Made by a program: the position numbers and the translations under genes
Shown here: positions 1 through 45,237 of the stretch, piece by piece
How the letters are laid out: each line of letters opens with the position of its first letter
Position numbering within the stretch: position 1 is the stretch's first letter
Assembly: GCA_005881025.1 (NCBI GenBank)
Contig: VBFO01000112.1
Span: 1-45,237 of the forward strand
DNA from: Chloroflexota bacterium
Lineage (GTDB): Bacteria > Chloroflexota > Dormibacteria > Dormibacterales > Dormibacteraceae
DNA length: 45,237 nt
Direction of reading: 5' to 3'
The notes under the pieces: generated by a model
Databases searched by the model: none
Told to the model about the DNA's origin: nothing
Seen by the model: the letters and a program-made list of their open reading frames with translations, nothing else

Positions 1-526
1 CCACTTCGCGCGCCGATTCGAGCAGAAACTTGGCCGCCTGTCCGAAGGTCCGCAGCCCCGACTCAGCTTCAAATGGATGGCCGGCGGCCGTGAGTGCGGC
101 CTCTGCTGATGGCGAGAGGCGGCCGGCCAGCGGATAGGAGGCAGGTATGTCACCTGGATCGCCGAGCGCCGCTTCGGCGCCAGGCACCTTGAAGTAGAAC
201 CGCCCTCGGCCGGCTTCGACGACGGCGGTCACCGGCGTCCCACTTCGAGCCGCCTGAAGATCGAGGGCATGCAGTGGAACGATAGGCGCCTCGAGACCCA
301 TCGCCAGCCCCAGCCCGAAGGAGACACCGACCCGTAAGCCTGTGAACGAGCCTGGACCCGTCACCACCGCGACCCTGGTGATGGCGTTCTCTTTCGCGAG
401 CCGGCGCAGCAGCGGGACGAGCTCTGGGCTGCGCGAGGGCACCGAGTGCTCCGCGATGGCACCTGTCTGCTCGTCTACTGTCGCAACCGCCGCCGTGCTC
501 GACGACGTATCGATGACCAGGATCAC
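1..526 (-). CDS. tsaB: TsaB, t6A tRNA-modification protein (3' end cut by window edge)
   Basis: TsaB is the non-catalytic partner of TsaD in making threonylcarbamoyl-adenosine (t6A37) on tRNAs that read ANN codons, in the cytoplasm. The frame read from 526 gives an N-terminus VILVIDTSSSTAA and the family motif GPGSFTGLRVG near residue 60, both typical of the ASKHA-fold TsaB. About 175 codons are visible and the gene runs off the window start. The start is GTG in a GTGA overlap with the tsaE stop, implying translational coupling. The ORF track misses this frame and lists a shadow instead. tsaE lies directly upstream, which supports the call; tsaD and rimI would be expected beyond the edge but cannot be seen. 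Confidence 0.93.
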   Translation of the reverse strand, partial: MILVIDTSSSTAAVATVDEQTGAIAEHSVPSRSPELVPLLRRLAKENAITRVAVVTGPGSFTGLRVGVSFGLGLAMGLEAPIVPLHALDLQAARSGTPVTAVVEAGRGRFYFKVPGAEAALGDPGDIPASYPLAGRLSPSAEAALTAAGHPFEAESGLRTFGQAAKFLLESAREV

Positions 527-918
527 ATCCGGATCCGGCGGCGGTCACCGCCGAGGGTCTCGAACGTGATCTGGCGTCCGGTCTTCGCCTCGATGCGATC
601 GCCCCATTCGACCACCACCGCACCTTCGTCGATCAGCTCGTCGAGGCCGAGGTCCGCGAGCTCGCCGGCCGCCTTGACCCGGTAGAGGTCGACGTGAGCC
701 AGCTGGACCCGCCCGGGATAGATGCGCACGAGCTGAAAGGTCGGGCTGGCCACCTGGGCCTCTGAGCCGGCGCCTCGGGCGAGGCCGCGCACGAATGTCG
801 TCTTACCGGCTCCGAGCGGTCCAGTCAGGAGGATGAGGTCGCCGGCCCGCAGCCTCCGCCCGAGCTCCTCACCCTCGGCCTCCGTCTCGTCAGGGCTGTT
901 GGTGACGATCTCACGCAA
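523..918 (-). CDS. tsaE: TsaE, ATPase of the t6A complex
   Basis: A small cytoplasmic P-loop ATPase that drives the TsaB-TsaD-TsaE cycle of t6A tRNA modification. The 131-residue protein has a Walker A motif GPLGAGKTTF near residue 33, the family-typical ASPTFQLV segment, the HVDLYR segment and a late VVVEWGDR, all in the usual order and at the usual length. The start is TTG, overlapping the 3' end of thiL by 8 nt, and the stop overlaps the tsaB start by 4 nt. It is therefore probably translated by coupling within the sigma-factor operon. Confidence 0.95.
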   Translation of the reverse strand: MREIVTNSPDETEAEGEELGRRLRAGDLILLTGPLGAGKTTFVRGLARGAGSEAQVASPTFQLVRIYPGRVQLAHVDLYRVKAAGELADLGLDELIDEGAVVVEWGDRIEAKTGRQITFETLGGDRRRIRM

Positions 919-1795
919 AGTGGTCGTAGCCGCGCAGGTTCAGCTGCAGCGGCAGGCCCTCCCTGTCGGTCACCGTCAGCTGGCGCTCGGCGGTCAACAC
1001 GCCAATGGGTTTGAGGCCTGCTTTGCGGATGACAGCTTCGGGGCCGGTGCAGACCAGTTCCACCTCCTCCCCGCTCGACAGCGCCTCCTGCCAGGTGGCG
1101 CCCGCCGCCACCGGCACGTCTGGTGCGCGCAGCAGGCAGCCGGATCCGGACATGACGGCGAACTTCTCCATCTCCTTGATGAGGCCGTCGGAGATGTCTC
1201 CGCAGCAGAGCCCAAGCTCGTTGAGGCGCTTGCCCTCTGCGAGCCGCGGCTCGGGCCGCAGCACGTGTCGAGTGCGCAGAGCCACCGCCGCCGTACCGAG
1301 TGGACCGGTCACCGCGACCGCCCAGCCCGGTCTCGCTTCGCTGCGCGGCAGCGGGCGATGCCTGGCCGTCCCCGCCACGGTGATGGAGAGGACCGCCGGG
1401 CCTTCGATGGCACTCATGTCGCCGCCGACGATCATCAGGTTGGTCTTTTTGGCAAGGGCGGCCATGCCTTTGAAAAGCGCGACAAAGTCCTGCTGCGGCC
1501 ACGACCGCGGGACGGCGACTGAGGTCAGCGCCCACACAGGCGTCGCGCCTTTGGCCGCGAGGTCTCCGAGCGCGAGCGCAAGCGCGCGCCAGCCTGCGTC
1601 TTCAGGGGTCATCCACGAGAGGTCGAAGTGAACCTTCTCCACCGCCATGTCGGTGCTGGCGACGGTGTACGCCCCGTGGTCATCCCACGCGGCGGCATCG
1701 TCCTCCCCTGCCGCGATCGCAATGCCCTGCGTGGTGAGATAGGGCGTGATCAGCTTGAGGAGGCCGGCCTCGCCGGCGCCCGCAACTGACGTCAT
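911..1795 (-). CDS. thiL: Thiamine-monophosphate kinase
   Basis: ThiL phosphorylates thiamine monophosphate with ATP to give thiamine diphosphate, the last step of cofactor synthesis. The 294-residue protein shows the PurM/ThiL-family pattern: GEDDAA near residue 30 for metal and ATP binding, STDMAVEKVHF, ALGDLAAKGATP, GGDMS in the middle and GDISDGLIKE near residue 205. The ATG start overlaps the thiE stop (ATGA), so the two thiamine genes are coupled. GGDMS and ALGDLAAKGA differ slightly from the commoner GGDTT-like and SDLAAMGA-like forms I recall, but the acidic metal ligands are kept. High confidence. Confidence 0.95.
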   Translation of the reverse strand: MTSVAGAGEAGLLKLITPYLTTQGIAIAAGEDDAAAWDDHGAYTVASTDMAVEKVHFDLSWMTPEDAGWRALALALGDLAAKGATPVWALTSVAVPRSWPQQDFVALFKGMAALAKKTNLMIVGGDMSAIEGPAVLSITVAGTARHRPLPRSEARPGWAVAVTGPLGTAAVALRTRHVLRPEPRLAEGKRLNELGLCCGDISDGLIKEMEKFAVMSGSGCLLRAPDVPVAAGATWQEALSSGEEVELVCTGPEAVIRKAGLKPIGVLTAERQLTVTDREGLPLQLNLRGYDHFA

Positions 1796-2415
1796 GCGTC
1801 CAGCATCGCACGCAGGCGGCGAGTCACCGCCTCGGGGTTGGCGGCGCCGCCGATGGCTCTGATTACACAGACGCGACGGATCGCGCGCGAGGTCAGCTGC
1901 CCGAGGTTTGACTCATCGATGCCACCGATGGCGAACACCGGCACCCTCGCCGCCTTGGTGACCGCAACGACGACGTCCGGACCTATCACCTCTTTCTGCG
2001 GCTTGAGCGGGGTCGCGAAAGCTGGGCCGCAGCCGATGTAGGATGCGCCGCTTGCGACGGCTGCCTTTGCCGCTGCGGGCGTTGACGCCGACGCCCCGAT
2101 CAACATGGCTTCGCCGGCGACTTTTCGCGCCGACTCGAGGCTCAGGTCGTCTGGCCCGAGATGGACGCCGTCGGCGCCCACCATCATCGCGATGTCGACA
2201 TGGTCGTTGACGATGAAGAGCGCGCCGGCTGCGGCGGTCGCCTCGCGGAGCCGGCCCGCCACCTCGAGCAGCTCACCTCGCGGCAAGGACTTGTGGCGGA
2301 GCTGGATCACATCGGCGCCTCCGCGCAGGGCGGCCAGGGCGATGGCGAGGAGGTCTTCGGGATCTCGATCCGCCGTGATGACGTACAGCCGGGCCGAGTC
2401 TAGGCTTCGGTTCAG
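1792..2415 (-). CDS. thiE: Thiamine-phosphate synthase, probable CTG start
   Basis: ThiE joins HMP diphosphate and the thiazole phosphate to form thiamine monophosphate, the substrate of the adjacent ThiL. Visible motifs are VIQLRHK, FIVNDHVDIA, GADGVHLGPDDL, GASASTPAAA, IGCGPAFATPLK and VFAIGGI, the standard TIM-barrel series. The track starts at an internal GTG (2310), which would delete the first beta strand. The frame extends upstream as DSARLYVITADRD, an obvious ThiE N-terminus. The only plausible start before the upstream in-frame stop is CTG at 2415, which forms a CTGA overlap with the anti-sigma stop. That gives 207 residues, the usual length. Product is certain; start is inferred. 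Confidence 0.92.
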   Translation of the reverse strand: MNRSLDSARLYVITADRDPEDLLAIALAALRGGADVIQLRHKSLPRGELLEVAGRLREATAAAGALFIVNDHVDIAMMVGADGVHLGPDDLSLESARKVAGEAMLIGASASTPAAAKAAVASGASYIGCGPAFATPLKPQKEVIGPDVVVAVTKAARVPVFAIGGIDESNLGQLTSRAIRRVCVIRAIGGAANPEAVTRRLRAMLDA

Positions 2416-2630
2416 CTCAGGATCTGGCGGAGCTTCTCGCGGAAGGCCGCGGGGGCTGTGTCGCAGTCACACGAGTGCTTGATGAGGCGCTTGAGGTGCG
2501 TCTGGAACTCGTAGCTGTCCATGCAGTCGGGGCACCCTTCCAGGTGCAGCTGCACCTCGAGGACCTCGGTGCTGTTCAGCTCGCGGTCTACGTAGCGATC
2601 CAGCTTCTCCTTACAGTCGGGGCAGTTCAT
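2412..2630 (-). CDS. Zinc-binding anti-sigma factor (RsrA/ZAS type)
   Basis: A 72-residue protein with the zinc anti-sigma (ZAS) signature HLEGCPDC (H-x3-C-x2-C) near residues 29-36, an N-terminal CPDC pair and a late CDCD. It resembles RsrA and mycothiol-system anti-sigma-R proteins, which hold a sigma factor in the reduced, zinc-bound state and release it on disulphide stress. Its ATG overlaps the sigma-factor stop (ATGA), the normal cognate-pair arrangement, and its stop overlaps the proposed thiE start. Redox sensing is inferred from the cysteines and the partner; it could respond to another signal. Confidence 0.88.
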   Translation of the reverse strand: MNCPDCKEKLDRYVDRELNSTEVLEVQLHLEGCPDCMDSYEFQTHLKRLIKHSCDCDTAPAAFREKLRQILS

Positions 2631-3208
2631 TGGGTCGGCATCTCTTTGTTACTGGCGCGCACGATACCTGATTCCACAGCGTACTCAAAGAGGCTCTTTT
2701 GGAGCTGCTGGCGGGCCCGGTGGAGGCGGGACATGACAGTCCCGATCGGCACCCCGAGCGTCTCGGCGGCGTCCTTGTACGAGAAGCCTTCGACATCGAC
2801 CAGGAGCACCACCTCACGGTGGAGCGGGGGCAGCTCTTCGACCGCCGCCACCACCTCGGAGGCCGCCATCTTGTCGAGCACGTCAGCCTCCGGCTTGGCG
2901 CCCTCGTCACGGAGCTTGTCGTAGAGGACGAACTCACCCACGTCGTCCAGGCTCACGTCCTCTTTGCGCGACCCTTTGAAGCGGTCCCAGAAGAGGTTGC
3001 GCATGATGGCGAAGAGCCAGGCCTTCATGTTGGTGCCCGTCTGGTAGCTGTGCTGGTAGCGGAGGGCGCGAAGGTATGCCTCCTGGACCAGGTCCTGCGC
3101 CTGGTCGGGATCGCGCGTCAAGCGCAGCGCGCCGCGATAAAGGGTGTCGAGGTGCGTCAGCGCTTCTTCGGCGAATGTGGTTGGAGCCTGGCTTTGGCTT
3201 TCCGCCAT
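2627..3208 (-). CDS. ECF RNA polymerase sigma factor, SigR/SigH-like
   Basis: A group-IV (ECF) sigma factor. Region 2 is visible as HLDTLYRGALRLTRD followed by AQDLVQEAYLRALR and NMKAWLFAIMRNLFWDRF. Region 4 is ELPPLHREVVLLVDVEGFSYKDAAETLGVPIGTVMSRLHRAR, a helix-turn-helix that reads the -35 element. I start it at ATG 3208 (193 residues) rather than the track's TTG at 3250, because that TTG lies inside the candidate promoter -10. No strong ribosome site is visible at either. The downstream ZAS anti-sigma and a sigma-R-like promoter in front suggest redox control with autoregulation. Confidence 0.9.
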   Translation of the reverse strand: MAESQSQAPTTFAEEALTHLDTLYRGALRLTRDPDQAQDLVQEAYLRALRYQHSYQTGTNMKAWLFAIMRNLFWDRFKGSRKEDVSLDDVGEFVLYDKLRDEGAKPEADVLDKMAASEVVAAVEELPPLHREVVLLVDVEGFSYKDAAETLGVPIGTVMSRLHRARQQLQKSLFEYAVESGIVRASNKEMPTQ

Positions 3209-3249
3209 CAGTAGAGCCAGTGTAGTTTCACCTGCCTTACGCAATTTCA

Positions 3250-3276
3250 AACGTGAAGGCAGGCGCTTGCTATTCC
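3250..3276 (-). promoter_or_regulatory. Candidate autoregulated sigma-R-type promoter
   Basis: On the minus strand GGAAT (3276-3272) is followed, after 19 nt, by GTT (3252-3250). This matches the GGAAT-N18/19-GTT pattern known for SigR/SigH-type sigma factors. It lies about 40 nt upstream of the chosen ATG of the sigma gene, so the sigma factor would drive its own operon, including thiE, thiL, tsaE and tsaB. Inference from pattern only. Confidence 0.5.
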
Positions 3277-3281
3277 GGGGC

Positions 3282-3308
3282 GAGGGGGCTGGTACGCCCA
3301 GCCCCCTC
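3282..3308 (-). terminator. Strong hairpin, probable terminator of the large secreted-protein gene
   Basis: A perfect 11-bp stem, GAGGGGGCTGG paired with CCAGCCCCCTC, with a 5-nt loop, begins 11 nt after the stop of the upstream secreted-protein gene. There is no clear T run after it, as is common for hairpin terminators in GC-rich bacteria. It would separate that gene from the sigma operon. Confidence 0.7.
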
Positions 3309-3319
3309 TTGAAGTTGAT

Positions 3320-5146
3320 TTACGACGCGCTGATCGCGCCGATCCAGGTGCCCCAGTTGCGCCCGAACGCGGGCGGAGTCGTCACGCCTTGAAACTGGTT
3401 GGCGTACTGGCTGGCGAACCAGATGTGGCCCCCACCGTCGAATGAGGTGGCCTCGTAGTCACCCCAGCGACAGACGGGAATGGCTCCGCCACATAGTGTC
3501 GGCCGGTACGAGGACTCGCCGGCCTTCAACAGGACGCCCGCGCCCGTGAAGTTGGCGTCGCCCGCGCCCCTGACGATGTAGCGGATCTCGGGATTGACTG
3601 TGCTGCTCATATGGTCGAACACCATCAGGAGATTGCCGTGTGCATCGGGCATGAATGCGGGGTACGTCGCCGACTCATCGCCGGAGAAGTTGTAGTAACC
3701 GGTCTTCGAGGCGGCGGCAGTGCCGAGTGCGCCTAGATCGACCACGGCCCACTCGATGCCTGGCACGACAGTTGGAGGCGTGTGGATCGCGGTACCCCAT
3801 CCCGTGTAGAGCTTGCCGTTGCGAATCACCGGGGTCGCGGGGATACGGAGGTCGTTGGCGTCGATGCACCGGCTGCAGCTCGGCTGCGTCGCCGGCGGCG
3901 GCACCAGGAACGGGTCGGTTGGAAGGTAGGTGCCGGTCAGCGTCGGTGCAGGACCGCCCTTGTCGTGGGCGATCGGGTTGGACATCTGCCACAGCACCAG
4001 CCCGCTGCACGAGTCGCTGAAGCCCTTGCCGGTGAATCCGCAGAGGTTGCCGTTGACGACATCCGGGCCGTCGATCGTGTCGACGAAGTTTTCACTGGTT
4101 CCTGCGCTGGAGTCGAGGTTGAGCGCCGGCTGCACGGTGTCGGCCAGGAACGGGCCCGTCTTGGCCGAAATGCCAGGGCCATTGCCGCGGAGGTTGAAAA
4201 AGGCGTCCGCTGTGAAGTTGCCCTTGCCCTTTTCCATCTGGGCCTTGTTGGCCTCGAACAGCTCAGCGTAGAACCCTCCGCTGGGCCCGACGCCGAACAT
4301 GTTCGCGGAGAGGTAGACGGCCTGGCTGTTCATGCCGAGCTGGGTGTAGTCGGCTGCGAAAGGCTGTCCCATCGTCATGTCGAACGCGTACACGTTCCAG
4401 GTGCCGCGAGGGTCGCTCGTCTGGCTGACGGCGACGTAGTACGTGGATTGGAATGGGCATGCGTCACCGACCGCAAAAGCGTTCTCCACCTGAAGCATGG
4501 CCGCCCAGAAGCGCCCATCGGCCGGGTCGTAGAGGGCTCTCGGGTCACTGAGGAAAGGCTGGCTTCGGTGGTCGGTGTCGCACGGTGTGCCGTCGGCATT
4601 GGTCACGTTCGGAACCCCGAAGAAGTTCTGGGCGCTGACCGGCCATCCGGCCTGGACGTTGCCCGCGGTGTCCCAGACCTGCCACTGCGTGTTGACACCC
4701 TGTAGCACGAACCGGGACGAAGCCGCGAGCGCCATGTCGGGCGGGTTACAGCCCAGCCCGAAGTAGGAGCAGGTCGTCGCGGATCCCTGCTGCCCGATGA
4801 AGCTGGCGCTGGTACCCGGGGTGGATGTAGACGGTTGGGAGCCGGAGACTGTGTTGTTGCTGTCGACGCCGCCGGAATCGGTCCGCCGGTTGCGGTTGCG
4901 GTCACCCTTTGGTGAAAGGGTCGAGATGCGGCCCTCGGCGTTTGAGGCTGACCCAGATTGAGTCGCACGCCCCTGCGGCGTAACTGTGTAGTGGGTGAAA
5001 GTCACCGCGCCGGCTTGCGAGGTGAAGGTCACGCCTGTGCCAGGTGGCCCTGTCGCCGCCTGGGCTGCCGAGCCGATGACCGCGGCCATCGAGCCGGCCA
5101 GCGCGGCCGCCGAGGCAACAGCAAGCAAACGTCTGCCGACTACCAT
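3320..5146 (-). CDS. Large secreted protein of unknown function
   Basis: I do not recognise a named family. From ATG 5146, preceded by GGAGGG at 5-nt spacing, the protein is 608 residues. It opens with a Sec signal peptide (MVVGRRLLAV, an Ala-rich core, then AQA-AT as a likely cleavage site). A low-complexity Ser/Thr/Gly/Asn-rich linker runs to about residue 115. The rest has repeated aromatic and Asp/Gly-rich segments such as LSDPRALYDPADGRFWAA, TYYVAVSQTSDPRGTWNVYAFD and CRWGDYEATSFDGGGHIWFASQY, reminiscent of beta-propeller blades. Paired cysteines suggest extracellular disulphides. The track start at 5218 lies in the repeat-bearing leader and is rejected. It has its own promoter and terminator and is probably monocistronic. 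Confidence 0.85.
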   Translation of the reverse strand: MVVGRRLLAVASAAALAGSMAAVIGSAAQAATGPPGTGVTFTSQAGAVTFTHYTVTPQGRATQSGSASNAEGRISTLSPKGDRNRNRRTDSGGVDSNNTVSGSQPSTSTPGTSASFIGQQGSATTCSYFGLGCNPPDMALAASSRFVLQGVNTQWQVWDTAGNVQAGWPVSAQNFFGVPNVTNADGTPCDTDHRSQPFLSDPRALYDPADGRFWAAMLQVENAFAVGDACPFQSTYYVAVSQTSDPRGTWNVYAFDMTMGQPFAADYTQLGMNSQAVYLSANMFGVGPSGGFYAELFEANKAQMEKGKGNFTADAFFNLRGNGPGISAKTGPFLADTVQPALNLDSSAGTSENFVDTIDGPDVVNGNLCGFTGKGFSDSCSGLVLWQMSNPIAHDKGGPAPTLTGTYLPTDPFLVPPPATQPSCSRCIDANDLRIPATPVIRNGKLYTGWGTAIHTPPTVVPGIEWAVVDLGALGTAAASKTGYYNFSGDESATYPAFMPDAHGNLLMVFDHMSSTVNPEIRYIVRGAGDANFTGAGVLLKAGESSYRPTLCGGAIPVCRWGDYEATSFDGGGHIWFASQYANQFQGVTTPPAFGRNWGTWIGAISAS

Positions 5147-5166
5147 CACAACCCTCCTGCAACCAC

Positions 5167-5205
5167 GAGCCAAATGCCCGGGACCATGAGCCAAATGCCC
5201 GGGAC
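5167..5205 (-). repeat. Two-copy 21-bp tandem repeat in a gene leader
   Basis: GAGCCAAATGCCCGGGAC occurs at 5167-5184 and again at 5188-5205, an exact 21-nt period. It lies between the candidate promoter and the start codon of the large secreted-protein gene. The core (CATTTGG on the minus strand) resembles that of the 42-bp-period repeats at the 7.7, 16.4 and 42.3 kb loci, and 21 is half their period. Confidence 0.85.
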
Positions 5206-5236
5206 AAACCCCCCACAAGCGTGTGGTGACCCATCG

Positions 5237-5266
5237 ATCCTAGTCGCGGCCCGCTGCGGGCTGCAA
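5237..5266 (-). promoter_or_regulatory. Candidate housekeeping promoter for the large secreted-protein gene
   Basis: On the minus strand TTGCAG (5266-5261) and TAGGAT (5242-5237) are separated by 18 nt, a fair sigma-70-type match. It would start transcription near 5230 and place the 21-bp repeats in an 80-90-nt leader. Confidence 0.5.
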
Positions 5267-5279
5267 CCTTCGATCGTGA

Positions 5280-6359
5280 TCAGTCTTTGTAGTGCAGCTC
5301 CACGCGCCGGCCCAGCGAGGTCAGGACCTCATACGAGATGGTGCCCGACCAGCGTGCCACCTCCTCCGCTGTGATGCGCTGGTCGCCATCGCGGCCGATT
5401 AGCGTGACCACGTCCCCGGGCTGAACACCCTCGATGCCGGTGACGTCCAGCGTGATCGCGTCCATGCTGACGGTGCCGATGAGCGGGGCGCGGTGGCCTC
5501 TTATGAGGACGTCGCCGCGGTTGGAGCGGATGCGGAAGACGCCGTCGGCATAGCCGATGGCCGCGGTCGCGACGCGCGATCTTTCGCGTGCCCGCCAGGT
5601 GGCCCCGTATCCGACAGTGTCGCCTTTGTTCACCGTCTTCAGGTGCGTGATGACCGAGCGGAGGGTGAGCGCCGGCTCGTTGCCCGACCACTGGCAGCCG
5701 TAAAGCGCGATCCCGCAGCGGACGGCGTCGAGGGCGTACTCCGGGAAGTGGCGCGCCCCGGCTGAGTTGCATGCGTGCCTCAGCCCCGGGTCCACGCCCA
5801 GCGATTCAATTGCCTGGGTGAAGCTGTCGAACTGATGGCGGGTCATGGCGGCGTCGCTGTCGGCGGAGGCGAAGTGGGTCCAGGTTCCGGCGAGCCTCAC
5901 GGCTGAGGATTCGTTGATTCGCCTGGCGAGTTTGGGCGCTTCCTCGGGCTGGCAGCCGAAACGGCCCATGCCGGTGTCGATCTTCAGATGTACAGGCACT
6001 ACCTCGTCTGCCCGCGACAGCGCGTCGACCATCTCCTCGCTCCAGACGCCAATCGAGCAGCCGCTCGTGGCGGCAGCTGAGGCGTGATCCGGCGTCATCC
6101 CGCCCATGACGAGGATGTGCTCGGCGGGCACGATGCCTCCGAGCTCGCGCGCTTCGGCGAGGGTCGCGACTGCGATTCTTGTGGCCCCGCCGTCGAGCGC
6201 GGCGCGGGCGACCCTGGTGGCGCCGTGACCGTAGCCATCGGCCTTGACGACCGCGATCAGGTGCGTTTGCTGCGGCAGGTGCTCGAGGATGCGGGCGGCG
6301 TTGGCGCGGACGGCGCCGAGGTCGACCTCCGCCCAGCGAAGACGGTCGGTGGCCGTCAG
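5280..6359 (-). CDS. alr: Alanine racemase, probable CTG start
   Basis: Alr interconverts L- and D-alanine with pyridoxal phosphate, supplying D-Ala for peptidoglycan. The frame upstream of the track's GTG start (6131) reads RWAEVDLGAVRANAARIL and then VVKADGYGHG, which carries the PLP-binding lysine, so the short track version would be inactive. No ATG, GTG or TTG lies in frame upstream of 6131. The fitting start is CTG at 6359, forming a CTGA overlap with the stop of the acpS-nnrD fusion, giving 359 residues (normal length). Other family motifs are FGCQPEEA, GTWTHFASAD, AIGYADGVFR, GTVSMDAITLDV and a C-terminal YEVLTSLGRRV. The product is very secure; the start is inferred. Confidence 0.93.
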   Translation of the reverse strand: MTATDRLRWAEVDLGAVRANAARILEHLPQQTHLIAVVKADGYGHGATRVARAALDGGATRIAVATLAEARELGGIVPAEHILVMGGMTPDHASAAATSGCSIGVWSEEMVDALSRADEVVPVHLKIDTGMGRFGCQPEEAPKLARRINESSAVRLAGTWTHFASADSDAAMTRHQFDSFTQAIESLGVDPGLRHACNSAGARHFPEYALDAVRCGIALYGCQWSGNEPALTLRSVITHLKTVNKGDTVGYGATWRARERSRVATAAIGYADGVFRIRSNRGDVLIRGHRAPLIGTVSMDAITLDVTGIEGVQPGDVVTLIGRDGDQRITAEEVARWSGTISYEVLTSLGRRVELHYKD

Positions 6360-7606
6360 AGGCCGCCCTGGCGAAGAACGTTCATCACCAGTGGGATCTC
6401 GTCGAGAAGGTCGCCGGCCAGTAGTCCGGAGTCGCCGAGGCGCTGCGCGATCCTCCGGCCCGCCGCCGCGTGCACGTAGACGCCGCTGACTGCGGCGGTG
6501 TAAGGGTCTTCGCCTTGCGCCATGAGGGCGCCGATGATGCCGGCCAGCACGTCACCGGTGCCGCCGGTGGCCAGGGCGGGAACCTCATGGGGGTCCTCGC
6601 TGCAGCGACCGTCGGGGTGGGCGACCACTGTATGCGCGCCTTTGAGCACAACCACCGCTCCCCACTCCTTGGCGGCCTTGCGCGCGGAGCCGGGCCTGTC
6701 GGCGTTGATGGCCTCGGCGGTCCTGCCGGTGAGGCGGGCCATCTCGCCGGGATGGGGGGTGAGGACGCGCCTTGGTCCGAGCTTGCGCTTGGTGCGCGGC
6801 GAGTCGGCCAGGGCGTTGAGCCCGTCGGCGTCGATGACCATCGAGCAGTCGGCGTGGGTGGCGAGGTCGACCACCAGGCGCCAGGTGGAGCGGTCACGGC
6901 CGAGGCCGGGGCCGATGACGGCGGCGGAGGCGTCTGCAAGCTGGCGGAGGATGGTGTCGTGGGCGGAGTGGCCGACCACACCGGGCGCCACCTCGGCCAC
7001 CGGTGTGGCCATGACCTCGGTGACCTTCGCCGCCAGGATGGGATAGATGGTCTCGCCGATGAGCAGGCGGACGAGGCCGGCGCCGGTGCGGGCGGCGGCG
7101 GTGGCGGTGAGGTAGGCGGCGCCCGTGTAGCCGAGGCTGCCGGCCAGGACCACAAGAGTGCCAAAGGTTCCTTTGTGGGCGTCTTTGGGTCGTTCTGGCA
7201 GGGTGACCGCGTCGGGGGCCGGGAGGAGGTCGGTGATTGCCTGGGTGGGTTCGTTTCTCTCCGGCATCTCGAGGTGAGAGGTGGCCATGGCCAGCCGGCT
7301 GTGGTGGGTGATGCTGACCTCGACGCGGGCGCCGCGGGCGTCGCCCCCGATGAGCCTGACGCGGGGCGCGCCCATGGGTCCGGGGAGGACCTCGATGCGC
7401 TTTCTTGGAAAACAGATTCCTGTGCCGTCGAAGCATTTGATGACGGCTTCCTTGGCCGCCCACCGTCCGGCGAGTCGCTCGGGGTCGCCGGCGCAGTAGG
7501 CCAGCTCGGCGGGGGTGTAGACCTTGGGGAGGAAGCCGGGGCCGGAGCGCTTGACCGCGAGCGCGATCCGCTCGACCGAGACGGCGTCCACCCCGATGCG
7601 CTGCAT
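6356..7606 (-). CDS. Fusion: holo-ACP synthase (AcpS) + NAD(P)H-hydrate dehydratase (NnrD)
   Basis: A 416-residue two-domain protein from ATG 7606. Residues about 1-118 are AcpS-like: IGVDAVSVERI at the start and RWAAKEAVIKCF near residue 50, the Mg/CoA site used to transfer 4'-phosphopantetheine to acyl carrier protein. Residues about 140-416 are the ADP/ATP-dependent hydrate dehydratase that repairs damaged NAD(P)HX: GTLVVLAGSLGYTGAAYL, IDADGLNAL, LTPHPGEMARL and ATGGTGDVLAG, the nucleotide-binding signature. The NnrE epimerase domain, often fused to NnrD, is absent. The track start at 7792 is rejected because it reads through intergenic repeats. There is no clear Shine-Dalgarno. Its stop overlaps alr. 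Confidence 0.9.
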   Translation of the reverse strand: MQRIGVDAVSVERIALAVKRSGPGFLPKVYTPAELAYCAGDPERLAGRWAAKEAVIKCFDGTGICFPRKRIEVLPGPMGAPRVRLIGGDARGARVEVSITHHSRLAMATSHLEMPERNEPTQAITDLLPAPDAVTLPERPKDAHKGTFGTLVVLAGSLGYTGAAYLTATAAARTGAGLVRLLIGETIYPILAAKVTEVMATPVAEVAPGVVGHSAHDTILRQLADASAAVIGPGLGRDRSTWRLVVDLATHADCSMVIDADGLNALADSPRTKRKLGPRRVLTPHPGEMARLTGRTAEAINADRPGSARKAAKEWGAVVVLKGAHTVVAHPDGRCSEDPHEVPALATGGTGDVLAGIIGALMAQGEDPYTAAVSGVYVHAAAGRRIAQRLGDSGLLAGDLLDEIPLVMNVLRQGGL

Positions 7607-7645
7607 GGTTGTTAGTAAGGTACCGCGTGGTTCCGGACCGCGATT

Positions 7646-7729
7646 GAAGGGCCCGTTTGGTGCCAAAAGTGCGGGATCCTGGCGCTCGAAGGGCCCGCTT
7701 GGCGCCAAACGTGCGGAAGGACGCGACCG
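7646..7729 (-). repeat. 42-bp-period direct repeat, two units
   Basis: GAAGGGCCCG starts at 7646 and again at 7688, exactly 42 nt apart. Each copy is followed by a T-TTGG/CTTGG-type core and GCCAAA-GTGCGG. Units diverge in the second half. They fill almost all of the gap between glmS and the acpS-nnrD fusion. The same CGCACGTTTGGCGCCAA-like core (minus strand) recurs near 16.4 kb. Confidence 0.88.
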
Positions 7730-7730
7730 A

Positions 7731-9575
7731 CTATTCGACGGTGACGCTCTTGGCCAGGTTTCGTGGCTGGTCGACGTCCTGGCCCAGCTCAACTGCCACG
7801 TGGTAGGCGAAGAGCTGCAGCATCACCGAGTTCAGGATCGCCGACGCGGCCTCTTCGGCCGCCGGCATGACGAAGCGGTCGGTGGCGACGCCGTCGAGGG
7901 AATCGTCGCCTTCGGTCACCAGCGCGAGCACCGGCGCATCGCGCGCGACGATCTCGTGGACGTTGCTCACCATCTTCTCGGCGGTGGGTGACGCGGTGCA
8001 GATCGCGATCACCGGGAACTTTGCGTCGAGGAGGGCGATCGGTCCGTGCTTCAGCTCGCCCCCGGTCACCCCTTCCGCGTGCACGTACGAGATCTCTTTC
8101 AGCTTCAGCGCCCCCTCCAGCGCCACCGGGTAACCCAGCCCGCGTCCGGTGTAGAGGAAGTTGCGGTACTTGCTGTAGCGGTGAGCGAGCGTCTTGATCT
8201 CCTGTTCGCGGTCCAGGATCCCGCGGACCTGATCTGGCACCGCCCGCAGCGAAGCGACCAGCTCCTGCCGGCGCTCCAGCGAGATCCTGCCGTGCACGGT
8301 GGCAAGGCGCAGCGCGAGCAGGTAGAGGCTCACCAGGTGCGCCAGGAACGTCTTCGACGACGCCACCCCGATCTCGGGGCCGGCGTGCAGGTAGATCGCG
8401 CCGTCGGCGTCTCGCGCGGCGCTGCTGGCGAACACGTTGGTCACCGCCACCGTCAGCGCCCCGCGCTCCTTGGCCTGATGCAGCCCGACCATCGTGTCCG
8501 CGGTCTCACCGGACTGCGTGATGATCACCGCCAATGTGTCCGGCCCGAACGTCGGCCGCCGGTAGCGAAACTCTGCCGCATCAACAGCACGCGCCGGCAG
8601 ACCTGCCCAGTCCTCGATCGCGTGCTCGCCGATGAGCGCCGCGTGCCGGGAGGTTCCCATCCCAAGCAGCAGGACCTCGCGGTAGCGCCGCAGCTCCTCA
8701 TCGGTCAGGGCGAACTCTCGAAACGTGACCGAGCCGTCATCGGTCAGCCGCCCGCGCATCGCGTTCGCGACCGCCTCCGACGCCTCGTTGATCTCCTTGA
8801 GCATGAAGTGCGGGTAGCCACCCTTCTGGGCCTGGCTCACGTCCCAGTCGACATGGACGAGCTTGGGCTTGACAGTCGTGCCGTCCAGCGTCGACACCTC
8901 GGCACCAAGCGGCGTCACCGCGGCCACCTCTCCCTCACCGAGCACGAGCACGCGTTTGGTGTACGGGATGATGGCCGTGATGTCGGACGCGATGTAGAAC
9001 TCCTGCTCGCCCAACCCCACCACCAGGGGTGCATTGAGCCGTGCGCCGATCAGGAGCTCGGGATCCTCGGTCGAGAACATCGCCAGCGCGTAGGCGCCGC
9101 GGATCCGCTTGAGCGCTGCGCGGACCGCGGCCAGGAAGTCGCCCTTGTAGTTCGCCTCGATGAGGTGCGGCACGACCTCGGTGTCGGTCTCGGACGTGAA
9201 CTCGTGCCCGGCCTTCTGCAGCTCCTCGCGCAGCTCGGCGAAGTTCTCGATGATCCCGTTGTGGACCACGAAGATGCGGCCGTGGCAGTCCGTGTGCGGA
9301 TGCGCGTTGATGTAGGTCGGCCGGCCATGCGTAGCCCAGCGCGTGTGTCCGATGCCGAGGTGGCCGGTGGGCTTGATCGCCTGGATCTTGGCGATCAGGT
9401 CGTCGACCTTCGCCTCCGACTTGGTGATGCTGGTGCTGATGGGAGACCCCGGCTTAGGGGCCTCCAGCACGGCCACCCCGGCCGAGTCATAGCCGCGGTA
9501 CTCGAGGCGCTTGAGGCTCTCCAGGAGCACCGGGGTGGCTTCGCGCTCGCCCAGGTATCCGATGATCCCGCACAT
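7731..9575 (-). CDS. glmS: Glutamine-fructose-6-phosphate aminotransferase
   Basis: GlmS makes glucosamine-6-phosphate from fructose-6-phosphate and glutamine, the entry step to UDP-GlcNAc and the cell wall. The 614-residue protein begins MCGIIGYLG with the N-terminal catalytic cysteine of the class-II glutaminase, then GIGHTRWATHG and NGIIENF. Two SIS sugar-isomerase domains follow (MGTSRHAA, ITQSGETADT, then LYTGRGLGYPVALEGALKLKEISYVHAEG), ending in the usual KSVTVE. It sits directly after cdaA-cdaR, a common c-di-AMP/cell-wall linkage, here without glmM between. The 84-bp leader holds AGGAG followed by an ATGTAG; I see no glmS ribozyme. Confidence 0.97.
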   Translation of the reverse strand: MCGIIGYLGEREATPVLLESLKRLEYRGYDSAGVAVLEAPKPGSPISTSITKSEAKVDDLIAKIQAIKPTGHLGIGHTRWATHGRPTYINAHPHTDCHGRIFVVHNGIIENFAELREELQKAGHEFTSETDTEVVPHLIEANYKGDFLAAVRAALKRIRGAYALAMFSTEDPELLIGARLNAPLVVGLGEQEFYIASDITAIIPYTKRVLVLGEGEVAAVTPLGAEVSTLDGTTVKPKLVHVDWDVSQAQKGGYPHFMLKEINEASEAVANAMRGRLTDDGSVTFREFALTDEELRRYREVLLLGMGTSRHAALIGEHAIEDWAGLPARAVDAAEFRYRRPTFGPDTLAVIITQSGETADTMVGLHQAKERGALTVAVTNVFASSAARDADGAIYLHAGPEIGVASSKTFLAHLVSLYLLALRLATVHGRISLERRQELVASLRAVPDQVRGILDREQEIKTLAHRYSKYRNFLYTGRGLGYPVALEGALKLKEISYVHAEGVTGGELKHGPIALLDAKFPVIAICTASPTAEKMVSNVHEIVARDAPVLALVTEGDDSLDGVATDRFVMPAAEEAASAILNSVMLQLFAYHVAVELGQDVDQPRNLAKSVTVE

Positions 9576-9659
9576 CTCTAACTACATAACTCCTAACCGA
9601 GGTTGGTTCGACGGGTGCTGCAACGGGGCCGCGGTGGAGCAGGTTACTCCTCAGGCCCT

Positions 9660-10622
9660 CTAGGGGCTGGGGCTAACCGTCTGATCCCTCGCAATCCTGT
9701 AGGTCACGGTGGCCGACTTGACCGAGAGCTGGATGCTGGGGTCGGGCGGAACGATTCTCAGCGTGAATGAGTGGTCCGACGTCAGTCCGGCCAGCGACAC
9801 GGCTGGGAGGGTGATCGAGGTGATCCCGGCCAGGGTCTCCGGAGAGCCGGTGATGGTGATCAGCTGCGGGCTGACGATCACCGCGGTGACGTGGTAGCCA
9901 GCCGGTGGAGGCGCTGTGGGTAGAGCGTTGACCAGCGCAACCTGAATGGTTTCGGTCCCCTGGGCGGCTTCTACATGCGCGGTTACCGTGAGCGGTTCCC
10001 ACGTGATGGCCGGAATCGCCACCACCTTGGAGAGGTCGAAATCGGCGCCGGCGCGGCTGAAGAGAACCACGTTATTAAAGATGTTGCGAGCTTTCGACGC
10101 GATGACCACGTCGACTTTCACGTGGGCTGTCAAGTCACGAAGCACGGAGATCGGACCGGACACAATCACCTGGCACGCCTGCGAACCGCACTGTGCTTGA
10201 GCCTTTGTCTGCTGCCATCCCTGCGCAAACGCCGCCCTGACCTGGATGTCGAGGTTGACAGTGGTCAGCTGTTCGACCTTCAGCGTGATTGGGGCGACCG
10301 CGCCGAGCGAGATGTTCTGACCAGAGACGTGTGGCGTGGGCGCGACGATCACTGCGGTTCCCTCTTTGAGCTTCGAGAGGTCAACGTCGACTGTCGCAGT
10401 CGCGTTGCGAAGATCCGCGGCTAGACCGCTCAGCGTGACCCTGGTTGTCGCAGGAGGACCGTTTACGACCAGGCCGACTGGAGGCGAGTTGTTGTAGTTG
10501 ATCTTTGCGTCGACCGTCTGTGTCTGGATCGGGTACTGCGAGTAGCCCACGGCAAACACCAGCACGACGGCCAGGCCCAGGGCCAGCAGCTTCAGCCGCC
10601 AGTTGTTGGCGATCCAGCTCAT
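9660..10622 (-). CDS. cdaR: CdaR (YbbR-domain) regulator of diadenylate cyclase
   Basis: A membrane-anchored extracytoplasmic protein with YbbR repeats that modulates the neighbouring cyclase CdaA. The 320 residues begin with SWIANNWRLKLLALGLAVVLVFAV, a single N-terminal membrane anchor. Successive beta-rich YbbR-like units follow, each with a pattern like V-VNGPPATTRVTLSG, PITLKVEQ or VTAVIVSPQLITITGSPETL. The cdaA stop overlaps its start (ATGA), the classic cdaA-cdaR arrangement. Repeat number was judged by eye (about three to four). Confidence 0.9.
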   Translation of the reverse strand: MSWIANNWRLKLLALGLAVVLVFAVGYSQYPIQTQTVDAKINYNNSPPVGLVVNGPPATTRVTLSGLAADLRNATATVDVDLSKLKEGTAVIVAPTPHVSGQNISLGAVAPITLKVEQLTTVNLDIQVRAAFAQGWQQTKAQAQCGSQACQVIVSGPISVLRDLTAHVKVDVVIASKARNIFNNVVLFSRAGADFDLSKVVAIPAITWEPLTVTAHVEAAQGTETIQVALVNALPTAPPPAGYHVTAVIVSPQLITITGSPETLAGITSITLPAVSLAGLTSDHSFTLRIVPPDPSIQLSVKSATVTYRIARDQTVSPSP

Positions 10623-11434
10623 CTGAAGAAACCATTGCCGCGCACGACCTTGGGGCTGACCCGTTGCCGGAGGCCGTCCCCGTCGAGGTTGCGCGTGATC
10701 TTGCCCTCTTCGATGACCGAGATCGAGCCTGTCTCTTCCGAGATCACTACCACCAGCGCGTCCGAGGCCATCGATAGGCCGACGGCGGCGCGGTGGCGCG
10801 TGCCAAGGCGCTCGCGGACTATGCCTTCCTCGGGCAGAGGCAGCAGGCAGCCCGCGGCGAGGATCTTGTTGCCGCGCACGATCACGGCTCCGTCATGTAG
10901 GGGTGAGTTCGGGTAGAAGATCGACTGCAGCACCTCGGCCGAGATCTCTCCATTTATACGTACGCCGGTGGCTGCATAGTCCTCCAGCCCGACCTCCCGC
11001 TCGAACGCGATCAAGGCCCCCGTGCGCTTCGAGCTGAGACGCTCCGCCGCTCGGATCGCTTCCGACATGGCCTGGTTGTACTGCCCCGGGTTGTAGCTCG
11101 AAAGCGGCGGCCGGAATCGACCCAGCCGGCCGAGCCGGCCCACCTGGTCGAGCGCTCGTCGCAGCTCGGGCTGAAACATGATCAGCACCGCGATCACGAT
11201 GAAGACGGCCGCGTTGCGGTAGAGCCAACCCAGCAGGATGAAGTTGAACTGGTTGGCCACGACGCCGACCACCGCCAGCAGGACAAGACCGACCAGCACC
11301 TGAGTGCCCTGCGTCCCGCTCAGGAGCCGGAGCGTCTGGTACAGCACGAACGCCACCACCACCACGTCGATGACCTCCACCCAACCCAGGTGGCGGGTCA
11401 CATCGGCGAGCTGGTTGATGAACTGCTGGATCAC
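10619..11434 (-). CDS. cdaA: Diadenylate cyclase CdaA
   Basis: CdaA condenses two ATP into the second messenger c-di-AMP at the membrane; c-di-AMP controls potassium and osmolyte balance and wall integrity. The 271-residue protein has an N-terminal region of about three membrane helices (VVVAFVLYQTL, VLVGLVLLAVVGVVA, AAVFIVIAVLIMF). The DisA_N catalytic domain follows, with the signature LHDGAVIVRGNKI and the second motif GTRHRAAVGLS, both intact, so it should be active. The GTG start overlaps the argF stop (GTGA) and the stop overlaps cdaR (ATGA). Confidence 0.96.
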   Translation of the reverse strand: MIQQFINQLADVTRHLGWVEVIDVVVVAFVLYQTLRLLSGTQGTQVLVGLVLLAVVGVVANQFNFILLGWLYRNAAVFIVIAVLIMFQPELRRALDQVGRLGRLGRFRPPLSSYNPGQYNQAMSEAIRAAERLSSKRTGALIAFEREVGLEDYAATGVRINGEISAEVLQSIFYPNSPLHDGAVIVRGNKILAAGCLLPLPEEGIVRERLGTRHRAAVGLSMASDALVVVISEETGSISVIEEGKITRNLDGDGLRQRVSPKVVRGNGFFR

Positions 11435-12354
11435 GTTCCCTTACCGAAGAGCTCGGACATCAGCGCCATCTGCGCGTACAGCCGGTTGCCCGCCTGCTGC
11501 AGGACAACCGACCGCGGCCCGTCGATGACCTCGTCGGTCACCTCCTCTCCCCTGTGCGCCGGCAAGCAGTGCATGAACACTGCTTTCGGTGCGCCGGCCA
11601 TGAGCGCCGGGTTGACCTGGTACTCGGCGAAGATCTTTCGCCTCGACTGCCGCTCACTCTCCTGGCCCATCGACGTCCAGACGTCCGTGTAGATCGCAGT
11701 CGCACCGTCGAGATCGGAAAGATCGCTGGTGATCGTCACACGATCGCCGTCGCGGCTCAGGCTCCGCGCTCGCGCGACCACTGCTTCATCCGGCGCGTAG
11801 CCGGCGGGAGTGATCACGGTGAGAGGAAAGTCGAGTCGCGCTGAGGCCTCGATGAGCGACGTGGCGATGTTGTTGCCGTCGCCGACGTAAACGACCTTCT
11901 GCGCTGTCAGGGGCCCGCCCACCTCCTCGAGCGTGACGAGGTCGGCCAGGACCTGGCAGGGATGAGAGCGGTCGGTCAGCGCGTTGATGACCGGCTTCTC
12001 CGCGGCGTCCGCGAGCTCCGTGAGGTCAGCATGAGTGCGCAAACGCGCGACTATACCGTCAACGTAACGGTCCAGCACGCGCGCGGCGTCGCCGACCGTC
12101 TCGCGCACGCCAAGCTGGACATCCTGCTCGCCCAGCGTCGTGGTGGCGCCGCCGAGGCGAGAGATCCCGACCTCGAAGGACACGCGCGTGCGGTGGGAAG
12201 GGCGCTGGAAAAGCATCGCGATATGGCGACCCGCAAGCGGGCGTCCGCTCCAGGTGCCTGCCTTGATCTGGTGCGCCAGGTCGAGCACCCGGCGGAGCTC
12301 GGCCGCCTCGAAGTCCGCAACGTCGAGGAAGTCCCGGCCAAAAAGACCGCTCAC
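11431..12354 (-). CDS. argF: Ornithine carbamoyltransferase with unusual SHRTR motif
   Basis: Forms citrulline from ornithine and carbamoyl phosphate in arginine synthesis. The 307-residue protein has the family series: FQRPSHRTRVSFE near residue 50, DRSHPCQVLADL in the middle, YVGDGNNIATSL, YTDVWTSMGQE and the ornithine-site MHCLPAHRGEEV. The carbamoyl-phosphate loop reads SHRTR where ornithine transcarbamylases normally have STRTR. A relaxed substrate is possible, but the HCLPA and SMGQE segments favour ornithine. The start is GTG. It is the only arginine gene here and is coupled to cdaA by a GTGA overlap, which looks like positional rather than pathway linkage. Confidence 0.9.
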   Translation of the reverse strand: MSGLFGRDFLDVADFEAAELRRVLDLAHQIKAGTWSGRPLAGRHIAMLFQRPSHRTRVSFEVGISRLGGATTTLGEQDVQLGVRETVGDAARVLDRYVDGIVARLRTHADLTELADAAEKPVINALTDRSHPCQVLADLVTLEEVGGPLTAQKVVYVGDGNNIATSLIEASARLDFPLTVITPAGYAPDEAVVARARSLSRDGDRVTITSDLSDLDGATAIYTDVWTSMGQESERQSRRKIFAEYQVNPALMAGAPKAVFMHCLPAHRGEEVTDEVIDGPRSVVLQQAGNRLYAQMALMSELFGKGT

Positions 12355-12385
12355 AGCAGAATCATGATGCCCCTGCCGAGCGAGG

Positions 12386-12922
12386 TTAGAACCTGGGTTC
12401 GGACATGTCTCCCGCCACGACCGGCGTCGCCGCCAGGTCGCGGGCTGAATCGAACTCGGGCAGCCGATCGCGGAGCGGCACCTCGTCGCGGAGGCGCAGG
12501 ATGAGGTCCCGGCAGCCTGCTGAATCCAGGCCGAACAGCTCTGGCTTGAAGCGCAGTGCCGGCTCGTCGCGCAGGTTGATCGTGAGAGTGTCGGTCATCT
12601 TGATCTCAGGCCAGGAGCCCGGATCCGCGAGGCTGATCGACTCCATCCGCTCCCAAACCGCCCGCATCTCATGCCGGCCCTGGATCACCAGCAGCCGGTC
12701 GCGGAAGAACGCCAGCTTGCCGGCCGGCCACGCGTGCAGCTGAACGGCGGCCCAGATGGCGACCGCCCAGCCACCTGCCGAGCCCAGGGCTAGCGCGACG
12801 GCTGCCACCCAGCCGCCCGGAATCAGCATCGCGCCGACTGCAAGCAGTCCGAAGAAGACCGCGCAACCCAGGGCGGATGCGCCGATGCTCACGATCGGCC
12901 GGCGTGACCGGACGTAGATCAT
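12386..12922 (-). CDS. Two-helix membrane protein with PH-like soluble domain, unknown
   Basis: I do not recognise this 178-residue protein by name. It begins with two close hydrophobic helices (SIGASALGCAVFFGLLAVGAMLIP and WVAAVALALGSAGGWAVAIWAAV). A soluble part of about 110 residues follows, with KLAFFRDRLLVIQGRHEMRAVWERMESISLADP, a pattern like bacterial PH/YdbT-type domains. A run GGGGCGGGG precedes the ATG. It is first in the argF-cdaA-cdaR-glmS direction, 31 nt before argF. It diverges from the acyl-CoA synthetase gene, so the 12923-13008 gap should hold two divergent promoters; only a weak TAGACT is visible there. Confidence 0.75.
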   Translation of the reverse strand: MIYVRSRRPIVSIGASALGCAVFFGLLAVGAMLIPGGWVAAVALALGSAGGWAVAIWAAVQLHAWPAGKLAFFRDRLLVIQGRHEMRAVWERMESISLADPGSWPEIKMTDTLTINLRDEPALRFKPELFGLDSAGCRDLILRLRDEVPLRDRLPEFDSARDLAATPVVAGDMSEPRF

Positions 12923-13008
12923 CCCCGCCCCACCAAAAAACAGTCTAGGACCGCTGGGAAGTGGACACGGGAGCCAGGGCGCGGCATGATCAGCCGATGA
13001 GGAGCCAT

Positions 13009-14883
13009 ATGGACGTAACGGCTGAGCGGGCCGAGATCGACGCGAAAGTCTCAGGAAAAACGGTCTGCACGATCTTCGCCGAAGCCGTGCGGAAGTGGTC
13101 CGACCGGCCTGCGCTGCGCTGGAAGCGGGACGGGGAATGGCACCAGCTGAGCTGGAAGCAGTACCGAGACGATGTGGCCGCGCTGACGCTGGCCCTGCGC
13201 GAGCTGGGGTTCGGGCCCGGGCAGTTCGGGCTCATCATGGCCCGCAACGCCCCCGAGCACCTGATCGCCGATCTCGGGCTCGTCCACGCGGGCGGGGCTG
13301 CGATCAGCGTCTATGTGACGCTGGCACCGGAGCAGGTCGAGTACATGGCCAACCACTCGGAGGCCACCATCGCCTTCGTCGAGGATGAGGCATTCCTGAA
13401 GAAGTTCCTCGCGATCCGCTCCTCCACTCCCCACCTCAAGAAGATCGTCCTCCTGCGCGGAGTGGCTCCAGAGGGCGTGATGTCGTGGGGCGACTTGATG
13501 GAGCGCGGCCGCGCCCTTCTCGCGGCTGATGGGGCTGCGTTCGACGCCAGCTGGCGGGCTGTCGGGCCCGAGGACACTGTCAGCCTCATCTACACCTCCG
13601 GCACGACAGGACCGCCCAAAGGCGTCGAGTACTCGCACAACAACATCGTCTGGACGCTGGAATCGTGCCGGCGGCTGTTCGACCAGGAGAACGACATCAT
13701 CGTGAGCTACCTGCCGCTCGCGCACGTGGCCGAGCGATTCATCTCGCAGTGGAACGCCATCTACCTGGGGCGCGAGATCTACTTCTGTCCCGACCCGAAC
13801 GAGCTGCTCGCGTACCTGCTGCAGGCGCGGCCAACTTATTTCGTGGGCGTGCCGCGCGTCTGGGAGAAGCTGATGGCCGGCATCCAGGCCGGCGTCGCCG
13901 CAGAGCCGGACGAGGCGAAGCGGCAGATGGCCCAGGGGGCGATCGCCGCTGCGCAGCAGGCCTACCGCCTTCAGCGGGATGGAAACGCGGTACCGCCGGA
14001 GCTGGCCGCCGGCGTCGCGAAGGCGCAGCCGCTGTACTCCCTGCTGCGCGGAAAGGTCGGCCTCGACAGGTGCGAGCTGGCGATCACCAGCACCGCGCCC
14101 TGCCGGCCTGAGGTGCACGAGTTCTGGGCCGGGCTCGGCATGCCCCTGTACGAGGTTTGGGGCATGAGCGAGCTCACCGGACCCGCTACCGCGGTGCCGC
14201 CCGGCGACCACAAGGCTCCGTCGGTCGGGATCCCTCTGCCGGGTGTGGAGGCGCGGCTGGGTGAGGACGGTGAGCTGCTCATCCGCGGCGGGAATGTGAT
14301 GGTGGGCTACTTCCGAGACCCCTCGAAGACAGCGGAAACGATCGACAAGGACGGTTGGGTGCACAGCGGCGACATCGCCGAGCTCCGGCCCGACGGGCAT
14401 TACAAGATCATCGACCGCAAGAAAGAGCTGATCATCACCTCCGCGGGCAAGAACATCTCGCCTGCGAACCTCGAGGCGCTGGCGAAGTCGAGCCCGATCA
14501 TCGGCCAGGCCGTCGCCGTCGGAGACTCGCGGAACTTCATATCGGTGCTCGTGGTGCTGGACCCACAGGTCGGCCCGGTGTGGGCGAAGGCGAGAGGGAT
14601 CGCCGCCGCCTCCACGACCGAGCTCGCTGACGAACCTGCCGTCGTCGAGGAGGTGCGCCGCGCGTTGGGCGTCGCGAACTCTCACCTGTCTCGGGTCGAG
14701 CAGTTCAAGCGGTTCACGATCCTGCCCACCGAGTGGTCGCCGGAGTCGGAGGAGCTCACCCCGACTCTCAAGCTGCGACGCAAGGTGATCGAGGCCAAGT
14801 ACCAGCCGCAGATCGAGGCCATGTACGGGCAGCCACCTGGTGGTCATTCGGTCGACCCGGAGCGCGAGACCGCCTCGGCCTAA
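13009..14883 (+). CDS. Long-chain acyl-CoA synthetase (AMP-forming)
   Basis: An ANL-superfamily ligase that activates fatty acids to acyl-AMP and then acyl-CoA. From ATG 13009, preceded by AGGAG with 4-nt spacing, it is 624 residues. The P-loop motif YTSGTTGPPKGVEYSH lies near residue 196. SYLPLAHVAERF, the A5-type YEVWGMSELTG, and the A7/A8 region WVHSGDIAELRPDGHYKIIDRKKELIITSAGKNISP follow. This pattern is typical of the FadD15/long-chain subgroup. It is the only plus-strand gene in the first 39 kb. The track's GTG at 12961 adds 16 residues without support. Substrate chain length is not readable. Confidence 0.93.
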   Translation: MDVTAERAEIDAKVSGKTVCTIFAEAVRKWSDRPALRWKRDGEWHQLSWKQYRDDVAALTLALRELGFGPGQFGLIMARNAPEHLIADLGLVHAGGAAISVYVTLAPEQVEYMANHSEATIAFVEDEAFLKKFLAIRSSTPHLKKIVLLRGVAPEGVMSWGDLMERGRALLAADGAAFDASWRAVGPEDTVSLIYTSGTTGPPKGVEYSHNNIVWTLESCRRLFDQENDIIVSYLPLAHVAERFISQWNAIYLGREIYFCPDPNELLAYLLQARPTYFVGVPRVWEKLMAGIQAGVAAEPDEAKRQMAQGAIAAAQQAYRLQRDGNAVPPELAAGVAKAQPLYSLLRGKVGLDRCELAITSTAPCRPEVHEFWAGLGMPLYEVWGMSELTGPATAVPPGDHKAPSVGIPLPGVEARLGEDGELLIRGGNVMVGYFRDPSKTAETIDKDGWVHSGDIAELRPDGHYKIIDRKKELIITSAGKNISPANLEALAKSSPIIGQAVAVGDSRNFISVLVVLDPQVGPVWAKARGIAAASTTELADEPAVVEEVRRALGVANSHLSRVEQFKRFTILPTEWSPESEELTPTLKLRRKVIEAKYQPQIEAMYGQPPGGHSVDPERETASA

Positions 14884-15065
14884 CCCTTAGACGACGACGC
14901 CGCTTTCGTGGGCTTGAAGGCCATCACGGCCTCCGTGAACAGGCGCGTGGCCAGCCGGCTTTTCGGCTCGCCTGTGCGGGCGGCGAGTTTCGAAAGCTGA
15001 TCCACGACCCTGGGTTCCACGTTGAGCCTGTACAGCTGTTTGACCAGTGCGGGCTTCGATTTCAA
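14880..15065 (-). CDS. Small ribbon-helix-helix-like protein
   Basis: A 61-residue basic protein, KQLYRLNVEPRVVDQLSKLAARTGEPKSRLATRLFTEAV. The beta strand plus two-helix layout suggests a CopG/Arc-type DNA-binding fold. It starts at TTG with GAGGAGG about 8 nt upstream. Its stop overlaps the convergent acyl-CoA synthetase stop by 4 nt. No toxin partner is adjacent, so it may be a stand-alone regulator; function unknown. Confidence 0.6.
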   Translation of the reverse strand: MKSKPALVKQLYRLNVEPRVVDQLSKLAARTGEPKSRLATRLFTEAVMAFKPTKAASSSKG

Positions 15066-15117
15066 CTGACGATCCTCCTCGAGCGATGTGAATGGGCGCT
15101 CGGGGATTGTTGAGCTA

Positions 15118-15143
15118 AGGCGGGGCAGTTGCCTACCCCGCCT
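15118..15143 (-). terminator. Hairpin after the second secreted-protein gene
   Basis: An 8-bp stem, AGGCGGGG paired with CCCCGCCT, with a 10-nt loop, lies 24 nt after the stop of the upstream secreted-protein gene. It has no clear T run. It probably ends that transcript before the small RHH-like gene. Confidence 0.6.
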
Positions 15144-15167
15144 GTTAAGGACGTCCTTGCCTGATGG

Positions 15168-16319
15168 CTAGGTCAAGACCGTGGCGCAGTACTGCGGGAA
15201 CCCGCCCATGGGGCTGGTGCAGTTCTTCTGCTGCTGGAACTGCGCCCACTGCCCGAAGTCTCTGCTCGTGCCGGGGTAGTCGCCCCCGTACGTGAAGGCG
15301 TTGTCCGCGCGATTGAATGCATAAAACGGATATGTGCAGAAAGGCGCGCCGTAGTTGGCGGCGCCGCAGTACTGGTCGACCTCCCTGCGGCCGCCGTAGT
15401 CGCTGACCGCGGCCCAGCTCTTGGCGCTGCTTCCGTCGCCGAAGGTCACGCTCTTGATCTGGATGGGCGAGAACTTGAGCCAGGTCGGTACGTCGTACGA
15501 GTAGCAGGGATTCTTGGTCGTGCTGCCGGGGAGGCAGAACTGACCGGCGGGGGTCGTGTAGTCACCGGTGTGGCCAATCTCCCACACCAGGCTGTTCGGT
15601 GCGTCGTTGACGAGCCCCCACGAGAGCGCGTTGCCGAGTGTCTGCCGGTCGAACGCGGGCATGAGGGGCCCGTCGATCTTGCTGTTGAGGATGATCGTGC
15701 CGGCGTGACCTGTGGTGAGGTCGGTGACGGTGATGTGCATTCCGTCAGCAGCCGGGGTCACGTACTGGTGATCGGTGATCGTGTCGCCGGCATGCATCAT
15801 CAGCGGGCCGCCGGAGGCACTGTCTGTGAGCATGGCGTTGAAAGCGGCTGATTCAGAACCGCCCTTGCGCGAGACCTCCCAGACTGGCGAGCAGGCCGTG
15901 TACGTGTTGGGCGAAAAGACGACGTTGTAGCCGCCTCCCGCCGTGCAGCCGGTGGTGATGCTGTTCGGGTAGAACTGAAGCTCGAGGAACGCCTGGCCGT
16001 AGCGGCTGTTGGGGTCCGTGACAGTGCCGCCGATCCAGAAGGTGGGTCCGACAGCATCGACGTTGATGGTGCCGTCGGTGGGCAGTACCACCGTCCACGT
16101 CAGATCCCGGGCCGAGCCGGGGCGGTTGGACAGGGGATCGATCTCTGGCTCGTCGTGCCCGGTGCAGCCACCGGTGTACCAGACGTACTCGGTCGGATGG
16201 TGGGCGATGCAGAGCGTTTGCGACGTTGAGCTCGCGGCGCCGGCGGCGATGGGGATGGAGCTCAGCGCGATCGCTGATAAGCCTGCGAGTCCGAACAGCC
16301 CCAGCAACCTGTGCCCCAT
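15168..16319 (-). CDS. Secreted protein of unknown function
   Basis: Family not recognised. The 383-residue protein has a signal peptide (MGHRLLGLFGLAGLSAIALSS, likely cleaved after AAGA). A Cys-, Gly-, Tyr- and Trp-rich extracellular region follows, with at least eight cysteines, for example YTGGCTGHDEPEIDP, TGCTAGGGYNVVFSP and DQYCGAANYGAPFCTYPFYAFN. The composition suggests a disulphide-stabilised beta fold, possibly wall- or carbohydrate-associated, but that is speculation. GGGGGTGG precedes the ATG, and a good promoter and a downstream hairpin make it an independent unit. It is not an obvious paralogue of the 608-residue secreted protein. Confidence 0.85.
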   Translation of the reverse strand: MGHRLLGLFGLAGLSAIALSSIPIAAGAASSTSQTLCIAHHPTEYVWYTGGCTGHDEPEIDPLSNRPGSARDLTWTVVLPTDGTINVDAVGPTFWIGGTVTDPNSRYGQAFLELQFYPNSITTGCTAGGGYNVVFSPNTYTACSPVWEVSRKGGSESAAFNAMLTDSASGGPLMMHAGDTITDHQYVTPAADGMHITVTDLTTGHAGTIILNSKIDGPLMPAFDRQTLGNALSWGLVNDAPNSLVWEIGHTGDYTTPAGQFCLPGSTTKNPCYSYDVPTWLKFSPIQIKSVTFGDGSSAKSWAAVSDYGGRREVDQYCGAANYGAPFCTYPFYAFNRADNAFTYGGDYPGTSRDFGQWAQFQQQKNCTSPMGGFPQYCATVLT

Positions 16320-16361
16320 CTGCCACCCCCTGGTTCACGGCCAGCCGAAAGGAACCACCTG

Positions 16362-16390
16362 AGTCTATCCGGCCGGCGCTCTGGCCTCAA
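16362..16390 (-). promoter_or_regulatory. Candidate promoter for the 383-residue secreted protein
   Basis: On the minus strand TTGAGG (16390-16385) and TAGACT (16367-16362) are 17 nt apart, a good sigma-70-type match. Transcription would begin near 16355, about 36 nt before the ATG. The 42-bp-period repeat pair ends about 20 nt upstream of its -35. Confidence 0.6.
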
Positions 16391-16410
16391 ATAAGATCGG
16401 CGTAACGCGT

Positions 16411-16480
16411 TTCTTGCGCCAAACGTGCGCTTCCCGCAGCTCTGATGCGCCTTTTTGGCGCAAAACGTGCGGAATCCCGC
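16411..16480 (-). repeat. 42-bp-period direct repeat, two cores
   Basis: AAACGTGCG occurs at 16421 and 16463, exactly 42 nt apart. Each copy is preceded by a GCGCC/GGCGC-A box (minus strand CGCACGTTTGGCGC and CGCACGTTTTGCGCC). It lies between the phosphatase stop and the promoter of the secreted-protein gene. The core matches the one at 7.7 kb. Confidence 0.85.
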
Positions 16481-16484
16481 GGGG

Positions 16485-17186
16485 TCAGCCGGCGAGCTTG
16501 TCCTGCAGCTTGATCACGTCTGCTGCGGGGACCCCGGCCGCGGCGATATACGCCTCCACCCCACCCCACCTCCGGTGGACGTGCTCGAGCGCGCCGAGTA
16601 TCCACTCCGGCGGGCAGCGCAGCTCGTCGCGCATCGCCTCCAGGCGTTGAGGAGGCGCAGAGGCGAGCCACTCCGCGTAGCGACCGGCCAGGTGCACATC
16701 GGTCTCGGCAAAATCGGCAGCGATAGCGTCAGGAGGCACGCCCGCAAGGGAAAGGACCACCGCCGCGACCAGGCCCGTGCGGTCCTTGCCCGCGTAGCAG
16801 TGAAAGACGACAGGGCCTTCGACCCGCGCGATCGCACTGACCACCTGGCCGAACGCATCCTGCCGGCCGTCCAGCATGAGCCGGTAGCGCTCGTCCATGG
16901 CGGCCACGTCCGCGATCTTGCGTCCGAACTCGTCGTCGAGCACCGGCACGTGCACGTACTCGGGCCCGTAGTCCGGCGCGGCGAACGGGCTGGGGAACTT
17001 CGCCACCTCGGACTCGCTGCGCAGGTCGATGACTGTGGTGACGCCGTAGTCCCACATCGCCTGCACGCCGGCCTGGTTCAGGTTCGACACGTTGTCGGAA
17101 CGCACTGCGACGCCGCTGCGGGTCTTCCCACCTGCGAGCGGGAGGCCTCCGAGGTCGCGCGCGTTTCGACAGTCGGGCCAGTCCAG
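16485..17186 (-). CDS. Tyrosine-phosphatase-like protein (HCxxGKDRTG), probable CTG start
   Basis: A Cys-based phosphatase of the bacterial tyrosine/dual-specificity (lipid-phosphatase-like) type. The P-loop is VVFHCYAGKDRTGLVAA with catalytic Cys and Arg. The track's GTG (17105) truncates a conserved N-terminal region; the open frame reads WPDCRNARDLGGLPLAGGKTRSGVAVRSDN, matching the NFRDLGG...RSD pattern typical of the family. The only candidate start upstream is CTG 17186, 23 nt after rpsI, giving 233 residues. It is the last gene of the ribosomal super-operon, possibly by accident of position. Substrate (phosphotyrosine or phosphoinositide-like) is unknown. Confidence 0.85.
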   Translation of the reverse strand: MDWPDCRNARDLGGLPLAGGKTRSGVAVRSDNVSNLNQAGVQAMWDYGVTTVIDLRSESEVAKFPSPFAAPDYGPEYVHVPVLDDEFGRKIADVAAMDERYRLMLDGRQDAFGQVVSAIARVEGPVVFHCYAGKDRTGLVAAVVLSLAGVPPDAIAADFAETDVHLAGRYAEWLASAPPQRLEAMRDELRCPPEWILGALEHVHRRWGGVEAYIAAAGVPAADVIKLQDKLAG

Positions 17187-17209
17187 TCGCCGCCCAGGGG
17201 CGGCGACGG

Positions 17210-17602
17210 CTAGCGCTTCGTGTATTGCGGGGCTTTGCGCGCCCTCTTCAAGCCGTATTTCTTGCGCTCCTTCATGCGTGCATCTCGCGTCAGAAGGCCG
17301 GCCTTCTTCAACGCGGGACGATAATCCGGGTCGTAGTTGCAGAGCGCTCGGGCGATGCCGTGCGCGATGGCACCGGCCTGCCCACTGGTGCCTCCCCCCG
17401 CGACGCGGACGCTCACGTCGAATTTGCGCTGAGTGCTGGTGATACGAAGTGGCGCCAGCGCCGCCAGCTCGAGCACGCGACGGCCGAGAAACGCGAGGGG
17501 GTCCTTCTCATTGACAGTGATCCGGCCCTCGCCCGGCTGTATCCGCACCCGCGCCACCGCGTTCTTGCGCCGGCCGGTGCCCCGGTTGAACGTCTCAGCC
17601 AA
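17210..17602 (-). CDS. rpsI: Ribosomal protein S9
   Basis: Small-subunit protein whose C-terminal tail reaches the P-site tRNA. The 130 residues include [18 protein letters not shown] near the start, [19 protein letters not shown] in the middle and the basic end [16 protein letters not shown]; the terminal KR is as expected. The start is TTG and overlaps the rplM stop by 8 nt, the same TTG-with-8-nt-overlap layout as thiL/tsaE. The rplM-rpsI pair is universal. Confidence 0.98.
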
Positions 17603-18059
17603 CGTTGATATCCCCCTTCGAGTCGAAAGTGATGGGCCTGGGCTTTTGCGCCTGATGGCCGTGGTCGGCTCCGGCGTAGACGCGGAGGCGGGTCAGCATG
17701 TCCGCCCCCAGCGTGTTGCGCTGGAGCATTCCGCGCACGGCGTTCGTCACCGGGAAGGTGGGGTCGAGCTCCTGCGCCCGCCCAAGCGACCGCTTGCGCA
17801 GACCACCGGGATAGCCGGTGTACCTCGTGTATTCCTTGGTTTCCGTCTTGGTCCCCGTGACCTTCACCTTGGCGGCGTTGATCACTATCACGTGGTCGCC
17901 TGTGTTCAGGTGCGGCGTGAAGGTGGGCTTGTGCTTGCCACGCAGGACCTTGGCCACACAGCTCGCAAGGCGGCCGAGGACCTGGTCAGTGGCATCGACC
18001 ACGAACCAATCGCTCTTCAAATCCGCCGTTTTCGCCGTCCAGGTCTTCTGTTTTGTCAA
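17595..18059 (-). CDS. rplM: Ribosomal protein L13
   Basis: Early-assembling large-subunit protein. The 154 residues carry [57 protein letters not shown] and a final [16 protein letters not shown], all standard. The start is TTG with AAGGA at 6-nt spacing. It follows truA by 10 nt in the common rplQ-truA-rplM-rpsI order. Confidence 0.98.
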
Positions 18060-18069
18060 TTGAGGTCCT

Positions 18070-18804
18070 TCAGTAAATCACTTCCATCAGGGTCAAGCCC
18101 CCCGCTGGCGCAGTTTTCGGCGCCATCCGCCGGTCGCGCGCCTTGAGGACGTCGGCCACCCATCTCACCGGCTTCCTACCCCGGCCGACCTCGGCCAGCG
18201 CGCCCGCGATGCTGCGGGCCAGCCCGCGCAGGAAACCTTCCGCCACCAGCTCGAGCTCGACGAACTCACCTCGCCGCCGCACCTTCGCGGAGCGCATCTC
18301 GCGCACCCGCTGTCCGGCCGGCTCGGAGGCGGAGCAGAAGCTGGTCCAGTCGTGCTCGCCCACGAGCCCCTCGGCGGCGCTCGCCATCGCCTTGACGTCG
18401 AGCGGACCGCCCGCGAGGTGCCAGCAGCGCCCCCGGTCCAGGGCCGGCCGTCCGGGCCGGTCGAGGTAGCGGTAGCGATAGCGCCTCCAGCGAGCTGAGT
18501 AGCGGGCATGGAACGCGTCCGGCACGGCCTCTGCGCGAAGGGCGGAGACATCGTCCGGCAATCTCGCGTTGAGGGCCGCCGCCAGCCGGTCCGGTGCGAT
18601 CCTGCCGTGGAGCTGGAAGTTCACGACTTGGCCCTCCGCGTGCGCGCCCGCATCAGTGCGGCCAGCGGCGTAGACCACGTGGTCCTTGCCGGTCAGCTCG
18701 CGCAGCGCCCGCTTCAGCTCGGCTTCCACTGTCCGGCCCCGCGCCTGCTGCTGCCAGCCGGCAAATCCGCGACCGTCGTACTCGAGCACGACTTTGATAT
18801 TCAT
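18070..18804 (-). CDS. truA: tRNA pseudouridine(38-40) synthase
   Basis: TruA isomerises uridines 38-40 in the anticodon stem-loop of many tRNAs. The 244-residue protein has EYDGRGFAGWQQQ at the start, the catalytic-Asp motif AAGRTDAGAHAEGQVVNF near residue 55, and FLRGLARSIAGALAEVGRG late, as in the family. It lies between rplQ and rplM, its usual site in GC-rich Gram-positive relatives. Confidence 0.97.
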   Translation of the reverse strand: MNIKVVLEYDGRGFAGWQQQARGRTVEAELKRALRELTGKDHVVYAAGRTDAGAHAEGQVVNFQLHGRIAPDRLAAALNARLPDDVSALRAEAVPDAFHARYSARWRRYRYRYLDRPGRPALDRGRCWHLAGGPLDVKAMASAAEGLVGEHDWTSFCSASEPAGQRVREMRSAKVRRRGEFVELELVAEGFLRGLARSIAGALAEVGRGRKPVRWVADVLKARDRRMAPKTAPAGGLTLMEVIY

Positions 18805-18823
18805 TTGTAAAAAGCGCGGGTCA

Positions 18824-19177
18824 TCAGTCGACTAGTTCGATGATCACCATCGGGGCCGAGTCGCCGTGCCGCGGACCCTTGTGGATGATCCGCGTATAGC
18901 CGCCTGGCCGCTCGGCCAGGCGCGGGATGAGGTTTGAGAAAAGCCGCTCCACGACCTCGGGCTTGGAAACCTCCTCGCTGACGCGCCGGCGGGCGTTGAG
19001 GTCCTGGTCCTTGGCGGTAGTGATCAGCCGCTCGACCCACCGCCGCAGCTCCTTGGCGCGAGCCTCGGTGGTGGTGATGCGACCGCTCTCCAGCAGCGAC
19101 GTGCACAGGCCGCGCATCAGCGCCTTGCGCGAATCGGTGTCGCGGTTGAAGCGGCGACCGGATTTCTGGTGGCGCAT
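18824..19177 (-). CDS. rplQ: Ribosomal protein L17
   Basis: Large-subunit protein near the exit tunnel. From ATG 19177 the 117 residues begin MRHQKSGRRFNRDTDSRKALMRGL and include ITTTEARAKELRRWVERLIT and GGYTRIIHKGPRHGDSAPMVIIELV. The track ORF at this place (18824-19999) is an antisense-free read-through of another rpoA frame and is too long. It follows rpoA by 8 nt. Confidence 0.97.
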   Translation of the reverse strand: MRHQKSGRRFNRDTDSRKALMRGLCTSLLESGRITTTEARAKELRRWVERLITTAKDQDLNARRRVSEEVSKPEVVERLFSNLIPRLAERPGGYTRIIHKGPRHGDSAPMVIIELVD

Positions 19178-19185
19178 GAAACGAG

Positions 19186-20148
19186 CTAGCCCCGGAGGAC
19201 TGTGCCCATCTCCTCGGGCTTGATGAAGCCCTTCTCGACCAGCTTCTCCTTGATCTCGTCGAGCGACTTGCGCCCGAAGTTGCGCAGCGCCAGCAGCTCT
19301 TCTTCCTTCTTCTGCAGCAGCTGACCCACGGTCTGGATCTCGTTCGCCTTCAGGCAGTTGAACGCACGCACCGAGAGGTCGAGCTCCTCGATGGGCGTGT
19401 CCATCAAGCGGTTCTGGCTCGTCTTCTCGCCGTCCACGCCCGGCTTCTGGATCGACTCGCCGAAGTGCACGAACAGGTCCAGGTGTCTGGTGAACAGCTC
19501 GGCGGAGTGGCTGACCGCCTCCTCGGGTGACATGGTGCCGTCGGTCCAGACCTCGATGATCAGGCGGTCGAAGTCGGTGGACTGGCCGACGCGGGTCTTC
19601 TCGACGACGAAGTTCGCCTTCTCCACCGGGGAGAAGATCGAGTCGATCGGGATGACCCCGATGGGCTGGCCCTCGCGCTTGTTGCGCTCCGCAGGCACGT
19701 AGCCCTTGCCGCGCTCGACGTTGAGCTCCATCCGCAGGTGGCCCTTCGCGGCCAGCGTGCAGATGTAGAGGTCCGGGTTCACCACCTCTACGTCGGAGGT
19801 GGCCTGGACGTGCGACGCGCGCACATCGGTTGGCCCTTTGACGTCCAGCAGCAGTGTGATCGGGTCCTCGGTGAAGCTCTTGAGGCGGAGCTTCTTGAGG
19901 TTGAGGATGACCTCGGTCACGTCCTCCTTCACGTGCGGGATCGCGGTGAATTCGTGCGCCACGCCGTCGATCTGGATGGACGTAACGGCCGCGCCCCACA
20001 GCGAGGACAGCAGCACGCGGCGCAGGGTGTTCCCGAGCGTGGTCCCGAAGCCGGGGTCCAGCGGCTCGATGTCGAACTTGCCGTAGTTCGCGCTCTGCTC
20101 GAGCTTGCGAACCTGCGGCGTCACAGTCATCTGGGTGTCAATTGCCAA
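19186..20148 (-). CDS. rpoA: RNA polymerase alpha subunit
   Basis: Alpha dimer scaffold for RNA polymerase assembly and upstream-element or activator contacts. The 320-residue protein contains EPLDPGFGTTLGNTLRRVLLSSL near residue 28 (dimer and beta contacts). The C-terminal domain has PIEELDLSVRAFNCLKANEIQTVGQLL and LRNFGRKSLDEIKEKL, the helix-hairpin that binds UP elements. The start appears to be TTG 20148 with GGAG 6-7 nt upstream; ATG seven codons in is an alternative. Order rpsD-rpoA-rplQ is canonical. Confidence 0.98.
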   Translation of the reverse strand: MAIDTQMTVTPQVRKLEQSANYGKFDIEPLDPGFGTTLGNTLRRVLLSSLWGAAVTSIQIDGVAHEFTAIPHVKEDVTEVILNLKKLRLKSFTEDPITLLLDVKGPTDVRASHVQATSDVEVVNPDLYICTLAAKGHLRMELNVERGKGYVPAERNKREGQPIGVIPIDSIFSPVEKANFVVEKTRVGQSTDFDRLIIEVWTDGTMSPEEAVSHSAELFTRHLDLFVHFGESIQKPGVDGEKTSQNRLMDTPIEELDLSVRAFNCLKANEIQTVGQLLQKKEEELLALRNFGRKSLDEIKEKLVEKGFIKPEEMGTVLRG

Positions 20149-20174
20149 GGGTGTCTCCTAACCTCCGTCCCGCA

Positions 20175-20795
20175 TTACCGGGAATAGAACTCGACGATCA
20201 ACTGCTCTTCCACGCCCGACTCCATCTCGTGCCGATCCGGCCGAGCCAGGATCTTTGCCGTCTTGTCCTCTCCGTTGAAGGAGAGCCAGGACGGGACGGG
20301 GCGGACCTTCGATGCCTCGAGGGCCACGTCGATGACCCCGTTGGCCGGCTTCACCTTGAGCACATCGCCCGGCTTCAGCTGGTAGGACGGCACGTTCACT
20401 GTCTTGCCGTTCACCTCGAAATGCCGGTGCGTCACGAGCTGCCGCGCCTGCTTGCGCGACGTGCCCAAACCAAGCCGGTAGATCACGTTGTCGAGCCGCG
20501 ACTCCAGGTGGCGCAGGAGGTTGATTCCGGTCACTCCCGGCTCCCTCGACGCCTGGTCGAAATAGTTGCGGAACTGCTTCTCGAGCAACCCGTAGATGCG
20601 GCGGGCCTTCTGCTTCGCGCGGAGCTGCAGGCCATAGTCGGACGTCTTGCGCTTGCGCGCCTGGCCGTGCATGCCGGGCGCGAACGCGCGACGCTCGATC
20701 GCGCACTTGGGCGTGTAGCAGCGCTCGCCCTTCAGGTAGAGCTTCGCGCCTTCGCGGCGGCAGAAGCGGCAGACGGGGCCGCTGTAGTTCGCCAT
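20175..20795 (-). CDS. rpsD: Ribosomal protein S4 (zinc-binding form)
   Basis: Nucleates 30S assembly on 16S rRNA. From ATG 20795 ([16 protein letters not shown]) it is 206 residues, with CRFC and a later ERCYTPKC making a four-cysteine zinc site, so this is the C+ form. The S4 RNA-binding domain is LESRLDNVIYRLGLGTSRKQARQLVTHRHFEVNGK. The track start ten codons upstream is rejected: TAATG joins the rpsK stop to this ATG, with GGAGG 8 nt before. In some bacteria S4 represses its own operon; no such structure is evident here. Confidence 0.97.
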   Translation of the reverse strand: MANYSGPVCRFCRREGAKLYLKGERCYTPKCAIERRAFAPGMHGQARKRKTSDYGLQLRAKQKARRIYGLLEKQFRNYFDQASREPGVTGINLLRHLESRLDNVIYRLGLGTSRKQARQLVTHRHFEVNGKTVNVPSYQLKPGDVLKVKPANGVIDVALEASKVRPVPSWLSFNGEDKTAKILARPDRHEMESGVEEQLIVEFYSR

Positions 20796-21190
20796 TACAC
20801 GCGCCTCCGCTTGGGCGGGCGGCAACCGTTGTGCGGGATGGGCGTGACGTCGGTGATCGCGCTCACCTCGAGCCCGGTCGCCTGCAGCGAGCGGATGGCG
20901 GCCTCACGGCCGGCGCCCGGCCCGCGCACGAAGACCTCGATCGAGCGCATGCCGTGCTCCAGCGCCTTCTTCGCGGTGGCCTCGGCCGTGACCTGGGCCG
21001 CGAATGGCGTCGACTTGCGGCTGCCCTTGAAACCCTGGGCGCCCGCACTTCCCCAAGAGATGACGTTCCCGTCGATGTCGCTGATCGAGATGATGGTGTT
21101 GTTGAACGTGCTCTGGATGTGAGCCTGTCCGTTGACGATGTTCTTGCGCTCGCGCCGGCGGGTCCTGACGACCTTCTTCTGCTTGGTCAC
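20795..21190 (-). CDS. rpsK: Ribosomal protein S11
   Basis: Platform protein of the 30S subunit. The 131 residues have a basic N-terminus [58 protein letters not shown] and an end [18 protein letters not shown], all diagnostic. GTG start in a GTGA overlap with rpsM; the stop shares an A with the rpsD start. Confidence 0.98.
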
Positions 21191-21585
21191 TTACCGGCTT
21201 TCACCTTCTTCTTGCCCGCGACCGCACGCTTGGGTCCGCGCCGGCTGCGCGCATTGGTGCGCGTGCGCTGGCCGTGCACCGGCAGGCCGCGGCGATGCCG
21301 CTGGCCGCGATAGGAGCCGATCTCGGTCATGCGCTTGATGTTGGTGGCCACGTCGCGCCGGAGGTCGCCCTCGATGAGCAGCTCCTTGGCGGTGGCCATC
21401 CTGTCGATGATCTGGCGCAGGCGGGTGACCTCATCGTCAGTGAGGTCTTTCACGCGTGTGTCCGGGTTGATTCCGGCGGTCTTGATCAGCTTCTGGGCTG
21501 TCGTGTTGCCGATGCCGTGGATGTACGTGAGGGAGATGACCGCGCGCTTCTGCGGGGGTATGTCGACGCCGGCGATCCTCGCCAT
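21187..21585 (-). CDS. rpsM: Ribosomal protein S13
   Basis: Head protein of the 30S that contacts the 50S and P-site tRNA. The 132 residues contain [30 protein letters not shown], then [30 protein letters not shown] and a lysine-rich end. Starts 17 nt after rpmJ. The spc/alpha boundary here therefore has no room for a leader, unlike the three large gaps upstream. Confidence 0.98.
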
Positions 21586-21602
21586 ATAGCTCCTCTAGCT
21601 CC

Positions 21603-21719
21603 TCAGCCCTGTCGCTGTTTGTGCTTGGGCGTCTTGGAGCAGATCACTCTGACCACCCCATTCCGCTTGATCACCTTGCAGCTGGGACACATCTTCCGAA
21701 CCGACGGCCGTACCTTCAT
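21603..21719 (-). CDS. rpmJ: Ribosomal protein L36
   Basis: Too short for the ORF track. The frame reads [28 protein letters not shown] and ends KHKQRQG, 38 residues. The zinc ligands C-x2-C, C and H are present, so this is the zinc-binding form. Its ATG overlaps the infA stop (ATGA). The order infA-rpmJ-rpsM is conserved in bacteria. Confidence 0.97.
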
Positions 21720-21955
21720 CTCCTGATCTCTCTAATCCGCCCACGCGAGTGATCGCTCTCCGCCAGCTCGACCCCGACCTTGTCGCCGGCCAGGAGCCGG
21801 GTGAAGCGGGTGCCGGCGCGATCGGCAACGTGGGCGAGGACCTTGGCCCCGTTCTCGAGCTCAACCCTGTACACGCCGTTGGGGAGAGGCTCCAGGACGA
21901 CCCCCTTCACGAGCGGGGGACGCCGGGGCACGAACGGCGATTGTACCAAACTCAC
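21716..21955 (-). CDS. infA: Translation initiation factor IF-1
   Basis: Binds the ribosomal A site during initiation. The 79-residue OB-fold protein has [26 protein letters not shown], then [22 protein letters not shown]. The N-terminus [16 protein letters not shown] is longer and different from the usual MAKKDVIEVEG, and the SGKMRMN-like stretch is replaced by ADRAGTRF, so it is a divergent IF-1. GTG start overlapping the map stop (GTGA). Confidence 0.93.
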
Positions 21956-22719
21956 CGGCTGGCCTTGGCCGGGGGGAGGGCGGTGAGGACTAGGGGGCCC
22001 GACTCGGTGACGGCCACCGTGTGCTCGAAGTACGCGGAGAGCGAGCCGTCGGCGGTGCAGATGGTCCAGCCGTCGGGCTTCATGAACACCTCGTAGGAGC
22101 CGGCGTTGACCATCGGCTCGATCGCCAGGGTCATCCCTGCCTTGAGCCGGGGCGGGGTGCCCGGGCGGCCGAAGTTGGGCACCTGGGGGTCCTCGTGCAT
22201 CTGGCGCCCGATCCCGTGACCGACGAACTGCCGGATGACCGAGAAGCCCGCCTTCTCGACGTGCTCCTGGATGGCGTTTGAGATGTCACCCAGCCAGCCG
22301 CCCGGCTGGGCCTTGGCAATTCCAACGTAGAGGGCCTCCTCGGTCACCTTGATCAGGCGCTTGCCCTCGGCGGAGACGTTGCCGACCCCGACCGTGATCC
22401 CGACGTCGGCCCAGAAGCCCTCGAGGATCAGCCCCAGGTCCAGGCTGACCAGGTCCCCGTCCGCGATCTTGCGGTTGCCAGGGATGCCGTGGACCGCCTC
22501 ATCGTTGATGGACACGCAGATCGACTTCGGGAAGCCGTTGTAGCCCAAAAAGCCGGGAGCCGCCCCGCCCTCGCGAATGAGCTTGTCGGCGATCCGGTCC
22601 AGCTCGAGAGTGCGGACGCCAGGCTCGCAGGCGGCCTTGAGGGGAGGCAGCACGGAGGCCAGGAGCCTGCCCGCGCGCGCCATCAGGTCGATCTCGTACT
22701 TGGTTTTGTAGGTGATCAA
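21952..22719 (-). CDS. map: Methionine aminopeptidase, type I
   Basis: Removes initiator methionine from nascent proteins with a di-metal site. The 255 residues contain GFPKSICVSINDEAVHGIPG, VSLDLGLILEGFWADVGITV (Asp ligands), FVGHGIGRQMHEDPQVPNFG (His ligand) and LAIEPMVNAG (Glu ligand). The start is TTG, in a TTGA overlap with the adk stop, the only such case in this window. Order secY-adk-map-infA is classical. Confidence 0.98.
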   Translation of the reverse strand: MITYKTKYEIDLMARAGRLLASVLPPLKAACEPGVRTLELDRIADKLIREGGAAPGFLGYNGFPKSICVSINDEAVHGIPGNRKIADGDLVSLDLGLILEGFWADVGITVGVGNVSAEGKRLIKVTEEALYVGIAKAQPGGWLGDISNAIQEHVEKAGFSVIRQFVGHGIGRQMHEDPQVPNFGRPGTPPRLKAGMTLAIEPMVNAGSYEVFMKPDGWTICTADGSLSAYFEHTVAVTESGPLVLTALPPAKASR

Positions 22720-23357
22720 TTGGTGACTCGAGCCTTCTCCAGAGCCGAAAGTACGCTGCCGTGGATCTCATCGATTGTGCCCACGCCCTCGATCTCGGAA
22801 ACCAGATGCCTGGCGCGGTAGTAATCCAGCAGGGGCAGCGTCTTCTCCAGGTAGATCTCGATCCGGTGCTTGACGGCATCGGGCTTGTCGTCGTCCCGCT
22901 GCACGAGCTTCGTCCCGTCGGCAGGGCAGGTTCTGGTCCCGGGCGGATACGTCTTCTGATCGACGGGGCAGGTCATCCGGCCCGCCAGCCGCTTCACCAG
23001 CTCCGACGTCTCGACCTTGAGGTAGAGGACGCGGTCGAAGGCTTTGCTGAGCTCGGTGAGCAGCTCGTCCAGGGCCTGCGCCTGGGGGATGGTACGGGGA
23101 AAGCCGTCCATGATGAAGCCGTTGACGCAGTCGGGCTGTGCCAGCCGGTTGCGAATGATGCCGATCATCACGTCGTCGGGGACGTAGCCGCCGGCGGCCA
23201 TGATGGGCTTTGCTTTCAGGCCCAGCGGGGTGCCGGCCGCGACCTCGTTGCGGAGGATGTCGCCTGTGGCGATGTGTGGGATGTCGAAGCGCTTGTGCAG
23301 CATCTCCGCCTGAGTCCCTTTACCGCTGCCGGGGGGGCCATACAGAAGCAGGTTCAC
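22716..23357 (-). CDS. adk: Adenylate kinase with shortened Cys-bearing LID
   Basis: Interconverts 2 ADP with ATP and AMP. The 213 residues begin NLLLYGPPGSGKGTQAEML (P-loop), then HIATGDILRNEVAAGTPLG (AMP site), GFIMDGFPRTIPQAQAL and RLAGRMTCPV. The LID reads CPVDQKTY, then CPADGTKLVQRDDD. It has two cysteines, each followed after two residues by Asp, rather than the four-Cys zinc LID or the Cys-less form. Metal binding by Cys2Asp2 is possible but unproven. GTG start 22 nt after secY. Confidence 0.96.
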   Translation of the reverse strand: MNLLLYGPPGSGKGTQAEMLHKRFDIPHIATGDILRNEVAAGTPLGLKAKPIMAAGGYVPDDVMIGIIRNRLAQPDCVNGFIMDGFPRTIPQAQALDELLTELSKAFDRVLYLKVETSELVKRLAGRMTCPVDQKTYPPGTRTCPADGTKLVQRDDDKPDAVKHRIEIYLEKTLPLLDYYRARHLVSEIEGVGTIDEIHGSVLSALEKARVTN

Positions 23358-23379
23358 CGAGCGCCGGCTCTCGAGCCCG

Positions 23380-24711
23380 TCATGTGATGAAGCCGCGGTA
23401 CTGGCGCATCACGAGCTGCGTCTGCAGCTGTTTCATCGTGTCCAGCGCAACACCGACCACGATCAGGATCGCGGTGCCTCCCAGGTACATCTGGTTATGA
23501 GGGATGCCCGAGATCTTGGCCGTGGCAATGGGCAGGATGACAGTGATGAAGCCGAGGAAGCACGCGCCTGCGAATGTGACGCGGTTCATGACCGCGGCGA
23601 GGTAGTCCTCAGTGGGCCGGCCCGGACGTATGCCGGGGATGAAGCTCGAATAGCGTTTGAGGTTGTCGGCCACGTCGTGGACCTCAAACGTGATGGCCGT
23701 ATAGAAGTACGTGAACGCGAACGTGAAGACGAAATAGAGGACGTTGTAGGTGATCGCCATCGGCAGGTTCGTGGTGTCGGGCGCGAAGTTGCCCTGTATC
23801 CAGTGCGCGGCCTTGTAGTACCAGGTGTCGACAGGCGCGGCGTTGAAGTAGTTGGCCACGATCGTCGGCAGGAACATGACCGAGATGGCGAAGATGATCG
23901 GGATCACTCCCGCATGATTGACGCGCAAGGGTAGGAAGCTGGCTCGACTCTGAACCTGTCTGAGCCCGACCGTGCGCTGCGCGGATTGGATGGGTATCTT
24001 CCGCACCGCCTGCTGCACCTCGATGATGACGGCGGTCATGATCAGGGCCACCGCGCCGAAGATGATGAAGGGGATGTAGTCGGCCAGGCCGCCGCCAGTC
24101 GATCGCCCCGCGAACACTGACGCGACGCCCGCTGGACCGCGGCCGATGATGCCCGCGAAGATGATCAGCGAGACACCGTTGCCGATGCCGTACTCAGTGA
24201 TGAGCTCGCCGAACCACATGATCATCACGGTTCCGGCGGTGAGGGTGAGGATGATCTCGAGACGAGGGAACCAGTCCAGGGCTGGGAGGATGGCCGGGGT
24301 CGTGTTCTGGAACAGCACCGTGAAGCCGTACGCCTGACCGGCTCCGAGCGCGACGGTCAGGTAGCGGCTCCAGCGCTGGATGCGCCGCCGTCCCATCTCG
24401 CCTTCCTTCTGGATCTCCTTGATGCGCTCGGAGATCACAGTCATCAGCTGCATGATGATCGTGGCGTTGATGTACGGGTTCATGCCCATCGCGACGACGC
24501 TGAAGCGCGAGAGGCCACCGCCTGAAAACAGGTCGAGCAGTCCCAGCAGCGGCTGAGCGTTGAAGAGTGCGGCGAGGGCGGCGGGCTGCGCCTGTGGCAG
24601 GGCGATGTTTGCGAAGAGGCGGAAGATGATCAGGATTCCGCCGGTGAAGAGAATCTTGTTGCGGAGCTCCGGCAGCCGAAGGGCGTTGACGAGCGCCTCG
24701 AAGAGATTCAT
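23380..24711 (-). CDS. secY: Protein translocase subunit SecY
   Basis: Forms the membrane channel for protein export and insertion. The 443-residue protein has about ten hydrophobic helices. Signature segments are FSGGGLSRFSVVAMGMNPYINATIIMQL, RKIPIQSAQRTVGLRQVQSRASFLPLRVNHAGVIPIIFA and a C-terminal YLGGTAILIVVGVALDTMKQLQTQLVMRQYRGF. It lies 3 nt after rplO, in the normal spc order. Confidence 0.98.
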   Translation of the reverse strand: MNLFEALVNALRLPELRNKILFTGGILIIFRLFANIALPQAQPAALAALFNAQPLLGLLDLFSGGGLSRFSVVAMGMNPYINATIIMQLMTVISERIKEIQKEGEMGRRRIQRWSRYLTVALGAGQAYGFTVLFQNTTPAILPALDWFPRLEIILTLTAGTVMIMWFGELITEYGIGNGVSLIIFAGIIGRGPAGVASVFAGRSTGGGLADYIPFIIFGAVALIMTAVIIEVQQAVRKIPIQSAQRTVGLRQVQSRASFLPLRVNHAGVIPIIFAISVMFLPTIVANYFNAAPVDTWYYKAAHWIQGNFAPDTTNLPMAITYNVLYFVFTFAFTYFYTAITFEVHDVADNLKRYSSFIPGIRPGRPTEDYLAAVMNRVTFAGACFLGFITVILPIATAKISGIPHNQMYLGGTAILIVVGVALDTMKQLQTQLVMRQYRGFIT

Positions 24712-24714
24712 CGC

Positions 24715-25257
24715 TCAGGCCTCTGCGGGAGAGCTACTCGCTTCAGTTACTTCCGGTACTTCCGGTTTCGGCGCCGCCGCCCTGGACTGGGATCGCTTGG
24801 GGCCGCGGACACGCTTCTCGCCCAGCACCTTCACGCTGCCGCCCTTCGACTCGATCGCGGCGCGCGCGCTGTTGCTGAAGGCGTGCGCCTCGACGATCAG
24901 CTTGCGGTTCAGGTCGCCAGTGCCAAGGACCTTGATCTCCTCGCCCGCACGGACAAGGCCCGCCTCGACCAGCACCTCCGCGTCGATGGTGGCGCCGTCG
25001 CCAAAGCGACGCAGCTTGGAGATGTTGACCACGGCGTAGGTCTTCTTGAAGGGATTCTTGAAGCCGGGCAGCTTCGGGATGCGCTGGGCGTAGGGCATCT
25101 GGCCGCCCTCGAAGCCGAGGCGGAACCCCTCGCTGCGGGCGTTCTGTCCCTTCTGGCCGCGGCCTGAGGTCTTGCCCCGGCCTGACCCGGTCCCACGCCC
25201 GACACGCTGCTTCTTCGAGCGCGATCCGGCCGGTGACTTGAGCTCGTGGAGCTGCAT
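24715..25257 (-). CDS. rplO: Ribosomal protein L15 with extended C-terminus
   Basis: Late-assembling 50S protein. N-terminus MQLHELKSPAGSRSKKQRVGRGTGSGRGKTSGRGQKGQ and GFEGGQMPYAQRIPKLPGF are diagnostic, as is LNRKLIVEAHAFSNSARAAIESKGG. At 180 residues it exceeds the usual 145-150 by an Ala/Pro/Glu/Ser-rich tail after KRVRGPKRSQ, in line with tails on other ribosomal proteins in this cluster. Confidence 0.97.
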   Translation of the reverse strand: MQLHELKSPAGSRSKKQRVGRGTGSGRGKTSGRGQKGQNARSEGFRLGFEGGQMPYAQRIPKLPGFKNPFKKTYAVVNISKLRRFGDGATIDAEVLVEAGLVRAGEEIKVLGTGDLNRKLIVEAHAFSNSARAAIESKGGSVKVLGEKRVRGPKRSQSRAAAPKPEVPEVTEASSSPAEA

Positions 25258-25262
25258 CTGTC

Positions 25263-25538
25263 CTAGTTTCCCCGCTTGTGCTTTTTGGTGCTGCGGGCGC
25301 GCCAGATCTTGTAGCGGCTTCGCTTCGGCCGGATGTACGGCTCGCCTTCCACGGCGACCAGGAAGTTCACGGCCTTGAGCATGCCGCGTACCGCCGGGTT
25401 GTCCGGGAGCTCACGGGTCTGGTGCATGCGCCGGAAACCCAGCGACTCGACTGTGGCTTTGATCTGCGGCTTGGCGCCGATGGAGCTCTTCATGAGCGTG
25501 GCCTTCAACGTCTTGCTGTCGGCTTTGGCTTTCGCCAT
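25263..25538 (-). CDS. rpmD: Ribosomal protein L30 with basic C-terminal extension
   Basis: The L30 core reads KTLKATLMKSSIGAKPQIKATVESLGFRRMHQTRELPDNPAVRGMLKAVNFLVAVEG, about 60 residues. A further 26-residue basic tail ends in STKKHKRGN, unusual for bacterial L30. ATG 25538 shares a base with the rpsE stop (TGATG); the track's GTG one codon earlier is equally possible. It lies between rpsE and rplO as usual. Confidence 0.95.
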   Translation of the reverse strand: MAKAKADSKTLKATLMKSSIGAKPQIKATVESLGFRRMHQTRELPDNPAVRGMLKAVNFLVAVEGEPYIRPKRSRYKIWRARSTKKHKRGN

Positions 25539-26146
25539 CACGACTTAGTCTCCGCCGGGGTTGCCGCCGGCTCGGCGGTGGTGGCGACGCCGCCCTCGGC
25601 TCGGCGGTATGCGCTGGCCAGCTTGCGGCCGACGATCTGCTCGACCTCGCGGCTGCGCAGGTCGGCCACCTGCTGAGCGGTGCGCAACTGCTGCAGCGCG
25701 GCCAGCGTGGCGCGCACGGTGTTGATGGGGTTGTTGGTGCCGTGGGACTTGGTGAGGATGTCCTTGATGCCCGCCGTCTCGATCACGGCGCGCATCGCGC
25801 CTCCGGAGATCACGCCGGTGCCGGGAGCCGCCGGCTTGAGCATGATGCGGGCCGACCCGAGCTTGAGGCGGACCTCGTGCGGGATGGTAGTGCCGACCAT
25901 CGGCACCGTGATCATGTTCCGCTTGGCCACCTCCATCCCCTTGCGGATGGCCTCGGTGACCTCACGCGCCTTCCCGATGCCCGCCCCGACGCGCCCGTTC
26001 AGGTCACCGACCACGATCAGCGCGCTGAACGAGAACTTGCGCCCGCCCTTCACGACCTTGGCGACGCGGTTCACGCGGACGACGCGGTCGGCGAGCTCGG
26101 ATCGCTCTCCGGTCGAGTAAGGCCTTTGCGGGTAACGAGATCCCAT
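25538..26146 (-). CDS. rpsE: Ribosomal protein S5 with Ala/Thr-rich C-terminus
   Basis: 30S fidelity protein at the mRNA entry. The 202 residues include [66 protein letters not shown] and [18 protein letters not shown]. After about residue 175 comes a low-complexity tail, [18 protein letters not shown]. It is 8 nt after rplR. Confidence 0.98.
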
Positions 26147-26154
26147 GCGCTTTT

Positions 26155-26508
26155 CTAAAACTCCAAACCGGCTTCGCGGGCGGCGTCCGCCAAAGCCTTG
26201 ATCCTGCCGTGATAGAGGAAGCCGCCGCGGTCGAAGACGACCTGGCTGACGCCTGCAGCCTTGGCCTTGTCGGCGATCGCCTTGCCCACCGAGGCGGCCT
26301 CGTTCATGCCGTTGCCTTTCGCCTTGAGCGCGACGGTCGAAGCTGAAGCGAGCGTGCGGCCGCCCGCATCGTCGATGACCTGCGCGTACAGGTGGTTGAG
26401 GCTGCGATAAACGGCCAGGCGCGGCCGAGCCGCGGTGCCGCTCACGTGGACACGCACGCGCTTGTGCCGCTTCAGGCGGTTGACCTTGCGGTCGGTTCTC
26501 TTGATCAC
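26155..26508 (-). CDS. rplR: Ribosomal protein L18
   Basis: 5S rRNA-binding 50S protein. The 117 residues include [35 protein letters not shown] and the C-terminal [29 protein letters not shown], diagnostic for L18. GTG start in a GTGA overlap with rplF. Confidence 0.98.
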
Positions 26509-27059
26509 GCTGTGGTCTTAGCCCCCTTGCCCGCCTTGCCCGCCTTGCGGCGGATGCGCTCCCCGCGATACATCACGCCCTTGCCCTTGTACGGCTCGGG
26601 CGGGCGCAGCCCGCGCAGGTTGGCCGCGACCTGGCCGACGTCCTCGATCGAGATACCCGTGACCGAGAACTTGGTCTGGTCCTGGATGTCGACCGAGATT
26701 CCCTGGGGTGGCTTGAACCGGATGGGGTGCGAGTAGCCCAGGCTCAGGACGACCTCGTCGCCCTGCTTGGCGATGCGGTAGCCGACGCCGACCAGCTCGA
26801 GGTGCTTGGTGAAGCCCTGGCTGACACCCGTGACCATGTTGTTGACCAGGCTGCGAACCAGGCCGTGGAGGGCGCGGTGCTTGTAATCGTCGGAGGGGCG
26901 CTCGAACACGAGCTGACCGTCGGCCTGCTTGACCGTGATCTCGGCCGGCAGGGTGCGTTCGAGCTGGCCCTTCGGGCCCTCGACCTTGACGCCGCGGCCC
27001 TCAAGGGTGACCTTCACCCCACCCGGGACCGTGATCGGCAGCTTTCCAATCCGCGACAA
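26505..27059 (-). CDS. rplF: Ribosomal protein L6
   Basis: 50S protein near the GTPase centre. The 184 residues start [20 protein letters not shown] and include [32 protein letters not shown] and the late [25 protein letters not shown] signature. The start is TTG with AAGGA about 6 nt upstream. A short Lys/Ala-rich end follows the core. Confidence 0.98.
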
Positions 27060-27080
27060 CTTCTTTCCTTTATCTCCTGA

Positions 27081-27548
27081 CTACCAGACGTATGCCAGTA
27101 CTTCGCCACCAAGGCCGTGGCGGAGCGCCTGGCGACCGCTCATGACACCTTCGGCGGTGCTGAGGATCGCGATCCCGAGTCCGCCGAGGACCCTTGGGAT
27201 CTCGGTCTTGCGCGCATAGACACGCAGTCCGGGCCGGCTGATCCGCTTGATGCCCGAGATCACGCGGGTGCGATCGGGGCGGGACTTGAAGATGATACGC
27301 ATCGTCTGAGTGGCGCCGTCTGCGGCGACCTCGAAGCCGGCGATATAGCCCTCGTCCTTCAAGACGCGGGCGATCTCCAGCTTCAATCTGGAGGCCGGCA
27401 CCGAGACCTCCGGGTGGCGGGCGCCGCTGGCGTTGCGGATGCGAGTGAGCATGTCGGCGATGGGGTCGCTGACGATGCCGGTGTGGGCAGTCCGGACCGG
27501 TTTGGCGGGCATCTTGGTGGTCGGTGTTGCTGCTGTGGCCATCATCAT
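27081..27548 (-). CDS. rpsH: Ribosomal protein S8 with N-terminal extension
   Basis: Binds the central domain of 16S rRNA; in some bacteria it also represses the spc operon. From ATG 27548 (TGATG overlap with the rpsN stop) it is 155 residues. The first 23 or so ([26 protein letters not shown]) precede the usual [13 protein letters not shown] start of S8. The C-terminus is the canonical [33 protein letters not shown]. The track start further upstream runs through rpsN and is rejected. An internal ATG before PAKPVR is possible. Confidence 0.95.
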
Positions 27549-27742
27549 CACCAGCTCGACTTCGTCACGCCGGGGATGCGGCCCTCGGCGGCATGAGTGC
27601 GGAAGCAGATACGGCACATTCCGAACTTGCGCAGGTACGCTCGCGGCCGGCCGCAGATGCGGCAGCGGTTGTGAAAGCGCACCTTGAACTTCGGATGGGC
27701 CAGGTCTCGCTTCCAGCGCTCGAGTGCAGATTTCTTCGCCAA
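27548..27742 (-). CDS. rpsN: Ribosomal protein S14, zinc type
   Basis: 30S head protein, 64 residues, short zinc-binding (C+) form: [40 protein letters not shown], with both C-x2-C pairs. The N-terminus [12 protein letters not shown] is slightly longer than the standard type-Z protein. It follows rplE by 10 nt. Confidence 0.97.
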
Positions 27743-27752
27743 CTCTTCCTCT

Positions 27753-28385
27753 TTACCTCTTACGGAATGGCATTCCGAGCCGCGTCAGCAGGCTGCGCGC
27801 CTCATCGTCGTTGCGGGCGGTGGTCACGATCGACACTTCCAGCCCGCGCAGCTTGTCGATCTTGTCGTAGTCGATCTCGGGGAAGACGACCTGCTCGCGC
27901 AGTCCCAGCGAGTAGTTGCCGCGGCCGTCGAAGCCGTCCGGGTTGACGCCACGGAAGTCGCGGATGCGCGGGAGCGCGACGTTCAGCAGCTTGTCCAGGA
28001 AGTACCACATGCGCCTTCCACGCAGCGTCGTCTTGATGCCGACCGTCTGGCCGGCGCGCAGCTTGAAGGCGGCCACCGACTTGCGGGCCTTCACGAGCTG
28101 AGGCTTCTGACCGGTGATGGTGACCACGTCACCCACCGCAGCGTCAAGCGCCTTGTCGTTGTCCTTGGCCTCGCCGATGCCGATGTTCACCACGACCTTG
28201 GAGACGCGCGGAACCTGCATGGTGTTGCCGTAGTCGAACTCCTTGGTCAGCTGCGGAACGATGGTCTCCCGGTAGGTGGTCAGCATGCGCGGCGGAGTCT
28301 CCGAGCGCGTGCCCGGAGCCTTGGGAGCAGCCTCCTTCTTCGCCTGCTGCTGCTGCTGGGGTCGCTGCTGCTTCTGCTTGGTCAC
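27753..28385 (-). CDS. rplE: Ribosomal protein L5 with glutamine-rich N-terminal extension
   Basis: 5S rRNA-binding central-protuberance protein. The usual L5 begins at [53 protein letters not shown] and [30 protein letters not shown] follow. The GTG at 28385, in a GTGA overlap with the rplX stop, adds about 33 residues rich in Gln, Lys and Pro ([13 protein letters not shown]). The coupling overlap favours this longer start, giving 210 residues against about 180. The track start at 28496 lies inside rplX and is rejected. Confidence 0.93.
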
Positions 28386-28768
28386 TGGGCCTCGGTCTTC
28401 CTCACCCGCTCGTACGGCTCGCCACAGTGCCGGCAGATCAAGGCCCGCGCGCCGGACTCGAGCACCGTGTGCTTGGCGCGGGTCGGCCGGCTGCACGAAG
28501 GGCAGACGAGCATGACGTTGGAGTAGTCGAGCGGGGCCTCGAAGTCGACGATGCCACCCTGCGCGACGCTCACGCCGCCACGCGAGCGGCCGGCCTTGGT
28601 GTGGCGCTTCAGGATGTTGACGCCTTTGACCACGATCTTGTGCTGGTCGGGAAGCGTGCGCAACACCTCACCCTGCTTGCCCTTGTCCTTGCCCGCGACG
28701 ACGATCACAGGGTCGCCTGGCGCGAGGTCCAGCCAGCGGCGCTTGGGTTGAATCTTGTTTCTCAGCAT
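28382..28768 (-). CDS. rplX: Ribosomal protein L24
   Basis: Early 50S assembly protein at the tunnel exit. KOW motif [40 protein letters not shown] is followed by [21 protein letters not shown]. The 128 residues run past the usual 105, with a second Cys pair, [16 protein letters not shown] plus CRHC could form a zinc ribbon. It starts 6 nt after rplN. Confidence 0.97.
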
Positions 28769-28774
28769 GTCTGG

Positions 28775-29143
28775 TTAAAGGACCTCCGGGGCTAGCGAGA
28801 TGATCTTCATGAAGTTGCGCTCTCTCAGCTCCCTCGCGACCGGACCGAAGATGCGCGTTCCGCGTGGGTTGTTGGCTGTCGCGAGCAGCACGGCTGCGTT
28901 CTCGTCGAAGCGGATCAGGGAGCCGTCGGGCCGGCGGTACTCCTTGTTGACGCGGACCACGACCGCCTTCACGACCTCACCCTTCTTGACCTGGCCGCCG
29001 GGCTGCGCCGACTTGACGGTGGCCGTGATGATGTCGCCGACGTAGGCATAGCGGCGGTAGTGGCCCCCGGCCACGCGGATGCACAGGAGCTCTTTGGCCC
29101 CTGAGTTGTCCGCTACGCGCAGCCGGGTTTCCTGCTGGATCAC
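28775..29143 (-). CDS. rplN: Ribosomal protein L14
   Basis: 50S protein at the subunit interface. The 122 residues start [26 protein letters not shown] and include [27 protein letters not shown] and [28 protein letters not shown], diagnostic. The GTG start lies 24 nt after the conserved hairpin of structured element copy 1, and no well-spaced Shine-Dalgarno is seen. rplN is the first spc-operon gene in E. coli, so that copy marks the S10|spc boundary. Confidence 0.98.
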
Positions 29144-29309
29144 TTTCTTAGTCGGCCCATCCTTTCCCGCCCCGAAATCGCGGTGCTGGGGTGCGGATTT
29201 CGGGGCGAAGCGAGATCGCAGCCCAGTTGGCCCGGCTTGCCGGTGCCAACTCCACCGTCAGAGCAGCACTGGCGTGCCAATCCCGTGAGGTGTTCCAGCG
29301 GGCGCGATC
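29144..29309 (-). ncRNA. Structured leader-like RNA element, copy 1 (before rplN)
   Basis: In minus-strand order: outer pairing P1 (5' strand 29309-29300 GATCGCGCCC with 3' strand 29224-29214, one bulge). Hairpin P2 is 29250-29226 (GTTGGC, bulged A, CCGG, loop CAAG, CCGG, GCCAAC). Hairpin P3 is 29207-29168, a 12-bp stem CGCCCCGAAATC/GATTTCGGGGCG around loop CGCACCCCAGCACCGC. GGGAAAGG follows, and the rplN GTG begins 24 nt after P3. Two other copies share the layout, with covarying stems. Seen directly; an RNA role is inferred. P3 has no T run, so a plain terminator is unlikely. Confidence 0.82.
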
Positions 29310-29317
29310 GAGCGTCA

Positions 29318-29593
29318 TTACTTCGCCTTCTCAACGATCTCGAGAACGCGCCAGCGCTTCTCCTTGGAGATGGGGCGCGTCTCGGTGATGCGGACGAGGT
29401 CGCCCACGCCGCACTCGTTCTTCTCGTCGTGGACCTTGAAGCGGGTCCGTTGCTGGACGGTCTTCTTGTAGAGCCGGTGCGCCTTGGATGTGCCGACCTG
29501 GACGATGACCGTCTTGTTCATCTTGTCCGCGATCACAGTGCCCAGCCTGACCTTGCGCTGGCCGCGCTCGGTGGTGTTTGCAACCTGGTTCAT
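29318..29593 (-). CDS. rpsQ: Ribosomal protein S17
   Basis: Primary 16S-binding protein. The 91 residues include GQRKVRLGTVIADKMNKTVIVQVGTSKAHRLYKKTVQQRTRFKVHDEKNECGVGDLVRITETRPISKEKRWRV, an OB-fold typical of S17. Start ATG overlaps the rpmC stop (ATGA). It is the last gene before structured element copy 1. Confidence 0.98.
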   Translation of the reverse strand: MNQVANTTERGQRKVRLGTVIADKMNKTVIVQVGTSKAHRLYKKTVQQRTRFKVHDEKNECGVGDLVRITETRPISKEKRWRVLEIVEKAK

Positions 29594-30000
29594 GATTCCT
29601 GCTCCGACTTCGCCTTGCGTCCGCGCTTCGGCTTGGCTGCGGGCTCTGGTTCTGTCGCAGGCTCAGCCGCAACCGCTTCGACCGGAGGCTGCGGCTCCCC
29701 TGCGTCTGCTTGCACCTCTTCCTCGTCCACGAACTCCTTGCGGGCGGGGCGCTTCGGCTTGGCTGCGGGCGCCTCGCCGACTGCCGGCGGCGGCTCCAGC
29801 ATCGGGATGATCCCGAGCTCGCGCTCGCTGAGCACGGTCATGATCCGCGCGATGTTGTGGCGGACCTTCTTGATCTCGCTCGAGTTCTCCAGCTGGCCGA
29901 CCGCGTGCTTGAAACGGAGCTCGTACAGCTCCCTGCGAGCCGTCTTCAACCTGCCGCTCAGCTCGTCGCCCTCGAGCACTCTGAGCTCATCGACTTTCAT
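29590..30000 (-). CDS. rpmC: Ribosomal protein L29 with long C-terminal tail
   Basis: Tunnel-exit protein that helps dock trigger factor and SRP. The L29 core is [59 protein letters not shown], about 65 residues. The protein is 136 residues because of a tail rich in Pro, Ala, Glu and Lys ([20 protein letters not shown] and a repeated [12 protein letters not shown] theme), roughly doubling its size. ATG 30000 overlaps the rplP stop (ATGA). The track start at 30309 is a shadow through rplP. Confidence 0.95.
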
Positions 30001-30425
30001 CTGGAGGAACCTCCCGCCGACTCGGCGCTGACAAAGCGAGTCTTGATCGGCAGCTTGGAGGCGGCCAGCTTCATCGCCTCTTTGGCGACCTGCGGCGTGA
30101 CGCCGCCCATCTCGAAAAGCACGCGCCCCGGCTTGACCACGGCGACCCAGCCTTCGGGGTTGCCCTTGCCGGAGCCCATGCGGGTCTCGGCCGGCTTCTT
30201 GGTGATCGACTTGTCGGGGAAGACGCGGATCCAGATCTGGCCGCCGCGCTTCACGTGCCTTGTCATCGCACGCCGCGCGGCCTCGATCTGGCGGTTGCTC
30301 ATCCAGCAAGCCTCCATCGCCTGCAGGCCGAAGTCGCCGAACGCGACGGTGGCGCCGCGAGTGGCGATGCCCTGGCGGCGGCCGCGGTGCATCTTGCGGT
30401 ACTTGACTCGCTTGGGGAGCAACAT
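29997..30425 (-). CDS. rplP: Ribosomal protein L16
   Basis: 50S protein near the A site. From ATG 30425 the 142 residues are [74 protein letters not shown] and [17 protein letters not shown], all diagnostic. It starts 2 nt after the rpsC stop. The longer track ORF (from 30893) is a false upstream extension through rpsC. Confidence 0.97.
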
Positions 30426-30427
30426 CT

Positions 30428-31393
30428 TTAGCTCTTGGCCTTCTTGGTGGTGGTGGTTTTCTTGGCCGGGGCTTTCTTCGCGGGCGCGGCCTTCTCTGCC
30501 TTGGCCTCTGCCTTCGGTTTCGCCGGAGCTTTCGCTGCGCGCGCGGGCTTGGCCGCAGTAGCCGGCTCGGCCTTCGGCTTGGCGGCGGTGCGCGTGCGCC
30601 TGGGGGCCGCAGCCGGTGCCGGGGCGGTGGCCTCGGGCTCGGCCGCCGGCGGCGCGATGGTCAGCGCGGCGAGCGGCTCCGGCACCGATTCCGGGATCTC
30701 GGGCTGAGGCGCGATCGCCTCTCCGATAGGCGCCCCGTCGGCGGTGGCCAGCCTCCGCTGCTGCGGCGAGATCATGTCCTTGTAGATCCAGCACTTGACG
30801 CCGATCGCGCCGAAGGTGGTCTTCGCGGTGGCGCGGCCGAAGTCGATGTTTGCCCTCAGGGTGTGGAGCGGGACGCGACCCTCGCGGTCCCACTCGCGGC
30901 GTGCCATCTCGGCGCCGCGCAGGCGGCCGCCGCAGTAGATCCGCACGCCTTTCGCGCCCGACCGCATGGTGCGCAGGATTGCCTGCTTCATCGCGCGCTT
31001 GTAGCTGATCCGCCGCTCGATCTGGGACGCGATGTTCTCAGCCACCAGCTGCGCGTCGAGCTCAGGCTGCTTGATCTCCTGGATGGAGATCCGCACGCGG
31101 TTGCCGAAACGCTTCTCGAGGTCCTCGCGCAGCTGGTCGACCGACGACCCGCCCTTGCCGATCACGATGCCGGGCTTGGCGGTGTGGATGGTGACGGTGA
31201 GCTGGGCGTTGGACGAGCGCTCGGTCTCGATCTTCGCGATGCCTGCGTTGCGCAGGCGCGAGAGAATCGCACGGCGCATCTCGAGGTCCTCGTGCAGCAT
31301 CTTCGTGTAGTCCTTGGGGTTGGCGAACCAGTTCGCCTCCCAGGGACGGAAGACGCCGAGTCGGAATGCGTTCGGGTGGACTTTGTGTCCCAA
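30428..31393 (-). CDS. rpsC: Ribosomal protein S3 with about 100-residue Ala/Lys/Pro tail
   Basis: 30S head protein at the mRNA entry. The core has [23 protein letters not shown], the KH motif [20 protein letters not shown], and [31 protein letters not shown]. After about residue 220 comes a long low-complexity tail of alternating Ala-Pro and Ala-Lys blocks, ending [16 protein letters not shown], for 321 residues in total against about 210-280 in most bacteria. The start is TTG. Confidence 0.97.
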
Positions 31394-31399
31394 CTCTTG

Positions 31400-31756
31400 T
31401 TACTTCTCCCCTTTGGGGCGGTCCTCGACGACCGCGGTGATGTGGCATGTACGGTGGAAGAACTCGTGCGCCATGCTGCGGCTAACAGGCCTTCGGCGCT
31501 TGAAGGTCGGGCCTTCGTCGATCGTCAGGTGCTTGAGCACGAGGTCATCGCGGTTGAGGTTGAAGTTGTGCTCGGCGTTGGCGGCGGCGGACTTGATGGC
31601 CTTGGCCACGTCGCGCGCAGCATGCTTCGGCGAAAACTCGAGGTAGGCGAGGGCTTCCGACACCTTCATCCCGGTGACGGAGTCCGCTACCAACCTCGCT
31701 TTGCGAGGCGTGCGGCGTACGAATCTCTGCACTGCTGATACTTCCATCGTCGCCAT
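31400..31756 (-). CDS. rplV: Ribosomal protein L22
   Basis: Tunnel-lining 50S protein whose loop forms part of the macrolide gate. The 118 residues include VQRFVRRTPRKARLVADSVTGMKVSEALAYLEFSPKHAARDVAKAIKSAAANAEHN and FKRRRPVSRSMAHEFFHRTCHITAVVED. It lies 6 nt before rpsC and 11 nt after rpsS. Confidence 0.98.
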   Translation of the reverse strand: MATMEVSAVQRFVRRTPRKARLVADSVTGMKVSEALAYLEFSPKHAARDVAKAIKSAAANAEHNFNLNRDDLVLKHLTIDEGPTFKRRRPVSRSMAHEFFHRTCHITAVVEDRPKGEK

Positions 31757-31767
31757 CTACTTCTTTA

Positions 31768-32052
31768 TTACTTCAGAGCCGTCGACTTTTCGGTGTGGGT
31801 TCCGTGTCCGCGGAAATGCCGCGTCGGCGCGAACTCGCCCAGCCGGTGGCCGACCATGTTCTCGCTGATGAAAACAGGCACGTGCTTGCGGCCATCGTGC
31901 ACGGCGATGGTGTGGCCGACCATGTCGGGATAGATGACCGACGCGCGGGCCCAGGTGCGGATCACCTTCTTGTCCCGGGTCAGGTTCATCTTCTCGATCT
32001 TGTCTTTGAGGGATGCGTTGATGAACGGTCCCTTCTTCAATGAGCGTGACAC
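31768..32052 (-). CDS. rpsS: Ribosomal protein S19
   Basis: 30S head protein. The 94 residues start [23 protein letters not shown] and contain [52 protein letters not shown], fully typical. The GTG start is 24 nt after the P3 hairpin of structured element copy 2; AGGAAGAGG lies upstream but further than usual from the start. Confidence 0.98.
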
Positions 32053-32232
32053 TTCTTAAATGACCTCTTCCTTTCCCGGCCTGAAATCGCGGCGCTGGGG
32101 TGCGGATTTCAGGCCGAAGTGGCAATGGCGCCAGGTGGCCTGGTTCATCCAGGCCACCTCCACGGTGGCCAAAGCAATAGCTGGGCGATGGCCCAACTCG
32201 ATTCGGCATTGCACAGCAGGCGACATTCCCAC
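32053..32232 (-). ncRNA. Structured leader-like RNA element, copy 2 (before rpsS)
   Basis: P1 pairs 32232-32219 (GTGGGAATGTCGCC) with 32132-32119 (GGCGCCATTGCCAC), 12 of 14 matched. P2 is 32158-32134, a perfect 10-bp stem GGTGGCCTGG/CCAGGCCACC with a 5-nt loop. P3 is 32116-32077, stem CGGCCTGAAATC/GATTTCAGGCCG around loop CGCACCCCAGCGCCGC. GGGAAAGG follows, and the rpsS GTG begins 24 nt after P3. Within P1 a further small hairpin (GTTGGGC/GCCCAGC) is possible. It splits the S10 gene set between rplB and rpsS. Confidence 0.82.
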
Positions 32233-32234
32233 GT

Positions 32235-33077
32235 TTACTTCTTTCGTCCTTTCTTTTCGCGGCGGCGGATGATGAGCTTGTTGCTGGCCTTCTTGGGCTT
32301 GCGCGTGCGGTAGCCCAGCGCAGGCTGGCCCCAAGGGGTCTTCGGGTTGCCACCCGGCCCGGTCTTGCCCTCGCCACCACCATGGGGATGGTCGCGGGGG
32401 TTCATGGTCGAGCCTCTTACGGTTGGCCTGACGCCGAGCCAGCGGCTGCGACCGGCCTTGCCGCCCGACTCGTTCTCGTGCTCGATGTTACCGACCTGAC
32501 CGATCGTGGCCTGGCAGTTGACGTGGATGCGGCGCAGCTCACCCGAAGGCATTCGGATGACGGCGTAGTCGCCCTCTTTCGCGAGGAGCTGGGCGCTGGC
32601 GCCCGCGCTTCTGACCAGCTGGCCGCCCCGGCCGAGTGTGAGCTCGATGTTGTGAATGGTGGAACCGACCGGGATGTTGGCGAGCGGGAGTGCGTTGCCG
32701 ATCCTCACCGGGGCCTCCGTGCCGCTCTCGATCGGGTCGCCGACCTTCAGGCCAAGCGGCGCGAGGATGTAGCGCTTCTCGCCGTCCTTGTAATGGATGA
32801 GCGCGATCCGCGCGCTGCGGTTGGGGTCGTACTCGATGGTTGCGACCTTGCCGGCGATTCCCTTCTTGTCTCTTTTGAAATCGATCTTTCGGTACAGCTT
32901 TCGATAGCCACCGCCCTGGTGGCGAGTGGTGATGCGGCCCTGGTTGTTGCGGCCGGCGTGGGTCTGCATGGATTCGGTGAGTGTCTTCTCCGGCTGTTTG
33001 GCCGTGATCTCATCGAAGCCTGAGATCGACATGAATCGCCGCCCGGGGCTGGTTGGCTTGAACTTTCTGATCGGCAT
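32235..33077 (-). CDS. rplB: Ribosomal protein L2
   Basis: Core 50S protein near the peptidyl-transferase centre. The 280 residues include [52 protein letters not shown], and the conserved end region [54 protein letters not shown]. The functionally important His is in the HPHGGGEG segment. It lies 8 nt after rplW; a 182-nt gap with element copy 2 follows. Confidence 0.98.
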
Positions 33078-33085
33078 TGTTCTTC

Positions 33086-33400
33086 TTACACGCTCCCGAA
33101 CAGGCCTTCGATCTTTTGCCCTGCGCCCAGGGTGACGATGGCCTTCTTCCAGTCCGCGGTGTGGCCGATGGATCCGAGCCTGCGCATGCTGCGGCGCTTC
33201 TTGCCGCGCATGGTCACCGTGTTGACGTCCTTCACCTTGATGCCCTGCGCGTCGTACTGCTCCTCGAGCGCCTTCTTGATCTCCGTCTTGGACGCTGTGG
33301 CGGCGACCTTGAACGTGTACCTGCCCTGTGTGTAGAGCTGATACGTGCGCTCGGTGATGACCGGGCCGATCACGATCTCGGAGGCGGCGCGCGTGGTCAC
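33086..33400 (-). CDS. rplW: Ribosomal protein L23
   Basis: Tunnel-exit docking protein. From GTG 33400, in a GTGA overlap with the rplD stop, the 104 residues read [69 protein letters not shown], typical of L23. The track ORF of 379 residues is a frame artefact extending through rplD. Confidence 0.96.
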
Positions 33401-34122
33401 TTGGCCAAACGCTCCTTCTTGCTGAAGTTCTCCTCGAGCAGCTCGACGCTGTCCTTGGCGATCAGCAGGTACTTGAAGGTGAAGAGGTCTTTGATGTTCA
33501 TGTTCCGGGCGAGGATGATCTTCGCGCCGGCGAGGTTCTCGAAGCTGCGGCTCACGACGAGGTTGGGCGCGGGCAGCACGACGAGCGTGGTGTCGTCGAA
33601 ACCGATCGCGTCCATCAGCGTCTTGGCCTGACTCGTCTTCGGCTCCTCGAAACCGAAGGCCTCGATGACCCTGACCTGGTTGTCCTGCGCCTTGATGGTC
33701 AGCGCGCTGCGCAAGGCGAGGCGGCGCATCTGCTTGGGCATCTTCTGGTTGAAGCTGCGCGGCCGCGGGCCGAAGACCACGGCGCCGCCCTTCATGCTCG
33801 GTTCGCGAATCGAGCCGTGGCGGGCGCGGCCCGTGCCTTTCTGCCGGTAGGGTTTCGCGCCGCCGCCAGTGACAGTGGCGCGGGTCTTGGTGCTTGCGGT
33901 GCCCTGGCGGGCGTTGGCCAGCTGGCGCAGGTAAGCCTGGTGCATCACGGCCATGTTGGGTTTCTCGGCAAAGATGTGCTTCGGCAGCTCGAACTCGCCA
34001 TTGCGCTCGCCGCTGGCATCGAAGAAGGGGGCGTGGAGGTGATCCGCCTCGGCGGCCCTTTTCTTGGTGGCGGTAGCAGCGCGGGGCTTGGTGGTGGTTT
34101 TGGTGGTTTTGGTTTCGGCCAT
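33397..34122 (-). CDS. rplD: Ribosomal protein L4 with basic N-terminal extension
   Basis: 50S assembly protein; in E. coli it is the autogenous repressor of the S10 operon. The 241 residues have a Lys/Thr/Ala-rich first 30 ([22 protein letters not shown]), then the tunnel loop region [59 protein letters not shown] couples it to rplC. Given L4's known repressor role, it is one candidate ligand for the structured elements, but nothing in the sequence proves this. Confidence 0.97.
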
Positions 34123-34784
34123 CAGACCTTCCTCGGGTTCGGCTTTCCGGCCGGACCTTTCGCCTTGATGGGCTTGGTCGACTGGCGGACCAGAACCAGG
34201 GCACCCTTGGCTCCAGGGACACCACCTTTGAGGAGCAGCAGGTTTCGCTCTGGATCCACCCTGACGACCTTGTAGGCGCGGGCGGTCACTCGCTCGTTGC
34301 CCATCTGGCCCGACATGCGCACGCCCTTGAAGACGCGGGCGGCGTCGGTCGCGCCGATGGCGCCCGGCTGGCGGACGTTCATGGAGCCATGCGACTCCGG
34401 GCCGCGGCTGAACTTGTGGCGCTTGATGAGGCCCTGGAAGCCCTTGCCTTTGCTGGTGCTGGTCACGTCCACGAGCTCACCGGCGGCGAAGATCTCGGCT
34501 TTCAGCTCCTGCCCCTGCTCGAGGCCCTCGTAGCCGCGGATCTCGACGATGTGGCGGTGAGGGTCTAGGTTGGCCTTCTTGAAGGTGCCTGCCTTTGGTT
34601 GTATCAGCTTTTTCCCGTCGACAGGCTCGAACGCGATCTGGGCGGCTGCATACCCATCCTTCTCCTGTGTGCGCAAACCGAGCACCTTGCACGGCCCGGC
34701 CTCGAGCACCGTCACTGCGGACATGGTGCCGTCGGGATTGAAGAGCTGGGTCATGCCCAGCTTGCGTGCCAGTAGACCTTTCAC
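34122..34784 (-). CDS. rplC: Ribosomal protein L3
   Basis: 50S assembly initiator. The 220 residues begin KGLLARKLGMTQLFNPDG and include STSKGKGFQGLIKRHKFSRGPESHGSMNVRQPGAIGA and VRVDPERNLLLLKGGVPGAKGALVLVR, as expected. GTG start 7 nt after rpsJ. Confidence 0.98.
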   Translation of the reverse strand: MKGLLARKLGMTQLFNPDGTMSAVTVLEAGPCKVLGLRTQEKDGYAAAQIAFEPVDGKKLIQPKAGTFKKANLDPHRHIVEIRGYEGLEQGQELKAEIFAAGELVDVTSTSKGKGFQGLIKRHKFSRGPESHGSMNVRQPGAIGATDAARVFKGVRMSGQMGNERVTARAYKVVRVDPERNLLLLKGGVPGAKGALVLVRQSTKPIKAKGPAGKPNPRKV

Positions 34785-34791
34785 TTTGGGT

Positions 34792-35097
34792 TCAGCTCTT
34801 GATCTCGATGCTCACGCCCGCGGGGAGCGAGAGCCTCTGCAGCGCGTCGACGACGCGCGGGTTGAAGTCCAGGATGTCGACGACGCGCTTGTGCGTGCGC
34901 ATCTCGAACTGCTCGCGGGAGTCCTTGTCGATGAAGGGACTCCGAATTACTGTCAGTTTTGAGATCTCGGTCGGAAGTGGGATGGGGCCGGCGGTGCGCG
35001 CGTTGGCACGGCGGGCGGTGTCGATGATCTTGTCCGCCGCCTGATCCAGGACCCTGTGGTCGTAAGCCTTCAGCCGGATCCGAATCTTCTGTGCCAC
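34792..35097 (-). CDS. rpsJ: Ribosomal protein S10
   Basis: 30S protein that also acts in antitermination as NusE. The 101 residues include [75 protein letters not shown], typical. The GTG start is 22 nt after P3 of structured element copy 3, which therefore occupies the position where other bacteria have the S10 leader. Confidence 0.98.
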
Positions 35098-35277
35098 TTT
35101 TATTCGGCCCTACCTTTCCCGGTCCGAAACCGCGGTGTTGGGGTGCGGGTTTCGGACCGAAGCGGAGATGGCAACAGCGTGGCCTGGGTCTCGCGGGTCC
35201 CAGGCCACCTCACCGCCGAGGCGGCGATGAGACTCGAGGTCTCGATTGTCAATTGAAGAGTCATTGCTGTTGCCATC
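35098..35277 (-). ncRNA. Structured leader-like RNA element, copy 3 (before rpsJ)
   Basis: P1 is a perfect 12-bp pairing of 35277-35266 (GATGGCAACAGC) with 35178-35167 (GCTGTTGCCATC). P2 is 35208-35179, a 10-bp stem GTGGCCTGGG/CCCAGGCCAC with a 10-nt loop. P3 is 35159-35120, stem CGGTCCGAAACC/GGTTTCGGACCG around loop CGCACCCCAACACCGC. GGGAAAGG follows, and the rpsJ GTG begins 22 nt after P3. Inside P1 two further short hairpins are possible (GAGAC/GTCTC and CCGC/GCGG). It sits at the str|S10 boundary. Confidence 0.84.
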
Positions 35278-35287
35278 GGAGCGCCAA

Positions 35288-36475
35288 TTACTTGACGACT
35301 TCTGTCGCCACGCCTGCGCCGACGGTCTTACCGCCCTCGCGGATGGCGAATCGAAGTCCGGGCTCGATTGCGATCGGCTCACCAAGCGTGATGTCCATGA
35401 CGATGTTGTCGCCTGGCATCACCATCTCGACGCCGTCGGGCAGCTTGACCTCGCCCGTGACGTCAGTCGTCCGCATGTAGAACTGCGGCCGGTAGCCGGT
35501 CAGGAACGGCGTGTGGCGACCACCCTCTTCCTTGGTCAGGACGTACACCTGCGCCTTGAACTGCGTGTGCGGCTTGATCGAGCCGGGCTTGGCCAGAACC
35601 TGGCCGCGCACCACGTCCTCGCGCTTGACGCCACGAAGGAGCGCGCCGACGTTGTCGCCCGCCTGGCACTCGTCCATGTCCTTGTGGAACATCTCGATGC
35701 CGGTGACGACCGTCTTCGTGCTGTTGGGGTGGATGCCGACGATCTCGATCTCCTCGTTCCTCTTGAGCTTCCCGCGCTCGACCCGACCGGTGGTGACAGT
35801 GCCACGACCTTCAATCGTGAACACGTCCTCGATCGGCATCAGGAACGGCTTGTCGACGGGGCGCTCCGGCTCGGGGATGTAGGTGTCGACAGCGTTCATG
35901 AGCTCCAGGATCTTGGGCGACCACTCGGCGTCACCCTCGAGCGCCTTGAGCGCGGAGATGCGGACGATCGGGATGTCGTCGCCCGGGTACTCGTACTTGG
36001 TGAGGAGCTCACGCAGGTCGAGCTCGACCAGCTCGATGAACTCCTTGTCGTCGACCATGTCGCACTTGTTGAGCGCGACCACGAGGAAGGGGACGTTGAC
36101 CTGGCGGGCGAGGATGATGTGCTCGCGGGTCTGCGGCATGGCGCCGTCGTTGGCGGCCACGACCAGGATCGCACCGTCCATCTGGGCGGCGCCGGTGATC
36201 ATGTTTTTGATGTAGTCCTGGTGCCCCGGACAGTCGACATGCGCGTAGTGGCGCTTCTCGGTCTCGTACTCGACGTGCGTGATCGAGATCGTGATGCCGC
36301 GAGCCTTCTCCTCAGGCGCCTTGTCGATGCGGTCGAACGGCGTGAACTCGGCCAGGCCCTTCTCCGCGAGCACCTTGGTGATGGCAGCCGTCAGCGTCGT
36401 CTTGCCATGGTCGATATGACCGATGGTGCCGACGTTCAGGTGCGGCTTGGTCCGCTCAAACTTCTTCTTCGCCAC
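35288..36475 (-). CDS. tuf: Elongation factor Tu
   Basis: GTPase that delivers aminoacyl-tRNA to the ribosome. The 395 residues have G1 [14 protein letters not shown], the switch region [19 protein letters not shown]3 [27 protein letters not shown]4 [11 protein letters not shown], and C-terminal [10 protein letters not shown]-type segments (here [24 protein letters not shown]). GTG start with GGAGGAAG upstream. It is the only tuf in the window. It is followed by 190 nt holding structured element copy 3. Confidence 0.98.
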
Positions 36476-36488
36476 TGCTTCCTCCTAA

Positions 36489-38597
<2,109 letters not shown>

Positions 38598-38602
38598 CTC
38601 AC

Positions 38603-39073
38603 TTAGTACCGGAAGTGGCTGAAAGCCTTGTTGCTTTCCGCCATCCGATGCGTCTCTTCCTTTCTCTTCACTGCGCCCCCGGTGTTCTGGGACGCGTCCA
38701 GCAGCTCGAACGCAAGCTTTTCCGACATGCTTCGGCCGCCACGCTGCCGGGCGAAGCGCACGATCCACCGGCGCGCCAGGGCAAGCCGCCTCTCGGGCCG
38801 GATCTCGACCGGTACCTGGTAGGTGGCGCCACCCACGCGGCGCGGCTTGACCTCGAGCAAGGGCGTCGCATTGCGAAGGGCCATGTCGAAGACCTCCAGT
38901 GGCTCCTTCTTGGCCTGCTTTGAGGCGCGCGCCAGAGCGTCGTAAACGAGCTTCTCGGCGGTCGACCGCTTACCGCGGCTCATGACCACGTTCACGAACT
39001 TGGAGATCGCCTCCGACTGGTAAACCGCGTCGGGCGCGACTACACGCTTGTCAGGACGATTGCGGCGAGGCAT
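38603..39073 (-). CDS. rpsG: Ribosomal protein S7
   Basis: Head-assembly protein of the 30S; in E. coli it represses the str operon. The 156 residues include [95 protein letters not shown] and [15 protein letters not shown], the normal signatures. TGATG joins it to rpsL. Confidence 0.98.
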
Positions 39074-39465
39074 CAGGCTGCCGCCTTCGCCTTTTCGCGC
39101 TTGGCGCCGTACTTCGACCGCGCCTTCTTGCGGTTCTTGGTCCCGGCGGTGTCCAGCGTGCCGCGAATGATGTGGTAGCGCACGCCGGGGAGGTCCTTGA
39201 CGCGGCCGCCGCGGATCAAGACCACGGAGTGCTCCTGAAGGTTGTGTCCGATTCCCGGGATGTAGGCGGTGACCTCGATCCCGGTGGTCAGCCGGACGCG
39301 CGCGACCTTGCGCAGGGCCGAGTTCGGCTTCTTGGGTGTCTGGGTATAAACGCGCACGCAGACTCCCCGCCGCTGCGGTGAGCCCCTGAGGGCGGGCGCC
39401 TTAGACTTCGCTCTGGCCGCTTTGCGCCCGATGCGGACCAGCTGCTGGATTGTCGGCAAGCGCAT
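39073..39465 (-). CDS. rpsL: Ribosomal protein S12
   Basis: Decoding-centre protein and streptomycin-resistance locus. The 130 residues begin [13 protein letters not shown] and contain [26 protein letters not shown] and [19 protein letters not shown]. The TPKKPNS segment keeps the lysines that are changed in resistant mutants, so a drug-sensitive form is expected. GGGAG precedes the ATG. First gene of the ribosomal super-operon. Confidence 0.98.
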
Positions 39466-39518
39466 CTCCCGAAAACGATTGAATTCCCACGCGGCATTAG
39501 CCGATTGGGCGACAAACG

Positions 39519-40130
39519 ATGAGTATACCCAAAAACCACTACTTCAACCCGAAGCCGGAGGTGCCCTCCCGCCCTCACACGGTCCGTCTGCGCACGGGCA
39601 ATCTGGACCTCGAGCTTCAAGCCGACCGCGGGGTTTTCGGTGCCCGTCGGATCGATCTCGGCACCCTGGTTCTGCTCAAGGAAGCCCCCGCGCCTCCAGC
39701 CGGCGGTGAGATCCTGGATCTCGGCGCCGGCTACGGGCCCATCGCCATCGTGCTCGCAAAGGCGTCCCCAAAAGCGCGCGTATGGGCGATCGACGTCAAT
39801 GAGAGGGCGGTCGAGTTGACCAGGGCCAATGCCGTCCTTACAGGTACGCCCAACATCACAGCAGGTACTCCGGAGGAGGTGCCCGAGCATCTCCAGTTCG
39901 ACGCCATCTACTCCAACCCTCCCGTCCGCATCGGCAAGGAGCCTCTTCGACGGCTGCTGTCGGCGTGGCTGGACCGGCTGGCGGCGGGCGGGCAGGCACA
40001 CCTGGTGGTGCAGCGCAACCTGGGCTCGGACTCCTTGGTCCGGTGGCTGAGAGAGACCGGCCGCAGGGTGGAGCGGATCAAGTCCAAGAAGGGATACAGG
40101 GTCATCACGGTCACGGCGCCCACCGCCTGA
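39519..40130 (+). CDS. Small methyltransferase, RsmC-like
   Basis: A 203-residue SAM-dependent methyltransferase of the MTS (methyltransferase small) family. The N-terminus [47 protein letters not shown] matches the RsmC-like proteins that modify G1207 of 16S rRNA. Motif I is [17 protein letters not shown], and the catalytic NPP motif is [14 protein letters not shown]. It lacks the N-terminal pseudo-domain of E. coli RsmC, as do Gram-positive YbxB-type relatives. It diverges from rpsL and is followed 10 nt later by the ABC transporter genes. rRNA substrate is inferred. Confidence 0.85.
39522..39527 (-). promoter_or_regulatory. Possible -10 of the ribosomal super-operon promoter
   Basis: TATACT on the minus strand lies about 57 nt upstream of the rpsL start, within the first codons of the divergent methyltransferase gene. 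A matching -35 at normal spacing is poor (TTGAAG lies only 14 nt upstream), so this is tentative. The 53-bp divergent gap is the only obvious site for a promoter of the whole cluster. Confidence 0.3.
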
Positions 40131-40140
40131 GAGGGGCTCC

Positions 40141-41214
40141 ATGCCTGCGCCCAGCGAGGCCAGGCGGACTCCCAAATCTATACTCTCCCGCAGGTTGGCC
40201 ACCCCGGTCCTGGAGATCGAAGGTCTCCGCACCTACATCCGCCAGCGCAAGGCCCTCGTGCGGGCTGTGGATGGAGTCTCCTTGCGGATCGAGCAGGGCG
40301 AAACGCTCGGGCTGGTAGGCGAGTCAGGCTGCGGCAAGAGCATGACGGCCATGTCGATCATGAAGCTGCTCCCCAACGGCGGCCACATCGCTGCCGGCTC
40401 GATCAAGCTCGCCGGGCAGGACATCGTGCCGCTGGATGAGGACGACATGCGCAAGGTCCGCGGCAACGACGTGGCGGTGATTTTCCAGGACCCGATGACC
40501 TCGCTGAATCCCACCATGACCATCGGGAACCAGATCGCGGAATCGCTGAGGATCCATCGCGGCTGGAACCGTGAGCAGTCGATGAGTCGTGCGGAAGAGG
40601 TGCTGGGGGTGGTTGGCATGCCGCGGCCGAAGGAGCGGCTCTACCAGTATCCGCATCAGCTCTCGGGCGGCCTGCGTCAGCGCGTCATGATCGCGATGGC
40701 GCTGGCGTGTGAGCCACGCCTGCTGATCGCGGACGAGCCGACGACCGCGCTCGACGTGACGATCCAGGCCCAGATTCTGACGCTGCTCGACTCGCTGAAG
40801 CGCGAATTCAAGATGGCGGTGCTCCTGATCACCCACGACATGGGCGTGATCGCGGGACGGGCTGATCGCGTGTGCGTGATGTACGCGGGCAAGATCGTCG
40901 AGGAAGCCCCCATCGACGATCTCTTCGCCCGGACGCAGCACCCCTATACGGAGGCTCTCCTTCAGTCGATCCCTAAACCCGACCAGGACCAGTCCGAGCC
41001 GCTCTACAGCATCCCTGGCATACCGCCCGACCTCTCGCGGCCCCCTACGGCTTGCCGTTTCCATCCTCGCTGCCGCTACGTGACCGAGGAATGCAAGCAG
41101 CGTGAGCCACGCCTGGATGGCGAGAGCTCGCTGCACGTGCACGCCTGCTATCACCCGGTCGGCGGCGGCCGGCCGAGCCGGCCGGTCGCGGAAGAAGCGA
41201 GCGTCCCGTCGTGA
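40141..41214 (+). CDS. Peptide ABC transporter ATP-binding protein (DppD/OppD type)
   Basis: A 357-residue ATPase of the oligo/dipeptide importer family. Walker A is GESGCGKSM near residue 60, the Q-loop is [10 protein letters not shown], the signature is LSGGLRQRV, Walker B is [12 protein letters not shown] and the H-loop is THDMG, all intact. The C-terminal Cys-rich oligopeptide-transporter domain is [25 protein letters not shown] precedes the ATG. Its stop overlaps the next ATPase gene (GTGA). It probably works with DppB, DppC and DppA encoded on the opposite strand. Confidence 0.93.
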
Positions 41215-42221
41215 CGCCGACCAACGGCTCCAGGCCACTGGTCGACATCCAGCACGTCGTCAAAGAGTTCACCGTGACTCGCGGTGCGTTCCTACCGCAC
41301 CGCGTTGGGACGGTGAAAGCGGTGTCGGATGTATCGCTCGCGATTCAGCAGGGGGAGACTTTCGGCCTCGTCGGCGAATCAGGTTGTGGCAAAACCACCC
41401 TGGGAAGGCTGGTCGTCGCGCTCGAGAAGCCGGACTCGGGGCAGATCTGGTTCGACGGTGATGACCTGGCGAAGCTTGGCCGGACCAGTTTGCGATCGAA
41501 GCGCAGGGGCATGCAGCTGATGTTCCAGGACCCGTACTCGTCACTCGATCCTCGGATGCGTGTGGGCGACATCCTGGCCGAGCCGCTCGTCATCCACCGC
41601 ATCGGCAGCAAGCGGGAGCGCGGGGAGCGGGTCGACGAGCTGCTGCGCGAGGTCGGCCTGAGTCCGACCGCGGTCGAACGGTATCCGCATGAGTTTTCTG
41701 GAGGCCAGCGGCAGCGAATTGGGTTGGCTCGAGCGCTGGCTCTGAGTCCGAGGCTCATCGTCGCCGACGAGCCTGTTTCGGCCCTCGACGTCTCGATTCG
41801 ATCGCAGGTTCTCAACCTGATGAACAGGCTCCAGAAGACTCACGACCTGACCTACATCGTCATCTCGCATGACCTGGGCGTCATCCGGTACGTCTCCGAC
41901 CGAATTGGGGTGATGTACCTGGGCAAGCTCGTCGAGGTTGGGCCCTCGGCGGCGGTTTACCACCGACCGGCCCATCCCTACACGCAGGGTCTCCTGAGCG
42001 CTGTGCCACTGCCAGATCCCAAGCGCGAGCGCGGCAAGCTGCAGCTGGTGCCAAAAGGCGAGCTGCCGTCTCCACTCAACCCGCCTTCCGGGTGTCGCTT
42101 CAGGACCCGCTGCCCACGCGCGCAGGAGATTTGCGCCGAGGTAGAGCCTCCACTGCGAAAGTTTGAGACTGGGCAGCAGGCGGCCTGCCACTTTCCGCTG
42201 GAGACTCCAGCCCAGTCCTAG
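41211..42221 (+). CDS. Peptide ABC transporter ATP-binding protein (DppF/OppF type)
   Basis: The second ATPase of the importer, 336 residues: Walker A GESGCGKTTLGRL, Q-loop FQDPYSSLDPRMRVGDILAEPL, signature FSGGQRQRIGLARAL, Walker B LIVADEPVSALDVSIRSQV, H-loop SHDLG. The C-terminal Cys cluster is CRFRTRCPRAQEIC. The GTG start overlaps the DppD-type gene. It ends facing the dppC-type gene, 349 nt away across a repeat-rich gap. Confidence 0.93.
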   Translation: MTPTNGSRPLVDIQHVVKEFTVTRGAFLPHRVGTVKAVSDVSLAIQQGETFGLVGESGCGKTTLGRLVVALEKPDSGQIWFDGDDLAKLGRTSLRSKRRGMQLMFQDPYSSLDPRMRVGDILAEPLVIHRIGSKRERGERVDELLREVGLSPTAVERYPHEFSGGQRQRIGLARALALSPRLIVADEPVSALDVSIRSQVLNLMNRLQKTHDLTYIVISHDLGVIRYVSDRIGVMYLGKLVEVGPSAAVYHRPAHPYTQGLLSAVPLPDPKRERGKLQLVPKGELPSPLNPPSGCRFRTRCPRAQEICAEVEPPLRKFETGQQAACHFPLETPAQS

Positions 42222-42267
42222 CGATCCACCTTTCGGGCCACCCGACAGAATCGCCGCGGTTTAGCCG

Positions 42268-42364
42268 TTCGGGCCCAAATGGTCCCCTGCGCGAGGGTTG
42301 ACGCTGCCGTTCGGGCGCAAATGGTCCCCTGCGCGAGGGTTGACGCTGCCGTTCGGGCCCAAAT
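42268..42364 (-). repeat. 42-bp-period direct repeat, two full units and one partial
   Basis: TTCGGG starts at 42268, 42310 and 42352, exactly 42 nt apart. Full units read TTCGGGCCCAAATGGTCCCC plus 22 nt of shared sequence. The first two are nearly identical (one C/G change), and the third stops after about 13 nt of match. It lies between the two convergent halves of the transporter locus, downstream of both, so it is not a promoter element here. Confidence 0.92.
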
Positions 42365-42382
42365 CGCGTCGCCTCCAGCGCC

Positions 42383-42445
42383 CTATCGCTTCTGCAGCCG
42401 CACCTCGAACGCATCCCGCATCGCATCTCCGATGAGGTTGAAGGC
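42383..42445 (-). pseudogene. Remnant of the 3' end of a dppC-type permease gene
   Basis: Read on the minus strand this encodes AFNLIGDAMRDAFEVRLQKR and a stop, the same 20 residues as the end of the intact permease gene starting at 42571. Every coding difference between the two copies is a silent third-base change (6 codons), and the stop is TAG rather than TGA. No coding continuity exists upstream; the match breaks off at a perfect palindrome. It is the tail of a lost second permease gene, or of a diverged duplicate. Confidence 0.85.
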
Positions 42446-42470
42446 GCGGGGGGATCAGGATCCCCCCGCG
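42445..42470. repeat. Perfect 12-bp palindrome at the remnant boundary
   Basis: CGCGGGGGGATC and GATCCCCCCGCG flank a 2-nt centre (AG). It begins exactly where similarity to the intact permease gene ends. It could be a hairpin terminator (no T run) or the scar of a rearrangement. Confidence 0.85.
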
Positions 42471-42528
42471 GGACCCCCCTCTCCCAGCCACGATTGGCAG
42501 GCGCCTGGATGATGGACGCTTGGGTGAC

Positions 42529-42547
42529 GGCCGGAATAAATCCGGCC
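42529..42547 (-). terminator. Hairpin after the dppC-type gene
   Basis: GGCCGGA and TCCGGCC form a 7-bp stem with a 5-nt A/T loop, 23 nt past the stop of the permease gene on the minus strand. There is no T run. Probable terminator of the dppA-dppB-dppC transcript. The rest of the 42222-42570 gap holds only the 42-bp repeats, the permease remnant and the palindrome. Confidence 0.5.
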
Positions 42548-42570
42548 TGATCACCACGCGATGGACTTCT

Positions 42571-43500
42571 TCAGCGCTTTTGAAGCCGCACCTCGAACGC
42601 ATCGCGCATCGCATCGCCGATGAGGTTGAACGCCACCACGGTGAGCACGATGAGCAAACCCGCGGGATAGACCAGCCACCAGTACCCGGCGAACGTGTAG
42701 CCGACGCCGTCCGACAGCATCCCGCCCCAGTTCGTCGCCGGCGGCGGCACCCCAAGCCCCAGGAACGACAGCGAAGCGATCACGATGATCGCGTCGGCGA
42801 CCTGGAAGGTGGCGTTGACCATGATCGTCCCGATCGTGTTGGGAATGATGTGTCGTACCACGATCCGCGCATCGGTGCCCCCCATCACCCGCACCGCGTC
42901 CACATACTCTCGCGTCCGAAGGCTGAGCGTCTCCCCGCGGATCAAGCGGGCAGGCGTGAGCCAGGCCACCAGCGCGACGATGAAGACGAGCATCGGCAGG
43001 CTCGGCACGAACATCGCCGCCAGGACCAGGAGCAGGAACAGGGTCGGGATCGCCAGCATCGAGTCGACGATTCGCATCATCAGCTGGTCCAGCCAGCCCC
43101 CGATGAACCCCGCGATGGCGCCCCACAGCACACCGAACGTCGTGGCCAGGATTGCCGCCGTCAGACCGATCTCCAACGAGGTCTGACCGCCCACCATCAG
43201 GCGGCCCAAGAGGTCGTAGCCGACGTTGTCGGTGCCCAGCAGATGGGCCGGGGAAGGCGGCTGTGTGATGTTCGCGATGTCCGTGTTGATCTGGTTCGTG
43301 CGGTAGAGCAGCGGACCCAGGAAGCAGAACAGGAAGACCATGACCACGAAGACGACGCCCGCGATGGCCAGCCTGTTCTCGGCAAATACGCGAGCGGCCA
43401 TCGCCCAGGTCGTGCCGGTGACGCGCACCTCGCCGCCCTCGGCAGGAACGCCTGGGCCAGGACGGCCGGGGACTTCGGGGACCGCCGCGCGCACGCTCAT
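42571..43500 (-). CDS. Peptide ABC transporter permease (DppC/OppC type)
   Basis: A 309-residue inner-membrane permease. After a Pro-rich cytoplasmic N-terminus comes LAIAGVVFVVMVFLFCFLGPLLY, then PPSPAHLLGTDNVGYDLLGRLMVGGQTSLEIGL, a DppC signature. The EAA loop that docks the ATPases is RGETLSLRTREYVDAVRVMGGTDARIVVRHIIPN. About six membrane helices. ATG overlaps the dppB-type stop (ATGA). Its last 20 codons are repeated in a downstream remnant. Confidence 0.94.
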   Translation of the reverse strand: MSVRAAVPEVPGRPGPGVPAEGGEVRVTGTTWAMAARVFAENRLAIAGVVFVVMVFLFCFLGPLLYRTNQINTDIANITQPPSPAHLLGTDNVGYDLLGRLMVGGQTSLEIGLTAAILATTFGVLWGAIAGFIGGWLDQLMMRIVDSMLAIPTLFLLLVLAAMFVPSLPMLVFIVALVAWLTPARLIRGETLSLRTREYVDAVRVMGGTDARIVVRHIIPNTIGTIMVNATFQVADAIIVIASLSFLGLGVPPPATNWGGMLSDGVGYTFAGYWWLVYPAGLLIVLTVVAFNLIGDAMRDAFEVRLQKR

Positions 43501-44453
43501 TCGGCGATCCTCACACGGGGGTCGACGACCGCATAGAACAGGTCCGCGAGCAGGTTGCCCACAACCGTGGCCACCGCGACCACGAAGGTGACGCCCAGCA
43601 GCACGGGGTAGTCACGGGTCCGGGCGGAATCCCAGAACAGGAATCCCATCCCTGGGTAGTTGAAGATGGCCTCGGTGATCAACGCGCCGCCGAAGATCCC
43701 GGGCAGGCTCAGGCCAAGCAGGGTGACGATCGGGATCAGCGCGTTGCGGAGCACGTGGCGATAGAGCACGCCCGCGTTCGAAACCCCCTTCGCCCGCGCG
43801 GTGCGCACGTAGTCCATCACCAGGTTGTCGAGCATCGATGAGCGCATGTAGCGGCTGAACAGGGCGATTGTCACGAGCGCGAGCGACGCCACCGGCAGGA
43901 TCAGCGCCGTCAGCTGGTCCGGCTCGAGGTAGGTGCTGATCGGTCCCTGAGGCCCGATCGGCGCGAGCAGGTTCAGCGGCGGCGAGGCGAAGATCTGGAT
44001 CAGGATCAGCGCGATCCAGAACGCGGGCATCGAGTAGAGGGCGAAGGAGACGCTGGTGAAGAAGTAGTCCTCGACGCGATTGCGCCGTACCGCCTGAAGT
44101 ACGCCGAGCGGGATCGCCACACCGAGCGCGATCAGCGTGGCGACCCCCAGCAGCAGCACCGTCTTCGGCAGGTGATCGCCAAGGAGGCCGCCGACGCTCT
44201 CGTTGAGGCGGTAGGAGAAACCCAGGTTGCCGTGTAGCAGTTGTTGCACGTAGAAGAGGTACTGCTGCCAGCCGGGCAGGTCGAACCCGTTCTCGTGGTT
44301 GAAGGCCGCGATCTCAGCCGGGGAGGCTCGAGGCCCCAGGATGGCCCTGGCCACCCCTCCAGGCAGCATGCGCGTGAGCACGAACGTGATCACCGTGACC
44401 CCGAAGATCACGGCCAGCGACTGCAACAGTCGCCGGACCAGGAATGCGAGCAC
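43497..44453 (-). CDS. Peptide ABC transporter permease (DppB/OppB type)
   Basis: The partner permease, 318 residues: LAFLVRRLLQSLAVIFGVTVITFVLTRMLPGG at the N-terminus, GNLGFSYRLNESV in the periplasmic loop, and the EAA loop SSMLDNLVMDYVRTARAKGVSNAGVLYRHVLRNALIP. The GTG start lies 12 nt after the solute-binding protein stop, in the normal A-B-C order. Confidence 0.94.
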   Translation of the reverse strand: MLAFLVRRLLQSLAVIFGVTVITFVLTRMLPGGVARAILGPRASPAEIAAFNHENGFDLPGWQQYLFYVQQLLHGNLGFSYRLNESVGGLLGDHLPKTVLLLGVATLIALGVAIPLGVLQAVRRNRVEDYFFTSVSFALYSMPAFWIALILIQIFASPPLNLLAPIGPQGPISTYLEPDQLTALILPVASLALVTIALFSRYMRSSMLDNLVMDYVRTARAKGVSNAGVLYRHVLRNALIPIVTLLGLSLPGIFGGALITEAIFNYPGMGFLFWDSARTRDYPVLLGVTFVVAVATVVGNLLADLFYAVVDPRVRIAE

Positions 44454-44465
44454 GCTACGGCCCGA

Positions 44466-45236
44466 TTAGGACGCCGTGAAGTACCAGGTCTCCGGGTTGA
44501 GCTGCAGCAGCGGGTCCTGCGGATCCCATCCATGCAGCGTTTTCTTGACCATGCTGAGCTGCGCCGGGAAGGTTGGCAACCAGATCACCGGCAGGTCCTT
44601 GGCGAGAAAGTCCTGGTAGGCGTACAGCGTATTCACGTCGCTGCTGGTCGTGGTGGCGGCGGTGTTGGCGTCGTTGGTCGGGTTGCTGTAGGCGCCGCCG
44701 TTGGATCCCGCCCCGGTTGAGAAGATCTCATCGCCGGTCGGGTAGTAGTCGGGCGCGAATATCCAGCCGCCGCCCCAGTAGTCCATGTCAGCCACCGAGC
44801 TGCCACCGAACGAGTCGGTGATGACCGTGTTGAACGGAGCCTCGCTCAGGGCCAGTTCCATACCCACCTTGGAGAAGTCGCTCTTCATGGCCTGCATCTC
44901 CTGGCCGACGTACACCAGGCCCGTTGCGTACTCCATCTTGAACTGCGCCTTCTGGCCGGCCTTGATGCCGTCGCCGCACTGGCCCGACCCGGTGCCTGGG
45001 TTGGTGCAGGTGCTCACGCCGCCCGCGTTGACCGTCCAGCCGTTGTCGGTCAGCAGCTTCTTGGCCGCGGACACGTCATACGGGTACGGGTTGTGCTTCT
45101 CGAAGTCATCGGCGAAGCTGCTCGGAGGCTGGATCGGCACGGGTCCATAGTCCGGAACGCCGTAGCCCTTGAGGATGTTCTTGATCCAGCCGTCCTGGTC
45201 GATCAGGTGCTGGATCGCCTGGCGGATGTACAGCTG
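44466..45236 (-). CDS. Peptide-binding protein of the ABC importer (5' end off window)
   Basis: The C-terminal 256 residues of an extracytoplasmic solute-binding protein of the SBP_bac_5 family, which captures peptides for the DppB/C permeases. The frame is open to the window edge; the track's start at 45140 is internal. Visible features are QLYIRQAIQHLIDQDGWIKNILKGYG, DVSAAKKLLTDNGW (a family landmark) and DYWGGGWIFAPDYYPTGDEIFSTGAGSNGGAYSNP. It ends NPETWYFTAS. The signal peptide would lie upstream and cannot be seen. Ligand unknown. Confidence 0.92.
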   Translation of the reverse strand, partial: QLYIRQAIQHLIDQDGWIKNILKGYGVPDYGPVPIQPPSSFADDFEKHNPYPYDVSAAKKLLTDNGWTVNAGGVSTCTNPGTGSGQCGDGIKAGQKAQFKMEYATGLVYVGQEMQAMKSDFSKVGMELALSEAPFNTVITDSFGGSSVADMDYWGGGWIFAPDYYPTGDEIFSTGAGSNGGAYSNPTNDANTAATTTSSDVNTLYAYQDFLAKDLPVIWLPTFPAQLSMVKKTLHGWDPQDPLLQLNPETWYFTAS

Positions 45237-45237
45237 T

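Follow-up and report, generated by a model that had tools for sequence, protein, structure and literature searches.

The alanine racemase gene alr in the window, by which we mean the whole 45,237-nt stretch analysed here, is probably translated from the CUG at position 6359 by termination-reinitiation with a relaxed restart codon, an arrangement that would be a regular layout in its lineage. The MAG that contains the window, as its contig 42, is a Ca. Dormibacterota genome of 2.6 Mb with a completeness of 87%. In alr, as in dozens of other genes here and in relatives, translation appears to start at a CUG overlapping the preceding stop codon. The features at the alr junction are the following:

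5280..6359, minus strand: alr (alanine racemase), 359 residues from the CTG; Pfam PF01168 and PF00842, PDB sequence matches, coding onset
6357..6359, minus strand: candidate alr start codon CTG; sequence, and CTGA in 22 of 30 family genomes
6356..6358, minus strand: acpS-nnrD stop codon TGA, sharing two nucleotides with the CTG (4-nt gene overlap CTGA); sequence
6356..7606, minus strand: acpS-nnrD fusion, upstream gene of the coupled pair; PF01648 (ACPS) and PF01256 (Carb_kinase) in one frame
6243..6245, minus strand: AAG, encoding the lysine that binds PLP, residue 39 counted from the CTG; VVKADGYGHG motif
6129..6131, minus strand: GTG, first standard start in the alr frame; product of 283 residues without the lysine
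6363..6369, minus strand: AGGGCGG, weak Shine-Dalgarno (SD)-like stretch; duplex energy −6.4 kcal/mol with the anti-SD

The open alr frame extends from 6551 to 5280 on the minus strand and contains no ATG, GTG or TTG between 6551 and GTG 6131. This GTG lies 76 codons downstream of CTG 6359 and past the lysine codon (AAG 6245-6243) in AVVKADGYGHG, as expected from the sequence-only reading, which had placed the PLP lysine upstream of every in-frame ATG, GTG or TTG. Pfam assigns both Ala_racemase_N and Ala_racemase_C to the product, and the lysine of the family motif VVKA(D/N)(G/A)YGHG is kept only if the protein is read from the CTG; so read, its alignment to solved alanine racemases sets in at residue 6-8. 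A self-trained coding-potential scan places the coding onset exactly at 6359. The coordinates of the proposed CTG start within a CTGA overlap were thus confirmed, and the layout is kept in relatives. The upstream gene, in which acpS and nnrD form a single-frame fusion (6356-7606, minus strand), has an ATG at 7606, near its coding onset at 7609. The two genes are co-directed and overlap by four nucleotides, as is typical of reinitiation pairs with such overlaps, with CTG in place of their ATG or GTG (or TTG).

We inspected the nnrD-alr junction in 30 family genomes; close homologs belong to MAGs from soil that carry the names Chloroflexi bacterium or Candidatus Dormibacterota. CTGA stands at the alr start in 22 of the 30, from 7 genera, and ATGA or GTGA in none of the 30. 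The contigs are MAG-derived and the genomes related, which limits the statistics, as the counts are not fully independent. The remaining junctions include TTGA (L010), TGATG (L034, L035), GTAG (L031), ATAG (L033), a TAG followed by CTG (L021), a CTAG with a CTG nearby (L008) and a contig edge (L032). An in-frame stop is found about 14-15 codons upstream of the alr CTG in L017, L019, L020, L037, L038 and L041, and between this stop and the conserved tryptophan none of them has an ATG, GTG, TTG or ATH. Sequencing or assembly error was ruled out as the source of CTGA, since numerous independent MAGs share the identical overlap.

Between the nnrD stop and the RWAEVDL motif of Alr lie 11, 14, 17, 20, 23 or 29 nt, all in a single phase with L021 as the sole exception. 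Such phase-keeping indels are expected if the stretch is translated as alr from the overlap onward. Across the whole family, Alr alignments show 55-73% identity and begin within the first 8 residues. Further, the terminal leucine of nnrD is encoded by CTC in every CTGA genome, at genome-wide leucine codon frequencies of 49% CTG, 36% CTC, 8% CTT, 5% TTG and 1% CTA (p ~8e-4, treating the seven genera as independent). Since each of the alternative synonymous third bases would make the restart codon GTG, TTG or ATG, the C appears to be maintained.

The same layout recurs in a second gene of the window, thiE, as had been noted from the sequence:

1792..2415, minus strand: thiE, second CTGA case, CTG 2415-2413 over TGA 2414-2412; PF02581, coding onset 2418
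2412..2648, minus strand: short ORF that precedes thiE and overlaps it; coding score 26

The first standard start of thiE lies 36 codons further on. About half of the relatives examined also have CTGA at thiE, and the others have a GTG or ATG nearby. For ackA, the CTG of this genome (G000) and of L231 falls in the exact alignment column that holds the ATG, GTG or TTG of most orthologs. Pfam domains begin close to the CTG in a number of further genes: at residue 2 in purN and aidB, 3 in an NAD epimerase, 5 in pgk and sixA, and 11 in prmC.

To survey CTGA pairs, we scanned 1.01 Mb of the 2.6-Mb genome with a codon log-likelihood model trained on its own long frames. As a measure we used D, the drop in score from the best coding onset to the best one that an ATG, GTG or TTG can reach, and took D>=5 to mean that a gene has no usable standard start. 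Pairs were on the same strand, with the downstream gene in the −1 frame at the TGA, and CTGATG was left out of the CTGA class. Genes with D>=5 made up 15 of 41 CTGA pairs versus 10 of 201 pairs in other phases (Fisher p ~2e-7), and there were none among 150 ATGA, GTGA and TTGA pairs or among 21 CTGATG pairs. As controls we took 350 kb from each of two conventional high-GC replicons, Cupriavidus metallidurans CH34 and Sinorhizobium meliloti pSymB, and none of their CTGA pairs reached this threshold; the difference to G000 and G010 taken together has p ~0.003, with only 17 CTGA pairs in the controls. A different criterion, with more noise, counted pairs in which no standard start fell within 10 codons of the onset and gave 20/41 versus 3/17 in the controls (p = 0.04). 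Elsewhere, CTGA pairs with D>=5 numbered 2 of 8 in a same-family genome, 2 of 5 in a genome from another family within the class (one being a clear rdgB-like gene) and 0 of 3 in a third family.

The sequence-only reading had held that coupled CTG initiation is regular in this organism, to be seen genome-wide as an overrepresentation of CTGA overlaps at genes that look truncated, and on about 1 Mb this excess was indeed found. The counts suggest a regular, conserved CTGA layout in ~2% of the genes of the lineage, or about 15-21 clear cases per Mb. Judged from these layouts, CTG use is not limited to one organism: it is conserved across the family and also present in a further family within the class.

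A wider form of this explanation, compatible with it, is that any NUR triplet over the stop serves, with CUG as the commonest non-standard one; we consider this possible but on balance doubtful. Single genes speak for it. In L007, thiE has CTA (CTAG), and the 14 codons read before it contain no NTG; in L042, alr has CTA (CTAA), with an in-frame stop shortly upstream. A DUF72 gene shows ATA (ATAG or ATAA) across several genera as well as in one genome from another family (f3), and a polyprenyl synthase gene shows GTA (GTAG) in at least 5 genomes. NTAR pairs lack a usable start in 9 of 61 cases, compared with 10 of 201 (p = 0.02), but a stricter threshold leaves 4 of 61, so that the statistics are weak, and NTAG overlaps overall are not in excess over other phases. 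The polyprenyl synthase genes, moreover, also carry a CTG six nucleotides after GGAGGT; this competing CTG apparently stems from the conserved C-terminal end of the protein encoded upstream, leaving GTA versus CTG ambiguous. Only tentatively might one propose that Dormibacterota restart on any NUR (CUG, AUA, GUA, CUA) sharing two nucleotides with the stop, in which case the stop and not the identity of the start would set the position.

The DUF72 gene at L125:9375 (plus strand) and its orthologs L251, L252, L254, L264, L265 and L279 have an apparent ATA start over TAG or TAA; in-frame TGAs in the DUF72 matches proved ordinary, as they are located past the true gene end. The polyprenyl synthase gene at L099:10742 (minus strand) and its orthologs L281, L282, L287 and L288 have a GTAG overlap and no standard start upstream.

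CTG could also be a fourth general start codon in these genomes, with or without an overlapping stop, but this we regard as unlikely. It would account for fmt, rnc and a phosphatase of the window, which have a CTG near a stop but not on it, and for the alr ortholog of L021, where the CTG directly follows the TAG. In fmt and rnc (L083:9381, plus strand, and L122:1127, minus strand), the apparent CTG start lies 10-32 nt after the upstream stop, and the Pfam domain of fmt begins at residue 2 from its CTG. The phosphatase has no usable standard start:

16485..17186, minus strand: tyrosine phosphatase Y_phosphatase3; PF13350

Its Pfam match covers the open frame from residue 109, the first standard start is at residue 134, and candidate starts are CTG 17186 or a CTA at the CTAG overlap with rpsI. 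Against a general role, SD-led CTGs near coding onsets occur at chance level (17 observed, 18.9 expected), whereas SD-led ATGs are strongly enriched (71 observed, 15.6 expected) and GTG and TTG are enriched too. The lack of enrichment for SD-led CTG indicates that its use is tied to the stop overlap. In addition, genes without a usable standard start cluster in CTGA pairs, at 15 of 41 compared with 26 of 445 uncoupled genes.

A third possibility, that a −1 frameshift at the nnrD stop yields an AcpS-NnrD-Alr fusion and makes a start codon unnecessary, is very unlikely. It draws on the position of alr in the −1 frame of nnrD, with overlapping frames, in nearly all relatives, but neither CTC TGA nor its variants are slippery, the corresponding column holds true start codons in ackA orthologs, and other alr orthologs have TTGA or TGATG at the junction. 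That alr begins at GTG 6131, the first standard start in frame, or that the gene is degraded, is hardly credible, as this would strip 76 residues, with the PLP lysine and a portion of Ala_racemase_N among them, from a region conserved throughout the family.

For termination-reinitiation at the overlapping CUG, we build on what is directly observed: a conserved CTGA layout, genes that lack standard starts, more such cases than in the controls, and no excess of SD-led CTG. Reinitiation itself is invisible in sequence, and we infer its steps as follows. The ribosome terminating acpS-nnrD at the UGA would stay on the message, slip back by one nucleotide and restart in the −1 frame on the CUG overlapping the stop, probably using the usual fMet initiator tRNA and with fMet as the first residue. 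CUG may be retained because a weaker restart codon keeps the downstream protein below the upstream one.

The SD contribution in these pairs appears variable. Its energy is −6.4 kcal/mol for alr, where the AGGGCGG stretch doubles as coding sequence for the nnrD C-terminus (QGGL), there is none for thiE, and the CTGA group as a whole is similar to the ATGA group. A normal CAU initiator tRNA with C1:A72 is present, and an initiator tRNA with a CAG anticodon was not found among the tRNAs read, a subset of those present. Loss of IF3 was rejected as a general cause, IF3_C being present in 58 of 61 genomes searched; the G000 assembly gave no match to IF3 (PF00707), probably due to assembly incompleteness. 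tRNA-Leu is expected to have a long variable arm; at L099:12672-12745 (plus strand), ARAGORN predicts a 74-nt tRNA-Leu(UAA) without one.

If termination-reinitiation at CUG is the correct reading, coupled reinitiation reaches beyond the standard start codons, and a bacterial lineage has a non-standard start as a conserved layout rather than as an accident. Gene finders restricted to ATG, GTG and TTG would then truncate or misplace ~2% of the genes of Dormibacterota MAGs, including those for Alr, AckA, PurN and Pgk. The layout would also offer a test of how much weight the identity of the start codon carries for a ribosome already engaged on the mRNA. The literature we searched yielded no paper on start codons in Dormibacterota.

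The infC gene starts at ATT or ATC. The sigR gene of Streptomyces has a GTC start (PMC5472188). As would hold for CTGA, these are conserved non-standard starts that reduce translation and are overlooked by gene finders, and by analogy sigR is the closest functional counterpart of a conserved weak start; unlike CTGA, both are single IF3-controlled genes that are not tied to a stop overlap and do not form a genome-wide layout. Termination-reinitiation at 4-nt overlaps of the ATGA and GTGA type has been described by Huber et al. (2019, PMC6728339) and in a follow-up of 2023 (PMC10666635). The CTGA pairs resemble those pairs in being co-directed, with a 4-nt overlap, the downstream gene in the −1 frame and an apparently variable SD contribution, but both surveys count ATGA or GTGA. 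A term search of the two papers found no mention of CTGA, and the 2023 survey gives G as the third position of all start codons. CUG starts in prokaryotes are otherwise rare, only 2 of 61,358 ancestral AUG starts having become CUG (PMC5622118); what appears there as a rare switch is a codon that the CTGA lineage would keep across genera.
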